A stretch of 52,926 bases of DNA from Aigarchaeota archaeon. Its GTDB lineage: Archaea > Thermoproteota > Nitrososphaeria_A > Caldarchaeales > Wolframiiraptoraceae. The notes below the pieces were generated by a model. It ran no database searches. It saw nothing but the letters and a program-made list of their open reading frames with translations, and was not told the DNA's origin. The position numbers were made by a program, and so were the translations under genes. Positions 1 to 52,926 of this stretch are shown here, piece after piece. The stretch is from assembly GCA_025058515.1 (NCBI GenBank), contig JANXDW010000043.1:1-52926 (forward strand), read 5' to 3'. Within the stretch, counting starts at the first letter, position 1. Each line of letters opens with the position of its first letter.

Positions 1-309
1 GATTCTCCAACCTACTGGATTATCTCCAAAGATCAGAATACCGAGGATTATGAGAGCTTTAGAGAGAGGTGGATGCTCATTGTTCACTGCCATGCCCATC
101 AACATCTTACGTGCAGCTGGGACATAGTGGGCCTCATCGAAAATTAACGCACAATCTGTAGACAGAGGGGGGTTAATGCATTCTGAGGGCTGTAACTTAG
201 GCGATGGCTCATTAATAATCATTAACTTTAAGATAAGAATAATCACTGATAATATTATCAATTGAAGGTCAAGCTTACCAAAATAATTCTTTAGACTTAA
301 TAGGTTCAT
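1..309 (-). CDS. PMT-like (GT39) protein mannosyltransferase, N-terminal fragment
   Basis: Partial gene running off the left edge; only the first 103 codons are present. I chose the ATG at 309, seven bases after the stop of the upstream glycosyltransferase gene, which suggests one operon. The protein opens with a hydrophobic segment (about residues 12-30). A luminal loop follows carrying FDEAHYVPAAR and then EHPPLSK, the acidic and His-Pro-Pro motifs typical of GT-C enzymes of the dolichyl-phosphate-mannose protein mannosyltransferase family. By family it would transfer mannose from a lipid-phosphate donor on the outer face of the membrane. Substrate and full length cannot be judged from this fragment. 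Confidence 0.65.
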   Translation of the reverse strand, partial: MNLLSLKNYFGKLDLQLIILSVIILILKLMIINEPSPKLQPSECINPPLSTDCALIFDEAHYVPAARKMLMGMAVNNEHPPLSKALIILGILIFGDNPVGWRI

Positions 310-315
310 AGAACT

Positions 316-1464
316 TCACTGCTTCAATGATACTTTAATGTTTTTAAAAAATTTCTCTAAAAACTCCTTAAACTCTTGGGAGATAGTATACCTTTTAGAT
401 GAGAGTAGATACGTCTCAATGAGCATGTATAGGAGGGCTGCAGCTCTGATTAAGGCAAGATTCTGTGGTAATGCTCCGGGTGCAAGCGGATTATCCACCA
501 TAAACCATGTAAGTATTATTCCTACATTGGCAACTTCTAGAATGTAGAATGTTATCGGCAGTCTACCCATTATAGCGAGAAATGGGAGGAGCCATATGAC
601 CATTTGAGGTGTGAAGACATAGTTTGTTAAGAGGAAGACTGATAGAAGCATGAATGCTCTCTCATATATATCTCCTACATTAGTTAGATATATCTTGAAA
701 ACACCATAAACCATTATTAGAGCACTAAACAACTTAGCGGTATCCCATGACTCATTCGAGGGAAACAAGTATAGAAACCACGCGTTCTCTAGACCCCATT
801 CAGCGTGAAATAGATAAGTATCTGAAAGGAAGTTTGGATTGATGATCTGCAAGACTAGATTCACTCCTAGAAATGGGAAGATTGAGTATACTATGTAGCT
901 TACTTTACTTTTCCAACTTTTTAAGTAAGATAGCATTAATGGTAAGAGGATCAAGTTTATTAGCTTAGCTAGAGCTGTAGCACAGAATGCTAGCGCTGAG
1001 AGCTTATACTTGCCTTTCTCATATAATATTAAAGATAGCATTAGGAGTGAAGCGAAGACTATGTCGAAGTTGTAGTTTAAGTAAACTATCATAGATGGTG
1101 AAAATATCAAGAAGATGAAGAGATAGAGTATTGGAATATTTTTTCTATTCATAATCTTAAAGATTGTTATCACCAATAGAAGGTAAAAGAGGTAGAGTAT
1201 CATAGAGAAGGTATTATAATATGGTATCAGTTCTCCTTTACCGATTAATGCAGAAAGATATACGATGAAACCCGAAATAGGCGGATATGCGAATCCTTCA
1301 TCTACGTAAGGTATCTTTACCTCTCTTACAAGTGGACTATACCAAAAAGAGACAATGTCTGAATATATGTTTCCCTCAATTTTGGGATGGTGTATCAAAT
1401 ATGAGATTGTGAAAGATGTGAAGGCGGTTGCTAAGACTATTCCAAGAAGTTTCTCTCTATTCAC
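316..1464 (-). CDS. GT-C type membrane glycosyltransferase (GT87/mannosyltransferase-like)
   Basis: A 382-residue polytopic membrane protein with about nine to eleven hydrophobic segments. After the first membrane helix a loop carries DEGFAYPP (about residues 55-62), the acidic-plus-Pro-Pro motif of GT-C glycosyltransferases using polyprenyl-phosphate sugars. The C-terminus is basic (FKEFLEKFFKNIK). The start codon overlaps the elp3 stop by four bases, and a second GT-C gene follows seven bases after its stop, so the three are probably co-transcribed. The likely role is sugar transfer in N-glycan or glycolipid assembly at the membrane; the acceptor is unknown. Family assignment is by topology and motif only. 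Confidence 0.6.
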   Translation of the reverse strand: MNREKLLGIVLATAFTSFTISYLIHHPKIEGNIYSDIVSFWYSPLVREVKIPYVDEGFAYPPISGFIVYLSALIGKGELIPYYNTFSMILYLFYLLLVITIFKIMNRKNIPILYLFIFLIFSPSMIVYLNYNFDIVFASLLMLSLILYEKGKYKLSALAFCATALAKLINLILLPLMLSYLKSWKSKVSYIVYSIFPFLGVNLVLQIINPNFLSDTYLFHAEWGLENAWFLYLFPSNESWDTAKLFSALIMVYGVFKIYLTNVGDIYERAFMLLSVFLLTNYVFTPQMVIWLLPFLAIMGRLPITFYILEVANVGIILTWFMVDNPLAPGALPQNLALIRAAALLYMLIETYLLSSKRYTISQEFKEFLEKFFKNIKVSLKQ

Positions 1465-3056
1465 TTTCTTAACACCTTACTCACGTATGGTCCATCCAAT
1501 TTATATCCTCTCTTATAATAATATTCTCTAACTCCTATCCCACTTATTACAACTAGTTTATCTACATCGAGCTCTAAGGATGCTATCTCTTCAGCTTTAG
1601 CTAGGAGCATAGACCCGTATCCACGATGTTGCCAAGACCCTTCTTCTCTAGTTCTTATAGGAGACATCTTACCATATACATGGAGTTCTCTGACTATTCC
1701 AGCATTTTCTAACTCTTTTCTTAAAACTCTTGAAGGCATCCTAAGCCTGATAAAGCCTATTAGTGCATCGGCTACACGGTCTTCACATGAGATGAAGTAT
1801 TCCAATCCTTCAGATGCTTCATATTTCATTACATACATTTTCACTCTCTCTTCATCTATCTGTACACCTTCCCTCATTCTTCTACCAACCTCTCTACATC
1901 TAATGCATCTACATCTTAATCCATTGTTCTTCAAGTATTCTTCAACCCTCTCTCTAAGGTTTCCAATTTTATTACCTGCTAATGTTGTATGTAGTGGTAT
2001 CTCTCTCTGCACTCTCTGTATCCTAACGTAGGCGGGTGTCATTAGAAACCATTCAGCTAAAAGTTTTATGAGAACGTCATCATGATAAGGAGTATACTCT
2101 CCTCTCTTCCACAGCTCATACAATCCCGTATCTGGAAGTACTAGAGTAGGATATATCTTAACGAGATCTGGTCTAAATCTATTATCTTCCCAGATCTTCC
2201 GATATATCTCTAAGTCTTTCTCATAACTTGACCCTGGTAGATTAGGCATTAGATGATATCCTACCTTGAACCCTAGGTCTTTAAGGATCTGGGTAGCTTC
2301 TACTACATCTTCTACCGTGTGACCTCTATTTATTATTTTGTAGATCTCATCATCTAGAGATTGAACGCCTAGTTCAACTCTAGTTACACCTAGTTCTAGT
2401 AGTTTATTGGCTTGTCTTAGTTGAGCCCAGTCTGGTCTAGTCTCAATAGTAATTCCCGAGATTCTTAATGATGCTCTCTCAGCCTTCTTAACTGCATCCT
2501 CAAAACTTCTAGAACTCGTATTGTTCAACGCATCTATACATCTCTTAACAAACCATAATTGAGCACCATAAGGCATTGCATTAAATGTTCCACCGATAAT
2601 GATTAACTCGACCTTATCTACTCTATGTCCGAGCTTCTTTAATTTATCTACTTGATTTAACACTTGGAGATATGGATCGTATCCTACTCTCAGCGCATTC
2701 TCTACCGATTCTTCTTTACCTGTATAGCTTCTAGGACTGTTTTTCCCACCTGGACAGTATATGCATCTTCCATGAGGACACTCGTATATCGGTGCAACGA
2801 CGGTTATTACAGTTACTCCAGAGATTATCCTAGTAATCCTTCTAGCCAGCCTTGTTCTAATATTTTCAATTAGTTCAAGTGGAGTATTCTCGATGATCTC
2901 TAAATTTGATGGAACCTTTAAAAGACCATATTCTTCAGAGACTCTAAGCTTTATCTTTTCCACTTCTCTACTATCTATACTCGTCCTAGATAATATCTCG
3001 GAAGCTATCTTCCTACATGCTTCACGGTATATGTCGTCGTTGAGTGTCTGCGTCAT
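1461..3056 (-). CDS. elp3: Elp3 tRNA U34 carboxymethyl transferase (radical SAM + GNAT)
   Basis: 531 residues, the usual length for archaeal Elp3. A helical N-terminal region precedes a radical SAM domain with the cluster motif C93-x4-C98-x2-C101 followed by PGG. The C-terminal third is a GNAT acetyltransferase fold containing HRGYGSMLLAKAEE, which matches the acetyl-CoA pyrophosphate loop. Known family members make the cm5U34 modification in the tRNA wobble position from acetyl-CoA and SAM. Four Cys residues near residues 385-393 (CRCIRC) match the zinc site between the domains. It is the first gene of a probable operon with two membrane glycosyltransferases, with no obvious functional link. 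Confidence 0.93.
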   Translation of the reverse strand: MTQTLNDDIYREACRKIASEILSRTSIDSREVEKIKLRVSEEYGLLKVPSNLEIIENTPLELIENIRTRLARRITRIISGVTVITVVAPIYECPHGRCIYCPGGKNSPRSYTGKEESVENALRVGYDPYLQVLNQVDKLKKLGHRVDKVELIIIGGTFNAMPYGAQLWFVKRCIDALNNTSSRSFEDAVKKAERASLRISGITIETRPDWAQLRQANKLLELGVTRVELGVQSLDDEIYKIINRGHTVEDVVEATQILKDLGFKVGYHLMPNLPGSSYEKDLEIYRKIWEDNRFRPDLVKIYPTLVLPDTGLYELWKRGEYTPYHDDVLIKLLAEWFLMTPAYVRIQRVQREIPLHTTLAGNKIGNLRERVEEYLKNNGLRCRCIRCREVGRRMREGVQIDEERVKMYVMKYEASEGLEYFISCEDRVADALIGFIRLRMPSRVLRKELENAGIVRELHVYGKMSPIRTREEGSWQHRGYGSMLLAKAEEIASLELDVDKLVVISGIGVREYYYKRGYKLDGPYVSKVLRK

Positions 3057-3141
3057 CTGCTCCCTTACAATATAATAGAATGCTGTTAATATATTTAGGA
3101 TTATGTTATCTAATAATTAGCTTCTCAAAAGAAGAGAAAAT

Positions 3142-4185
3142 CTACCGAGCTTTACTCCTTCTTTTATTAATCTCTTCAATGAGTGCTGGGATCGCTTCTC
3201 TATAGTCTGCAACTATTCCATAGTCTGCGTTCTCGAAGATTGGCGCCTCAGGATCATTGTTTACTGCTACTACTGTCATTGCTTCTCTTATCCCGAATAG
3301 ATGTTGAGCTGCACCCGAGATCCCGACGGCCACATATAGTGATGCTTTAACAGATTTTCCAGTCTGACCTACTTGTCTCTCATGAGATATCCATCCAGCA
3401 TCAACCGCTTTCCTAGATCCAGCTACAACGCCATTAAGAAGTCCCGCTAGCTCTTCAAGCATCTTGAAACCTTCAGGAGACCCTATACCTCTACCTCCAG
3501 AAATTATTATCTCAGCTTTCTCTATAGGTATTTCTTCTACACGGATATCTTGACTTGAGATAAGCTTTATCCTCGGTTCAGGTATATCTACTCTCTCCTC
3601 TATTATCTCTCCTCTTCTAGATGGGTCTCTTTCAGGTAGTCTAAAGACGTTAGGTCTAACTGTTGAGATCTGAGGTCTCCTATTTGGCGCTCTGATATGT
3701 GCAAGTAAGGTTGCACCGAAGGGGGGTCTAATCATTATCAAGTCTCTAGTTTTAACATCTACATCAAAATCTGTGCAGTCTGCAGTTATCCCAGCTTTCA
3801 GAACATTGGCCACGTATGGTATCATCTCTCTACCTCTAAGAGTACCTGCAGCTAAGAGTATCTCAGGCTTATATCTTCTGATCAATGCTATTAGTGTTTC
3901 TGCAAAGATCTCTGGTGTGTAGATGGATAGTCTACTATCTTCTACGTATATCACTTTATCCGCTCCATAATATATCGGTTCTTTAAGCATCTGCTTAACA
4001 TTATGACCTACTATAACCCCAACTAGCTCTGTATTGATCTTATCGGCGATAACTCTTCCAGGGTTAAGAAGTTGAAGGGATGCTTCATTTACTTCACCTT
4101 CTAATGTTTCTATGAATACCCAGACGCCTCTCCATTCATCTTTATTGATAGGATCCCATTCTGGGCAGATCGCTGTACTACTCAT
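3142..4185 (-). CDS. etfA: Electron transfer flavoprotein alpha subunit (FixB-like)
   Basis: 347 residues. The C-terminal FAD domain holds the ETF-alpha signature: SRKAVDAGW, ERQVGQTGKSVKASLYVAVG, ISGAAQH and NNDPEAPIF. It pairs with EtfB, whose stop overlaps this start by four bases. With fixC and fixX immediately upstream on the same strand this forms a complete FixABCX set. In characterised members (for example Pyrobaculum aerophilum EtfABCX) the complex bifurcates electrons from NADH to ferredoxin or flavodoxin and to quinone. Whether this one bifurcates cannot be shown from motifs alone. It could instead act as an ordinary ETF feeding a quinone pool. Confidence 0.92.
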   Translation of the reverse strand: MSSTAICPEWDPINKDEWRGVWVFIETLEGEVNEASLQLLNPGRVIADKINTELVGVIVGHNVKQMLKEPIYYGADKVIYVEDSRLSIYTPEIFAETLIALIRRYKPEILLAAGTLRGREMIPYVANVLKAGITADCTDFDVDVKTRDLIMIRPPFGATLLAHIRAPNRRPQISTVRPNVFRLPERDPSRRGEIIEERVDIPEPRIKLISSQDIRVEEIPIEKAEIIISGGRGIGSPEGFKMLEELAGLLNGVVAGSRKAVDAGWISHERQVGQTGKSVKASLYVAVGISGAAQHLFGIREAMTVVAVNNDPEAPIFENADYGIVADYREAIPALIEEINKRRSKAR

Positions 4186-4988
4186 ATTATCTTCAACCCC
4201 TCATCCTCGATTAATCTATCAACAAGCCATTTTACCGCTTCTCTAACATCTTGTCCATCGAATCTCTGTTTCTTCCTCGGTACGGAGGGGGTTACAATAC
4301 ATTTCTCAACAACCGTTGGAGAACCTCTGAGACCTATGCACTCCCGCTTTAACCCGACTTCATTATTTGTCCAAACTTCTATAACATTCTCCATCTTAGC
4401 TCTAAGTTTATGAGATAATTTAACTGGTCTAGGCTCATTACTCTTCATGGCCACTGCCAATAGGCATGGAGTTGGAAGCTCATATACTTCTATCTTCTTC
4501 TCAAGTCTTCTCGTCGCTCTAACTACCCCATTAATATATTCTACATCTACAACGTAGTAAAGGTATGGTACTCTTAGCCATGAAGCTGTCTGTGCACCTA
4601 TGTGAGCTGTAGAGCTATCTATCGTCTCTTGACCGAAGATCAATATATCGAATGGTCTCAGCTTCTCAATAACTTTAGATAAAGTGTACGATGTAGCAAG
4701 TGTGTCTGCTCCTGCGAAAACTCTATCACTTACAAGTATCGCTCGATCTACTCCCATCCCGATAACGAATTCTAGACCTGTCTTAGCAGACATAGGGGCC
4801 ATGGAGACCGCTGTAACAACACCACCATACTTCTCCTTCAATCTTAAAGCCATCTCCACAGCATTCAAATCATGTGGATTTATTATACTTGGAACTCCTT
4901 CTCTGATCAAAGTACCGGTATTAGGGTCTATGTTTACTATCTGAGTATTCGGAACCCATTTTATACAGACTATTATGTTGAGAGGCAA
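4182..4988 (-). CDS. etfB: Electron transfer flavoprotein beta subunit (FixA-like)
   Basis: 268 residues with an adenine-nucleotide alpha-hydrolase fold. Near the N-terminus are VCIKWVPNT and NPHDLNAVEMALRLKE. In the middle are VSDRVFAGADTLATS and FGQETIDSSTAHIGAQTA, the beta-subunit signature and nucleotide loop of Fix-type ETFs. The C-terminal arm would pack on EtfA. It lies between fixX (178 bases upstream) and etfA (4-base overlap). The beta subunit holds the second nucleotide, FAD in bifurcating complexes or AMP in ordinary ETFs; which one applies needs biochemical or structural comparison. Confidence 0.92.
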   Translation of the reverse strand: MPLNIIVCIKWVPNTQIVNIDPNTGTLIREGVPSIINPHDLNAVEMALRLKEKYGGVVTAVSMAPMSAKTGLEFVIGMGVDRAILVSDRVFAGADTLATSYTLSKVIEKLRPFDILIFGQETIDSSTAHIGAQTASWLRVPYLYYVVDVEYINGVVRATRRLEKKIEVYELPTPCLLAVAMKSNEPRPVKLSHKLRAKMENVIEVWTNNEVGLKRECIGLRGSPTVVEKCIVTPSVPRKKQRFDGQDVREAVKWLVDRLIEDEGLKII

Positions 4989-5166
4989 GATGAATCACCT
5001 AAACTTCATACTCTCAAAATAGTCTAACTCAATATCTATTTAATAAATTATATTTGCATAATATTCTATATAATTTTTCGATCGACATGTCTAGGTTGCG
5101 GAGTCGATTAAGTATTCATAGTGTAGAGAGGAGAATAAGAATCCTATATAGATTTTTGAAGATAAT

Positions 5167-5448
5167 CTAGCCGTATCTATATTGTACTCCTCTTCCACTA
5201 AGTGGATAGTTCCATGTAATTGCTTCATGTGGACAGATCACTCTGCACGTTCCACACTCTACGCATCCTTCATAACTGAATAAGATCTCACCACCAGTTA
5301 ATGTATAGCATCCAGCTGGGCAGAGGTATACACAGGCCTTCTTATTACATAATCTTCTACATTTCTCGTAATCTACTACTATGTGCGGTTTGGAGTCTAC
5401 ATCCCATATATTCGTATTCAATACTTCATCTACTTTCATCTTTTTCAT
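5167..5448 (-). CDS. fixX: FixX-like ferredoxin
   Basis: 93 residues. Two cysteine clusters are visible: C30, C34, C39, C43, C47, then C62-x2-C65-x2-C68-x3-C72-P, the second a classical [4Fe-4S] motif. FixX proteins dock on FixC and supply the iron-sulfur centre of the ETF:quinone oxidoreductase. In mitochondrial enzymes this domain is fused to the dehydrogenase. Here it is a separate gene 83 bases downstream of fixC, matching the archaeal and nitrogen-fixer arrangement. The C-terminal tail GRGVQYRYG is typical of the family. Confidence 0.9.
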   Translation of the reverse strand: MKKMKVDEVLNTNIWDVDSKPHIVVDYEKCRRLCNKKACVYLCPAGCYTLTGGEILFSYEGCVECGTCRVICPHEAITWNYPLSGRGVQYRYG

Positions 5449-5531
5449 GACTTGTCACCCTATATATTTCTAACCAACTTAAAACCATATCTTTTCTTCA
5501 CACTAATGTAATCATGTTAGACAACCTACAG

Positions 5532-6815
5532 TTAGAAGAATGTTCTAAATATGTTCCAGAGTAGTTTTAAGAGAGAGGTTTTTCCTTTTATAGAGTTTCT
5601 CAAGGCTTGTAGTATTGTTGGAGAAGAGTATTCTATCTCGAAGAGTTTCTTAACCGTATCTAATAATATTCCAGGATAAATAGTAAACATCTCATTAGAC
5701 CTCATTAATTTAGTTATCTTCTTATGCTTCTTCATCTCCTTCATTATGAAGCTCTCTTCTAAAAGCTTCTGGTAAAATGATAAACTCTCAGAGTTATAAC
5801 TTCCCATGCTATGAGCTTTCAAGATCGTTTTAGCTGCTAGATATCCACTATAAGCTGCGAAGTCTACACCTCTAATAGTATATCCGAGATTCAGTAGTAA
5901 TCCTGCAGCATCTCCTACGATGAGTAAACCATCTCCATACATCTTCTTCGGACTCATACCTAAACCCATTTCAGGAGTTAAATGGGCACCATACTCTATT
6001 ACTACGCCATCAGCTATGACCTCTTTTATGGATTGTTTCTGCTTTAGGTCTTCAAGTATATTGAAAACATGTTGGTTGATGTTTTGGTAAGCTTCTTCTA
6101 AGAAGACGACTAGTCCAAGACTTATAGTAGATGAATTTGTATAAAGGAAGGAGCCTCCTGGAAGATATCCTGTTGCTTCTCCTACGATCAACCATGCTAA
6201 TCCTTCGCCAGCAGCCAACCCAAGTCTACCCTCAATCTTACTAGCATCAAGCCTGATAACTTGTTTTAATCCAAGTGCTACTTGACGTTTCTCTAATTTC
6301 GGAACCATTCCAAATCTTTCAAGTATCAATCTATTTACTCCTTCAGCATCTACAACTACGTTTGATCTCAATACCTCGTCTCCACATCTCACTCCTTTAA
6401 CTACACCATCTTCAAGATAGAGATCATCTACACGTATATCTGTAACTATTACTGCTCCAGCTTCTTCAGCTTTCTGAGCCATCCAACTAGCTAATCTAGA
6501 TAGGTAGGCTGTAAAGCTTGTGGAGTCTGTTGAACTATACTCAAGTGTGAGCAGTTCTCCATTAGACATAAAGCTGAAACGCTCTTTCTTAACCCATCTC
6601 TCTATAGGTGCCTCTTTTCTAAAGTTTTCATAGACTTCTTCTAGCGGTTTTGAGTAGACTCTTCCACCGTATAAGGTCTTTGAACCAGCTGTCCTCCCCC
6701 TCTCTAATACAACGACTCTTAACCCATTCTTCGCAAGAGTATAGGCAGCTGTTGAGCCCGCTGGTCCTGCACCAACGATTATTACATCAAACTTTGTATT
6801 ACTTAGATACGACAA
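5532..6815 (-). CDS. fixC: FixC-like ETF:quinone oxidoreductase flavoprotein
   Basis: 427 residues of the geranylgeranyl-reductase/FixC flavoprotein superfamily. The N-terminus holds the dinucleotide-binding motif GAGPAGSTAA and LERG. The second FAD motif GDGLLIVGDAAGLL lies near residue 310, followed by the Fix-type segment LNLGYTIRGVDFAAYSG. Together with the separate FixX ferredoxin it would pass electrons from EtfAB to membrane quinone. A geranylgeranyl reductase acting on archaeal lipids is the main alternative for this superfamily, but the adjacent fixX, etfB and etfA genes argue for FixC. Confidence 0.9.
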   Translation of the reverse strand: MSYLSNTKFDVIIVGAGPAGSTAAYTLAKNGLRVVVLERGRTAGSKTLYGGRVYSKPLEEVYENFRKEAPIERWVKKERFSFMSNGELLTLEYSSTDSTSFTAYLSRLASWMAQKAEEAGAVIVTDIRVDDLYLEDGVVKGVRCGDEVLRSNVVVDAEGVNRLILERFGMVPKLEKRQVALGLKQVIRLDASKIEGRLGLAAGEGLAWLIVGEATGYLPGGSFLYTNSSTISLGLVVFLEEAYQNINQHVFNILEDLKQKQSIKEVIADGVVIEYGAHLTPEMGLGMSPKKMYGDGLLIVGDAAGLLLNLGYTIRGVDFAAYSGYLAAKTILKAHSMGSYNSESLSFYQKLLEESFIMKEMKKHKKITKLMRSNEMFTIYPGILLDTVKKLFEIEYSSPTILQALRNSIKGKTSLLKLLWNIFRTFF

Positions 6816-6910
6816 TTTTTATGACCCCTTTTTATCTAGCTCAATATATGTTCTATAAGCCTACATATATACCATAGGGTAAATCTACATATTTTTTAAA
6901 TGTACTCAAT

Positions 6911-7897
6911 CTATACATGTAATTTAATTAATTCTCCAGTTATCTTACAGATCTCTTTAAGGGAGTAAAGTATCCTAGGACCTAGAGGTGCACCTAAGAC
7001 GATATGCCTATAGCCTATCTCTACTACTTCTTCTAATACTTCTCTGAGGTCGCTTGGTCTACCGACCAGCACCATCTTTTTAATTATCTCTACTGGTAGT
7101 ATGCTGTAGAGTTTTAACCAATCAGCCTTCTTTACTGTTTCTTTCACTTCATTTAGAAATTTATCATCTATATCTAGATCTTCTATCATCTTTTCAGGTA
7201 GACCGCAGAGTACATACGCAGCATATGGTGCAGCAGTCTTAGCAGCTTTCTCGATATCATTATCGATAGATAATGTCAAGTAGGCAGCTGCATCAAAATT
7301 CTCCATGGTTCTACTAGATCTATCTATGCCTATCTTCACTTGCATGTATGCCCACTTTAAGTCCTCAGGATTCGAATAGTTTACGAGGACTCCATCTCCT
7401 ATCTCTCCTGCTAGCTGAAGCATTCTAGGACCTTGAGCACCGATATAGATTGGAGCATAGCTTCTAGGATTGAAATCCAACCTACCATCAACGTTGTCCA
7501 TAGTTACTCTTCTTTCACGTAAAATCCTCCGAACAATCGTTACAGCTTCTCTAACCTTTTCTAAAGGATTAGATCTCTCTACCCCTATACTTTCTAAAGT
7601 TGTCTTATCTCCTGCTCCAATAGCTATCTTAACTCTATTTGGAGCAATCTCTGTAAGCGATGCTGTTAACTGAGCTATTACGAATGGATTTATTGTGTAG
7701 GGGTTTACTACTCCAACCCCTATCCAGAGCTGGCTAACTCTCTTCAATAAGAGAGAAGCTGTAATAAAGCTACTCCGATTATGTGGATGCTCACTTAACC
7801 ATACTCCTGAGAGACCCATCTCTTCTATTAGATAAGCTAGAAGATCGATCTTCCATAATGGATCTTTGGGGACGATCTCAGATGAAAAGATTATCAT
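6911..7897 (-). CDS. F420/flavin-dependent luciferase-like oxidoreductase (Mer-like)
   Basis: 328 residues with the TIM-barrel pattern of the luciferase-like monooxygenase family. The N-terminus includes GLSGVWLSEHPHNRSS and the middle holds IGAGDKT and PIYIGAQGPRMLQLAGEIGDG, the segments that match methylene-tetrahydromethanopterin reductase (Mer) and related F420 enzymes. The likely reaction is hydride transfer between F420H2 and a substrate. A role as Mer in a C1-pterin pathway is possible, but no other pathway gene is in view and the substrate is not proven. It lies seven bases downstream of the small gene at 7905-8168, so the two are probably co-transcribed. Confidence 0.75.
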   Translation of the reverse strand: MIIFSSEIVPKDPLWKIDLLAYLIEEMGLSGVWLSEHPHNRSSFITASLLLKRVSQLWIGVGVVNPYTINPFVIAQLTASLTEIAPNRVKIAIGAGDKTTLESIGVERSNPLEKVREAVTIVRRILRERRVTMDNVDGRLDFNPRSYAPIYIGAQGPRMLQLAGEIGDGVLVNYSNPEDLKWAYMQVKIGIDRSSRTMENFDAAAYLTLSIDNDIEKAAKTAAPYAAYVLCGLPEKMIEDLDIDDKFLNEVKETVKKADWLKLYSILPVEIIKKMVLVGRPSDLREVLEEVVEIGYRHIVLGAPLGPRILYSLKEICKITGELIKLHV

Positions 7898-7904
7898 CTC
7901 CTTA

Positions 7905-8168
7905 TCACTCTCTTCTCAACTCTTTTAATATCTTTGTGAACTTAGATGGTTCAGCGATAGATATAGCATAAGCTAGTTCTCTAAAAATTTGAAGATCATG
8001 CATCTTCCCTTCTCTATAAGCTTCTGTAATTCTCCATCCAACCTCATCTGGAACATTCTCTAAATTAACAGAAGACAAAAGTATGTCTAGTAGGTCTTCT
8101 ACAAGCTTCTTCTTCTCCTCGCTACTTAATCTTCTGATAATCTCTGAGAATTCTTCTAAACTCACCAT
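7905..8168 (-). CDS. Small helical protein of unknown function
   Basis: 87 residues, strongly charged and predicted helical (EEFSEIIRRLSSEEKKKLVEDLL near the N-terminus, KFTKILKELRRE at the end). I do not recognise a family. It is seven bases upstream of the Mer-like gene, and the two probably share a promoter in the divergent region that contains the AAACATGTTT repeats. It could be a small accessory or regulatory partner of the oxidoreductase, but nothing in the sequence proves this. Confidence 0.6.
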   Translation of the reverse strand: MVSLEEFSEIIRRLSSEEKKKLVEDLLDILLSSVNLENVPDEVGWRITEAYREGKMHDLQIFRELAYAISIAEPSKFTKILKELRRE

Positions 8169-8188
8169 CTTCAGAAGTTTAAATTAGT

Positions 8189-8210
8189 AAACATGTTTAA
8201 AAACGTGTTT
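8189..8210. promoter_or_regulatory. Tandem palindromic operator candidate between divergent genes
   Basis: A perfect 10-base palindrome AAACATGTTT (8189-8198) is followed after two bases by a near copy, AAACGTGTTT (8201-8210). The centres are 12 bases apart, close to one helical turn. The site sits between the divergent 87-aa gene/Mer-like operon (minus) and the LarA-like gene (plus), beside AT-rich TATA-like sequence at 8211-8222. This spacing suits a homodimeric regulator binding two adjacent sites on one DNA face. It is a sequence observation; the regulator is unknown. Confidence 0.35.
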
Positions 8211-8256
8211 TTAAATTTAAATCTAGCTGAATATACTACATAGAGCTAGTAGAAGG

Positions 8257-9327
8257 TTGCCTGAGTATTGGTTTAGGTATGGGAATGTAGAGATCCCAGT
8301 TGAGATAGATGAGGAAGTAAGGGTGGAGAAGATCTCTATCGATCCTATCGTTAAATATGATTATACTGCGATATCTAAGCTTACTGATCAGTTAACTGAT
8401 AGTAGAGACATAGCTATATTATATGAGTATGCGTCCAATAGAGATTTAGACCTTCTAAGAACCTTTATAGCAGAGCTCGAGGCTAGAGGATTCGAAAAAG
8501 ACAAGATCAAGGTTTTAGCTTCTTCTTGGAGGATAGATTGGAAGACTCTTGAAGAAGAATTAGAAGAGATCTTAAAACCTTATAGGAAGAGCTTGGTGTT
8601 CTCTTGGAATGAGGATAAAGTCGAGTTTAGGAATATGATGATCTCTAGAAGCATTTTGGAAGCATCTAGTAGAGTGGTCATAACATCTATGATACCTCAT
8701 GGTGTCATCGGCTTCCCATCGATCAAAGAAAACCTACTACTCAGCAAATGGATCATGTTTAAAGATGAAAACTCTGATCTATGGAGCATTTTAAAGGAGG
8801 AGTTAAAATTTCTAGGATTAGTTATTGGTGGAGATACTCTCTTCTATGGAGATCTAGGTAAGATAGAAGAAGAATGTAAGGATAGAGCTGAGAAGACACA
8901 TACCGTTAAGATAGATGAAGCAGCTGAAATATTGTTGGTTGATGCAGGTGGGCGACCTTGGGATTCAACTTTAGAGAGTAGCTTACATTTAATAAGATTG
9001 GTTAGTGATGGAGTTGTAGAAGGTGGATTGATCGGATTGATCGGAGAATGTGGGAGAGGATTAGGAAGTACAGAGTTTATCGAAGCATTATTCTCTCAAG
9101 AGATAAGTAGAGATGCTTTAAGTGGAAAGATCCTAAAGATCGTTAAAGAAGTAGTTGATGTGAAGAAGCTAGCTTTAGTTACAACTATTCCGAGATCTAT
9201 TCTAGGTAAGACTCTTAATGCTAAAGGGTTCGACTCACCTCAAGATCTCTTAACATATGGTTTTAGAATGTACAGTAAACAAGCCTCCGTTAAGATTGTG
9301 AATGGACTCGGCTGGCTGACCAGATAG
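8257..9327 (+). CDS. Divergent LarA-like (DUF2088) protein
   Basis: 356 residues with a TTG start after AGAAGG. The C-terminal half matches the nickel-pincer lactate racemase (LarA) fold: AEILLVDAGGRPWDSTLESS and then GGLIGLIGECGRGLGSTEF correspond to the family's conserved ADIVI..GGYP and GG.IIL.AEC..GIG segments. In the N-terminal half, MIPHGVIGFPSIKENLL resembles the PH...GF...K stretch that carries a catalytic His and the pincer-binding Lys. The first catalytic His motif (THR in LarA) is not visible. It may be an aldonate or lactate racemase relative or a member that lost the cofactor. No larB, larC or larE gene is nearby. Confidence 0.6.
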   Translation: MPEYWFRYGNVEIPVEIDEEVRVEKISIDPIVKYDYTAISKLTDQLTDSRDIAILYEYASNRDLDLLRTFIAELEARGFEKDKIKVLASSWRIDWKTLEEELEEILKPYRKSLVFSWNEDKVEFRNMMISRSILEASSRVVITSMIPHGVIGFPSIKENLLLSKWIMFKDENSDLWSILKEELKFLGLVIGGDTLFYGDLGKIEEECKDRAEKTHTVKIDEAAEILLVDAGGRPWDSTLESSLHLIRLVSDGVVEGGLIGLIGECGRGLGSTEFIEALFSQEISRDALSGKILKIVKEVVDVKKLALVTTIPRSILGKTLNAKGFDSPQDLLTYGFRMYSKQASVKIVNGLGWLTR

Positions 9328-9387
9328 ATAACATCTATCTAGTTCACAACATATTTCTCGTAGATCGTTGAATAAATTCTAGATTTC

Positions 9388-10488
9388 TTAGAATGTTCTT
9401 AACGGTATAAAGGTCAGTATGATTATTGCTATAATTAGCGATACAGCTATTTTCCGTCTTTTAGATAGTGGAGAGACCTGGTCTAGAGGAGCTATATCTG
9501 GTGTTCTAGGCATCATGAGTAGTATGAGGAGGGCGAAGAAGAAATATCCAGTAACTGCTAAGATGACTACAGAGACATATCCAGCGATCTTATGCTGTTT
9601 CCTACTTAGAAAGCTTCTAAAGATCCTTCCTCCATCTAGTTGCCAAGCTGGGAAGAGGTTTAAAGCAGTTATCAACATTCCAAGCCATGCGGCAAACCCT
9701 ACTATTGTGAAGAGTGGGACCATGTCAGGTCTACCGAATAAAGGTCTTACGAGGTAGAATATCAGAGGAGATGGTAACAGTATCCCACCTCCTCTTTCAA
9801 TACTCTCTACTATGACATTGTATTCTGTTACTGGCACCCATCTAGCCATACTGAATGATGCAAAGAGAACGCCTATGCTTACCAAGAATCCTGCTATAGG
9901 TCCGCTTACACCTATATCGAACATATCATCTCGATTTATTGCTGGACTCTTCTGAAAGATTACCGCTCCGAACGTTGGGATCATAGTTGGGATGCCTGGA
10001 ATAAAATATGGTGGACTTGATTCTATGTAGTCTATCTTTGCAGAGATTTTATGACCGAACTCATGTATCCCTATAATTGCGAGAAGAGCTATAGTAAATA
10101 TAAATCCATCTAAGATCTTATCTATAAGCCCAGTTTTACCTGTTATAATCTCGTAGACTGTGGTAGAAGATCTTAGGTACCCATCTATGCTTACTGTACC
10201 TAGTGTTGCTAGAAAGAGGAGTAAGGGTAATGTTCTAGACTTAGGTAGTGGAGGTTCAACTCTAGGCTTCGGGAAAAGTCTAATAAATATTACACCATCT
10301 TCTTTTGTAGCTGTTGGAACAAGTTGATAATCTTTAAGCTCTCTATAAAGTTCTCTAAACTTTTCTTTGATATCTTCATCGTAAACTTTAAAAGTTAAGA
10401 CCCCTACATCAAAATATACATCTAAAACGTTGAAATGCTTACTGACTATAGTCTTTACATTCTCAATATTATCTATGTAAGCTACCAA
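9388..10488 (-). CDS. Site-2 protease family intramembrane metalloprotease (M50)
   Basis: 366 residues. A soluble N-terminal domain of about 85 residues precedes several membrane helices. The zinc motif HEFGH lies at residues 142-146 inside a membrane segment, and a later helix holds NLFPAWQLDGGRIFRSF, giving the third metal ligand (LDGG). Site-2 proteases cut membrane-anchored substrates such as anti-sigma or transcription factors. This architecture, with the cytosolic N-terminal domain and no PDZ insert, is common in archaea. The natural substrate is unknown. It is convergent with the LarA-like gene and divergent from the acetyltransferase. Confidence 0.9.
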   Translation of the reverse strand: MVAYIDNIENVKTIVSKHFNVLDVYFDVGVLTFKVYDEDIKEKFRELYRELKDYQLVPTATKEDGVIFIRLFPKPRVEPPLPKSRTLPLLLFLATLGTVSIDGYLRSSTTVYEIITGKTGLIDKILDGFIFTIALLAIIGIHEFGHKISAKIDYIESSPPYFIPGIPTMIPTFGAVIFQKSPAINRDDMFDIGVSGPIAGFLVSIGVLFASFSMARWVPVTEYNVIVESIERGGGILLPSPLIFYLVRPLFGRPDMVPLFTIVGFAAWLGMLITALNLFPAWQLDGGRIFRSFLSRKQHKIAGYVSVVILAVTGYFFFALLILLMMPRTPDIAPLDQVSPLSKRRKIAVSLIIAIIILTFIPLRTF

Positions 10489-10640
10489 GCTTCCTAACCT
10501 ATATAATCTTTCTTAGACCTCAATTTTAATCCTTTCTATGCTAATCTTATTAAGTTGATCTCTGAGCATAGCTCTAAACAGTTACTCAACTTAATACAGT
10601 AAGATTTATGCCTAAGAATTGTTTAATCGTTCTAGGATTG

Positions 10641-11150
10641 ATGGGGCTAGATCTTGATTCGAGGAATTATTTTTTGATTAGAGGAGCTTCAGAAGAAGAC
10701 TTGTTAGCTGTTATGAATATTAACCGTGTGTGTCTTCCAGAAAACTATACTTATAGTTTTTTTGAGACTATCTTGAAAAGCTTTCCTAAGAGCTTCTTAG
10801 TAGCTGAAGTTAATGGAAAGATTGCAGGATATATCATGTGTAGGGTTGAGCGAATATTCTCTAAATTCCAGAGGTTCAAGATTGTTAAAGCTGGGCACGT
10901 TATCTCTATAGCAGTCTTACCAGAATATAGGAGGATAGGTATAGCGGCGTCTATCATGAAGAATGCTATGAAGATCCTCAGAGATGAATATGGTTGTAGT
11001 GAGATCTTCCTAGAGGTAAGAATCTCAAATACGCCTGCGATAAACTTGTATGAGAAGCTAGGCTTCATAAAAGTAGACAGAATTAAGGGATACTACATGG
11101 ATGGCGAGGATGCTTACTTGATGGCTAGAGAATTAACCTTTCTAGAATAG
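10641..11150 (+). CDS. rimI: RimI/Ard1-like protein N-alpha-acetyltransferase
   Basis: GNAT family protein of 169 residues from the ATG at 10641. An upstream in-frame ATG at 10608 would add eleven residues. I prefer 10641 because it follows an AGGATT element and a TATA-like sequence near 10590 would place transcription start close to 10617. The acetyl-CoA loop is EYRRIGIAASIMKNA, and SNTPAINLYEKLGF is the standard C-terminal GNAT motif. Archaeal members acetylate protein N-termini co-translationally. The ribosomal protein gene just downstream fits a translation-linked setting. Confidence 0.85.
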   Translation: MGLDLDSRNYFLIRGASEEDLLAVMNINRVCLPENYTYSFFETILKSFPKSFLVAEVNGKIAGYIMCRVERIFSKFQRFKIVKAGHVISIAVLPEYRRIGIAASIMKNAMKILRDEYGCSEIFLEVRISNTPAINLYEKLGFIKVDRIKGYYMDGEDAYLMARELTFLE

Positions 11151-11232
11151 TTCGTAGACATAGTCATCTTCAAACTTATCTATACAATAATGAAGGTCTA
11201 TACTTTTATATTGGTTCTTTCTTATTAAAAGC

Positions 11233-11517
11233 GTGCCAGTAAAAAGGAAGAGTAGAGGGAGACGTAAAGGCGATAAAGGAAGCGAGAGCTTAGTTCACTG
11301 TGATAACTGTGGAGCACTTGTTCCAAGAAGCAAGATACAGAGAGTTACGGTTAGGTCTTCTCTAGTTAGAGGAGATTTGGCTAGAGAACTTAAACAGATG
11401 GGAGCATACATTGCTGAGAACGTCTTAGTCAAGAATCTATGTATAAGCTGTGCAATCCATTACGGCATATTAAAAGTTAGATCTAGAGATGAGAGAAAAC
11501 CGAAACAATTCTTGTAA
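11233..11517 (+). CDS. rps26e: Ribosomal protein S26e
   Basis: 94 residues with a GTG start. It is basic throughout, with the paired zinc-ligand motif HCDNCGALVPRSKI near residues 22-35 and NLCISCAIHYGILKVRSRDER near residues 69-89, both diagnostic of S26e. It binds near the mRNA exit site of the small ribosomal subunit. Among archaea the protein is found mainly in TACK lineages, which helps place the organism. A TATA-like TTTTATATT about 25 bases upstream of the GTG suggests a leaderless or near-leaderless transcript. Confidence 0.93.
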   Translation: MPVKRKSRGRRKGDKGSESLVHCDNCGALVPRSKIQRVTVRSSLVRGDLARELKQMGAYIAENVLVKNLCISCAIHYGILKVRSRDERKPKQFL

Positions 11518-11639
11518 ACCTCTTACAACAGCCCATAGAAACCAGTAATCACTTAATAGAGTGTTAAGAAATATAGAGCACTGTAGTTTAAACATAAAAT
11601 TATAGTAATATTGTGGAGAACCTTTCTCTAGAATTGTAG

Positions 11640-13061
11640 ATGTTCAAGATAGAAGATATAGACATCAATCTAATCAGTTATGGTCCACATACTAATATTG
11701 ACGGATTAGATGTTGGACCTGATATTTTAATAGCTCTTGAAAGCTTAGGAACTTTTAAAGGTGTAACGATTAGAGAAAGATTAAGAGAACTACTTGATAA
11801 GAATAAAGATCTTGGAGAGGTAGCTTCGAGAGTGCATAGAGAATCGACTCGTAGAGGTCATGCCTCGATAACGACATCTTTAATACTCCAGTTTGAAGTA
11901 TCTAGATGTAGTAGAGCTTCTACACTCTTATTAGCTGCAGCACCTTTCGGGTCATATCTACAAGAATCTCAACGTAGAAAGCAGATAGGTAAAGAAGACT
12001 TCATCATCCCTTCAACTATAAGTGGTCTAGACGACCTCTCTAAAAAATACTCAAAGTTAATCGAGCATGTGTGGAGAGCTTATACCAACTTGATCGATAG
12101 AGGTATACCGATGGAAGATGCTCGCTATATCCTACCTCTATCTTCTAGAACATCTATATTCGTAACTGGAAGTCTTGAAAACTTCATCTGGTTAATATAT
12201 TCTTCTAAGAATAGAGATGAGAAATATTTTCCGAGAGAATTGAAGAAGATAGGTAGTTTGATTGAAGAACTAGCTCTAAAGATCTCTCCAAAGCTTACTT
12301 TAGCACGTCTCTCATTTAAGCCGTTGAGCTTCTCTTATCCCTATCCAGATCCATACAAGCCAAGCGACATAGTTTTAGAGAAGATTATCGAGAGATACGG
12401 TGAGACCGATGAAACTATTCTCTTAAAACTTAACATACCAGACTTCATAGAAGACCATATAGAAGAAATATTGAAAGTTCAGGATAGTGCTCGTTCTCTA
12501 AACCCTATAATACATGCTGTAACTCTCGAACCTCTATCAATAGCTGCATATCATCAATCCATAAGGCATAGAACTGTTCCTACATGTGTTGAATCAATTT
12601 ACAGTGCAATGGAGAGAGCTGTAAAGAATCTAGAGAAAAACATTATCATTCCACCGACTATAGAGAGTAAAGAAGAAAACACCGAGATATTCAATGAAGC
12701 ATTATCAAGCTTAGTGGAAACTTATTCAAATCTTTTAGATGAGGGTCTAGATCTATCTGAAGCTATATACTTATGTCCTCAAGCGGTAAAGATATACACT
12801 GTTAGGATGTATAATGCATTTAATCTATTCTGGCCTCAGGGATTCATAGCTACGAGAACTTGTAGTTATGCACAGTGGGAAGAAAGAAAGATAGCTTACA
12901 GTATCTGGCGAGGTATAGAGAAGGAGGCTCCAAGGATAGGTAAGTTAATGGGGGAGAAATGTAGACATCTAAGATATTGTCCTGAGAAGAATTGGTGTCC
13001 AATTATAAAGAGATATATTCCAGAGTATGGAGATGAGCAACATTTAAGGTCACTAGATTGA
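11640..13061 (+). CDS. Tandem ThyX-like protein (two flavin-dependent thymidylate synthase folds)
   Basis: 473 residues, about twice a normal ThyX. Each half shows ThyX-like landmarks. The N-half has RRGHASI (71-77), a core stretch ending in SYLQESQRR (105-113) and a late helix SLENFIWLIYSS. The C-half has HQSIRHRTVPTCVESIY (305-321) and ends FIATRTCSYAQWEERKIAYSIW. The N-half has lost the RHR triplet but keeps the ESQR part of the substrate motif. The C-half keeps RHR (309-311) but lacks ESQR. A Cys set (C408, C441, C447, C453) at the C-terminus may bind a metal. Function could be dTMP synthesis by a composite site or a different flavin reaction. Confidence 0.75.
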   Translation: MFKIEDIDINLISYGPHTNIDGLDVGPDILIALESLGTFKGVTIRERLRELLDKNKDLGEVASRVHRESTRRGHASITTSLILQFEVSRCSRASTLLLAAAPFGSYLQESQRRKQIGKEDFIIPSTISGLDDLSKKYSKLIEHVWRAYTNLIDRGIPMEDARYILPLSSRTSIFVTGSLENFIWLIYSSKNRDEKYFPRELKKIGSLIEELALKISPKLTLARLSFKPLSFSYPYPDPYKPSDIVLEKIIERYGETDETILLKLNIPDFIEDHIEEILKVQDSARSLNPIIHAVTLEPLSIAAYHQSIRHRTVPTCVESIYSAMERAVKNLEKNIIIPPTIESKEENTEIFNEALSSLVETYSNLLDEGLDLSEAIYLCPQAVKIYTVRMYNAFNLFWPQGFIATRTCSYAQWEERKIAYSIWRGIEKEAPRIGKLMGEKCRHLRYCPEKNWCPIIKRYIPEYGDEQHLRSLD

Positions 13062-13081
13062 TGAGTTTAAAGATCATTAAT

Positions 13082-13879
13082 CTACTCTAAAGATACTATT
13101 TCTTTTACATCTGTATCTACTAATCTTATTGCTTTGGGTTCTATACCGTAGAATCTACATGAGAAGACTGTCTTCAATCTACCGTTGAATAGTTCTCCAT
13201 AACCTTCATGCTGAGGTTCATGCGCTCTAATCAAGAACTTTAAATTATTCTTCTCCATGAACTGGTTGAATGCTCTCCATCCATAGAGTTTCGATCCACC
13301 ACCTCTCCAGCTTGGTGCAAACCACTCTATATCTTCAGATGGGTCATTCCATATAATTTGGAGGGCTATAACATTACGTGGATCTAGTTCGCCTTTAGGT
13401 ATAATGTTTATATCCTCTACCTTCTCTAATCCTTCAGCTAATCCACCATGTAATGTTAAGATGCTCTTATAGAGTAGAGAAGCATAAGGTAGTTTAGAGA
13501 ATAATTCTGCAAAGGAATCGTATAGGTTTACGCTAAATCTCGAGTACACTAAATCCATGAAGCCATACCATCTATTCATCTCCACAGTCTCATGATTTCC
13601 TCTCAATAATGTTAAGTTCTCTCCCCAGCTCAACTTAGACTCCAACAATGTAACAATATTCTCTACCTGTTTAGGACCTCGATCAACGTAATCTCCTAGA
13701 AATACTAATTTAAGTCCTTCCTTCTCTGCGTATTTAAGTGCTCTAAGAGTTGTCTCTAGGTCGCCGTGAGTATCTCCTACTATTAGAAACTCTCCAATGT
13801 TGTGGAGTATAAGCTGGGGAGCTTCTTCAAGTAATGGTTCAACAGACTCGATCAACCTTTTAATCTCTGCTTCGTACAT
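13082..13879 (-). CDS. PPP-family serine/threonine protein phosphatase
   Basis: 265 residues with all core motifs of the PP1/PP2A metallophosphatase family: GDTHG (35-39), GDYVDRG (62-68), GNHE (94-97), a central LHGGL and a late RAHEPQHEGYGE. These ligate two metal ions that hydrolyse phosphoserine and phosphothreonine. It matches archaeal PP1-like enzymes in length, with only a short N-terminal helix before the catalytic core. It converges on the ThyX-like gene with 20 bases between the stops. Substrates are not evident from context. Confidence 0.9.
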   Translation of the reverse strand: MYEAEIKRLIESVEPLLEEAPQLILHNIGEFLIVGDTHGDLETTLRALKYAEKEGLKLVFLGDYVDRGPKQVENIVTLLESKLSWGENLTLLRGNHETVEMNRWYGFMDLVYSRFSVNLYDSFAELFSKLPYASLLYKSILTLHGGLAEGLEKVEDINIIPKGELDPRNVIALQIIWNDPSEDIEWFAPSWRGGGSKLYGWRAFNQFMEKNNLKFLIRAHEPQHEGYGELFNGRLKTVFSCRFYGIEPKAIRLVDTDVKEIVSLE

Positions 13880-13993
13880 ACGCTTCAGATGAAGAGAGAA
13901 TACTCCTTCTAATCAATTTATCCTATTTACCATCTTGGTAAGTAGGAGATTAGATTAAATTATTATCGAACTATATCCTCTAGATTCTCTCAT

Positions 13994-14872
13994 CTATTTC
14001 TTTAGAACTTTCTTGAGTAGTCCAGGTATCTGAGATGGTAGTTCTGCGACATCTACACCTGCTTCTCTAAGCATCTTGATCTTGCTGGCTGCATCGCCCA
14101 CACCCATCGAGATTATCGCTCCAGCATGCCCCATTCTCTTTCCAGGTGGAGCTGTTCTACCAGCAATATAAGCTACAACAGGTTTCTCATATCTTTCTTC
14201 TATAATGTATCTCGCAGCTCTTTCCTCCATATCTCCACCTATCTCACCTATCAAGACTACAGCATCTGTTCCATCATCTTCTCTAAACATTTCCAGTGCA
14301 TCGATGAATGTTGTTCCGAGAACCGGGTCTCCACCTATACCTATAGAAGTGCTCTGACCTATACCTGCCTTGGTCATCGCATAAGCTATCTCATATGTTA
14401 GCGTCCCACTTCTAGAAACTATTCCAACCCTACCTTTAGAGAATACTTGACCAGGCATTATACCGACTTTTGATTCTCCTGGTGAGATGACCCCGGGGCA
14501 GTTGGGGCCAACGATTACTGTATTGTTTAGCTTTGCATATCTAGTGAACTTCATGGATTCGTGGACTGGTATGCCCTCGGTTATTATGACGACTAGGTTT
14601 AAGCCAGCTTCTATAGCTTCATAGACAGCTTCAGATGCATATCTAGCTGGGACGAACACTATTGAAGTATCTATTTCTGGATGTCTTCTCAATGCTTCTT
14701 TTACGCTATCATATACTGGAACTCCTTCAACGATTGATCCACCTTTTCCAGGAGTTACCCCTGCAACTATCTTTGTACCATAATTTAGCATGGTCTTCGT
14801 ATGGAAGCTTCCTTCTCTACCAGTTATCCCTTGAACTACTACTCTTGTCTCAGAATTTATTAATACTGTCAT
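13994..14872 (-). CDS. sucD: Succinyl-CoA synthetase alpha subunit
   Basis: 292 residues. The CoA-binding Rossmann domain is at the N-terminus ([20 protein letters not shown]), followed by [20 protein letters not shown]. The phosphohistidine region near residue 250 reads [12 protein letters not shown], with the catalytic His in GHAG. It forms a heterodimer with SucC, whose stop overlaps this start by four bases, and interconverts succinyl-CoA and succinate with ADP or GDP phosphorylation in the citric acid cycle. Confidence 0.95.
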
Positions 14873-16002
14873 ATCGCTCCACCTAGCTGCACAGCTTTCC
14901 TAGCTGCTTCATCCATCTCTTCTAAGACATATATACCGTTCTCTTCTAATATTCTTCTACCTTCTTCTTCATTTGTTCCTTTAAGTCTTACCACCATCTT
15001 CTTTGCTACACCTGTCTTCTTAATGGCTTCAACGATTCCACGAGCAACTTCATCACATCTAGTTATCCCTCCAAGTATGTTTATGAATAGTACTTCTGTT
15101 CTCGGATGTTTTAGTAGTAGACTTACTGCTCTCTCAACTAAGTCTGCTCTAGCACCTCCACCTATATCTAGGAAGTTAGCAGGTTTTCCACCGAGAATGT
15201 AGACAGAGTCCATAGTGGCCATAGTCAAGCCGGCGCCATTGCAAAGTATTCCGATATTCCCGTCTAGCTCAACGTAGCTGAAGTTCATCTTCTTTGCTTC
15301 TGCTTCATAGTAGCTTAAGTCTCTAACATATTCTCCGGAAAACTCTGGATACTTGTAGAGAGCGTTATCGTCTAGTATTATCTTTGCATCGATAGCTACT
15401 AAGCTACCTTCAGGGGTTAATGCAAGAGGGTTTATCTCAGCTAGTTCACAGCTATACTTCTCGAAGACCTTGTATAGGTCGATCACGATCTGCTGAGCTT
15501 TTTTAAGCGTCTGCTCATCTAGATCTAGAAATCTCGCAGCCTCTCTCGCATGATATTCTCTTATCCCTACTACTGGGTCTACGAAGATTTTGAGAATCTT
15601 CTCAGGCTTACTTCTTGCAAGCTCTTCTATATCGACACCACCTTCAGGTGAAGAAAGAATAACAGGCGCACCTATACTCCTATCTACTATTATGCTTAGA
15701 TAGAGTTCTCTATCTATATCAACGGCTTTAGAGATCAATACCTTCTTGACAAGCTCACCTTTAATCTCAGATCCAAGCATCTGCTTAGCATACCTATATG
15801 CTTCTTCAGGATTTTCTGCAAGTTTAACTCCTCCAGCCTTACCTCTTCCAGCAACCAAGACTTGAGCTTTAACAACCAGCCTACCACCTATCTCTTCCGC
15901 AGCCTTAAGAGCTTCTTCAGCTGTAGATACTACTCTAAACTCAGGTACTGGTATACCTTGTTCACGAAAAAGGTTTCTAGCTTCATACTCATACAGTTTC
16001 AT
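14869..16002 (-). CDS. sucC: Succinyl-CoA synthetase beta subunit
   Basis: 377 residues. It starts [22 protein letters not shown], the standard SucC N-terminus, followed by an ATP-grasp domain ([20 protein letters not shown]) and EINPLAL. The C-terminal CoA-ligase domain includes NFLDIGGGA and [17 protein letters not shown]. The pair sucC-sucD is translationally coupled through the 4-base overlap. A TATA-like ATATATAT lies only about 12-20 bases upstream of the ATG, too close to be the main promoter for this start, so the true promoter is probably further upstream. Confidence 0.95.
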
Positions 16003-16110
16003 GACTCTACGATATATATGCTGAGTTATGAAAATTTCGTTATTGAAATTCTTGAAAATTTTAGTAAGCGTATAGTGGTCTATCTCAATCTAGCAGTGTA
16101 ATAATGATGA

Positions 16111-16368
16111 GTGATCACGTCTGGGAAGTTCTCTGATAAATTTAAAGAGCATACTCTTAAAGTCTCCAAGGATTTTCCAATCGAATTGGTAGATTATGTA
16201 AGTTTGAGAAGTTTAGCTGATCAAGCATGGATAAAGCTTATCAGCAATAGATCTCCTACACCGATTTACACATTTCATACATCTGATCTAAAAATCTTGA
16301 CTACAGACCTTCCCAACAACATGTTTAACCGATCTCTCATCTTCTCATGGTTTCAGCCATATCATTAA
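16111..16368 (+). CDS. Possible small protein, uncertain or frameshifted
   Basis: An 85-codon reading frame with a GTG start in the 474-base region between sucC and ctaB. The first half looks protein-like (SDKFKEHTLKVSKDFPIELV and LADQAWIKLI). The second half (from about residue 50) looks less so. A short overlapping frame begins ATGATGAGTGATCAC at 16104 and stops after ten codons, so a frameshift from a longer start is possible. I recognise no family. No other gene or RNA is visible in this interval. Confidence 0.25.
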   Translation: MITSGKFSDKFKEHTLKVSKDFPIELVDYVSLRSLADQAWIKLISNRSPTPIYTFHTSDLKILTTDLPNNMFNRSLIFSWFQPYH

Positions 16369-16476
16369 AGCAGATAACTATTAGTATAACGACTCCTTCT
16401 AGATGGATGCAAGGTTAGATAAATTAGTTGAAATAAATATATCTATTTCAAGTAGTTCTTAAATTAGTATAATATC

Positions 16477-17379
16477 TTGTTGGAGAGGGCTGATTTGAAG
16501 GTAGAGTATCTCGTCGATAGATTAAGAGTCTACTATTCTGTTACTAAGCCTCGGATCTGGTATCTTCTAGCCTATACAGCTTTCGGAGGGTACATAGCTG
16601 GATCAAGCGGTGAAGTAGATTGGATTAGAGCTTTGATCGCTACTCTATCTGTTGTTCTTGCTTCTGCAGGCTCTGAAGCTGTAGCAAACTTTATCGAGAG
16701 AGATATCGATGCACTGATGGAGAGAACTAAGAATAGACCTCTACCTTCAGGAAAGATTAAGCCTGAGCGTAATGCACTAATCTTGGGGTTGATCCTGATT
16801 GGGGTTGGAGTAGCTTCAGCATATTCTATCAACCTATTAGCTCTCCTATTCATTTTAATCGGAGTACTGGACTACGTCGTCGTTTACGTAATGTTGTCGA
16901 AGAAGAAGACCCCTCTAAACGTAATACTTGGAAGTGCAGCAGGTGGAGCACCTACAATGGTTGGATATGTTTCAGCAGCTAATCACATTACTTTAGACTC
17001 TCTAATCCTTGCGGCCATAGTAGTTTTATGGATCCCAAGCCATATATGGAGTCTAGCTCTAAGATATAGAGAAGATTACATGAAGGCGGGGATACCTATG
17101 CTACCAGTAGTAGTAAGTAGAGAGAAGGCTATAAGATGTATCTCTTCAACATCGATTCTACTCGTAGTCTTCTCCATCCTAGTCTCCTTCATAAACCCAG
17201 CCCTCTACGGACCAGTATATCTAGTACCAGTAAGCATATCTGGAGCAGTTTTACTCTATCTTTCTCTAAAATTAATGAAGACGCCTGAGCCTAGATTAGC
17301 GTGGAAACTCTTCAAGTTTACAAGCCCCCATCTAGCCATAATCTTCACATCAATAATAATTAGCATATTCGTACGTTAA
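16477..17379 (+). CDS. ctaB: Protoheme IX farnesyltransferase (heme O synthase)
   Basis: 300 residues with a TTG start. A UbiA-type prenyltransferase with about nine membrane helices. The first aspartate-rich motif is NFIERDIDALMERTKNRPLPSG (about residues 71-92), and the second polar loop includes WSLALRYREDYMKAGIPMLP, both typical of Cox10/CtaB. It farnesylates heme B to heme O for heme-copper oxidases, implying a terminal oxidase elsewhere in the genome. The length is normal. The gene stands alone. Confidence 0.92.
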   Translation: MLERADLKVEYLVDRLRVYYSVTKPRIWYLLAYTAFGGYIAGSSGEVDWIRALIATLSVVLASAGSEAVANFIERDIDALMERTKNRPLPSGKIKPERNALILGLILIGVGVASAYSINLLALLFILIGVLDYVVVYVMLSKKKTPLNVILGSAAGGAPTMVGYVSAANHITLDSLILAAIVVLWIPSHIWSLALRYREDYMKAGIPMLPVVVSREKAIRCISSTSILLVVFSILVSFINPALYGPVYLVPVSISGAVLLYLSLKLMKTPEPRLAWKLFKFTSPHLAIIFTSIIISIFVR

Positions 17380-17509
17380 TATCTAATTTTTACATCTAAT
17401 CTACCGCTTACCCTCGTCTTAAATTATATCTCAGATATATCTAGTAATACTGTATATTGAGAACATGTTTTATACTTGTAGTTCGATTAAGAATAGTGAT
17501 GAGTAAAAG

Positions 17510-18004
17510 ATGAAAAGTGGAATTGGGTTTCATCTTGATGAAAGCGTCTGGGAGAGATTAAGAAATGAATTGAAGAGAATTACTGAGGGAGAAGATGCAG
17601 TTCTGATTATTGCTTTAAGATTAACTTCTACATCTGGAGAAAGAGGTGAGAGTGAAGAAGAGCACGTCCATCTTGAAACACCTTTCGTAAAATCTGTAAA
17701 GAGTTTTGCAAGGAGAATTAAAGAGAAGTATAGAGCAGAACCTCATCTCCACCTTCATTCAAGCTCTGGTTCTACAACGTTTGTTCTGATGAGCCCTGGA
17801 GAAATACTTACAGATAATTTGAGAAGCATAATTAATGAAGCATCTTCATGTGAGGGTTGCATCTTAACGAGTATAGAGGGAGAGATAAGAGTTGGAGAAG
17901 AACTATCCGCTCTCTTCTATGGCTCATCTGCTAAACTACATTTTATTCTTCCCTCATCTGATGGGAAAAGACTTCAGTTACTAGATGTCCTTCTAACAAT
18001 TTAG
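17510..18004 (+). CDS. Hypothetical protein
   Basis: 164 residues, acidic with alternating strands and helices, and no membrane segment. Visible features are a His-rich stretch HLHLHSSSGSTTFVLMSPGE near residues 82-101 and two Cys in SSCEGC (about 117-122). I do not recognise a family. The ATG at 17510 follows a TATA-like TTTTATACTT near 17468. The gene overlaps the convergent nitroreductase gene by four bases at the stop codons. Confidence 0.6.
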   Translation: MKSGIGFHLDESVWERLRNELKRITEGEDAVLIIALRLTSTSGERGESEEEHVHLETPFVKSVKSFARRIKEKYRAEPHLHLHSSSGSTTFVLMSPGEILTDNLRSIINEASSCEGCILTSIEGEIRVGEELSALFYGSSAKLHFILPSSDGKRLQLLDVLLTI

Positions 18005-18513
18005 ATTAGCCGAAACTTCTCACCATACTTTTCAGAATAAGCAAGTTCAGATAATGGTCTTCTATTCTTCCTACCTACTAGTTTCTTTTTCGGACAACCA
18101 AATCCAACTACCGCAGCGACCGTTAATTCACTAGGTATATTGAATTCTTTCCTCATCTCTCTTTCTTTAAATCCTGTGTATATGCATGAGCCGACGCCCT
18201 CACTCCACCCGACGAGCTGCATATTCTGTATAGCTCTACCAGCATCGATTAAATGGAAAGGATACTTTGGGTTGGTTAATACGATAATTGCGAAATCTGC
18301 TCCTGCAACCCATTTCCCACTAGTACTCAGTTCTGCAAGCTTCTTCAAGTTCTCTTTATCTTCCACTAATATGAATCTCCAGTGTTGTAGATTTAATCCA
18401 GTTGGAGACATCCTAGCAGCTTCCAGAATCTTAAGCTTAACATTATCTGGAATCTTTTCACTACTATACTCTCTAACCTCTACTCTACTGATTACAGCTT
18501 CGTATGTTTCCAT
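18001..18513 (-). CDS. Nitroreductase family flavoprotein
   Basis: 170 residues, at the short end for the family. The N-terminus SRVEVREYSSEKIP, then EAARMSPTGLNLQHWRFILV and later DAGRAIQNMQLVGWSEGVGSCIYTG, are the FMN-binding and dimer-forming segments of nitroreductases. Family members reduce nitro compounds, quinones or flavins with NAD(P)H. The physiological substrate is unknown. It lies 52 bases downstream of the tes-like gene on the same strand and may be co-transcribed with it. Confidence 0.85.
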   Translation of the reverse strand: METYEAVISRVEVREYSSEKIPDNVKLKILEAARMSPTGLNLQHWRFILVEDKENLKKLAELSTSGKWVAGADFAIIVLTNPKYPFHLIDAGRAIQNMQLVGWSEGVGSCIYTGFKEREMRKEFNIPSELTVAAVVGFGCPKKKLVGRKNRRPLSELAYSEKYGEKFRLI

Positions 18514-18565
18514 GAGAATAAAGTGTGTAAACTTATATTAAAGATTTGATGAAATCTATAGATGT

Positions 18566-20143
18566 CTAGTCAGCTTCTACTTGAAGAATTCTTCTATAGT
18601 ATTGCTCTGTTATCTTTTTCCCTGTCTTCTTCTCCCATTCTTCTATAGGTATACCGTAGAGCCTCTGAACTCTATCACGATACCATTCAGGTATCACATT
18701 GAATGCGCAGAAAGGTATTATCCTCCCATCGGGCATGGGGTAATGGATACTACATCTCATAACTCTCTCTATATCGTAGTTGTACTTATCTTGGAAGTGC
18801 ATCATACCTATGAAGAGGCTTCTCCTATGCCAGTCGCCAACACTCTTATAATCGTGTTTGAGAATTATCTCGTAGATCATCTTCTTAACGTTTATTCCTT
18901 CAGGCTGTTTATCTTCACGGATGAACTTCTTAAACTCCCAAAGTATTTTTGCTACTGTTATTATTCTATTCTTTCCTGCTTCAAGTTCATCAGCTTTACT
19001 CTGTAGATATTTTATTAAGCCATCAACATCTATGAACTCCGTTATAGGTACAAGTCTATCTCTACTCTTGAATACGTATGTACCTGCACCACATGCGAAA
19101 TGTGGTGAGAGCTCATATTTCGGAGACTTTAACAATGCTTCTATTATATGGGTGAGAGGGGTGCATGCTGGGACTGGGAACCATGCATCTCTAGGTATCT
19201 CTCCACCAGTCTGCTCCTCGATCTTGATTATGCAGTCTGGTATAGTTATTCTAAGCTTCTCTCTTTCTTTATGCGTGATCCTACCTGTTAGGGAGACCGG
19301 CTGGAAGTTTACTGCTCTAATGATGTCTATGTTCTTGAAGGCGAATCTAATAATCTCTCCAAGCTCATGGTCGTTGACCCCCTTGATGATGGTTGGAACT
19401 AGAACTACCCCTACATTGAGTTTTCTAGCGTTCTCTATTACTTTTGGAGCCTCCCAGTGATTCTTCGGGTTCGTTCTCGGAGTCACACCATCAAAACTTA
19501 GATAAAGATTACTTACTCCAGCTTCCTTAACCTTCTTAAAGAACTCGAAATCATGTGAAAGCCTGATACCATCTGTATTCAGCTGAATATGGTCTACACC
19601 TTCTTCCTTAATGACTTTGATGATCTCTGGAAGATCATCTCTGAGGGCGGGCTCTCCACCTGTAAGCTGGATAGAGTTTCCAGCAACAGGATACTCTCTT
19701 CTAATAGCTTTAACCATCTCTCTAATCTGGTCTATAGTCGGCTCGTAAACATATCCAGCCTTCTCAGCATAGAAGAAGCAGTACCAGCATGCTAAGTCGC
19801 ATCTATTTGTTACTACTATGTTTGCGAGAGCTGTGTGGCTTTTATGTCCTGGGCAGAGACCGCAGTTAGCTGGACAGCTGTAGCCGATGATATTTATGTT
19901 TGGAGATCCTGTTCCCTTACCATCGTGAGCATATTTGCTGAACTTCTTATACATCTCTGCATCTCCATAGTACAAATCTATGAAAAGCCCATGTTTTGGA
20001 CACTCTTTCTCTAAGAAGATCTTTCTATCTCTTTCAACTATCTCAGCTGAGATAATCATATTACATTCTGGACAGATGCTTAAAGTATTCTTTACAACTT
20101 TTTTAACTTCTTTAGATTCTTCAGCGATCTGCTCCATAACCAT
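18566..20143 (-). CDS. tes: Tetraether lipid synthase homologue (radical SAM, Tes-like)
   Basis: 525 residues. An N-terminal Cys-rich part has C24-x2-C27 and ECPKHG (C48). A second set, C90, C94 and C97 with GLCPGH, precedes the radical SAM motif C115-x3-C119-x2-C122 in NRCDLACWYCFFYAEKAG. This layout matches the MJ0619/MA_1486 group. Tes from Methanosarcina was shown to join two archaeol chains tail to tail to form membrane-spanning GDGT tetraethers. The C-terminal Cys (CSIHYPMPDGRIIPFC) matches the auxiliary cluster region. It suggests a tetraether membrane, common in thermophilic and TACK archaea. A methylase role is an older assignment for the family. Confidence 0.85.
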   Translation of the reverse strand: MVMEQIAEESKEVKKVVKNTLSICPECNMIISAEIVERDRKIFLEKECPKHGLFIDLYYGDAEMYKKFSKYAHDGKGTGSPNINIIGYSCPANCGLCPGHKSHTALANIVVTNRCDLACWYCFFYAEKAGYVYEPTIDQIREMVKAIRREYPVAGNSIQLTGGEPALRDDLPEIIKVIKEEGVDHIQLNTDGIRLSHDFEFFKKVKEAGVSNLYLSFDGVTPRTNPKNHWEAPKVIENARKLNVGVVLVPTIIKGVNDHELGEIIRFAFKNIDIIRAVNFQPVSLTGRITHKEREKLRITIPDCIIKIEEQTGGEIPRDAWFPVPACTPLTHIIEALLKSPKYELSPHFACGAGTYVFKSRDRLVPITEFIDVDGLIKYLQSKADELEAGKNRIITVAKILWEFKKFIREDKQPEGINVKKMIYEIILKHDYKSVGDWHRRSLFIGMMHFQDKYNYDIERVMRCSIHYPMPDGRIIPFCAFNVIPEWYRDRVQRLYGIPIEEWEKKTGKKITEQYYRRILQVEAD

Positions 20144-20413
20144 CCGCCTGTTTTACCTATATGAGCATACGATTAAAACATTTCCAAACTTAACCTACTC
20201 AGAGAGTGGATAAGAGAAAAAATAGTTTAATAATGTTCTCCATTTGCTGGATTATTTAAAATTTTTCTCATAATATATTGATATTGAGTACTTTTAGATG
20301 AAGATGTTGTGTGGGAAGTTATCTTTATGTACTGTAGGCTAGCTCATAATCATCATAGCTTTCCTGATAATATTTTTATGAATAATTCAGGTATACTGTT
20401 CACATTATAAATA

Positions 20414-21586
20414 CTATACGTGTATCTTCTTCCACATCTCTCTCGCAAGCTCTCCATCGTATTTATATAAGTGGAGGAGCTCTTTTGCTTCTTCCCTCTT
20501 CGCTTGATGTTCTTCTAAGAATGCTGTAACCTTCTCAATAAGCAATGTCTTCATCTCTCCACTTAAGATCTTACCCATCCTATAGTCTTCTTCAAGCTTC
20601 TTGATTTTATTATCATCAGGCTCAAAGAAAAACTTCAACCACTGGAAGGCCACATCTACTTCTGGGTTTCCTCCAAGCTTTCTATGTAGCTCAACAGTCG
20701 GCTGTCCTCCTGAATAGGCTACCCAGATCTTCTTCCTAACAGTCTTTTCATCATCATTAAGATATATTGCTGATTCTGGTCGGCTCGCACTCATCTTTCC
20801 CACTGGTCCTGTAAGAGGTGGAAGGAATTTACTATGTATCGCTGCGGTCTTATAGTATCCTAGAGATTCCGCTATGTCTCTCTGTATTCTCCAGTAAGGA
20901 TCTTGGTCGATGGCCGCTGGTATTAGGCATCTCTTCTTCTCGAAGAGTGCTGGTACGATCTGTAGAGCTGGGTAGAATATCATCCCTATATTCGATTCAT
21001 GCGTGAATCCGAATACTGCTCTAACCCAGCTGAAGTTTATCTTTCTCGCAACCTTGAGAGCTATTGGGTACATGTTTTTAATATATTCAGTATTTTGGAA
21101 GATGAACGTCTTATCGGGATCTAATCCAACCGCTATAATGTCGAGAGTATTTTCATACGACCATTTCAACGTATCTTCTAGAGTCAGCCCTCTACTTTCT
21201 TCTAAGAATTTTTCATCATCTGTAAGCTGGATGTATATGTTTGCTTTGAACCGGTCTTGCAGCCACTTGGTAAAGTAGAATGGGATTATATGTCCTATAT
21301 GCATAGGTCCACTTGGACCTCTTCCAGTGTAGAGGAAGAAACCTCTCCCGTTCTCCCAATCGTCCAATACTTTATCTAAATCTCTATGGGAGAAGAATAT
21401 TCTACGTCTTAGAAGATGGTGGTCTTCTCCTGCAGCTCTTACAAACCTCTCCATCAATTTATCATCTATAATGCTTGTCCCAAATCTTTCTACAAGTTTA
21501 TTATAATCGACCTCTCCTTCTACAGTCCATGGAGTTACTATGAAGTCAGAGTCTTCTCTCCTATTCTGAGAGCCAAAGATATTCAC
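20414..21586 (-). CDS. trpS: Tryptophanyl-tRNA synthetase
   Basis: 390 residues, archaeal/eukaryal type. It starts with an N-terminal PWTVEGEVDYNKLVERFGT segment typical of that class. The HIGH-equivalent is GPMHIGHIIP and the KMSKS-equivalent is GKMSASRPESAIYL. AIDQDPYWRIQRDIAE forms part of the tryptophan pocket. It charges tRNA-Trp. The reading frame begins with GTG. An ATG seven bases upstream is in another frame. Confidence 0.95.
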   Translation of the reverse strand: MNIFGSQNRREDSDFIVTPWTVEGEVDYNKLVERFGTSIIDDKLMERFVRAAGEDHHLLRRRIFFSHRDLDKVLDDWENGRGFFLYTGRGPSGPMHIGHIIPFYFTKWLQDRFKANIYIQLTDDEKFLEESRGLTLEDTLKWSYENTLDIIAVGLDPDKTFIFQNTEYIKNMYPIALKVARKINFSWVRAVFGFTHESNIGMIFYPALQIVPALFEKKRCLIPAAIDQDPYWRIQRDIAESLGYYKTAAIHSKFLPPLTGPVGKMSASRPESAIYLNDDEKTVRKKIWVAYSGGQPTVELHRKLGGNPEVDVAFQWLKFFFEPDDNKIKKLEEDYRMGKILSGEMKTLLIEKVTAFLEEHQAKREEAKELLHLYKYDGELAREMWKKIHV

Positions 21587-21826
21587 CCATTCGATTCACC
21601 TAGTAGGTTGACTGCTTACTTGAATTTAAATATGTTGAAGATCCTCTTTATACATTGGAATCTACATACTCTTCAAAAACTACTTGAAAAATAGAGTGAA
21701 GACCTGGTTTTCCCTAAACTTTTAAGCTTCAAAGACCTATAACATATAACCGTATTAACCGACTCTTACCCTCTGTTTAATTTTAATGAGCTTATTTTTA
21801 AATTACTCAATCTTATGAAGTAGTGG

Positions 21827-22738
21827 ATGGTGGACGAGTCTATGGATGTCGGAGGACTGGATAATTTAAGAGAAGCTGGTAGGATTGCTAGAAGAGTTAG
21901 AGAGAGAGCTCTGAATATTGTTAGAGAAGGTCTGAGTATAGTAGAGCTATGTAATACTCTTGAAGGATTGATAATGGATGAAGGCGCTAAGCCTGCATTT
22001 CCATGTAATATCTGTATAGATGAGGTAGCTGCACATTATACACCATCTATAGAAGAGACTTCTATCATTCCTCCGAGGTCTCTTATCAAGATAGATATTG
22101 GAGTATCATTAGATGGTTATATAGCGGATACAGCTATAACTATCTCGCTAAACCCTTTACTAGAAACTTTAGTTGAAGCTGTAAACACAGCTCTATTAGA
22201 AGCTATTAAAGTTGTTAAACCAGGAGTGTTAGCTTCAACTATAGGTGGAGTAATCCAGAAGACTTTAGTTAGTAAAGGTTTTAAGCCTATAAAGAACTTG
22301 ACAGGTCACGAGATCAGTAGATACAATCTACATGCAGGATTATCTATTCCGAATGTACAAACATCTCAGACAGATAGACTTCAACTAGGGCGAGTATACG
22401 CTATAGAACCATTTGCAACAACATCGGATGGAGCTGGACAGGTTGTCTCTTCACCAATAATGACAATATTTAGACTTGATATTGAGAGGGTGAAGAATAG
22501 AAAGCTGAGTGATGAAGAGAAGAAGCTTGTAGAGATGCTTTATGAGAGGTTTGATGGGTTACCGTATACGACTAGATGGATTAAAGAATTTGAAAAATTT
22601 AGAGAGATTCATATGAAGATGGTTAAGACAGGTAGAATCTACTCTTATCCAGTGCTTGTTGAGGAGAGGGGGAGGCCGGTGGCACAAGCAGAGCATACTA
22701 TAATCGTTACAGAGAAAGGGTGTGAGATACTTACATAA
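21827..22738 (+). CDS. map: Methionine aminopeptidase, type II
   Basis: 303 residues. The metal ligands of the pita-bread fold are visible: KIDIGVSLDGYIADTA (Asp pair), GHEISRYNLHAG (His), PFATTSDGAG (Glu region) and the C-terminal AEHTIIVTEKGCEIL. The helical insert near residues 205-260 marks type II, shared by archaea and eukaryotes. It removes initiator methionine from nascent chains. An alternative ATG five codons downstream of the first is equally plausible as the start. Confidence 0.94.
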   Translation: MVDESMDVGGLDNLREAGRIARRVRERALNIVREGLSIVELCNTLEGLIMDEGAKPAFPCNICIDEVAAHYTPSIEETSIIPPRSLIKIDIGVSLDGYIADTAITISLNPLLETLVEAVNTALLEAIKVVKPGVLASTIGGVIQKTLVSKGFKPIKNLTGHEISRYNLHAGLSIPNVQTSQTDRLQLGRVYAIEPFATTSDGAGQVVSSPIMTIFRLDIERVKNRKLSDEEKKLVEMLYERFDGLPYTTRWIKEFEKFREIHMKMVKTGRIYSYPVLVEERGRPVAQAEHTIIVTEKGCEILT

Positions 22739-22787
22739 TTGTGTTCACATCAATATAGTTGATGGACTTAAACTCTCGTTAAACAGC

Positions 22788-23036
22788 TTATTCTTGTCTT
22801 TCTTTCTCTTGTCTCATCTCGATGTATATACCTGTTATAAGCATCTTCACTGAACCACATTTTGGACACTTCTCATCAACTTCTTTAAAGACGTAATCTC
22901 CTTCTTTGAATGGTCTAGAGTTCTCGGTATTACAGTTAGAACATGTTAAATGTGTTAACGGCTCGATTATCCTATCAGATCGAGATTTGTAAGAGAACAT
23001 GTTCTTACACCATCTCACCGAATATCTTTCAAGCAT
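22788..23036 (-). CDS. Zinc-ribbon protein of unknown function
   Basis: 82 residues. Two Cys pairs, CSNCNTENSR and CPKCGSVK, are separated by about 22 residues and make a classical zinc ribbon. The basic N-terminus and acidic C-terminal tail (RQEKERQE) suggest nucleic acid or protein binding. It resembles small conserved zinc-ribbon proteins of TACK archaea, but no function is known to me. It lies between map (convergent) and the DUF1512 gene, 57 bases downstream of the latter. Confidence 0.7.
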   Translation of the reverse strand: MLERYSVRWCKNMFSYKSRSDRIIEPLTHLTCSNCNTENSRPFKEGDYVFKEVDEKCPKCGSVKMLITGIYIEMRQEKERQE

Positions 23037-23093
23037 TTAATATACCTTGTTTATTAAGAGCTCTCAGAATATCTTCCAGTAGGTCTCAGATGG

Positions 23094-24236
23094 TTAAGTT
23101 ATCCCTATTCCTACGGAGTTACCTATTCCTGCGACTATGACCGTTGAGCCACTCTCCACCTTCTCAGTGATAGTTTGCTTAACTTTCTCGATCACCTTGT
23201 CTGCAGCCTTCGCTATAGCTTCTCTCATAGGAGTTATTGCTTCTGTTATCGATTCGTATATCACTATAGCATACAATGGTGTTCCTTTCGCCTTGGCTAT
23301 CTCTTCTATCCTATACTTATCTACACCTGTTCCACCAATAGCTACACCTACTCCTTCAACTACTTTACCAGATTCTTCACCTTCAAGCTTGAGACCTGCA
23401 TCAATAGTAATTATAAGCTTGACTTTGTCACCTTCTGCCTCAACGATCTTCTGAACTCCTTCACCTGGTCTACCAACTGTTCCACCTGGTCCAGAAGCTC
23501 TAACAAGTATAAGTCTTCTTCCTTCAAAATCTAGTTCATGAGCTATCGTATCCTTAGCTATCTCGTATGTCTTCTTCTCTCTACCGTATGCAAGCCTTGC
23601 TACCGATAGTACTCCTATACCATCACCAATAGGTTGCCCATGAATAAATGCGTAGCTAGCTTGCCTATACGCATTCGCTATCTCCATTATCTGAGGCATA
23701 AGCATCTGTATCTGGAGGATTAAATATATGTTCGATGTCCTCTTTCCAAGTAGGTAGTAGTGTCGAACGAAACGGTATATGAAGTGTACTCCTCTAGCTA
23801 CTTCTACTAGATTCGTTAAGGTCTTCACTCTAATATTATCCGCCTTCTTACAGATTTTTACAACATCTTCTTCAAATCTATCCTCCCAAGTGTTTACGAT
23901 GTGCTCGAGTTTATACACGATTCCGTATGGATCCATAGATTCAGGAGATATTATAAACGAGTCTAGAAGTTTCTCTAGCTCATTCTTAACATCTATTTCA
24001 GGTGGTGCATAAGTTTGAAGAGTTTTTATCGTCCGATCTTTAACATCATCATCGATAGCTTTAAGCCGATTCAGCTTCCTTTCTAGATCTCTCAACATAT
24101 AGGATAGCTGAATCTTCTGACTAAGTCCTGGATATAGGAAAAAGCTCATCAATAGCATTAACCATATCAAGGAGATCAGAGATGAGAGGATGTCCTGCTG
24201 TCCACCAATTTGAAGAAGATCTAATATATCCTTCAA
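23094..24236 (-). CDS. DUF1512 family protein
   Basis: 380 residues. One N-terminal membrane helix (about residues 18-37, SLISLIWLMLLMSFFLYPGL) is followed by SQKIQLSYMLRDLERKLNRL and a long helical cytoplasmic region. A Gly-rich C-terminal part includes RASGPGGTVGRPGEGV and VVEGVGVAIGGTGVDKYRIE. This architecture matches DUF1512, an uncharacterised membrane-anchored family of archaea. The C-terminal portion looks like an enzyme or nucleotide-binding fold, but I see no catalytic motif that fixes a reaction. The gene is divergent from the 5S rRNA. Confidence 0.75.
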   Translation of the reverse strand: MKDILDLLQIGGQQDILSSLISLIWLMLLMSFFLYPGLSQKIQLSYMLRDLERKLNRLKAIDDDVKDRTIKTLQTYAPPEIDVKNELEKLLDSFIISPESMDPYGIVYKLEHIVNTWEDRFEEDVVKICKKADNIRVKTLTNLVEVARGVHFIYRFVRHYYLLGKRTSNIYLILQIQMLMPQIMEIANAYRQASYAFIHGQPIGDGIGVLSVARLAYGREKKTYEIAKDTIAHELDFEGRRLILVRASGPGGTVGRPGEGVQKIVEAEGDKVKLIITIDAGLKLEGEESGKVVEGVGVAIGGTGVDKYRIEEIAKAKGTPLYAIVIYESITEAITPMREAIAKAADKVIEKVKQTITEKVESGSTVIVAGIGNSVGIGIT

Positions 24237-24311
24237 CCCACTCTATTCAGAAAAACTCATTCTAAAAAGCTTTCCCTTAGAACATTGAGGAGATGGGTGA
24301 GGCTTAACAAA

Positions 24312-24319
24312 TTTATAAA
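24312..24319 (+). promoter_or_regulatory. TATA box for 5S rRNA
   Basis: TTTATAAA about 40-45 bases upstream of the 5S rRNA 5' end. This would start transcription near 24342 and leave a short 5' extension to be processed. It is the only strong TATA element between DUF1512 and the 5S gene. Confidence 0.55.
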
Positions 24320-24356
24320 CAACAACCTAAAATAACGGTAAGTAGTCTTACATTCT

Positions 24357-24482
24357 GGAGACGCCGGTCATAGGGAGGAGGGAAATACCCGCACTCATTC
24401 TGAACGCGGAAGTCAAGCCTCTTCCCGCCTAGCTATTAGTGGGGTGCGGGAGCCCCCGCGAAGGCTAGGTGCTGGCGTCTCC
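24357..24482 (+). rRNA. rrf: 5S ribosomal RNA
   Basis: A GC-rich island of 126 bases. The ends pair perfectly over nine bases (GGAGACGCC with GGCGTCTCC, helix I). Inside are GGTCATAG, GGGAAATACCCG, CATTCTGAACGCGGAAGTCAAGCC, which is the universal 5S loop B/helix III core, and later GGGGTGCGGGAGCCCCCGCGAAG. No 16S or 23S rRNA is adjacent, so the gene is unlinked, as is common in TACK archaea. A T-rich tract (24508-24520) may serve as terminator. Confidence 0.95.
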
Positions 24483-24622
24483 ATCCTCTCTTTATCTAAG
24501 TTTTAAGTTGATGTTATTTTTATATCATCTTCCAGAGTATTAAGGTTTTAGATTGGGTTAGATTGTAGAAGATATGGGTTTAAGTCTGAGAATATTTTAA
24601 GTTTGTTCTGGAGGGTCTAGAG

Positions 24623-25549
24623 ATAGGAGTAGATAACTGTAGTTTCTGCGGTACTAGTAGAGTGGTCTTCTCTAGGAGATATTCTGGTGAAAGATTCTGC
24701 AGTAGATGTTTTTTAGAGAATATCGTTGAGAAAGTTAGATACACTATCTCGAAATATCATCTTCTAAAACCATTTGATAAGATCGCTGTAGCTGTTTCAG
24801 GTGGGAAGGATAGCTTATCTCTACTAAAGATATTGGCGAAGATTGAGAGAGATTATCCGAGGGCTAGTTTAGTTGCTATAACGATAGATGAAGGTATACC
24901 CGAGTATAGAGATGAAGCAGTAAAAAATGCAGAAGAATATGTTAAGAAGCTCGGCATACCTCACCATATCCTCAGCTTTAAGAAATTGTATGGATTCACT
25001 TTAACTGAAGTAGTTGAAGAAGGTATTGTGGAATCATTAAGTTTACGACCATGTACTATATGTGGAGTCCTTAGGAGAAAGGCTTTAACAATTGCAGCTA
25101 AAGAAGTTGGAGCCACGGTTATAGCTACGGCCCATACTTTAGATGACATAGTTCAGACATATATATTGAATATCTTCCGTGGAGATACTAGATTCACGCC
25201 TATAGGTATTAGGAGAGAAGCTGAAGGAGTTATTCCAAGAGTTGCACCCTTCAGACTTATACCAGAGTATGAAGTAGTCTTATACGCGTACTATTCTGAA
25301 ATACCATTCCAGACATATGTATGTCCATATACCGAGACATCTATGAGAGATCCTATTAGAGCATTTTTAATAGAATATGAAGAGAGGTTTCCAGGATCTC
25401 TCTTCTCTGCTTTAAACAGTTTTGAGAGAGTATTTGAGAAGAACTTTCAAGAGAGTAATATGTGTGTAAAGTGTGGAGACCCTACATCTAGAGTGATTTG
25501 TAGAGCCTGTGAGTTAGAAGAGATGATTCTTGAAGAGATGTCGCATTAG
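24623..25549 (+). CDS. ttuA: TtuA/Ncs6-type tRNA 2-thiouridine synthetase
   Basis: A PP-loop ATPase with AVSGGKDSL, a catalytic Cys segment RPCTICGVLRRK, TAHTLDDIVQTYILN and a C-terminal zinc finger CVKCGDPTSRVICRAC. Family members activate tRNA uridine with ATP and insert sulfur supplied by a ubiquitin-like carrier or a cluster. The N-terminal zinc finger needs two Cys pairs. The frame upstream of the first standard start (GTG, 24662) encodes the first pair (CSFCG), and CSRCF follows. No ATG, GTG or TTG exists between the stop at 24587 and 24662. An ATA at 24623, eight bases after GGAGGG, is my preferred start, with CTG at 24608 the alternative. Confidence 0.85.
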   Translation: MGVDNCSFCGTSRVVFSRRYSGERFCSRCFLENIVEKVRYTISKYHLLKPFDKIAVAVSGGKDSLSLLKILAKIERDYPRASLVAITIDEGIPEYRDEAVKNAEEYVKKLGIPHHILSFKKLYGFTLTEVVEEGIVESLSLRPCTICGVLRRKALTIAAKEVGATVIATAHTLDDIVQTYILNIFRGDTRFTPIGIRREAEGVIPRVAPFRLIPEYEVVLYAYYSEIPFQTYVCPYTETSMRDPIRAFLIEYEERFPGSLFSALNSFERVFEKNFQESNMCVKCGDPTSRVICRACELEEMILEEMSH

Positions 25550-25555
25550 AATTCT

Positions 25556-26728
25556 TCATAGTTGAAAGAATCCAAATGTTCTGTATGTGAAGAATATGTT
25601 TAACGCGAGGAGGGTCAGGCATACTATCGTGATAGAGTTGTCTATTATCTTCAACTTTTTTTCATCTTTCACTTTAGACTGTATCAACGTCATGTACAGT
25701 AGATGACCATCGAGGATCTTCACTGGAAGCATATTGAATATTGCTACTCCGAAAGCGATCAGCTGAAGCCACCATAAAGCTCTATAGATTGAGTACTCTA
25801 ATTCAGGGTCTCCGATATTGAATACAGTAGGTCTATAGTAATCTACGCGTATTACTCCTATACTTCTAAGCACCCATCCGATTGGAATAGTCATAGCCTT
25901 CTTTACTTGATAAGTATAGTTCTTCACATTCGTCTCTACTATCAAGTAGTCTACTATAGTAATATTTTGGAAAAGTGTCTCAGGAGTTATGGGAACACCA
26001 TTTATAGAGTAGATGACTTCGTTAGGTTTAGGTCCATAATCTTCTTCAGAACTCTCTAAAACTACTACACCAGTAACAGTAGGTAGAAACAATCCCATTA
26101 TCAAGAAAAGTGTCAATATTCCTACTACTAGGTTTGCAAAGCTTCCTGCTGCAGCAACCTTCATCTTAGAGATTGTTGGAGATTTGTTAAAGTCTTCTTC
26201 ATCTGGTTCTACGAATCCTCCTGGAAAGATGAATGCGATAAAAGCTCCTGTAGATCTTAGTTTTATTCCTTCTAGTCTTGCAACTATTCCATGCATTCCT
26301 TCATGAGTTATCAAGACTATGGCGAAGGCTATCAACATGTAGGGTAGATGATCAAGTCTTATCGTTACGCCTATTATGAGCGGGATCACTATGTTTCCTA
26401 TACCTACAGATTCTGGTCTAAATAGATAGGTCTTCAAGTTATCTACTAGATAGTATAATGCGAAGAATGAGAGACCTATAGAGATTGATAAACCGAGATT
26501 TGATAGAATCTTCCAGAATAATCTACGTGAAGATGAGATCTTATCTATGTATTCGGTGAGCTTGATAGATCTTACCATGATGAATAGAGGATAGAATCTA
26601 AGATTTCGTGAATCCTTCAATACACTGCCCCATCTCCATCTAACTATAAAGTAGAGGATAGTCCAAGCTGAAGCCATCCCAACTAAGTAGTAGACGTAGA
26701 CCAGCTCCATCTCAAGTAAATTTAGCAA
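25556..26728 (-). CDS. Site-2 protease family metalloprotease with PDZ-like insert
   Basis: 390 residues with about seven membrane helices. The zinc motif HEGMH is at residues 142-146 in a membrane helix, and NMLPVKILDGHLLY near the C-terminus supplies the Asp ligand. Between them a soluble segment with PKPNEVIYSINGVPITPETL resembles a PDZ domain, which gates substrate entry in S2P enzymes. This is the second, distinct S2P protein in the window; the one at 9388 lacks the PDZ. It converges on ttuA with six bases between stops. Confidence 0.88.
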   Translation of the reverse strand: MLNLLEMELVYVYYLVGMASAWTILYFIVRWRWGSVLKDSRNLRFYPLFIMVRSIKLTEYIDKISSSRRLFWKILSNLGLSISIGLSFFALYYLVDNLKTYLFRPESVGIGNIVIPLIIGVTIRLDHLPYMLIAFAIVLITHEGMHGIVARLEGIKLRSTGAFIAFIFPGGFVEPDEEDFNKSPTISKMKVAAAGSFANLVVGILTLFLIMGLFLPTVTGVVVLESSEEDYGPKPNEVIYSINGVPITPETLFQNITIVDYLIVETNVKNYTYQVKKAMTIPIGWVLRSIGVIRVDYYRPTVFNIGDPELEYSIYRALWWLQLIAFGVAIFNMLPVKILDGHLLYMTLIQSKVKDEKKLKIIDNSITIVCLTLLALNIFFTYRTFGFFQL

Positions 26729-26886
26729 GCCTTATTAATAATTTCTTCCCTATCTCAAAGATCTAATCTAGAAATCTTTCTCCTACGAGCTTAGAGTATT
26801 CTTCTAATATTCTGTAATCCTTGATCGGTAAGTAGGCTTTTATTATAGGATCAGTAAATATCTCATAGGATCTCGGGGGGTCAGAA

Positions 26887-27195
26887 ATGTCTGAAGAATC
26901 TCAAGCTGAGAGTTGGGAAGCTAAGAGAGAGAACGTTGTCCAGATCTTAGAGAGTATAGCTAACGATACCAATACCCCTAGGAATATTAGGAGGGTTGCT
27001 AAAGCTGCTTCAGATTCATTATTTGATGAGAGGTACCCAATAGCTGTTAGAGCTGCGAATGCGATCGAGATGATTGAAGAAGTGATTAACGACCCTAATA
27101 TGCCTGTTTTTGCTAGAACACAATTCTGGATGGCTATCTCGATTCTTGAAGTAATTAGATCGATTGGAGGAGATACATCTACAACTCCAAAGTAA
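26887..27195 (+). CDS. UPF0147 family protein
   Basis: 102 residues, all helical. The segment from residue 14 to about 80 (ILESIANDTNTPRNIRRVA, FDERYPIAVRAANAIEMIEE and NDPNMPVFARTQFW) is the UPF0147 signature found across archaea. Function is unknown. A strong Shine-Dalgarno sequence (GGGGGGT) lies eight bases upstream of the ATG. It begins a run of four small plus-strand genes up to 28585. Confidence 0.88.
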   Translation: MSEESQAESWEAKRENVVQILESIANDTNTPRNIRRVAKAASDSLFDERYPIAVRAANAIEMIEEVINDPNMPVFARTQFWMAISILEVIRSIGGDTSTTPK

Positions 27196-27271
27196 TACAT
27201 CGAGAACATTTACAATTTTTTGGCCATCGAAAATTTATATCTAGTAGATTTAACGTAACGATGTACCTACA

Positions 27272-27727
27272 TTGACCTCGATGACATCTAAGAAGAAGGT
27301 AAAGCTAGAGTTAACTAACGATGATGGAGATAGACTTATCCTCATTATGGAGGGTAGGATAGACCGGGAGAAGCTTATACAGCTTGCAGATTTCCTTGAA
27401 CTGTATAGTGGACATCAAAATGAGAGTAGTAGCATTAACTTTATTGAGAGTAGTAAACTATCAAAGTTAGCAAGAGTAATTACAAAATATTTCCCATTAA
27501 CCTTCTTCTCTTCAAGAGATGTTGTTGAAGCATATATTGCTGAATACCGTGAACCTTTAAGCCTCTCAACTGCATCAACATATCTCGCAAGACTTGCAGA
27601 TAGAGGATTCTTAGAAAGACATGGAACGGGAAACAATATAAGGTATAAACTAGCCAATATAAGTGGAAATACGCAATATTATCTGAGAACTATACCTGGA
27701 GGATCTTACAATATTACTTCTCCCTAG
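27272..27727 (+). CDS. Winged-helix DNA-binding protein
   Basis: 151 residues. The N-terminal 50 residues form a charged region with strand pattern (KLELTNDDGDRLILIMEGRI), and residues 60-130 form a winged helix. The putative recognition helix lies in LSTASTYLARLADRGFLERHGTGNNIRYKL, as in MarR/PadR-type regulators. No known family. It is probably a transcription regulator, or a subunit using the fold for protein contact. It is co-oriented with its neighbours but separated by more than 60 bases on both sides. Confidence 0.6.
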   Translation: MTSMTSKKKVKLELTNDDGDRLILIMEGRIDREKLIQLADFLELYSGHQNESSSINFIESSKLSKLARVITKYFPLTFFSSRDVVEAYIAEYREPLSLSTASTYLARLADRGFLERHGTGNNIRYKLANISGNTQYYLRTIPGGSYNITSP

Positions 27728-27790
27728 ATTGCTAGAACTTTCTAAATATTAGCTTGTCTACATTTTTGTATAACGTGGAGGGGGAGGATT

Positions 27791-28189
27791 TTGAAAAAGA
27801 AGGTAGTAGATTTTCTTAAAGAGAATGGTTTGAATATTGAGGGAGATGGAGTTTTAGAAGTCTTAATGAAAGGTTCTTCTCTAACAGAACCACAGGCTGA
27901 GACACTATTAATCGAGTATGCTTCTCAGATTAATGGTAAAAAGATAGATACCGAGGTTAAAGCATCTATTAGAGGTGTCTCGAAAGGAGCATATGCTACA
28001 ACGAAAGCTCAAGCAATGAACAATATAAAGAAGAGTATTTACACAATACTACTTTTAAGATATTTAAGAATTTTGAGTGATACAGGTTTATCAAGACTCT
28101 TAGAAGCTGTAGAGAAACTTGGTCGAGGTGATATAGAAGGTGGGTTGGAATTGTTGCAGAGTATAAAGCTCCGTGATATCACAGAATAG
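27791..28189 (+). CDS. Hypothetical helical protein
   Basis: 132 residues with a TTG start preceded by a strong GGGGGAGG ribosome site. It begins MKKKVVDFLKENGLNIEGDG and is mainly helical. The middle holds KASIRGVSKGAYATTKAQAMNNIKKSI, a basic helix that could bind nucleic acid. I do not recognise a family. The stop codon is directly followed by the GTG start of the membrane-anchored winged-helix gene, so the two are translationally coupled and may work together. Confidence 0.6.
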   Translation: MKKKVVDFLKENGLNIEGDGVLEVLMKGSSLTEPQAETLLIEYASQINGKKIDTEVKASIRGVSKGAYATTKAQAMNNIKKSIYTILLLRYLRILSDTGLSRLLEAVEKLGRGDIEGGLELLQSIKLRDITE

Positions 28190-28585
28190 GTGAACAATAT
28201 GGAGCTTGATATCACAACTATTATAACAATCTTTTCAATATTGTTTATAGGTCAGACTATACTCTATACGATCCTCCTCCTTAAATTAAAGAATAGAGTT
28301 GATAAAACTGTGAGCAAATCACAGACATCACAGACTACATCACAACAAGAAGATGAAGTAAAGATAAATGAAAGTATCGTTAAAGCTTTAGAGATCCTTA
28401 CAAAAGGTCCTTTAAGTGCTAGAGAGGTTAGCATTAATCTTGGTTTAAGTAGAGAACATACCGCAAGGCTTTTAAAGAAGATGGTAGAAACAGGGCTAGT
28501 AGTTAGAGAAGGAAAACCCTACAGATATAAGATAACACCTACTGGAGAAGCATTAATAAAGAATAATTTAAAGTATAATAAATGA
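28190..28585 (+). CDS. Membrane-anchored winged-helix protein
   Basis: 131 residues. A single membrane helix occupies about residues 10-30. A Ser/Thr/Gln-rich linker follows (SKSQTSQTTSQQ). The C-terminal 75 residues form a MarR-like winged helix (LTKGPLSAREVSINLGLSREHTARLLKKMVETGLV, then a GKPYRYKITPTGEAL wing). The DNA-binding domain would face the cytoplasm. This is the layout of one-component membrane regulators. It could be released by proteolysis, and two site-2 proteases are encoded nearby, but that link is inference. It is coupled to the gene at 27791 with no gap. Confidence 0.65.
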   Translation: MNNMELDITTIITIFSILFIGQTILYTILLLKLKNRVDKTVSKSQTSQTTSQQEDEVKINESIVKALEILTKGPLSAREVSINLGLSREHTARLLKKMVETGLVVREGKPYRYKITPTGEALIKNNLKYNK

Positions 28586-28672
28586 TTTCTAAAAGAATTA
28601 TAGCTAACTCATAACCACGTTATTGATTAGAAATCTTTCTACTCTTGTATACTGAGTAAATGTTTGTTAGGA

Positions 28673-29248
28673 CTATGTACTCCATCTCTTGAATAGATCG
28701 TGGTCTATCTCGAGTAGATCTAGTATCTTTCCTACTATGAAGTCTACTAAGTCTTCTATCTTCTCTGGCTTATGGTAGAATGCAGGCATAGCTGGAAGTA
28801 TTACTACTCCAAGTTTAGCTAGCTCTAACATATTCCGTAGATGTATAACGTTTAGAGGTGTTTCACGAGGGACTAGTATTAACCTTCTCTTCTCTTTCAA
28901 TGTTACATCCGCCGTCCTCAGTATCAGATTATCTGTGTATCCACTCACTATACCTGCGATAGTCTTCATACTACAAGGTATTATAACCATACCGTCAATC
29001 TTGAAAGACCCACTAGCTAATGGTGCATCTACATCATCTTCACTATAACTATATTTTGCAAGCTTCTCGAAAGACTCTCTAGTAAGATTAAGTTCATACT
29101 GAATTATCTTTTCAGCAACTTTACTCACTACTAAATGTACCTCGATGTCCTTCATTTTCAAAACTTCTAAAAAACGTTTAGCATAGATAACTCCACTTGC
29201 TCCAGTTACCCCAACAGCCAGCCGACCTACTCTCCTAGTACTAGACAT
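28673..29248 (-). CDS. ubiX: Flavin prenyltransferase UbiX/Pad1
   Basis: 191 residues. The N-terminal Rossmann motif is VGVTGASGVIYAKRFLEVL. SGSFKIDGMVIIPCSMKTIAGIVSGYTDNLILRTADVTLKEKRRLILVPRETPL contains the phosphate, FMN and prenyl-binding residues of UbiX. The enzyme makes prenylated FMN for UbiD-type decarboxylases, implying such an enzyme elsewhere in the genome. Length and motifs are complete. Confidence 0.93.
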   Translation of the reverse strand: MSSTRRVGRLAVGVTGASGVIYAKRFLEVLKMKDIEVHLVVSKVAEKIIQYELNLTRESFEKLAKYSYSEDDVDAPLASGSFKIDGMVIIPCSMKTIAGIVSGYTDNLILRTADVTLKEKRRLILVPRETPLNVIHLRNMLELAKLGVVILPAMPAFYHKPEKIEDLVDFIVGKILDLLEIDHDLFKRWST

Positions 29249-29301
29249 ACAATCTAGAGAGAAAATCTTACATTAAAGAGTATTTCTATTAACCGTGTAA
29301 A

Positions 29302-29309
29302 GATATATA
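29302..29309 (+). promoter_or_regulatory. TATA box upstream of candidate small RNA
   Basis: GATATATA lies 25-30 bases before the GC-rich island at 29331. In archaea this places transcription start at about 29331-29334, exactly at its edge. It is not positioned for any neighbouring protein gene, both of which are on the minus strand. Confidence 0.4.
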
Positions 29310-29330
29310 GAGTTTAAGATGATCTAGTGT

Positions 29331-29400
29331 TGGCGATGATGATGGACTCAGGGGATGAGTCTATCTAGAGATGAGTTTAGCCCTGGGGGAGCTGAGCCGA
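29331..29400 (+). ncRNA. Candidate structured small RNA (C/D-box-like)
   Basis: A 70-base island of about 54% GC in a background of about one third GC, with its own TATA box. It carries an exact C box ATGATGA (29336-29342) and a D box CTGA (29392-29395) 60 bases apart. The flanking GGC and GCC can pair as a short terminal stem, which is the layout of a C/D guide RNA. A perfect hairpin (GACTCA and TGAGTC around a GGGGA loop, 29345-29361) is unusual for that class, and internal D'/C' boxes are unclear. A tiny leaderless ORF starting ATGATGATG is a less likely alternative. Confidence 0.42.
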
Positions 29401-29438
29401 AAGAAACAATAATCGATGATAAAGATAGTTGAAAGAAT

Positions 29439-29855
29439 TTAAATTATCTTTATCTCTACTTCTTTAAATCGTTTTCCATCTTTCTCCATTATCCACGCTT
29501 TATACGATATTTCTGGATTAAGAGATATTATTAGGTAGATGTATCCTGGGATAGCTTGCTCCCAGTCTCTCATAGATGGAGACGGCCCTATCCAGATATG
29601 TGAATGATATACTCCTAAAACTTCTAGCCTATTCTTCTCTGCTTCTTTTTCCGCTTCAAGGTAATCTAGAGGATCTACAATGTACCCAACCCTCTTATCA
29701 TATGGATAGATGTTCTTAGCCTTCTTAATCTTCTCAACTATTACTTCATCTCCTACCCTACGTCCAATCAGTAGACCACAACATTCTTCAAAAGAAGCAT
29801 GCGTACAATGATCTAAGATCTCTCTTAGTAAATCATTTCTAAGACTCAATAACAT
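29439..29855 (-). CDS. JAMM/MPN+ metalloprotease
   Basis: 138 residues forming a single MPN domain. The zinc motif is complete: a Glu in SFEECCGLL (E23/E24), then H84-S-H86, x7, S94-x2-D97 (YHSHIWIGPSPSMRD). Archaeal stand-alone JAMM proteins cleave isopeptide bonds of ubiquitin-like SAMP proteins, and bacterial relatives process sulfur carriers. With TtuA (which uses a ubiquitin-like sulfur donor in known systems) and MoeA nearby, a role in ubiquitin-like or sulfur-carrier processing is plausible but unproven. Confidence 0.85.
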   Translation of the reverse strand: MLLSLRNDLLREILDHCTHASFEECCGLLIGRRVGDEVIVEKIKKAKNIYPYDKRVGYIVDPLDYLEAEKEAEKNRLEVLGVYHSHIWIGPSPSMRDWEQAIPGYIYLIISLNPEISYKAWIMEKDGKRFKEVEIKII

Positions 29856-30094
29856 ACTCTACTAGATATTATCCTAATCTTAAATATAGTTATCTTATCA
29901 TTCTACATTTGAGGATGGAGAGTTTTGAAGAGACTGGGATTATATTCAACAAAATATTTGAAGACTATAAGAGGGGAAATTATCATCTTTAACCATGCTC
30001 CTTTTCTAGGATATAAAAAGTCTTCAGTATGATTACACCTCAAACTCACTTGCGTAAGATGGTTAAGTATTAATAAATCTTGAATTTAGAAATT

Positions 30095-31408
30095 ATGATG
30101 TTCAACAAGTCTCTCGAATTCTTTCATTATGTAAAGCCAGAAGATGCTTTAGAGAGAATTTTAACCAGCTCAAATATATATCCTGGAATAGAGGTTGTAG
30201 ATTCTTTAGAATCTCTTGGACGTATTCTTGCTGAAGACGTTATTTCACCTTTCTCTATACCTAGAGAAGATGTAGCTCATTTTGATGGATATGCAGTGAG
30301 AAGCTCTGATACGATAAGCGCTTCTACTACAAATCCTGTAAGACTTAAGGTAGTTGGAAGAGTGGAAGCTATCGTTGAACACGATCTATCTATTGGTGAT
30401 GGAGAAACAGTCTATGTAGTAACAGGTACAAAAATTCCGAAGAACGCTGATGCAGTAATACCTTTAGAGAGAGTTAGAATGAATGGAGAATACATAGAGA
30501 TTATTAAACCTTGTAAAAAAGGAGATAACGTAACCTTCAAAGGGTCAGACATACTTGAGAATGAGGTTATTTTAAGAAGAGGTCATGTTATTCGACCTCA
30601 AGATATCAGGTATCTATTAGAGATAAGGAAGTTCAAGGTCAAAGTATATGCAAAGCCGAGGGTCTCGTTGATAGCTGTAGGCGATGAGCTTACAGAGAAC
30701 TTAGATGAAATAGGTCGCAAGAAACTTGAGACATCTACGAAGCTCGTTGCCAGCTATGTTAAAGAGTTCGGCGGTATGCCTAAGATAATAGGGGTAGTTC
30801 CAGATAATCCTGAACGCATACTAGAAACAGTAAAGAATTCTCTAGATTACAGTGATATCTCTGTAACTATCGGAGGTATCTCACTTGGAGTTAGAGATCT
30901 ATGTTGGAGAACATTATCGAGATGTCTAGAGAGTATTCCAATAGCTAGAGGTTTAAGAATTCAGCCTGGGAGAGCGACGAGTATACTGGTCTTCTCTAAG
31001 AAACCAGTTATAATGCTTCCTGGACACATCCAATCAACTCTTTGTGGAACCATCTACACGTTGATCCCACTGATATACTATATGTCTGGACTCTCACCAA
31101 AAAAGATACTACCAACGATACATGCGAAGATGGATGAAACTCTCATAGTTAAAGAGTATAGATCGTTTAAGAGAATACGTTTTGTAAAGCTGGATAGAGA
31201 TGGAGATACGTTTACCGCTAACCCGATCTTGGGAGATTCATCCATGCTTACCCCAATACTTAAGTCTGATGGATTTATAGAGATACCTGAGGGAGTAGAG
31301 AGAATAGAGAGAGGTTCATGTGTAGATGTGCAGATACTATCCTGGCCACAGTTACTACAAATATTCCTTAGAGATCATGTTCATCAATCAAATGATATAA
31401 CTTATTAG
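30095..31408 (+). CDS. moeA: Molybdopterin molybdenumtransferase MoeA
   Basis: About 437 residues from the ATG at 30095. An upstream in-frame TTG at 30080 is possible, but a TATA-like ATTAATAAA at 30069-30077 puts transcription start at about 30095-30100, favouring a leaderless transcript. Domain landmarks are PREDVAHFDGYAVRS near the N-terminus, VTGTKIPKNADAVIPLE, a VGDEL motif with the Mg-binding region, and GRATSILVFSKKPVIMLPGHIQS. It inserts molybdenum or tungsten into adenylylated molybdopterin, implying Mo or W enzymes in the organism. Confidence 0.93.
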   Translation: MMFNKSLEFFHYVKPEDALERILTSSNIYPGIEVVDSLESLGRILAEDVISPFSIPREDVAHFDGYAVRSSDTISASTTNPVRLKVVGRVEAIVEHDLSIGDGETVYVVTGTKIPKNADAVIPLERVRMNGEYIEIIKPCKKGDNVTFKGSDILENEVILRRGHVIRPQDIRYLLEIRKFKVKVYAKPRVSLIAVGDELTENLDEIGRKKLETSTKLVASYVKEFGGMPKIIGVVPDNPERILETVKNSLDYSDISVTIGGISLGVRDLCWRTLSRCLESIPIARGLRIQPGRATSILVFSKKPVIMLPGHIQSTLCGTIYTLIPLIYYMSGLSPKKILPTIHAKMDETLIVKEYRSFKRIRFVKLDRDGDTFTANPILGDSSMLTPILKSDGFIEIPEGVERIERGSCVDVQILSWPQLLQIFLRDHVHQSNDITY

Positions 31409-31517
31409 GATGGTGATCTTGATGGCTACCAGTCTATACACATACATTAAGATATTTGAAATCTTTATCTATTAATCTACTCTTAATCAAGATGTGGACG
31501 GGTGATGATTGTAGATG

Positions 31518-32999
31518 CTACCACCATCTCTGCATTATTACTTTTCTATCTGTGAAAAAGTCTAAAGCATCTATCTGTCCATGTAATACTCCGTAGAAAC
31601 TCTTCCTCCTCCCTGGGAATGGGAAGAATTGATTAGGTTGAGCAACGGCCATGTTCACAGCAATATTTCCAGCATTCATTCTCCTAGCAAACTCTCTAGC
31701 CCATTTACCACTTGAAGTATATATTGTTCCAGTATTCCCATACTGTCTACTGTTAGCTATCTCAAGCGCCTCCTCAAAGGTTGAAGCTCTTATTATAGGC
31801 ATAACAGGACCAAATACTTCTTCATGAGCTATCTCCATATCAGGAGTAACATTATCGAGAACCGTAGGTCCTAAATAGAATCCTCTCGAATACTTTTCCT
31901 CAACCCTATAACCCTGTCCATCTAAAAGTATCTCTGCTCCTTCTTCTAAAGCTCTATTAATCATCTTTACAACTTTTTCTCGACCTCTTAGAGATGCGAG
32001 AGGACCTATACCAGTCTCATTTAGTAGTTGGTATCCAACCTTAATCTTCTTAACTCTCTCGATAATCAGATGCTTAAACTTCTCATATGCTTCACCTACT
32101 GTAATCAGTAGTCCAGGTGCTAGACATCTCTGCCCAGCCATATCAAAGAAACCGGAGACGATGTTTTCTATTGATGGTTCTGGTACAGCGTCAGGCATAA
32201 GGATTACAGGATTCTTTGCACCAGCTTGACATAAAGCTCTCTTACCTCTTGAGCATGCTGAAGAGTAGATCTTCTCTGCTACTGGAGTAGATCCTACGAA
32301 AGCTACACCTGCAACATCTTTATGATCTATCAAATACTGGCTTGTAGATGCATCTCCATTAACTAGATTCACTACACCATCTGGGTATCCAGCTTCTTTA
32401 AACAATCTCATGAAGAATGTTATGGGAACAGGGTCTAGTTCACTAGGCTTTACTACTACTGTGTTTCCTAGAGTAACCGCCATAGGTATGAACCACATGG
32501 GGATCATTATCGGGAAATTGAATGGAGATATTATCGCGAAGACGCCTATAGGTTCACGGACCATCTCCATATCGATCTCAGGTTCAGCTTTAACTATGTT
32601 CATTATCTTACGTACTGTCATGAATAGATGTGGTATCCCTAAAGCAGAATCTATAGCTTCAATAGTCCTCTGAATCTCCCCTCGACCTTCTCTAACAGTT
32701 TTACCAACATTCTGAGAAATCATAAAGACTAAATCATCTATTCTCTCTTCAATTATGATCTTCAACTTCACTAAATACTGTAGTCTATCGAGTATGGGAA
32801 GGTTAGACCACTTATTAAATGCTTCAAGAGCAGAAGAAACAGCTTTATCAACATCTTCTTTAGAAGAGATTGGGACCTCTGCGATAACCTTTCCTAATCC
32901 AGGGTCGAATGACTGTAGATATCTACTGCTTGAAGCTTCTATATAATTTCCTCCAATATAATTGAGGAGAACTCCATAATTCTCAGAGAAGTATTTCAT
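31518..32999 (-). CDS. mmsA: Aldehyde dehydrogenase, methylmalonate-semialdehyde type
   Basis: 493 residues of the aldehyde dehydrogenase superfamily. The cofactor segment is GVFAIISPFNFPIMIPMWFIP, and the catalytic Cys lies in GQRCLAP. The catalytic Glu of ordinary aldehyde dehydrogenases is replaced in the segment CQAGAKNPVILMPDA, as in CoA-acylating methylmalonate-semialdehyde dehydrogenases. The likely reaction is oxidation of methylmalonate or malonate semialdehyde to propionyl- or acetyl-CoA with NAD+. Branched-chain amino acid breakdown fits the nearby ilvE, though the genes are not adjacent. Confidence 0.85.
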   Translation of the reverse strand: MKYFSENYGVLLNYIGGNYIEASSSRYLQSFDPGLGKVIAEVPISSKEDVDKAVSSALEAFNKWSNLPILDRLQYLVKLKIIIEERIDDLVFMISQNVGKTVREGRGEIQRTIEAIDSALGIPHLFMTVRKIMNIVKAEPEIDMEMVREPIGVFAIISPFNFPIMIPMWFIPMAVTLGNTVVVKPSELDPVPITFFMRLFKEAGYPDGVVNLVNGDASTSQYLIDHKDVAGVAFVGSTPVAEKIYSSACSRGKRALCQAGAKNPVILMPDAVPEPSIENIVSGFFDMAGQRCLAPGLLITVGEAYEKFKHLIIERVKKIKVGYQLLNETGIGPLASLRGREKVVKMINRALEEGAEILLDGQGYRVEEKYSRGFYLGPTVLDNVTPDMEIAHEEVFGPVMPIIRASTFEEALEIANSRQYGNTGTIYTSSGKWAREFARRMNAGNIAVNMAVAQPNQFFPFPGRRKSFYGVLHGQIDALDFFTDRKVIMQRWW

Positions 33000-33273
33000 T
33001 TAACCACCTGAATACTTCTTCAACCCTTAATATGCTAAAATCTTACTTCCAATATAAGCTTTAATTATGAACTATGCGGTTGAATATATCGAGAAGCTTT
33101 ATATATGAAGTCACGTATACGATGAATCCAAGGATCAATTATACCAAGTGTCTCCTCATCATAATCTAGTTTAAATCTCTTTAATAGAGGTATCTCGATT
33201 CTAAGTAGGATTAAGATTGAGTCCTATTGAGAAATACATTTGTAAAACCTATTAGGATGTTTATACTAGGAAG

Positions 33274-33780
33274 GTGTTTGATTTGAGTATTCTAGAGAGA
33301 GCTTATAATCTTGCATTCAAGTACGAAGCCGAGTTTGGAAGTTGTCCTCAAGCTGTATTAAGAGCAATACGTGAAGTCTTCAACATCGATAGAATAGACA
33401 TCGTGATTAAATCTGCTCACAGCTTGGCAGGAGGTCTAGGATTAAGTGGAGACGGTACATGTGGTGCACTTGCTGGAGGAGCCTTGGCTCTAGGATACTT
33501 CTTTGGTAGAAGCATCGAAGACATGGGGAAAGGTAGATTCCTTAAATCCTACTCGAAGGCGAAAGAGCTCCACGATAAATTCGTAAAAGAGTTTGGAAGT
33601 TGTATCTGTAGAGATGTTCAGACAAAGATCTTTGGAAGATCATTTAATCTATGGGATCCTGAAGAATATAGAAAGTTCGAGGAGATGGGTGGTCACAGAG
33701 ATAAGTGTCCAGATGTAACTGGGAAAGTAGCTAAATGGGTTGCAGAAATACTCCTATCTGAAGAAGACGTAAAAATATGA
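33274..33780 (+). CDS. C_GCAxxG_C_C family redox-active protein
   Basis: 168 residues. Conserved Cys are spread as in the C_GCAxxG_C_C family: FGSCPQAVLRAI, then GDGTCGALAGGALALG, then FGSCICRDVQ and DKCPDVTGKVAKW. Members are small helical proteins that bind an iron-sulfur cluster or undergo disulfide chemistry. No reaction is established. A possible electron-transfer partner is not adjacent. The TTG start follows AGGAAGG. Confidence 0.82.
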   Translation: MFDLSILERAYNLAFKYEAEFGSCPQAVLRAIREVFNIDRIDIVIKSAHSLAGGLGLSGDGTCGALAGGALALGYFFGRSIEDMGKGRFLKSYSKAKELHDKFVKEFGSCICRDVQTKIFGRSFNLWDPEEYRKFEEMGGHRDKCPDVTGKVAKWVAEILLSEEDVKI

Positions 33781-33818
33781 GTATGCTCATCATGAATTGC
33801 GAATTTCTAAACCTATCT

Positions 33819-34712
33819 TTAATAAACCTTTACTCCATATGATGGATCTCTCTTAACCTTATCGAATTCTTCTATCAGCTTCTTCGTGATAGGTCCGGGA
33901 ACCCCGTCTCCTATCTTTCTCTTACTTATCTCGATTACTGGAACTAATTCTGCAGCAGTACCCGTTAAGAATACTTCATCAGCCGTATATAGTTCATACG
34001 GTGTAATATCTCTCTCCTCAATTCTGTATCCTATCTTCTTAGCTAACTCTATTACTACAGATCTAGTTATCCCTGGAAGTATTCCAGCAGTCTGCGGAGG
34101 AGTAGATATAACACTATTCTTTACGATGAATAAGTTTGCTGCACTTGCCTCTGATACGAAACCTCTATCATCTAGAAGAATTGCATCATCTACTCCAGCA
34201 TTTATAGCTTCAATCTTTGCTAGTATGCTATTAAGGTAGTTTAATGTTTTAGCTTGGTGGCTCGTGGCATCTACCCGGTCTCTTCTCACTGATGAGATTA
34301 TTAGCTTAACGCCTTTCTCTCTTACTTCTCTACCTAGAAGAGGCTCCATAGGCTGGACAATAATTATTATAGATGGCTTACTACATTTTCTAGGATCTAG
34401 CCCTAAGTCTCCAACACCTCTAGTCACTATGAGTCTAATGTAAGCATCTCTCAGACCGTTCTTCCTAATAGTCTCTAAGACAGTGTTCACCATCTCTTCT
34501 TTCTTCATAGGTACATCGAGCATAATGGATTTAGCTGATTCATATAACCTATCTATATGCTCAACTAGTTTGAAGACTACACCATCGTAACATCTAATTC
34601 CTTCAAATACGCCGTCACCATAGAGAAAACCATGGTCAAATACCGAGACCCTTGCTTGAGATCTTGGAATATACTCTCCATCGACATATACTAAAAACTC
34701 GCCACGAGACAT
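33819..34712 (-). CDS. ilvE: Branched-chain amino acid aminotransferase
   Basis: 297 residues, fold-type IV PLP enzyme. It starts with [33 protein letters not shown], the IlvE N-terminus. The PLP lysine is in [18 protein letters not shown], followed by [16 protein letters not shown] and [14 protein letters not shown]. It transfers amino groups between glutamate and branched-chain keto acids, the last step of Ile, Leu and Val synthesis. D-amino acid transaminases share the fold, but the GYGDGVFEG-type N-terminus and residues fit IlvE. Confidence 0.93.
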
Positions 34713-34892
34713 CGAATCTAATATAGAAGTAGCACTCTTTAAATCTTAACCCTAAGTATAAGGTATCTAGACAATATTCTATACGCTAAATGTTACTATC
34801 GAGTATATATTCGAGGCTACAGTATTATCTCATTCAAGCCTTAGCTATGGATAAAGTTAAGGGGTAACAAGTACTAAAATTTTAAGGGATAG

Positions 34893-35702
34893 ATGGGTTC
34901 ACGCTACTTTATCGTCTATACAGTACGCAAACCTAAAGCAGTAGAGAAAGCAAGAGAACTGGAGATGATGATAAAGAATAGAGGATTTATAGTTGATTCA
35001 ATGCAGATAGAAGATACTGTTGAAAGAGGTATTCCAGCAGATACGGAAGCGTTAATAGTTTTAGGTGGAGATGGAACATTGTTAAAGAGTGTAAGTATTC
35101 TACCTAGACCGAGTATACCGATACTAACAATAAACTATGGAAGAGGAGGATACTTGATGGAGGTAGAGCCTGAAAGATCTCTAAAAGCTGTTGAAGATGT
35201 TCTAGAAGGAAGATATGAGATAGAGAAAGCCATAATGCTCTCATTCTTGATAGATAGAAAAAAGATAGCTGACGCACTTAATGAAGCATACATCTCCACG
35301 GTTGTCCCCGGTAAGATAATTGAATTTAAAGTTGAGAGGAATGATGTAGAACTGTATAACGGGGTAGGAGATGCATTAATAATCTCAACACCTCTTGGAT
35401 CAACTGCATACGCTTTCTCAGCAGGTGGACCAGCTGTAGACGATCATCTTGAATCAGCAGTCTTGGTACCGGTCTGCCCATTAACCAACATAAGATCAGT
35501 AGTACTCTCCCTTACCAATAATTTTACTATAACAGTTGAATCAAATACCGATATACAGATACTGATAGATGGACATACGCAGCGAACGTTTAAAAAGTAT
35601 GTAAAACTTGAAGTTAGAAAATCTGAGGATTATGTATCATTTATAAGATTCAGAGATGGTGAAAGCTTTGCTAGAAGACTTAAGAAGAGATTTAAATCAT
35701 AG
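34893..35702 (+). CDS. nadK: NAD kinase
   Basis: 269 residues. The Gly-Gly-Asp motif VLGGDGTLLKSVS (about residues 57-69) and the second signature GDALIISTPLGSTAYAFSAGGPAV are both present, as is NINYGRGG-like LTINYGRGGYL. It phosphorylates NAD+ (or NADH) to NADP+. It is followed 37 bases later by nob1 on the same strand, so the two may be co-transcribed. Confidence 0.94.
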   Translation: MGSRYFIVYTVRKPKAVEKARELEMMIKNRGFIVDSMQIEDTVERGIPADTEALIVLGGDGTLLKSVSILPRPSIPILTINYGRGGYLMEVEPERSLKAVEDVLEGRYEIEKAIMLSFLIDRKKIADALNEAYISTVVPGKIIEFKVERNDVELYNGVGDALIISTPLGSTAYAFSAGGPAVDDHLESAVLVPVCPLTNIRSVVLSLTNNFTITVESNTDIQILIDGHTQRTFKKYVKLEVRKSEDYVSFIRFRDGESFARRLKKRFKS

Positions 35703-35739
35703 GTTGATAAATTATCTTGTGAAGTAGGTAAGGTAAAGT

Positions 35740-36249
35740 GTGTTGATCGATTCGAAGAAGAAGATCTACGTTCTCGATGCTTCTGCAATAATATTCGGCT
35801 TCTCATCACTTGAAGAATCACAGATAACGTGTAGAGAAGTATTAAATGAGGTAAAATATGGTGGGGCTGCACCTTATAGAGCTACTGTAATAAGAGAAGG
35901 AGCTGGTCCGAGAGTTATCGATCCTTCAGAAGAGTATATCGAGATGGTTAAGAAGAAGATGGATGAGATCGGTGAACAAGATCTCTCTGAAGCCGATGTT
36001 AAACTCTTAGCGCTTGCTATAGAATTTAAAGAGAAGGGCTGGCGTCCAGTTATAGTATCTGCAGACTACTCTATTCAGAATATAGCTCTAGCATTCGATA
36101 TAGATGTTGAAAAAATAATACATAGAGGTATAAGTAAGAAGATTAGATGGATCTCTTACTGTCCTAGTTGTAGATGGGTGGGCGGAGTTTTTAGAGGAGG
36201 TACATGCCCTAGATGTGGAAATAGGTTGAAAAGAAGATCTAGCGCTTAA
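35740..36249 (+). CDS. nob1: Nob1 rRNA endonuclease (PIN domain + zinc ribbon)
   Basis: 169 residues. The PIN domain starts VLDASAIIFGF (catalytic Asp) and continues with LSEADVKLLALAIEFKE and VSADYSIQNIA, the acidic residues of the nuclease site. The C-terminal zinc ribbon is CPSCRWVGGVFRGGTCPRCG. Nob1 makes the final cut at the 3' end of 16S rRNA during small-subunit maturation. Its last eleven bases overlap the convergent dehydrogenase gene. Confidence 0.93.
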   Translation: MLIDSKKKIYVLDASAIIFGFSSLEESQITCREVLNEVKYGGAAPYRATVIREGAGPRVIDPSEEYIEMVKKKMDEIGEQDLSEADVKLLALAIEFKEKGWRPVIVSADYSIQNIALAFDIDVEKIIHRGISKKIRWISYCPSCRWVGGVFRGGTCPRCGNRLKRRSSA

Positions 36250-37270
36250 GTAGTTTGGCCGCTCTCTCTGCTATTGCTCTAGCCATCTCAGAAGACTTAG
36301 CATTACCTTTTAGATCGTATGTGACTACCTTTCCTTCAGCTATAACATCTTCCGTAGCTTGGAATATCGCTCTAGCCTTCTCCTTTTCTCCAAGATATTC
36401 TAAAGCCCAAGCAGCAGAGAGTATTGTGGCCGTAGGGTTAACCTTATCCTGTCCCTTATACTTTGGAGCGCTCCCATGCGCTGGCTCGAACATCGCTTTC
36501 TCATCACCGAAGTTTCCAGAATATATCATCCCTATACTTGCAATAAGCCCTGCAGCTTCTTCACTAATAATATCCATGAATAAATTTGTTCCAAGAATTA
36601 CATTCTGATTGAATCTATCTGGATTCTTCACTAACTGTTGAGCCATGTTATCGATATAGTATTCTTCATAAGTTATCTCTGGAAAGTCTTTCGAGATCTT
36701 ATCTACAGACTCTATGAATATTCCATCACATTCTCTCATTATATTTCTCTTGGTAACAACTATTACTTTCTTCCATCCTTTTTCTCTCGCTAAAGTGAAA
36801 GCCTTCCTAGCAACTCTCTCTGATTGTCTTCTAGTAATCTTTCTCACCGCTATAGCGACATCCGGTGTAAGCCTATGCTCTATCCCACTATAGAGCCCCT
36901 CAGTAGTCTCTCTAACACAAATAAAGTCTAGCTCTCCATATGGACTTGGTAAACCTTTAAAAGTTCTTATAGGCCTGATGTTCGCATATAGATCTAAACT
37001 TTGTCTAATACTTACAGCAACACTTCTCGGTGCACCTGGTTCTGCAGGAGTCGTAGTAGGAGCTTTAATTATAGCGTCTGCTTCTTTAATTATCTCCCAT
37101 GTTCTAGGTGGGATGAGAGAAGGTCCACCATGTTGAAGCCACCACTCATATCCAGCCTCAACAGGAATTAACTCTATATCTGGATTAACAGCATCGAGAA
37201 CAGTTAGAGCACATGCTGTTAACTCTGGCCCCACTCCATCCCCTTTAATAAGAGCTACCTTCTTACCCAT
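36239..37270 (-). CDS. Isocitrate/isopropylmalate-type dehydrogenase
   Basis: 343 residues from the ATG at 37270 (MGKKVALIKGDGVGPEL), with an upstream in-frame ATG adding nine residues. Motifs of the decarboxylating dehydrogenase family are complete: SVAVSIRQSLDLYANIRP (substrate Arg residues), VRETTEGLYSG, VTKRNIMRECDGIF, DNMAQQLV and FEPAHGSAPKYKGQDKVNPTA. The sequence resembles archaeal NAD(P)-dependent isocitrate dehydrogenases, and sucCD is also in the window. Isopropylmalate and homoisocitrate dehydrogenase are close alternatives because the substrate-recognition segment is mixed. Confidence 0.85.
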   Translation of the reverse strand: MGKKVALIKGDGVGPELTACALTVLDAVNPDIELIPVEAGYEWWLQHGGPSLIPPRTWEIIKEADAIIKAPTTTPAEPGAPRSVAVSIRQSLDLYANIRPIRTFKGLPSPYGELDFICVRETTEGLYSGIEHRLTPDVAIAVRKITRRQSERVARKAFTLAREKGWKKVIVVTKRNIMRECDGIFIESVDKISKDFPEITYEEYYIDNMAQQLVKNPDRFNQNVILGTNLFMDIISEEAAGLIASIGMIYSGNFGDEKAMFEPAHGSAPKYKGQDKVNPTATILSAAWALEYLGEKEKARAIFQATEDVIAEGKVVTYDLKGNAKSSEMARAIAERAAKLLKR

Positions 37271-37429
37271 ACGTACACCACAAATAATCTCTTTCATAGT
37301 ATTTAAAAAATTTAGACACTACTAGTCTAGATACCCAAGTCTATAAAAATTAAAGCTTAAAAGTAATACTATGAGAAAGATGGTACAGTTTATATATTAT
37401 CGTTTATCTAATCGTCTCACAGAGCTTGG

Positions 37430-37960
37430 TTGAAGATTAGGATAATATCCGAATTAGATGATAAAGAGATGTTAGAAGCTATATCCAATATATTAAGAGA
37501 GATGTATGAGCTAGATGTAGATGTAGAAAAAGTAGAAAAAATCTTAGACTACCGTTGTTTTAATAGTAGGAGAAATCAGTATGATGCATGGAAGCTAATC
37601 CAGATGTACAGTGGAGAACGTGGAGAAGGTGAATACTTACTCCTAATAGTTAAAGAAGACATATATGCTTCAGGGTTTAACTATATCTTTGGTTTAGCTT
37701 GGCAAGGAGTCGCAGTGATCTCTACCTATAGATTAAGACAGGAATTCTATGGTTTAGAGCCAGACCGTAAAATCTTTATTGAAAGATCGATGAAAGAAGC
37801 TGTTCATGAAGTTGGTCACCTACATAATCTAACCCACTGCAAGGATAAGAGATGTGTAATGGCTTTCAGTAGCTGGATAGGTGATACAGATTATAAATCT
37901 TGGGAGATGTGTCAAAACTGTAGATCAAAATTAAGAGTAATGCAACGATCTAGATTTTAA
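37430..37960 (+). CDS. amzA: Archaemetzincin
   Basis: 176 residues. The zinc protease motif H126-E-x2-H130-x5-H136-C is followed by CKDKRCVMAFSSW and, after 17 or so residues, CQNC, which is the archaemetzincin signature (HExxHxxxxxHC, CxM, CxxC) with a second structural zinc site. Start is TTG. The family occurs widely in archaea; natural substrates are not known. The gene stops four bases before the convergent unknown gene. Confidence 0.9.
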   Translation: MKIRIISELDDKEMLEAISNILREMYELDVDVEKVEKILDYRCFNSRRNQYDAWKLIQMYSGERGEGEYLLLIVKEDIYASGFNYIFGLAWQGVAVISTYRLRQEFYGLEPDRKIFIERSMKEAVHEVGHLHNLTHCKDKRCVMAFSSWIGDTDYKSWEMCQNCRSKLRVMQRSRF

Positions 37961-37964
37961 TTAT

Positions 37965-38432
37965 CTATAAGAGATTATTATCAATGTTATTAGATTTTCT
38001 ATCACGTTCTTCTTCTATCTCTCCTCCCTCATGCTGACTCAACTGAGATGTAAATTGCTCAAGCATCTTCTTAACTGAATTTTTAGTTAAGATACCTGCT
38101 TCGATCATGTTAACGATCGAATTTGGAGAAGCTTCACCTACAACCTTTCCTACAACTCCCTTTATCTGCCTCCATCTGAGATCTGTATTACCACTCTTAG
38201 ACTTGTAGATTATTCCAAGAACCTCCGCGACCTTAGTGAATTTTATATTCCTAATTGTATCTAGATCGATCTTTGAGACTGCTTCGATATATATTAAACC
38301 TTGAGATTGATCTCTTTCAGGGAAGATACTTGGATCTTTGAAGTAGCTGGGAGGTATAAAAGATTTACACGTATTTAGTATGATGAACTTTCTAAAACGT
38401 TCTAGAGTTGTCTTAACTTCTATCTTAACCAT
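37965..38432 (-). CDS. Hypothetical protein
   Basis: 155 residues with no recognisable family. Residues 1-90 alternate strand and helix (MVKIEVKTTLERFRKFIILN, KIDLDTIRNIKFTKVAEVLG). The C-terminal tail is highly charged and probably disordered (EGGEIEEERDRKSNNIDNN). It is encoded divergently from the SMC-kleisin-kite operon across a 239-base AT-rich region, so shared regulation is possible. Confidence 0.55.
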   Translation of the reverse strand: MVKIEVKTTLERFRKFIILNTCKSFIPPSYFKDPSIFPERDQSQGLIYIEAVSKIDLDTIRNIKFTKVAEVLGIIYKSKSGNTDLRWRQIKGVVGKVVGEASPNSIVNMIEAGILTKNSVKKMLEQFTSQLSQHEGGEIEEERDRKSNNIDNNLL

Positions 38433-38671
38433 ATACCTCTAACCGCTCCCATCTAAATAAAATGGCCAAAACCCCTATTTTACCTTCCTTCTAACCAACT
38501 AGCACAAACATAAGAATTTAGAAGAATACAAGTTAAAAATATCACGATCTACTGAGAGCATTTAAAAGTTAGATAAAAAAAGATTTATTAAATATACTAC
38601 AAGTTGCATACACTCGCTTATAGTAACATATAAGATCCTTTAATAACTAGTCTTATAGAAGGGATTCTAGA

Positions 38672-40417
38672 ATGGGTGTATCTGAAAGCTCTGTTGAAGC
38701 CATTAGAGAAAGAACATCATCTAGGAGAACCTATATCCGTGAAGTAATCTTGGAGAACTTCATGAGTCACGAATACTCTAGAATACCTTTGAACCCTAGG
38801 ATAAATATAGTTACTGGACCGAATGGTGCAGGTAAATCGAGTATACTCTTAGGGATAGCAGTAGCGCTAGGTCAGACATATACAGAGAGGAGCCAGAGGT
38901 TAAGCGACCTCATTAGGAGAGGTGAAGAATCTGCTAGAGTGTCTATAGTATTTGATAATAAAGAAGTAGATGGTGAGAGACCTATACCGTGGATAAACTC
39001 AGACCAGCTGGTAATAACTAGATACATCAAGAAGAATGGAGATTACTGGCATTACGTAAATAATAGATTTAAGACAAAGGCAGAAGTTGAGTATCTCCTC
39101 CAACAGCTTGGAATAAACCCGAACAACATGTTGATAATTATGCATCAGAACATGATAGAACAATTTGCAGCAAAGAGTAATATCGAGAAACTGAAGATGG
39201 TTGAAGATGCTATTGGAGCCTCGCATTTTAGACGTAGAATAATCGAAGCTGAGGAGAAGCTGAAGAATACGATCTCCGAAGCCCAGACTCTTAAGAGAGC
39301 ATTAGATGAAGCTAAGGCAGCTGTAGAGTACTGGCGAGACGAATATGAGAAACTAGTAAAGAAGAATATGCTCGAAGAACAGAAGAAGAATCTAGAACTT
39401 GAGTATTCTTGGGCTGAAGTCCAAGAAGTAGAAGAAGATATCTATAGATTGCAAGAAAAGAGAGAGGCGCTCAAGATAGAGGCTTTGAAACTAAGAGGAG
39501 AAGTAGATTACCATCATGAAGAAGCTGGGAAATTGAGAGAAGAATTATTAGAATTGTTTAAGAGTAAAGAGTCTCTAGAATCTTTTGAGAGGAAGCTTGA
39601 ATCAACTATTGAGGAGTACGTTGCAGAAGCTTTAGCAAGATACAAGTTAGAGATAAACCAGAATGCAATTAAGAAGATAGATTCAGAGATCAGTAGACTA
39701 GAATCTCTGAGAAATGAGAAGATAGCTAAGGCTCTGGTTATAGGGGAGAGACCTAAAAACATTAGGAGAACATCAGAGATAATTGAAGATATAAAGACCG
39801 TTACTTTGAAGATTGCTTCTCTAGGAGAAATATCTCCAGAAGCTGAAGACATGTACCTGATAGCGGATGCAAGATATAGAGAGACTGAAGTTAAATCTCA
39901 GCAGGTTGAAGAAAATCTTAAGAAAGCACTTGAAGAAGTAGAGCATAGAAAAGAGAATTGGAGAAACTTCCTAAGACAAGTAATAAGTGAGGTAGAGCCT
40001 AGATATAATGCTATATTATCTTACGTAGATGGAGCCGGGAAGATTATGTTAAGAAATTTGGAGAATCCAGAAGAAGCTCATCTAGAATTATTTGTTGGGT
40101 TTAGAGGTGCGGGACCCGTATTACTCGATGCATACACTCTAAGTGGTGGAGAGAGGATCGTGGCCACACTCGCATTCCTCTTAGCTTTGCAGAACTATGT
40201 TAAATCTCCTTTCAGAGCAGTAGATGAATTTGACGTCCACCTAGACCCACTGAATAGAGAGAGAATGGTCAAGTTAATTATAGCTTCTGCTAAGAACTCT
40301 TCAGATTCACAGTACTTTATAATTACTCCTGGAAAGCTTCCAGTAGAAGAAGATGTAAACATCCTAGTAGTACAAAATATTAGTGGAAGATCTATGGTGG
40401 GAAAAGTCGGTGAATAA
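38672..40417 (+). CDS. Short SMC-family ATPase with Smc5/6-like head, apparently hinge-less
   Basis: 581 residues. The N-terminal head has VILENFMSHEY, Walker A GPNGAGKS (49-56) and the Q-loop IIMHQNMIEQF (Q159). The C-terminal head has the signature LSGGER (490-495) and Walker B FRAVDEFDVHLDPLNRE (D518, E519). PFRxxDEFDV is Smc6-like and SQYFIITPGKLP is Smc5-like. Between the heads lie only about 255 residues, rich in E, K, L and R, forming two coiled-coil arms with no 150-residue hinge and no Rad50 CxxC hook. Full SMCs have over 1000 residues. It is the first gene of a three-gene operon with a kleisin and a kite protein. A role in chromosome organisation, repair or element defence is inferred. 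Confidence 0.85.
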   Translation: MGVSESSVEAIRERTSSRRTYIREVILENFMSHEYSRIPLNPRINIVTGPNGAGKSSILLGIAVALGQTYTERSQRLSDLIRRGEESARVSIVFDNKEVDGERPIPWINSDQLVITRYIKKNGDYWHYVNNRFKTKAEVEYLLQQLGINPNNMLIIMHQNMIEQFAAKSNIEKLKMVEDAIGASHFRRRIIEAEEKLKNTISEAQTLKRALDEAKAAVEYWRDEYEKLVKKNMLEEQKKNLELEYSWAEVQEVEEDIYRLQEKREALKIEALKLRGEVDYHHEEAGKLREELLELFKSKESLESFERKLESTIEEYVAEALARYKLEINQNAIKKIDSEISRLESLRNEKIAKALVIGERPKNIRRTSEIIEDIKTVTLKIASLGEISPEAEDMYLIADARYRETEVKSQQVEENLKKALEEVEHRKENWRNFLRQVISEVEPRYNAILSYVDGAGKIMLRNLENPEEAHLELFVGFRGAGPVLLDAYTLSGGERIVATLAFLLALQNYVKSPFRAVDEFDVHLDPLNRERMVKLIIASAKNSSDSQYFIITPGKLPVEEDVNILVVQNISGRSMVGKVGE

Positions 40418-41171
40418 GATATCTAGAGCATATAGTCGAGAAGAAGTTGAGAGGATAATCTCGATACTAGAGAACGTTGAGAAGAAGGGGATAGATCCAT
40501 TCACAGTAGACGTTAGAGAATTATTACTTAAGCTTAAGAAGATGCTTGAAGAAAATCCTAGCTTAGAGTATTATACTCTAGATGCAGAAGTTCTCTACAA
40601 GATCGCTACAATAATAGCCCTCCAAAATAAGTGGCTCACCGATAAAGCTAGATCCCTCTTTATAGATTCCCAACTGATCTCTTCACGATTGGCAGCATTA
40701 GATAAGAAGTCTATAGTTCAAGCATTCTTAAAGGTATGGTCTCCAATAATCTCACTCGGTCAGCTAACACCTCAAAGAATACAACATGGAATAGATCATT
40801 TCCTAAGCCTTCCACCTAGAAGAGAAGAGAAGACATTTGGTTGGAAGCTCACAGACAAGGAAGCTGAACTAAGCCGTATAGCTTTAGAGAAAGAAAAAGA
40901 GGAGATGGAAGAAAAGATGAAGAAACTATTTCAAGAACTTGTCGAGGAAGCAAGAAAAGTTGGTGAAGTTGATTACTGGAGATTCATACTTAGACAGAGT
41001 TTAGAGGAAACGTATGATAGAGCGTATACTCTAAGCTTCTTGATTACAGAAGGGTATGTAGAAGTTAAGAGGAATCCTTTAAAAAATGAGATAAGATTGA
41101 TTCCAAATGATAACAAGGTTTCTAGAAAGAACGTGATGTCGCTTGTCATAAGCTTGGGGGGAAGTAAATGA
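40410..41171 (+). CDS. Kleisin-like subunit (ScpA/Nse4-like)
   Basis: 253 residues from the GTG at 40410, which overlaps the SMC stop by eight bases; a GTG at 40383 is an alternative. The N-terminal part (SREEVERIISILENVEKKGI, VDVRELLLKLKKMLEE, AEVLYKIATIIALQNKWL) follows the helix pattern of the ScpA kleisin N-domain that binds the SMC neck. A charged central stretch (about residues 145-190) links to a C-terminal winged-helix-like part (ITEGYVEVKRNPLKNEIRLI), which would bind the head cap of the partner. It lies between the ATPase and the kite gene, as in scpAB and Jet/Wadjet operons. Confidence 0.65.
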   Translation: MNKISRAYSREEVERIISILENVEKKGIDPFTVDVRELLLKLKKMLEENPSLEYYTLDAEVLYKIATIIALQNKWLTDKARSLFIDSQLISSRLAALDKKSIVQAFLKVWSPIISLGQLTPQRIQHGIDHFLSLPPRREEKTFGWKLTDKEAELSRIALEKEKEEMEEKMKKLFQELVEEARKVGEVDYWRFILRQSLEETYDRAYTLSFLITEGYVEVKRNPLKNEIRLIPNDNKVSRKNVMSLVISLGGSK

Positions 41172-41743
41172 GCGGTGAAGAAAAGATATCTAGGAAATTA
41201 ATGATCGCTGCGACTATGCTGTTCTTCAGAAGCCATAGAAATCCAGGGGTGAGAGGATGGGAGTTAAAGAATAGGCTAGGAAAAAACTATATGAAGATAC
41301 TTGAATTACTAAATCATAAACTGAGTGAGCTTGGATTACAGGTAAAGACTGTCTTTGAAGATGAGTCTAGCCAAGACCTAGATAGAGCTAAATTCTACGT
41401 AACCCTAACCCATCCATTGACTATGTCCGACCTAGTAACCTCAGAGTATAGGATAGATGAGATCGCAGTACTCGCGATAACATTGTCGATAATATTTAGT
41501 AGAGGTGGAAAAGCATCAGTTAAAGATGTTATGGAGGTCTTAGAGACAAAGCTCCCAAAATGGAAAGCAGAGACATATCTTGAGAGAGCTATAAGGAGAG
41601 GATATATCAACAAGACTGAAGACGATGTATTAACAGTAGGATGGAGAGCAAAAGTAGAGTTAGAACCTAGAGAATTACTAAAATCTATACTAGAAGCACA
41701 GACAAAAGTAGAGACAAAGATAGATAAAGAAGAGCTAAAATAG
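41168..41743 (+). CDS. Tandem winged-helix kite protein with MAGE/Nse3-like second half
   Basis: 191 residues, starting in a 4-base ATGA overlap with the kleisin stop. Two winged-helix domains are apparent. The second (about residues 95-170: IDEIAVLAITLSIIFSRGGK, KDVMEVLETKLPKW, AIRRGYINKTEDDVLTVGWRAKVELEPRELL) follows the order of elements in the eukaryotic MAGE/Nse3 domain, including the Gly-Trp-Arg-Ala turn before the last helix. Kite proteins (ScpB, MukE, Nse1, Nse3) bind the kleisin middle. A bacterial ScpB relationship is the alternative. The similarity is by eye and needs profile search. Confidence 0.6.
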   Translation: MSGEEKISRKLMIAATMLFFRSHRNPGVRGWELKNRLGKNYMKILELLNHKLSELGLQVKTVFEDESSQDLDRAKFYVTLTHPLTMSDLVTSEYRIDEIAVLAITLSIIFSRGGKASVKDVMEVLETKLPKWKAETYLERAIRRGYINKTEDDVLTVGWRAKVELEPRELLKSILEAQTKVETKIDKEELK

Positions 41744-41940
41744 TGTAAGCAGCCATCTTATTTTAAGTAAATTTTCAGAGAAGAGATGATCATATTTTCT
41801 CTAGGCTCCAGCTAAAGAATCGCTTATCAAAAATATTGATGATGAAGTACGGTGAACACAGTAAACCTAAAAATCTAAAAACAAAATAAAATAAGATATA
41901 ATAAATTTTATTGTTATTCATTCATCGAGGTGTATAAGTT

Positions 41941-42014
41941 CGCCGGCGGGTGGATTTGAACCACCGACCAACGGGTTAACAGCCCGCTGCTCTACCAGGC
42001 TGAGCTACGCCGGC
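41941..42014 (-). tRNA. trnN: tRNA-Asn (GTT)
   Basis: Read on the minus strand, GCCGGCG at the 5' end pairs with CGCCGGC at the 3' end, leaving discriminator G. The D arm GCTCAGCCTGGTAGAGC, anticodon stem GGGCT/AACCC with loop containing GTT, and T arm GGTGGTTCAAATCCACC are all standard. There is no intron, and CCA is not encoded. A TATA-like GTTATATCT lies about 45-50 bases upstream (42058-42067 on the plus strand). tRNA genes often serve as integration sites, but the virus-like block lies on the 5' side, so this copy is not obviously its att site. Confidence 0.97.
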
Positions 42015-42329
42015 TCCCATGAAGACATGATATCTTCAATTATTAGGTTTTCCTTCTTAGATATAACGATTTTTTGTTTTGCCGATATCTATATTGAAAT
42101 CTTTCTTAAAGATGTTTCCCTATCAATAATATTGAGGCTTTGATCTAAGATGGTGATGAGGAATCCTAGGTAAATATGTGTAGTATTAGGTGTATCTGAG
42201 AATGTTGATATAAATTGCTTTTGGCTATAGACCTGCAGTATTGATAAGCTGATTCCAAGCTAACATGACCTTACTCCATTTCCGGCAATACAGCAATATA
42301 CGAACTCCATGTAGACGCATGAAGTTATC
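42015..42329. other. Intergenic region without a recognised gene
   Basis: Apart from the tRNA-Asn promoter near 42058-42067, I see no convincing gene or stable RNA here. A GTGATGA (42153) and a CTGA (42196) resemble C/D boxes but lack a terminal stem and a TATA box at the right distance. Short frames are under ten codons or lack ribosome sites. Confidence 0.4.
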
Positions 42330-42339
42330 TTTATATAAG
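42330..42339 (+). promoter_or_regulatory. TATA box for leaderless radical SAM transcript
   Basis: TTTATATAAG about 30 bases upstream of the ATG at 42364. Transcription would start at about 42358-42364, so the mRNA is leaderless or nearly so. This fixes the start of the radical SAM gene in preference to the longer frame opening at 42265. Confidence 0.55.
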
Positions 42340-42363
42340 CTTGACTTCTCAACTGTTTTTAGG

Positions 42364-43428
42364 ATGCTCTTTATAATCTATACTACTGGTAGATGTAATC
42401 TTAACTGTAGTTATTGTGGTGGTAGTTTTGATCCGAGAATAGTTCCATGGAATGTTGAGTATACGTTAGACGATCTAAAGAACGTGGTTGGAAGAGATGA
42501 TGTTATAGCTTTCTATGGTGGTGAACCTCTCCTAAACCTCAAATTCATAGAAGAAGTTATGGATAATCTCTCCGCAAGTAGATGGGTTATACAAACCAAT
42601 GGTCTCCTACTACATACCATGGATAAGAGCTATCTCCATAGAATAGATACGATACTTGTCTCACTAGATGGTAGAAGCAGGTTGACAGATAAAAATAGAG
42701 GTCGTGGAGTTTATGAGAAGGTTATAGAGAACATCAAGAAGATTAGAAGAGAAGGTTATAGAGGAGACATAGTAGCGAGAATGACCATAACAGAAGACAG
42801 CGACATATATCAAGATGTTAAACATCTTCTCTTAACAGATCTATTCAACCATATTCACTGGCAGCTTAGTTTCATATGGACGAGACCATGGAGGAATCTA
42901 TGGGGATGGATAGAAGAATATAAAATAGGTTTAGCAAGATTAATGAATGAATGGATAAATAGATTGAGAGAAGGGTTTGTAGATGGTATCGCTCCATTTC
43001 AAGGAGTATTAAAGAGGATTATTGAAGATGGGCCATTTCCTCCATGCGGTTCAGGCGCTGGATCTTTCACTATATTAACCGATGGTAGAGTGGTTTCATG
43101 CCCTATAGCAGTCTCTGAAGAATGGTCTCAGATAGGCAGCTTGAAGAAGATCTCAAGAGAAGAACTAGAGAGTAGAAGAAACGTTATCCATGAGCCATGT
43201 ATCTCATGCAGTTATCTGAAGATATGTGGAGTTCGATGCCTCTATACTCATATCGAGAGATTATGGGGTGAAGAAGGAGTAGAGGCAGTATGTTCTTGTT
43301 CAAAATATCTTATAGATTTGGTTAAAGAAAATCTAGAAGAAATTAAGAGTGCGGTCTCTGAGATAGGTCTTGAGCTTAGAGACCTAGCATACCCAGAGTA
43401 TAATAATACAGTTGAGATTATGCCTTAG
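42364..43428 (+). CDS. Peptide-modifying-type radical SAM/SPASM protein
   Basis: 354 residues from the ATG at 42364. The start motif MLFIIYTTGRCNLNCSYCGG places the radical SAM cluster (C-x3-C-x2-C) right at the N-terminus. FYGGEPLLN and QTNGLLL follow. The C-terminal part has PPCGSGAGSFTILTDGRVVSCPIA and CISCSYLKICGVRC, a SPASM-like auxiliary cluster region. It resembles the AF1577-type family (TIGR04084) described as putative peptide-modifying enzymes. No precursor peptide gene is visible beside it. It is the last clearly cellular gene before the virus-like block. Confidence 0.8.
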   Translation: MLFIIYTTGRCNLNCSYCGGSFDPRIVPWNVEYTLDDLKNVVGRDDVIAFYGGEPLLNLKFIEEVMDNLSASRWVIQTNGLLLHTMDKSYLHRIDTILVSLDGRSRLTDKNRGRGVYEKVIENIKKIRREGYRGDIVARMTITEDSDIYQDVKHLLLTDLFNHIHWQLSFIWTRPWRNLWGWIEEYKIGLARLMNEWINRLREGFVDGIAPFQGVLKRIIEDGPFPPCGSGAGSFTILTDGRVVSCPIAVSEEWSQIGSLKKISREELESRRNVIHEPCISCSYLKICGVRCLYTHIERLWGEEGVEAVCSCSKYLIDLVKENLEEIKSAVSEIGLELRDLAYPEYNNTVEIMP

Positions 43429-43440
43429 AATCTATATATG

Positions 43441-44301
43441 TTAACCTAATGTAAATCTAGAGAGCTTTCTTACAAACTCTTTTACATCGATTCTAGGTAT
43501 AGTTAACTGTTGGTATATTGAACTTTTTCCAGATACTTTAATCAGTATATTATCTTCAACCTCCTCGATCTCGTAGAACAGCCCACTTGAACCTTTAAAT
43601 CTAGTAAGATAGCCAGATCCACTCTCAATAATACTAGAGATCTTCAATCTAAAATCTTTGATTACTTCATCTGTATCTATATCTCCTGCAACATCAGCAA
43701 TCTCTTTGAGAATCGATGGTAGATCTCTCTTAATCTTCTCAATAATCTCTTCTCTGAGAGTAGAGAGCTCCTCTATTACTTTATCTCTAACAGGTTTCGG
43801 CATCATAGCTAATGATCTCCTAACATCCTTATTGAGAATCTTCTTTAGATGAGTAAATGAATCGCCTACTCGGATCTTTGCTTCCTTAATCCAATCATAG
43901 ATTGTATCTTTTGAGATTCCTAATCCTCTAGATGCTTCCTCTACATTCTTCCACACACCCTCATTGATACATCTTAAGATGAACTTTCCCTTCTCAGCTG
44001 ATGTTAGCTCTTCTCGATTTGTATGTATTATCGCTGCTATCTCTATTGCTTCTTTACGATTACATTCGTATACTAGGCATGGTGCTTTATCTACATTAAG
44101 GAGCTTCAAGGCTTCTAGCCTAGTCCCACCATCGAATACTTCATACTCTTCATCAGCTATCTTTCTAACAAGTAGTGGTTTGATGATCTTCTTTGATCTA
44201 TAAGTCTCGATTATTCCTTGGATGATCTCTGGACTTCTAACTTCTCTAGGATTGTAGTCTGCGATCTTTAAAGAATTTACCGGTATCCATTGGACCTCCA
44301 T
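43441..44301 (-). CDS. ParB-like N-terminal domain protein
   Basis: 286 residues. The N-terminal ParB/Srx domain has VNSLKIADYNPRE, KPLLVRKIADEEYEVFDGGTRLEALKLL and AIIHTNREELTSAEKGKF. A helix-turn-helix follows (VEEASRGLGISKDTIYDWI). The C-terminal 150 residues are helical then beta-rich and unlike the CTPase ParB C-terminus. There is no adjacent ParA. On mobile elements such proteins act in partition or as regulators. The start overlaps the preceding small gene by 25 bases, giving a three-gene operon with the RHH gene. Confidence 0.75.
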   Translation of the reverse strand: MEVQWIPVNSLKIADYNPREVRSPEIIQGIIETYRSKKIIKPLLVRKIADEEYEVFDGGTRLEALKLLNVDKAPCLVYECNRKEAIEIAAIIHTNREELTSAEKGKFILRCINEGVWKNVEEASRGLGISKDTIYDWIKEAKIRVGDSFTHLKKILNKDVRRSLAMMPKPVRDKVIEELSTLREEIIEKIKRDLPSILKEIADVAGDIDTDEVIKDFRLKISSIIESGSGYLTRFKGSSGLFYEIEEVEDNILIKVSGKSSIYQQLTIPRIDVKEFVRKLSRFTLG

Positions 44302-44585
44302 TTCCTCAACCTCTTTATCCTTAGTAATGGTTTATCATAATCTTCAACTATTATCTCTACTTCACCTTCAGGGTCTAGAAAGTGTTTTACATTGAATTTC
44401 TTTAATGCAAGCGTAAAGACATCTTTAAGCCTATCTCCATGTCTTCCCAATACCTCTCTCAACTCTCCTCTACCTATTACTGCTTCATTCCATTCTCCAA
44501 GCTTATTGTCTAGACATTCCTTTAATATTATGGCTGTCTTTGTAATCTGTTTAACGGCCGCAACCTTATTCTTTAACTTCGGCAT
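44277..44585 (-). CDS. Small hypothetical protein in ParB-RHH operon
   Basis: 102 residues, basic, with helical N-terminal half (AAVKQITKTAIILKECLDNK) and a strand-rich C-terminal third (EVEIIVEDYDKPLLRIKRLRKW). No family recognised. It overlaps the RHH gene upstream by 20 bases and the ParB-like gene downstream by 25 bases, so all three are probably translated together. Confidence 0.55.
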   Translation of the reverse strand: MPKLKNKVAAVKQITKTAIILKECLDNKLGEWNEAVIGRGELREVLGRHGDRLKDVFTLALKKFNVKHFLDPEGEVEIIVEDYDKPLLRIKRLRKWRSNGYR

Positions 44586-44805
44586 CTTGCCTCTCCTTCA
44601 AGTACCTTCTAATAGCTAACCGCACAAGTTGAGAGATCTTCCTATCTTCCACACGAGCAATACTCTCCAATCTATTGTACACATCTAGCGGTAAGACCAC
44701 TCCAACAAACTTTTGATCTCTTTTTTTATCTTCTTTAAATTTTATTAAATTTTCTTTAACTTTCTGGGTCTCTGAATCTTTTAAATGCATTTTATCTGAC
44801 ACCAT
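44566..44805 (-). CDS. Ribbon-helix-helix DNA-binding protein
   Basis: 79 residues. After a charged 30-residue N-terminus, the pattern FVGVVLPLDVYNRLESIARVEDRKISQLVRLAIRRYLKER is a standard RHH fold (beta strand, then two helices). It is likely a dimeric repressor of its own operon and of the divergent gene at 44894. A TATA box at 44824-44833 is spaced to give a leaderless transcript. Confidence 0.75.
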   Translation of the reverse strand: MVSDKMHLKDSETQKVKENLIKFKEDKKRDQKFVGVVLPLDVYNRLESIARVEDRKISQLVRLAIRRYLKERQDAEVKE

Positions 44806-44821
44806 TTATGTCACCTTTTTT

Positions 44822-44856
44822 CGCATATATATTTACATCACATAGTATATATATCT
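44822..44856. promoter_or_regulatory. Divergent promoter pair of the virus regulatory module
   Basis: Two TATA elements lie back to back: CATATATATTT (44824-44833) is about 25 bases from the minus-strand ATG at 44805, and AGTATATATATC (44845-44856) serves the plus-strand gene at 44894. The two RHH proteins encoded on either side are natural candidates to bind here, in the manner of a lysogeny switch. This is inference from layout. Confidence 0.4.
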
Positions 44857-44893
44857 TAATTAACTACTTTTCGATATCATAAATTGGTTAGAC

Positions 44894-45265
44894 ATGGGAC
44901 GTAAAAATATAGGTAGAACTGAAAGATGGACTATACGTTTAAAGCCAGAGATAGATGAACTATTAGAGAAGGTATCTCGAGAGAGAGGATTGAATAAAAC
45001 AGATTTAGTTGAGTCGATAATCATAGAGTGGGCTTATACTCACGGGTATAATAAGATAATCCATTTTAATTTTAGAAATAGCTCGATAACTGTATGGGAT
45101 GATTTATTGAATGAGACTGTAGAGTTATTGTACGATATTAGTAAGAAGACGCTTTTCTGTAGTAGGTGTAGAACAGTAAGCTGTGGACATATATATGCTG
45201 CCGCAAAGATACCGGAGGTAAAACAGAAGTTAAAGAGAGGGCAGATAGTAATAGATGAAGTATAA
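44894..45265 (+). CDS. RHH protein with C-terminal SWIM-like zinc motif
   Basis: 123 residues. The N-terminal RHH reads RTERWTIRLKPEIDELLEKV followed by LNKTDLVESIIIEWAYTHGY. A C-terminal segment LFCSRCRTVSCGHIYAAAKI has C89-x2-C92-x4-C97-x-H99. This resembles a SWIM zinc finger (CxC...CxH) but has two residues between the first Cys pair. The fusion of RHH and a zinc motif suggests a viral DNA-binding regulator. It is divergent from the RHH-ParB operon. Confidence 0.65.
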   Translation: MGRKNIGRTERWTIRLKPEIDELLEKVSRERGLNKTDLVESIIIEWAYTHGYNKIIHFNFRNSSITVWDDLLNETVELLYDISKKTLFCSRCRTVSCGHIYAAAKIPEVKQKLKRGQIVIDEV

Positions 45266-45277
45266 AAACTATTATTG

Positions 45278-45853
45278 TTATACGTTTTTCTCTCTAAGCT
45301 TTCTCAAAAGGTCTGATACATCTTTTTCATCTTTTACTCCATCCCTAATCTTATTTATGATAGACAATGTTTTTCTGATCTCTTCAATTATCTTTCTCCT
45401 CTTATCTATCGAGGCGATATAGTCTCTCGGAGTAGGCTTGGTCTTCAATATATCTAAAGACCCTTCATCAAATTTCTCAAGCATCTTAAAGAGTGCATTC
45501 AACCTATCGATCAACTTTAAGAGTTCTTCTTGTAGGTCTACATATCTTACAAAGCGTTTCCTAAAGATGCTACTTAAAATACCCGTATCTCCTCCCACTT
45601 TAACTACATGCTTAACATAATGTTTAACTAAGTCTTCCAAACTGATGTTGTACGTTTCAGCGACTTTACTTAAGAGCACATTAAAGAAGATCATCTTTCT
45701 ATCTATTCTAGCTCTCTCTATATGACTACATATTTTACAGCTGCTAGATATAATCATTATATCTCCTTTAAGATTCTTGACTAGATATGTTCTCGAGATG
45801 ATATTTCTAATAGACTTAACCAGCCTCTCCGTTAGTATTGATAATGTTCTCAT
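45278..45853 (-). CDS. CxxC-H zinc/HTH-like virus protein
   Basis: 191 residues; an internal ATG at residue 33 is an alternative start. SSCKICSHIERARIDRKMIF followed by VAETYNISLEDLVKHYVKHV resembles phage proteins that pair a CxxC...H zinc knuckle with a helix-turn-helix, a class that includes small terminases and regulators. The C-terminal half is helical with heptad-like leucines. It could be a small terminase, but it lies downstream of the portal rather than upstream of terL, so this is uncertain. It converges on the RHH-SWIM gene. Confidence 0.55.
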   Translation of the reverse strand: MRTLSILTERLVKSIRNIISRTYLVKNLKGDIMIISSSCKICSHIERARIDRKMIFFNVLLSKVAETYNISLEDLVKHYVKHVVKVGGDTGILSSIFRKRFVRYVDLQEELLKLIDRLNALFKMLEKFDEGSLDILKTKPTPRDYIASIDKRRKIIEEIRKTLSIINKIRDGVKDEKDVSDLLRKLREKNV

Positions 45854-46041
45854 CGATCATAGAAATATTACTCATAGTTTTTGGACTGATAATCGCATTA
45901 TTCAGCATATTCAATCTAATCGATAAAGATCTAGCTAAAGATATCTTAACCATCCTATCTACAATACTTCCAATAGTATACTCATTTAGAAGGAGGAGAA
46001 AGTTTAAAGAGCTTGCAAGGTTTTTTCATGAGAAGAGATAA
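45838..46041 (+). CDS. Small two-helix membrane protein
   Basis: 67 residues. Two hydrophobic segments (about residues 5-25 and 34-50) are followed by a basic tail FRRRRKFKELARFFHEKR. The layout resembles holins and other small virus membrane proteins, but no family is recognised. It starts inside the divergent gene at 45278-45853 with a 16-base overlap and is one of few plus-strand genes in this block. Confidence 0.4.
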   Translation: MIMFSSIIEILLIVFGLIIALFSIFNLIDKDLAKDILTILSTILPIVYSFRRRRKFKELARFFHEKR

Positions 46042-46078
46042 TAGTGTGTAGAGGTAGTCTTATTATTCATTGAGAACG

Positions 46079-46417
46079 CTATATGAAAAAGAAGATTAGG
46101 AGAATTGTTGTGGAGGCTACTATTGCTGAGATTTTTCTTCTATTCAGTGATTCGAGAAATGTTAGTATGAAAATAGAGAGATTGATTATATATTCTATAA
46201 GTATTATTGTGTAGGAGCTCGGTCTGTATACTGAATTTACTATTATAGTTGATAGGAAGATAATCGATTGAGCTAGTAAGAAGAAGAGTAGAAGCTTATC
46301 TTCTTCCCAGTTCTTCTTCTTAATCTTTCTCTTCTTGAATTTTACCAGTAAGTTGATAATATACATTAACGACAATACTGTCCCATAGATTATGAACAGA
46401 AGATGCTGTTCCATCAA
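46079..46417 (-). CDS. Four-helix membrane protein, virus block
   Basis: 112 residues with four predicted membrane helices (about 6-25, 42-61, 68-87 and 95-112) and a basic loop KFKKRKIKKKNWEEDK. No family is recognised. It is the next minus-strand gene after the portal, a place where a capsid protease or scaffold would be expected in tailed viruses, but nothing of that kind is seen in it. Confidence 0.5.
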   Translation of the reverse strand: MMEQHLLFIIYGTVLSLMYIINLLVKFKKRKIKKKNWEEDKLLLFFLLAQSIIFLSTIIVNSVYRPSSYTIILIEYIINLSIFILTFLESLNRRKISAIVASTTILLIFFFI

Positions 46418-46485
46418 TTACTTCTAAGTACAATGTTGTTAAGAGCTTCAGAAGACAGTGGAAGTCTATATCTCTTCTTTAACCC

Positions 46486-47694
46486 TTAATCTATCTCCTT
46501 ACTTAAACTCTTCTCAGGAATCATCTGCCTAGACTCTTCTAATAATCGTTCAACCACTTCTTCTATGCTGAAAATTGATGGATTGTTTCTACTAACTAGT
46601 TGAATAAATGGGATTGGAGTATTCGCAAGAGGATGGTCTATCTCATTTAATCCAAGTGCTTTTCTAGCCTCATTGATCGTCTCGATCCCTGACTGGACTC
46701 TCATAACATGTATCCTTGTCTCTTGCTCAGGATTAGTCCATTCGAGTAACCTGAATCTTGCTCTAGTCTTTATCCTCCTTCTTAAAGCACTTGTAACAGC
46801 AGCAGATACGATCTGCTGGATACTCTTAACCTTCATAGTGAAAGCATTTATCTGATTTCTAGAAGTTTCAAGAGTTGCGGCTTTAGTTATTCCGAGTATT
46901 ATCTCTGGTACACCTGTAACCGTTACTATCTTCTGCCTATACTCATTCAATATATCTAGTACTTGGAGTTCTTTAAATGGATGTCCTAGGTCTTGTATAC
47001 TGATATCTCCTTTTAGTATGAAGCTTGATCCAGGTCTAGATTGCTCAGCTGCTTTTACAATTCTCTCAAAGTCTGCATCTGTTCCACTCTTCATTATGAA
47101 AACCTTGCTTAGGACTCCTTTCCTCATAAAAGCATCTCTTATGAGCAGCTCTGCATACATCTGTCCTTCTAGAACTCTTCTGAGAGATGAGATTATCGGT
47201 GATCCGTAGGCTCTTGTTCCCAGAGGATGCATTACAAGATGTACTATCTCTTCTGAGCTGAATACAACTTCTCTCCCATTTATTCTTTGAATATATCCAT
47301 CAACCTTTCCATACTCATCTCTAACTGCCTCTACTGTATATGTATCTAAGACTTTGAATACTGGATCTGCAAATACTTCAACGTATGCTTCACCGAAGAT
47401 TAGCGAGCTCATAACCAAGTTTCTTAAGAACATTATGAACTCATCTTCTCTCTCTGCTATCCACCTCTCAACCTTCTCCTTCTCTTCATCTTCCCCAACG
47501 ATTATCCAACCATTAACAATCGATGCGTTTACTAATGCTTCTATAGCAGCTCTTAGATCAGGTGTTCCTTCTACAAGCTCAAGTAGCTGTTTTTGGTCAA
47601 GTGGTTTAGGCTCACCCCATCTCCACCCGTATATTACTTCAGCTAGACCCTTCTCTTCTTTCTTTGATTTGAAGAATCTCTCAAGAAGCTTCAT
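46486..47694 (-). CDS. HK97-type phage portal protein
   Basis: 402 residues. Landmarks match HK97-family portals: an N-terminal helical part, LVMSSLIFGEAYVEVFAD, VDGYIQRINGREVVFSSEEIVHLVMHP, YGSPIISSLRRVLEGQ, RPGSSFILKG and the ring-lining helix region VTGVPEIILGITKAATLETSRNQ. Portals form the dodecameric DNA channel at one capsid vertex. It follows terL on the same strand with a 61-base gap, the usual gene order. Confidence 0.88.
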   Translation of the reverse strand: MKLLERFFKSKKEEKGLAEVIYGWRWGEPKPLDQKQLLELVEGTPDLRAAIEALVNASIVNGWIIVGEDEEKEKVERWIAEREDEFIMFLRNLVMSSLIFGEAYVEVFADPVFKVLDTYTVEAVRDEYGKVDGYIQRINGREVVFSSEEIVHLVMHPLGTRAYGSPIISSLRRVLEGQMYAELLIRDAFMRKGVLSKVFIMKSGTDADFERIVKAAEQSRPGSSFILKGDISIQDLGHPFKELQVLDILNEYRQKIVTVTGVPEIILGITKAATLETSRNQINAFTMKVKSIQQIVSAAVTSALRRRIKTRARFRLLEWTNPEQETRIHVMRVQSGIETINEARKALGLNEIDHPLANTPIPFIQLVSRNNPSIFSIEEVVERLLEESRQMIPEKSLSKEID

Positions 47695-47755
47695 AAGTCA
47701 TGATTTTCCTTAAATACTATAATCTTTGAGAAGAGATTCTTCTCTATGTACTGAT

Positions 47756-49057
47756 TTACCATCTCCAGATTTCTTTTATCTTGATGTTACTGGGTGGGCT
47801 TGTCGCTGCGTAAACTGCTAAGGCTAGAGCGATCACATAATCATCATGAGCTCCTGTAGATGCTTCATACTTAATTCTTCCATGCTTATCTTGTATCCGC
47901 TGAAATTGGTGTAGCTGTCTTATGAGAACTTCACAATCTACTGGGATCTTAAGTTTTCCAGACTTCATATAGTTATAGAGATTTAAGATTACTGCTTCTT
48001 TCATGTTTGAGGTTAAAGTTAATCCTTCAACATTTACATATTTCTCTGTTAAGAAGTCGTAAATAGGTATCCCCAACCCTGTTTTATCTATTACTAATCT
48101 TATGGGTGATGTTGCCTCAATGAGTCTCGATATGTATTCTCTCTGATATACCATGTCTACTCCCGAGAACTCTTTGACGAAGACTACCTTCATGTTCTCT
48201 TCAGATTTCTTCTCTACAGCAACTATTACTGTAGAATCTCTATACCGACCTAGATCGACTCCAACATATAGTGGTCCCCAATTTCCTCCTTCAATAGAGT
48301 CACTATATGGGTAATCTTCTAGACAAGAGATTATTAGCTCGCTTGGAAATAAGCTATTCAATTCATCCAAGAACTCCATCTCCATCTCTTGCATCCAGGT
48401 TATGTGGGACATACTCTTCTTGAGTCCTTCAATATCTTCACTGGTAAGGTGGGGTGCATCTCTATAATGGACATAGTGTTTAGAGAAGATGTTGCTCATC
48501 CATCCTTCATAGAACCATCCTCTCCTACCCTTTGGAGTTGAGATTAATGATAATCTACCAGATCTTCCAGCTATTATCGGTATTACTGCAGCCTTTATCT
48601 CTAAGTCGTTCTTAAACATCGCTGCTTCATCTACATATACGTGGTCTGCTCTATATCCACGTATTGTATCAGGGTTGTTTGGGAGACATATAATCCTACT
48701 AAGATTCTTGAATATAATCTCAGTTCTAGATTCCTTAGAGACAGCATCAAGAGAGTAGAGTTCGTCTTCTATCTTTACTTTCTTATTCTTGAATCTAGAT
48801 AATTGTTCTTTAACTTTTCTAAATAATTCCATGCTCTGTCTATGTGAGTAACTTAATAGTATCGTTATCGAGGATGGTTTTAGAAGACTCCAGATAATTG
48901 ACTCGATTGCTATTATGAAGCTTCCGCCCACAGCTCTTGATTTTAACATAACTCTAAATCGGCTATCATCATCCAGCCATCTCTTCTGCCACTCGTAGAG
49001 CTTTATACCTACATCAGCGATGTCTAAGAGTAACTGGGCTAGCTCGCTTACCTTCAT
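47756..49057 (-). CDS. terL: Large terminase subunit
   Basis: 433 residues. The ATPase half has the deviant Walker A VMLKSRAVGGSF (K39-S46), Walker B HVYVDEAAMF (D144, E145) and the coupling motif SLISTPKGRRGWFYEG. The RNase H-like nuclease half begins YVGVDLGRYRDST (D269) and ends with GAHDDYVIALALA (about D405). It cuts and pumps DNA into the capsid. This gene and the portal are the strongest evidence that the block is a head-tailed virus. The start overlaps the amber-containing small ORF by 44 bases. Confidence 0.9.
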   Translation of the reverse strand: MKVSELAQLLLDIADVGIKLYEWQKRWLDDDSRFRVMLKSRAVGGSFIIAIESIIWSLLKPSSITILLSYSHRQSMELFRKVKEQLSRFKNKKVKIEDELYSLDAVSKESRTEIIFKNLSRIICLPNNPDTIRGYRADHVYVDEAAMFKNDLEIKAAVIPIIAGRSGRLSLISTPKGRRGWFYEGWMSNIFSKHYVHYRDAPHLTSEDIEGLKKSMSHITWMQEMEMEFLDELNSLFPSELIISCLEDYPYSDSIEGGNWGPLYVGVDLGRYRDSTVIVAVEKKSEENMKVVFVKEFSGVDMVYQREYISRLIEATSPIRLVIDKTGLGIPIYDFLTEKYVNVEGLTLTSNMKEAVILNLYNYMKSGKLKIPVDCEVLIRQLHQFQRIQDKHGRIKYEASTGAHDDYVIALALAVYAATSPPSNIKIKEIWRW

Positions 49058-49247
49058 ACTCTCTAATCAATTCATTAAAGATCTCTTCAGCTAAACGTTT
49101 AAGACGCATAATATCGCTCAGCGTCCTAGCCCTACCTTCAACAAGTATATCTTCTCCAATCTTCTTGACTACAAAGTTAACTCCAAAAAGTACATCTACT
49201 ACAGATGGCTGTTCCTATGCTTTCTTCTTAGCTAAAAACCAGCTCAT
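49014..49247 (-). pseudogene. Small ORF with in-frame TAG upstream of terL (possible small terminase)
   Basis: The frame opens ATGAGCTGGTTT at 49247, reads ten codons (MSWFLAKKKA) and meets TAG at 49217-49215. It then stays open for 66 more codons (EQPSVVDVLFGVNFVVKK, LSDIMRLKRLAEEIFNELI) to TGA at 49016-49014. The part after the TAG looks like a real helical protein and overlaps the terL start by 44 bases, the place where terS usually lies. TAG is an ordinary stop for other genes here (for example etfA), so this is most simply a nonsense mutation. Readthrough or a start at an internal ATG (residue 41) are alternatives. TerS identity is by position only. Confidence 0.4.
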
Positions 49248-49366
49248 ACCTAAAGGATTGAGAAAAGAATTAAAAATCTCAAATGCTTCTCATCTATTCT
49301 TAATACTTAAAAATTTATTTTTCTCTATCTTTCCAGCTACTAGGTAAATACTGTAGGTTAATGTTT

Positions 49367-49377
49367 AACTATATTTT
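49367..49377 (+). promoter_or_regulatory. TATA box for trmO
   Basis: AACTATATTTT about 25 bases upstream of the ATG cluster at 49392-49395, giving a leaderless start there and arguing against the TTG at 49380. Confidence 0.4.
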
Positions 49378-49394
49378 CGTTGATGGTTTGTATG

Positions 49395-49898
49395 ATGGAG
49401 ATAGTTATTAAGCCAATTGGAGTTGTGAGAGTTGATGTTGATGATGATATAGTGAGGAGTTCGCTGGATGGTGTTAGCGGACGTATTGAAATATTTGAAG
49501 AGTATAGTGATGGTCTAGAAGGTATAGATGGTTTCTCCAACATAATAGTATTAGCATATCTCCATAAAGTAAGTGAAGAGCAGAGAAGAGTTCTTAAAGT
49601 TAAGCATAAAAGATTGATTAGACTTGGGTTCAGCATAGATGAGCTTCCAGAGGTTGGAGTATTCTGTACCGATTCACCTCATCGACCAGTACCCATAGCT
49701 TTAACGATAGTTAAACTTTTAGGAAGAAAAGAGAACATACTGTATGTTGAGAATCTTGATCTTTATGATGGTACACCTGTGCTAGATATAAAGCCTTACA
49801 CATCTGATAGAGTAATCAAGGACTTAAAGTTCCCTGAGTGGTATAGTAGGTTGATGAAGAAAGTTGAGGAGAAATTGGGTAGAGAGACCAATCTATAG
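49395..49898 (+). CDS. trmO: TrmO-like tRNA (t6A37) methyltransferase
   Basis: About 168 residues from the ATG at 49395; other in-frame starts at 49380, 49383 and 49392 add a few residues. The beta-barrel TrmO/TsaA family is shown by IKPIGVVRVDV, GIDGFSNIIVLAYLHKV, VGVFCTDSPHRPVPIALTIVKLLG and DLYDGTPVLDIKPY. Family enzymes N-methylate t6A37 in tRNA-Thr using SAM, though some members have other roles. It is on the plus strand between terL and the tail genes, so it is either cargo of the virus or a remnant of host DNA inside the block. Confidence 0.85.
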   Translation: MEIVIKPIGVVRVDVDDDIVRSSLDGVSGRIEIFEEYSDGLEGIDGFSNIIVLAYLHKVSEEQRRVLKVKHKRLIRLGFSIDELPEVGVFCTDSPHRPVPIALTIVKLLGRKENILYVENLDLYDGTPVLDIKPYTSDRVIKDLKFPEWYSRLMKKVEEKLGRETNL

Positions 49899-49937
49899 TA
49901 TTTCAACCTCATACTCATTCGTAATCAGTTAATTGAA

Positions 49938-50108
49938 GTGAGCCAGTATATTGAGAAGACATACTTTAGAGAAGATCTTCTTGAAGTCATTGTTATATTT
50001 GCTATAGTGATTCTGTTGGATGTTTATCGTTTGCTAGGATCAGCAGAACGTTTGATTCAGCTAGCTCAAGTTCTTCCTTTGAACTTAACTCTACTGCTAG
50101 AGTACTAG
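49938..50108 (+). CDS. Possible 56-residue single-helix membrane protein
   Basis: GTG start (49938). The frame reads SQYIEKTYFREDLLEVIV, followed by one hydrophobic helix (about residues 15-33) and a leucine-rich tail, ending in TAG at 50106. It is 39 bases downstream of trmO. Small size and lack of a recognised family make this tentative. The hydrophobic pattern and good frame are the only support. Confidence 0.3.
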   Translation: MSQYIEKTYFREDLLEVIVIFAIVILLDVYRLLGSAERLIQLAQVLPLNLTLLLEY

Positions 50109-50182
50109 ATGGATAAACTTAACAGTATCAGCTTCTTTCACAATACTAAATCACTCCACCTCAATACTCGATAATGATTGTT

Positions 50183-50344
50183 TCAAGACTTTATTTTCAG
50201 TTTTAGATCTAGTACTTGATTCTTTAATTGCTCAATCTCCTGTTTCAGCTTACGGTTTTCCTCTTCAAGCTCTTTTAACTTATTCATTATTTTCTCTGAT
50301 TGTTCAGATGGTAGGCCGGTTTCACTGTCTATTCTCCGCATCAT
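50183..50344 (-). CDS. Small coiled-coil protein, virus block
   Basis: 53 residues from the ATG at 50344, just two bases after the stop of the preceding tail gene; an earlier start at 50392 would overlap that gene. After RRIDSETGLPSEQ the rest is one heptad-rich helix (KLKELEEENRKLKQEIEQL and KNQVLDLKLKIKS), a clear coiled coil. It may be a small virion or chaperone component of the tail module. Confidence 0.55.
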   Translation of the reverse strand: MMRRIDSETGLPSEQSEKIMNKLKELEEENRKLKQEIEQLKNQVLDLKLKIKS

Positions 50345-50346
50345 GT

Positions 50347-51399
50347 CTACTCTACCCCGAGTATCTCTACTTCTCCGCTGCCAGTGACCCATTCAAGTTT
50401 TCTGAATGGCACTAGTATGTCTTGGAATATTATTGTCTCGTTGGGTGCTCCGATGATGTCTGAGTCTGGGCTATCATCAATTCTCAATAATCCTCCGCTT
50501 GGACCATATTTTATCTTCTGGATGTATGCCTCGCTACAGTAGAGGTTGTCGAGGGTTATGGATGTGGCCGCATAGTATAGGTATCTCTGGATGCTTACGC
50601 CTAGAGAGTATGAGTTTGCGGTTGGGGTGAAGTAGTATGTGATGGTGTAGGAGTTGGATTGAGGTATCTGGTCCGTCTCCTCAAGAGATGTACCTACGCT
50701 CTGACCGTTCACCCTTACATCAGTTAGGTTGACATTAGTTTTAGTTCCCGTATCTTTCAGTCTTCTCTCCCCTGTCCCAGCATAGATGAAATCCATGTTA
50801 AGGCTATACGTTATATTGGTAAACATGAAGCGGATCGTTATATCGAAATCATTTACTTCTCTTGTCCATGATGTTGTAAATGTTGCAGTATAATATGATG
50901 TGTTCAAGTCCGTTGTAGACCTTCTCCAAAGTACGTAGTTTGCAGTGTCTCCGCCAGTATATGTTGCGACTATCCAGTATTTCGTGTTCGGGCTTAGAGA
51001 TATTGTTGAGGATGGTGTAAACGTGTAGTATGTGTAGGATGTTGATATTGTCGGAACACTTATAGACCCTATGTCAGCTATTTTAGAGCTGGGAAGATCA
51101 CCGCTATCGCTCCACAGCTCTACGTACAGGGTTCCAGTAGGAGAACCATAACGTTGTAAACGTAGGGAGACATCTTTCAACGCTAGATTATTTTTATTTG
51201 GTGTTATGAACTGTTGAGCCCGCCTAGAAGTAGAAGAATATATGGGTGCATCTGTAGTAGAAGTGGGAGAAAGAATTATATCGTCTAAAGAGTCGCTTAC
51301 ACCACCTGTTACTGGCGATAGATATGTTCTGTAGATTCCGCCACCAACCCATCTAAAGTATCTTCCCCTCTTATCCGTGATTATGACAAGCTCGGTCAC
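50347..51399 (-). CDS. Beta-rich tail-fibre-like structural protein
   Basis: 350 residues. Ser/Thr/Tyr-rich with alternating strands throughout, no enzyme motif and no membrane helix. A middle segment (LQRYGSPTGTLYVELWSDSG, SISVPTISTSYTYYTF, LSPNTKYWIVATYTGGDT) looks like a carbohydrate-binding or choice-of-anchor type beta-sandwich, as found in fibre tips and surface proteins. Base composition is richer in G and C than terL, portal and the cell genes. It lies 13 bases after the gene at 51413. Confidence 0.6.
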   Translation of the reverse strand: MTELVIITDKRGRYFRWVGGGIYRTYLSPVTGGVSDSLDDIILSPTSTTDAPIYSSTSRRAQQFITPNKNNLALKDVSLRLQRYGSPTGTLYVELWSDSGDLPSSKIADIGSISVPTISTSYTYYTFTPSSTISLSPNTKYWIVATYTGGDTANYVLWRRSTTDLNTSYYTATFTTSWTREVNDFDITIRFMFTNITYSLNMDFIYAGTGERRLKDTGTKTNVNLTDVRVNGQSVGTSLEETDQIPQSNSYTITYYFTPTANSYSLGVSIQRYLYYAATSITLDNLYCSEAYIQKIKYGPSGGLLRIDDSPDSDIIGAPNETIIFQDILVPFRKLEWVTGSGEVEILGVE

Positions 51400-51412
51400 C
51401 TATGTTTCACCT

Positions 51413-52186
51413 CTAGACCCATATCCTAGCTATGAATAGGTCTACGTCAAGTGTTCTAGCAGCCGAGGTAGCGGTCTCAACAACCATGGCCATATCCAGA
51501 CTTGTCTCGGAGATATTACTGGTATGTGTAGCTTTCAAGACGTTGTTGACATAGAATTCAACCCGGTTGACTCCATCTCTAGCGATAGTCCTCCGTATGA
51601 TTGTTAATAGATACCACGTGTTCGCCGATACCGATATGTCTGTGGCCGTTATGGTTGATGTACCAGCACTTACCGTTACAGCTCTCCAGTTAGCGTTAGC
51701 GGAGGGGTCGAAATGGAAGAATATACCGTTCTCGGATGCTCCTATATCCCCGTCAGTGGCTAGAGAGGTTAAACCTATCTTAACCTTCACACTCGTAACA
51801 GTCGGTACTCTAACCGCAACTCTAATCTCAAACTTATCGCTAGAGTGTATGAAGCTTGGTAGAACTATGTTGGCCACGTTTCCAGACGTGGTACCGGTGG
51901 TGGCACGGTATATTCCCGGCCTACCAGCCTCAGAAGATTGCTGGGATATGGTGCCGGTGGTCGTCTGCCATCCAAGCTCACCTATCTCACCTGTTTCGGT
52001 TGAGCCCGCATTGAAATGGTCTGACATCCAGTAGCCATCTAAACTATCCCAGTTCAGCTTACTCGAGCTTACGAATACGTTGTTCAGAGTGTCAACCAGC
52101 TGATTCCAGTCAACCCCGTACACTTTATCCTCAGTGCCGGAGTCGGGGGATGAAAGCTTTTTCAACCCTGTGGGATTGCTACTCAC
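51413..52186 (-). CDS. Tail-fibre-like protein with concanavalin/LamG-type fold
   Basis: 257 residues with a GTG start. The N-terminus DKVYGVDWNQLVDTLNNVF is typical of fibre attachment parts. Then a beta-sandwich region with DKFEIRVAVRVPTVTSVKVKI, NGIFFHFDP, NTWYLLTIIRR and RVEFYVNNVLKATHTSNI follows the strand order of LamG/concanavalin-like lectin domains. It would bind host surface sugars. The start overlaps the upstream gene by eight bases. GC content is higher than in the cellular part. Confidence 0.6.
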   Translation of the reverse strand: MSSNPTGLKKLSSPDSGTEDKVYGVDWNQLVDTLNNVFVSSSKLNWDSLDGYWMSDHFNAGSTETGEIGELGWQTTTGTISQQSSEAGRPGIYRATTGTTSGNVANIVLPSFIHSSDKFEIRVAVRVPTVTSVKVKIGLTSLATDGDIGASENGIFFHFDPSANANWRAVTVSAGTSTITATDISVSANTWYLLTIIRRTIARDGVNRVEFYVNNVLKATHTSNISETSLDMAMVVETATSAARTLDVDLFIARIWV

Positions 52187-52926
52187 TCCAGCTTACACCT
52201 CCCTCACGCCAGATAATTTTTACAAGCTTTACAGTTGGAGAATTCATGCTGGGGCTACTACGGCTGAGAGCAAATTTTAACTTGAGAACCTCACGTAGAA
52301 AAGATAAGAAGACAAAGTCCGAGTCTATAAGTAGCGGATATTTTGAGGTTATGACTATCCTCTCGATCTTTGAGATATCATCTCCTTGAAAAGTGCTGAG
52401 CACTGTCTCATATTTTCCCCAAACATTCTTTCTAACATTTATCTTTCCCGTCCTCTTCTTTCTAACAGTATTTCGTGAGAAAGAAGCTGAAAAACTATAA
52501 CTGAATGAAGCTTCCTCACCTATCAATTCAACGTCAACGGTAAAATTGTCTGTGTGCTCACCTAAAAGATACAACCGCATATACTTGAACTGACTTAAAC
52601 CTAGCTCCAAACCCTTCATACTATGTGATGGATATATTATCTTTCCATCCTGGCCTATGGTGTTCGGCACCATCTTCAAGCACCACTCATTCAATGTTCC
52701 AAACCTCTTATCGCTTACAGTAGCGTTCACCGCAGAGAATCTTGAAGCATTCCTATATGTTAGACCCGCATAGGCTATAGGCCATCTCGGAATAGTGACC
52801 TGCCGAGTATCATATGCATCATAGACACTTGATATTGTCTCATTCTCAGAGTTCAAAACCTGTACCGATACTCTTCCATCATTCTTCTCCACCAACCACT
52901 CACACTCAACATAGTTTACAAAATAT
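52179..52926 (-). CDS. Virus structural-like protein, 5' end beyond window
   Basis: The frame is open to the right edge, with no stop before 52926; a TTG at 52895 is possible but the sequence continues upstream in frame (codons for FVNYVECEW), so I treat it as partial. At least 249 residues, with many beta strands (VSVQVLNSENETISS, KYMRLYLLGEHTDNFTVDVELIGE, SFSYSFSASFSRN). No family recognised. It is co-directional and overlapping with two fibre-like genes, which suggests a tail or baseplate component. Confidence 0.5.
   Translation of the reverse strand, partial: YFVNYVECEWLVEKNDGRVSVQVLNSENETISSVYDAYDTRQVTIPRWPIAYAGLTYRNASRFSAVNATVSDKRFGTLNEWCLKMVPNTIGQDGKIIYPSHSMKGLELGLSQFKYMRLYLLGEHTDNFTVDVELIGEEASFSYSFSASFSRNTVRKKRTGKINVRKNVWGKYETVLSTFQGDDISKIERIVITSKYPLLIDSDFVFLSFLREVLKLKFALSRSSPSMNSPTVKLVKIIWREGGVSWSE

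Follow-up and report, generated by a model that had tools for sequence, protein, structure and literature searches.

The window (the whole 52,926-nucleotide stretch of DNA analysed), from a heat-loving archaeon, encodes an SMC-type ATPase of unusually small size, a kleisin and a KITE protein, and the explanation that we consider probable is that the three form a homodimeric, hingeless DNA clamp of the Smc5/6 lineage, the complex itself, its stoichiometry, the clamp cycle and the cellular role being inferred. The initial annotation had read the three genes as a scaled-down SMC-kleisin-KITE operon akin to an archaeal Smc5/6 complex, a reading now supported by sequence profiles and head-domain trees as far as the families of the proteins are concerned, though only weakly for the KITE. 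The genes are the following:

38672..40417, plus strand: SMC-type ATPase (mini-SMC), 581 aa, ATG start
40383..41171, plus strand: kleisin, 262 aa from the GTG at 40383 (the longest form) or 253 aa from the GTG at 40410
41168..41743, plus strand: KITE protein, 191 aa, ATG start

The open reading frames of this block (38672-41743), previously annotated as overlapping by 8 and 4 bases, were confirmed. The kleisin and KITE genes overlap by 4 bases and the 8-base figure for the SMC/kleisin pair depends on the GTG at 40410 being the kleisin start; an identical SMC/kleisin overlap of 8 bases occurs in the relative at locus L039. The source assembly comprises 1.47 Mb and is 95% complete. Relatives were scanned with an SMC C-terminal motif, as the KITE alignment was too unconserved for this purpose, a procedure that favours close relatives and could miss Asgard archaea. 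The closest named relatives of the trio found in this way are genomes of Candidatus Geocrenenecus, which belong to the Wolframiiraptor group of Caldarchaeales ("Aigarchaeota"), and other named relatives carrying it include Bathyarchaeota and Methanomethylicota. Three long matches of the motif scan (1181-1201 aa) turned out to be canonical SMC proteins.

The AlphaFold2 model of the mini-SMC, built on 36 sequences (pLDDT 86), consists of an N-terminal head, a coiled-coil hairpin and a C-terminal head. The two helices predicted for the hairpin, residues 184-297 (114 residues) and 302-452, agree with the approximately 255 residues counted earlier between the heads; they are joined by a turn of 4 residues (298-301) in which the hairpin ends, with no hinge dimerisation domain on long arms, and the return strand is interrupted at the joint before it reaches the C-head. 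At 0.15 nm per residue, the 114-residue helix corresponds to an arm of ~17 nm; a length of about 49 nm is given for bacterial Smc arms (PMC5526789). The lack of a hook, also proposed in the initial annotation, is consistent with the absence of cysteine at the apex of the window protein. Since the Pfam family SMC_hinge went unreported even for canonical SMC, its absence was not counted and the loss of the hinge rests on the structure model. The mini-SMC is thus predicted to be devoid of both hinge and hook, with the reservation that a monomer model cannot show a possible dimerisation of the arm tips. Among relatives the apex is unconserved in sequence and variable in length, and complete mini-SMC frames across the phylum range from about 570 to 760 aa. 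In a Foldseek search the best match of the model was the SMC head and joint of 5xei (E-value 7e-25), followed by Smc5/6 heads (4e-21). The former structure was solved from crystals of a Pyrococcus Smc fragment comprising head and joint, and the natural mini-SMC looks like that engineered truncation.

In the mechanism proposed here, the arms of the ATPase would end just above the head-proximal joint and the single SMC gene would provide a homodimer of heads. One kleisin would bridge the two SMCs, with its N-terminal helical domain on one neck and its C-terminal winged helix on the other cap, and two KITE copies would bind the kleisin linker, giving a 2:1:2 stoichiometry. Upon ATP binding the heads would engage, and heads, necks, kleisin and KITE would close around the DNA duplex; ATP hydrolysis would then release the DNA from the clamp. 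Yeast Smc5/6 encircles DNA with its heads, its necks and Nse1-3-4, the N-domain of Nse4 being placed on the neck of Smc6 and the WHD of Nse4 on the head of Smc5 (PMC9191643), and sub-complexes of hinge-less yeast Smc5 and Smc6 associate in the presence of ATP (PMC8327961). Since arms that lack a hinge cannot build the large SMC ring, a device that clamps, bridges or moves in short steps is more probable than one extruding loops over long distances; likewise, as the parts of a clamp are encoded whereas those of a ring (hinge and long arms) are missing, a homodimeric ATP-driven clamp is favoured over a long-range extruder. In the cell the trio would probably act next to the canonical SMC in basic maintenance of the chromosome (recombination, repair linked to replication, or DNA topology), a role for which there is no direct functional evidence.

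The alternative that best survives, although it is judged unlikely, is a true loop extruder, in which the apex would dimerise via the arm tips or an unseen partner to build a miniature SMC ring taking small DNA steps. The trio retains all the hallmarks of an SMC-kleisin-KITE motor, yeast Smc5/6 extrudes loops (PMC10132971), and some Bathyarchaeia possess a long, CxxC hook-bearing paralogue that could pair with another SMC. However, the predicted apex is a short turn and no domain, with neither conserved sequence nor constant length, and mini-Smc proteins engineered in B. subtilis, which have a hinge but arms of the wrong length, keep their ATPase activity but fail in redistribution and in DNA entrapment (PMC5344682).

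The assignment of the ATPase to the Smc5/6 lineage relies on several comparisons. The Walker A motif GPNGAGKSS, the signature SGGER and the Walker B DE are invariant or nearly so in 36 relatives. The Smc6-like SPFR..DEFDV and Smc5-like SQYF.ITP signatures, on which the initial annotation had drawn, are both present; in alignments, human Smc6 carries the former, and the Smc5 proteins of human and yeast carry the latter. As a single sequence, the mini-SMC matched Pfam SMC_N (6e-38) and, in the PDB, yeast Smc5 as the top hit (8e-35); a profile of 36 members retrieved human Smc6 (1e-66) and yeast Smc5 (2e-66) and, lower, Pyrococcus yayanosii Smc (2e-50) and Smc2 (5e-39). The host genome also encodes a canonical SMC of 1135 aa, and none of its 44 PDB matches below 1e-20 is a Smc5/6 protein. 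In head-domain trees the mini-SMCs and a set of hook-bearing paralogues form one clade (support 96-98), which groups with Smc5 and Smc6 apart from canonical SMC and Rad50 (support 94) and apart from canonical SMC and ASRP (support 92). Five residues of the mini-SMC (N45, N152, F165, R515, and P553) are common to the 3 eukaryotic Smc5/6 sequences and to at most 1 of 14 canonical SMCs. Residue H523 is instead common to canonical SMC, and the mini-SMC is therefore not simply a diverged Smc6. The ATPase heads accordingly group with Smc5/Smc6 in the PDB profile ranking and in the trees, the latter including only three eukaryotic Smc5/6 sequences and no Asgard sequences and having long branches.

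The kleisin and the KITE protein were characterized in the same manner. A single kleisin sequence matched Pfam only weakly (Nse4_C, 0.039), whereas a profile of 41 members retrieved Nse4 (6e-7), the Nse4-like chain EID3 (6e-5) and ScpA (0.02) from the PDB, and Nse4_C was matched by 28 of the 41 members (best 3.5e-7). Its AlphaFold2 fold begins with a helical domain that includes a long helix, continues through a linker containing short helices and ends in a C-terminal winged helix, and matched yeast Nse4 in two structures (1.7e-4 and 1.2e-3) and then the ScpA C-domain. Judged from both the profile and the predicted fold, the kleisin qualifies as Nse4-type, with ScpA second. For the window KITE protein, the Pfam matches were MAGE (0.001, over residues 78-166) and Nse1 (0.045), with no match to RING; when its members were compared with 24,736 families, these two were the most matched (MAGE in 9 of 41, best 1e-4; Nse1 in 8 of 41, best 3e-4), and the profile found nothing credible in the PDB. 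MAGE and Nse1 correspond exactly to the pair of KITE proteins in Smc5/6, which points to such an identity without proving it, the assignment being weak by sequence and lacking a predicted fold. Only one KITE match exists in the host genome, not two distinct genes for Nse1 and Nse3. The second and third subunits belonging to unrelated families would have spoken against the initial annotation; this was not the case, with the former leading to Nse4 and then ScpA and the latter weakly to MAGE/Nse3 and Nse1.

These rankings also bear on the possibility that the trio is a shortened canonical condensin of the archaeal/bacterial Smc-ScpA(B) type, with which it shares the SMC-kleisin(-KITE) layout and the fold of the kleisin C-domain. 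ScpA C-domains come next in the kleisin fold and profile rankings, and the top fold match of the ATPase, 5xei, is a Pyrococcus Smc construct. Nevertheless, this alternative was already disfavoured and seems very improbable: Smc and ScpA rank below Smc5/6 and Nse4 in the sequence profiles and fall apart from the trio's ATPase in the tree as far as Smc is concerned, Smc-ScpA(B) has full-length arms with a hinge and an ScpA-type kleisin, features that the trio does not show, and most archaeal Smc-ScpA complexes have no KITE (PMC7055376). In addition, the canonical SMC is a separate gene set in the same lineage, as the host has its own and relatives carry a kleisin-like gene beside theirs. As a control that had not been planned, a second, weak match of the kleisin profile directly adjoins the canonical SMC gene, the position where ScpA is expected, in 7 of the 7 relatives checked, those in which both are listed.

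With thresholds of 1e-20 for kleisin and 1e-15 for SMC matches, the trio was detected in full in 122 of the 300 genomes of the phylum, one or two of its genes in 7 and none in 171; the KITE gene was found in 125. Six of the seven genomes with a partial trio are 70-78% complete and in the seventh the kleisin runs off the end of a contig. The three genes are consecutive and on the same strand in 81 of 88 loci with a KITE gene, and chance can be excluded because of this common order and their co-occurrence. At least one of them is carried by every genome (44/44) of the order of the host. Such a spread is typical of a core system of the chromosome. As a separate observation, the mini-SMC gene of one Methanomethylicota MAG is split into two frames of 119 and 458 aa (L143:4945-6709), probably by a frameshift or an assembly error.

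A defence system, Wadjet (JetABCD)-like or of another SMC-like type, that lacks its nuclease finds little room in this distribution. Wadjet also encodes kleisin, KITE and SMC in one operon, and PADLOC returned generic matches at the ATPase level (mad3, 1e-31; JetC, 7e-7). However, JetABCD is MukBEF-like, includes the Toprim nuclease JetD and displays the patchy distribution of defence systems, whereas the conserved trio contains neither JetD nor another nuclease, its kleisin and KITE gave no PADLOC match and its genes are universal in the order. Searches of plasmids, phages and viral contigs did not find the trio, which agrees better with a core role on the chromosome than with defence, and the Jet/Wadjet-like set contemplated in the initial annotation remains unsupported and a very slight prospect.

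The least tenable explanation, a Rad50- or ASRP (coalescin)-type protein with unrelated neighbours, draws on a similar length (the ASRP model has 593 positions) and on the ABC head common to these archaeal SMC-superfamily ATPases, but was already refuted for the ATPase by profiles and trees, which place it with Smc5/6 rather than with Rad50/RecF, the grouping that would have refuted the initial annotation, and leave ASRP and Rad50 outside the mini-SMC clade, and it conflicts with the zinc hook of these proteins, missing in the window protein, with their lack of kleisin and KITE (for Rad50, PMC10586767), with the independent match of the kleisin to Nse4 and with the Mre11-like gene of the host, which adjoins another, separate Rad50-like protein. 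The latter (G000:C19 34409-36385, equivalent to L080:4410-6386) is unusually short (658 aa) and keeps a CPTC hook motif.

The hook-bearing members of the mini-SMC clade are long paralogues (1039-1067 aa) that share the Smc5/6-like heads but bear, midway along the arm, a CxxC motif like that of Rad50. They were found only in four Bathyarchaeota MAGs, not adjacent to kleisin or KITE genes:

L120:1657-4860: long paralogue
L139:2941-6060: long paralogue
L136:166-2427: long paralogue, partial
L156:6465-8300: long paralogue, partly masked

As three of these four genomes also contain the kleisin and KITE of the trio family, a second Smc5/6-type SMC has arisen there. The host genome has one member of the mini-SMC family only, not two different subunits corresponding to Smc5 plus Smc6.

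The trio resembles eukaryotic Smc5/6 in the sequence and signatures of the heads, the Nse4-type kleisin and the predicted clamp geometry, and perhaps in its KITE, which matches MAGE/Nse1 only weakly; it differs from eukaryotic Smc5/6 by having a single SMC (homodimer) with no hinge and short arms, and one KITE gene without RING; Nse2, Nse5, and Nse6 were not seen in or near the operon. An archaeal "SMC5/6-related" SMC has already been published (Yoshinaga and Inagaki, 2021, cited in PMC9389158), to which the mini-SMC very probably belongs if its position in the tree is a guide; the accessible text of PMC9389158 mentions no kleisin and does not deal with arm length or a missing hinge in these proteins. 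A minimal hingeless trio was not found described in the literature searched. The van Hooff et al. 2024 preprint, which reportedly deals with the prokaryotic roots of SMC complexes, possibly covers archaeal Smc5/6-like complexes.

Hinge and long arms are regarded as fundamental in SMC motors, and the SMC complexes of archaea had been assumed to function without KITE subunits (PMC7055376). With a conserved hingeless archaeal trio, nature itself would provide a case in which clamping is uncoupled from ring formation and extrusion, and the trio would offer a small, thermostable relative, amenable to reconstitution, with which the pre-eukaryotic function of Smc5/6 could be studied. Being core to several archaeal lineages, it may indicate how the eukaryotic Smc5/6 machine started. 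Much more tentatively, it can be speculated that the trio is a pre-duplication, homodimeric form of Smc5/6 acting as a hingeless ATP-driven clamp, from which Smc5 and Smc6 each kept different ancestral archaeal-type features; if true, an SMC-kleisin-KITE machine can function without hinge or ring. Loop extrusion, ancestry to Smc5/6 and a physical complex are all matters of inference, co-occurrence and gene order bearing only indirectly on the last of these.

Concerning the genes around the trio, an Lhr-type helicase is encoded nearby in 38 surveyed loci from several lineages (for example L046, L048, L053, L060, L073, L117:9621-12566, and L152), in 22 directly 3' of the KITE gene and mostly in convergent orientation, and is absent beside the operon of the window. 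Several loci of Methanomethylicota type have a gene for a eukaryote-type DNA topoisomerase IB immediately upstream, on the strand opposite to the trio (L152:904-2442, the only member whose family was tested; the same cluster occurs in L059, L060, L061, L143, L146, and L150). These neighbours, which are not co-transcribed with the trio, hint at DNA topology or repair.

Other genes were observed in the surroundings. At L057:211-3515 the trio is immediately preceded, on the other strand, by a Rad50-like/Mre11-like pair, recognised from the starts of the sequences with no profile test. A family of ~230-aa proteins with no Pfam/NCBIfam match is encoded near the trio at L060:2200-2916 and in 24 other loci. 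Upstream of the trio, the window itself encodes a 155-aa protein of no known family (37965-38432, minus strand), conserved at this position in 18 loci, and near the SMC operon, past a radical-SAM gene, a ParB-type protein with HTH (43441-44301, minus strand; TIGR00180, 76 bits).
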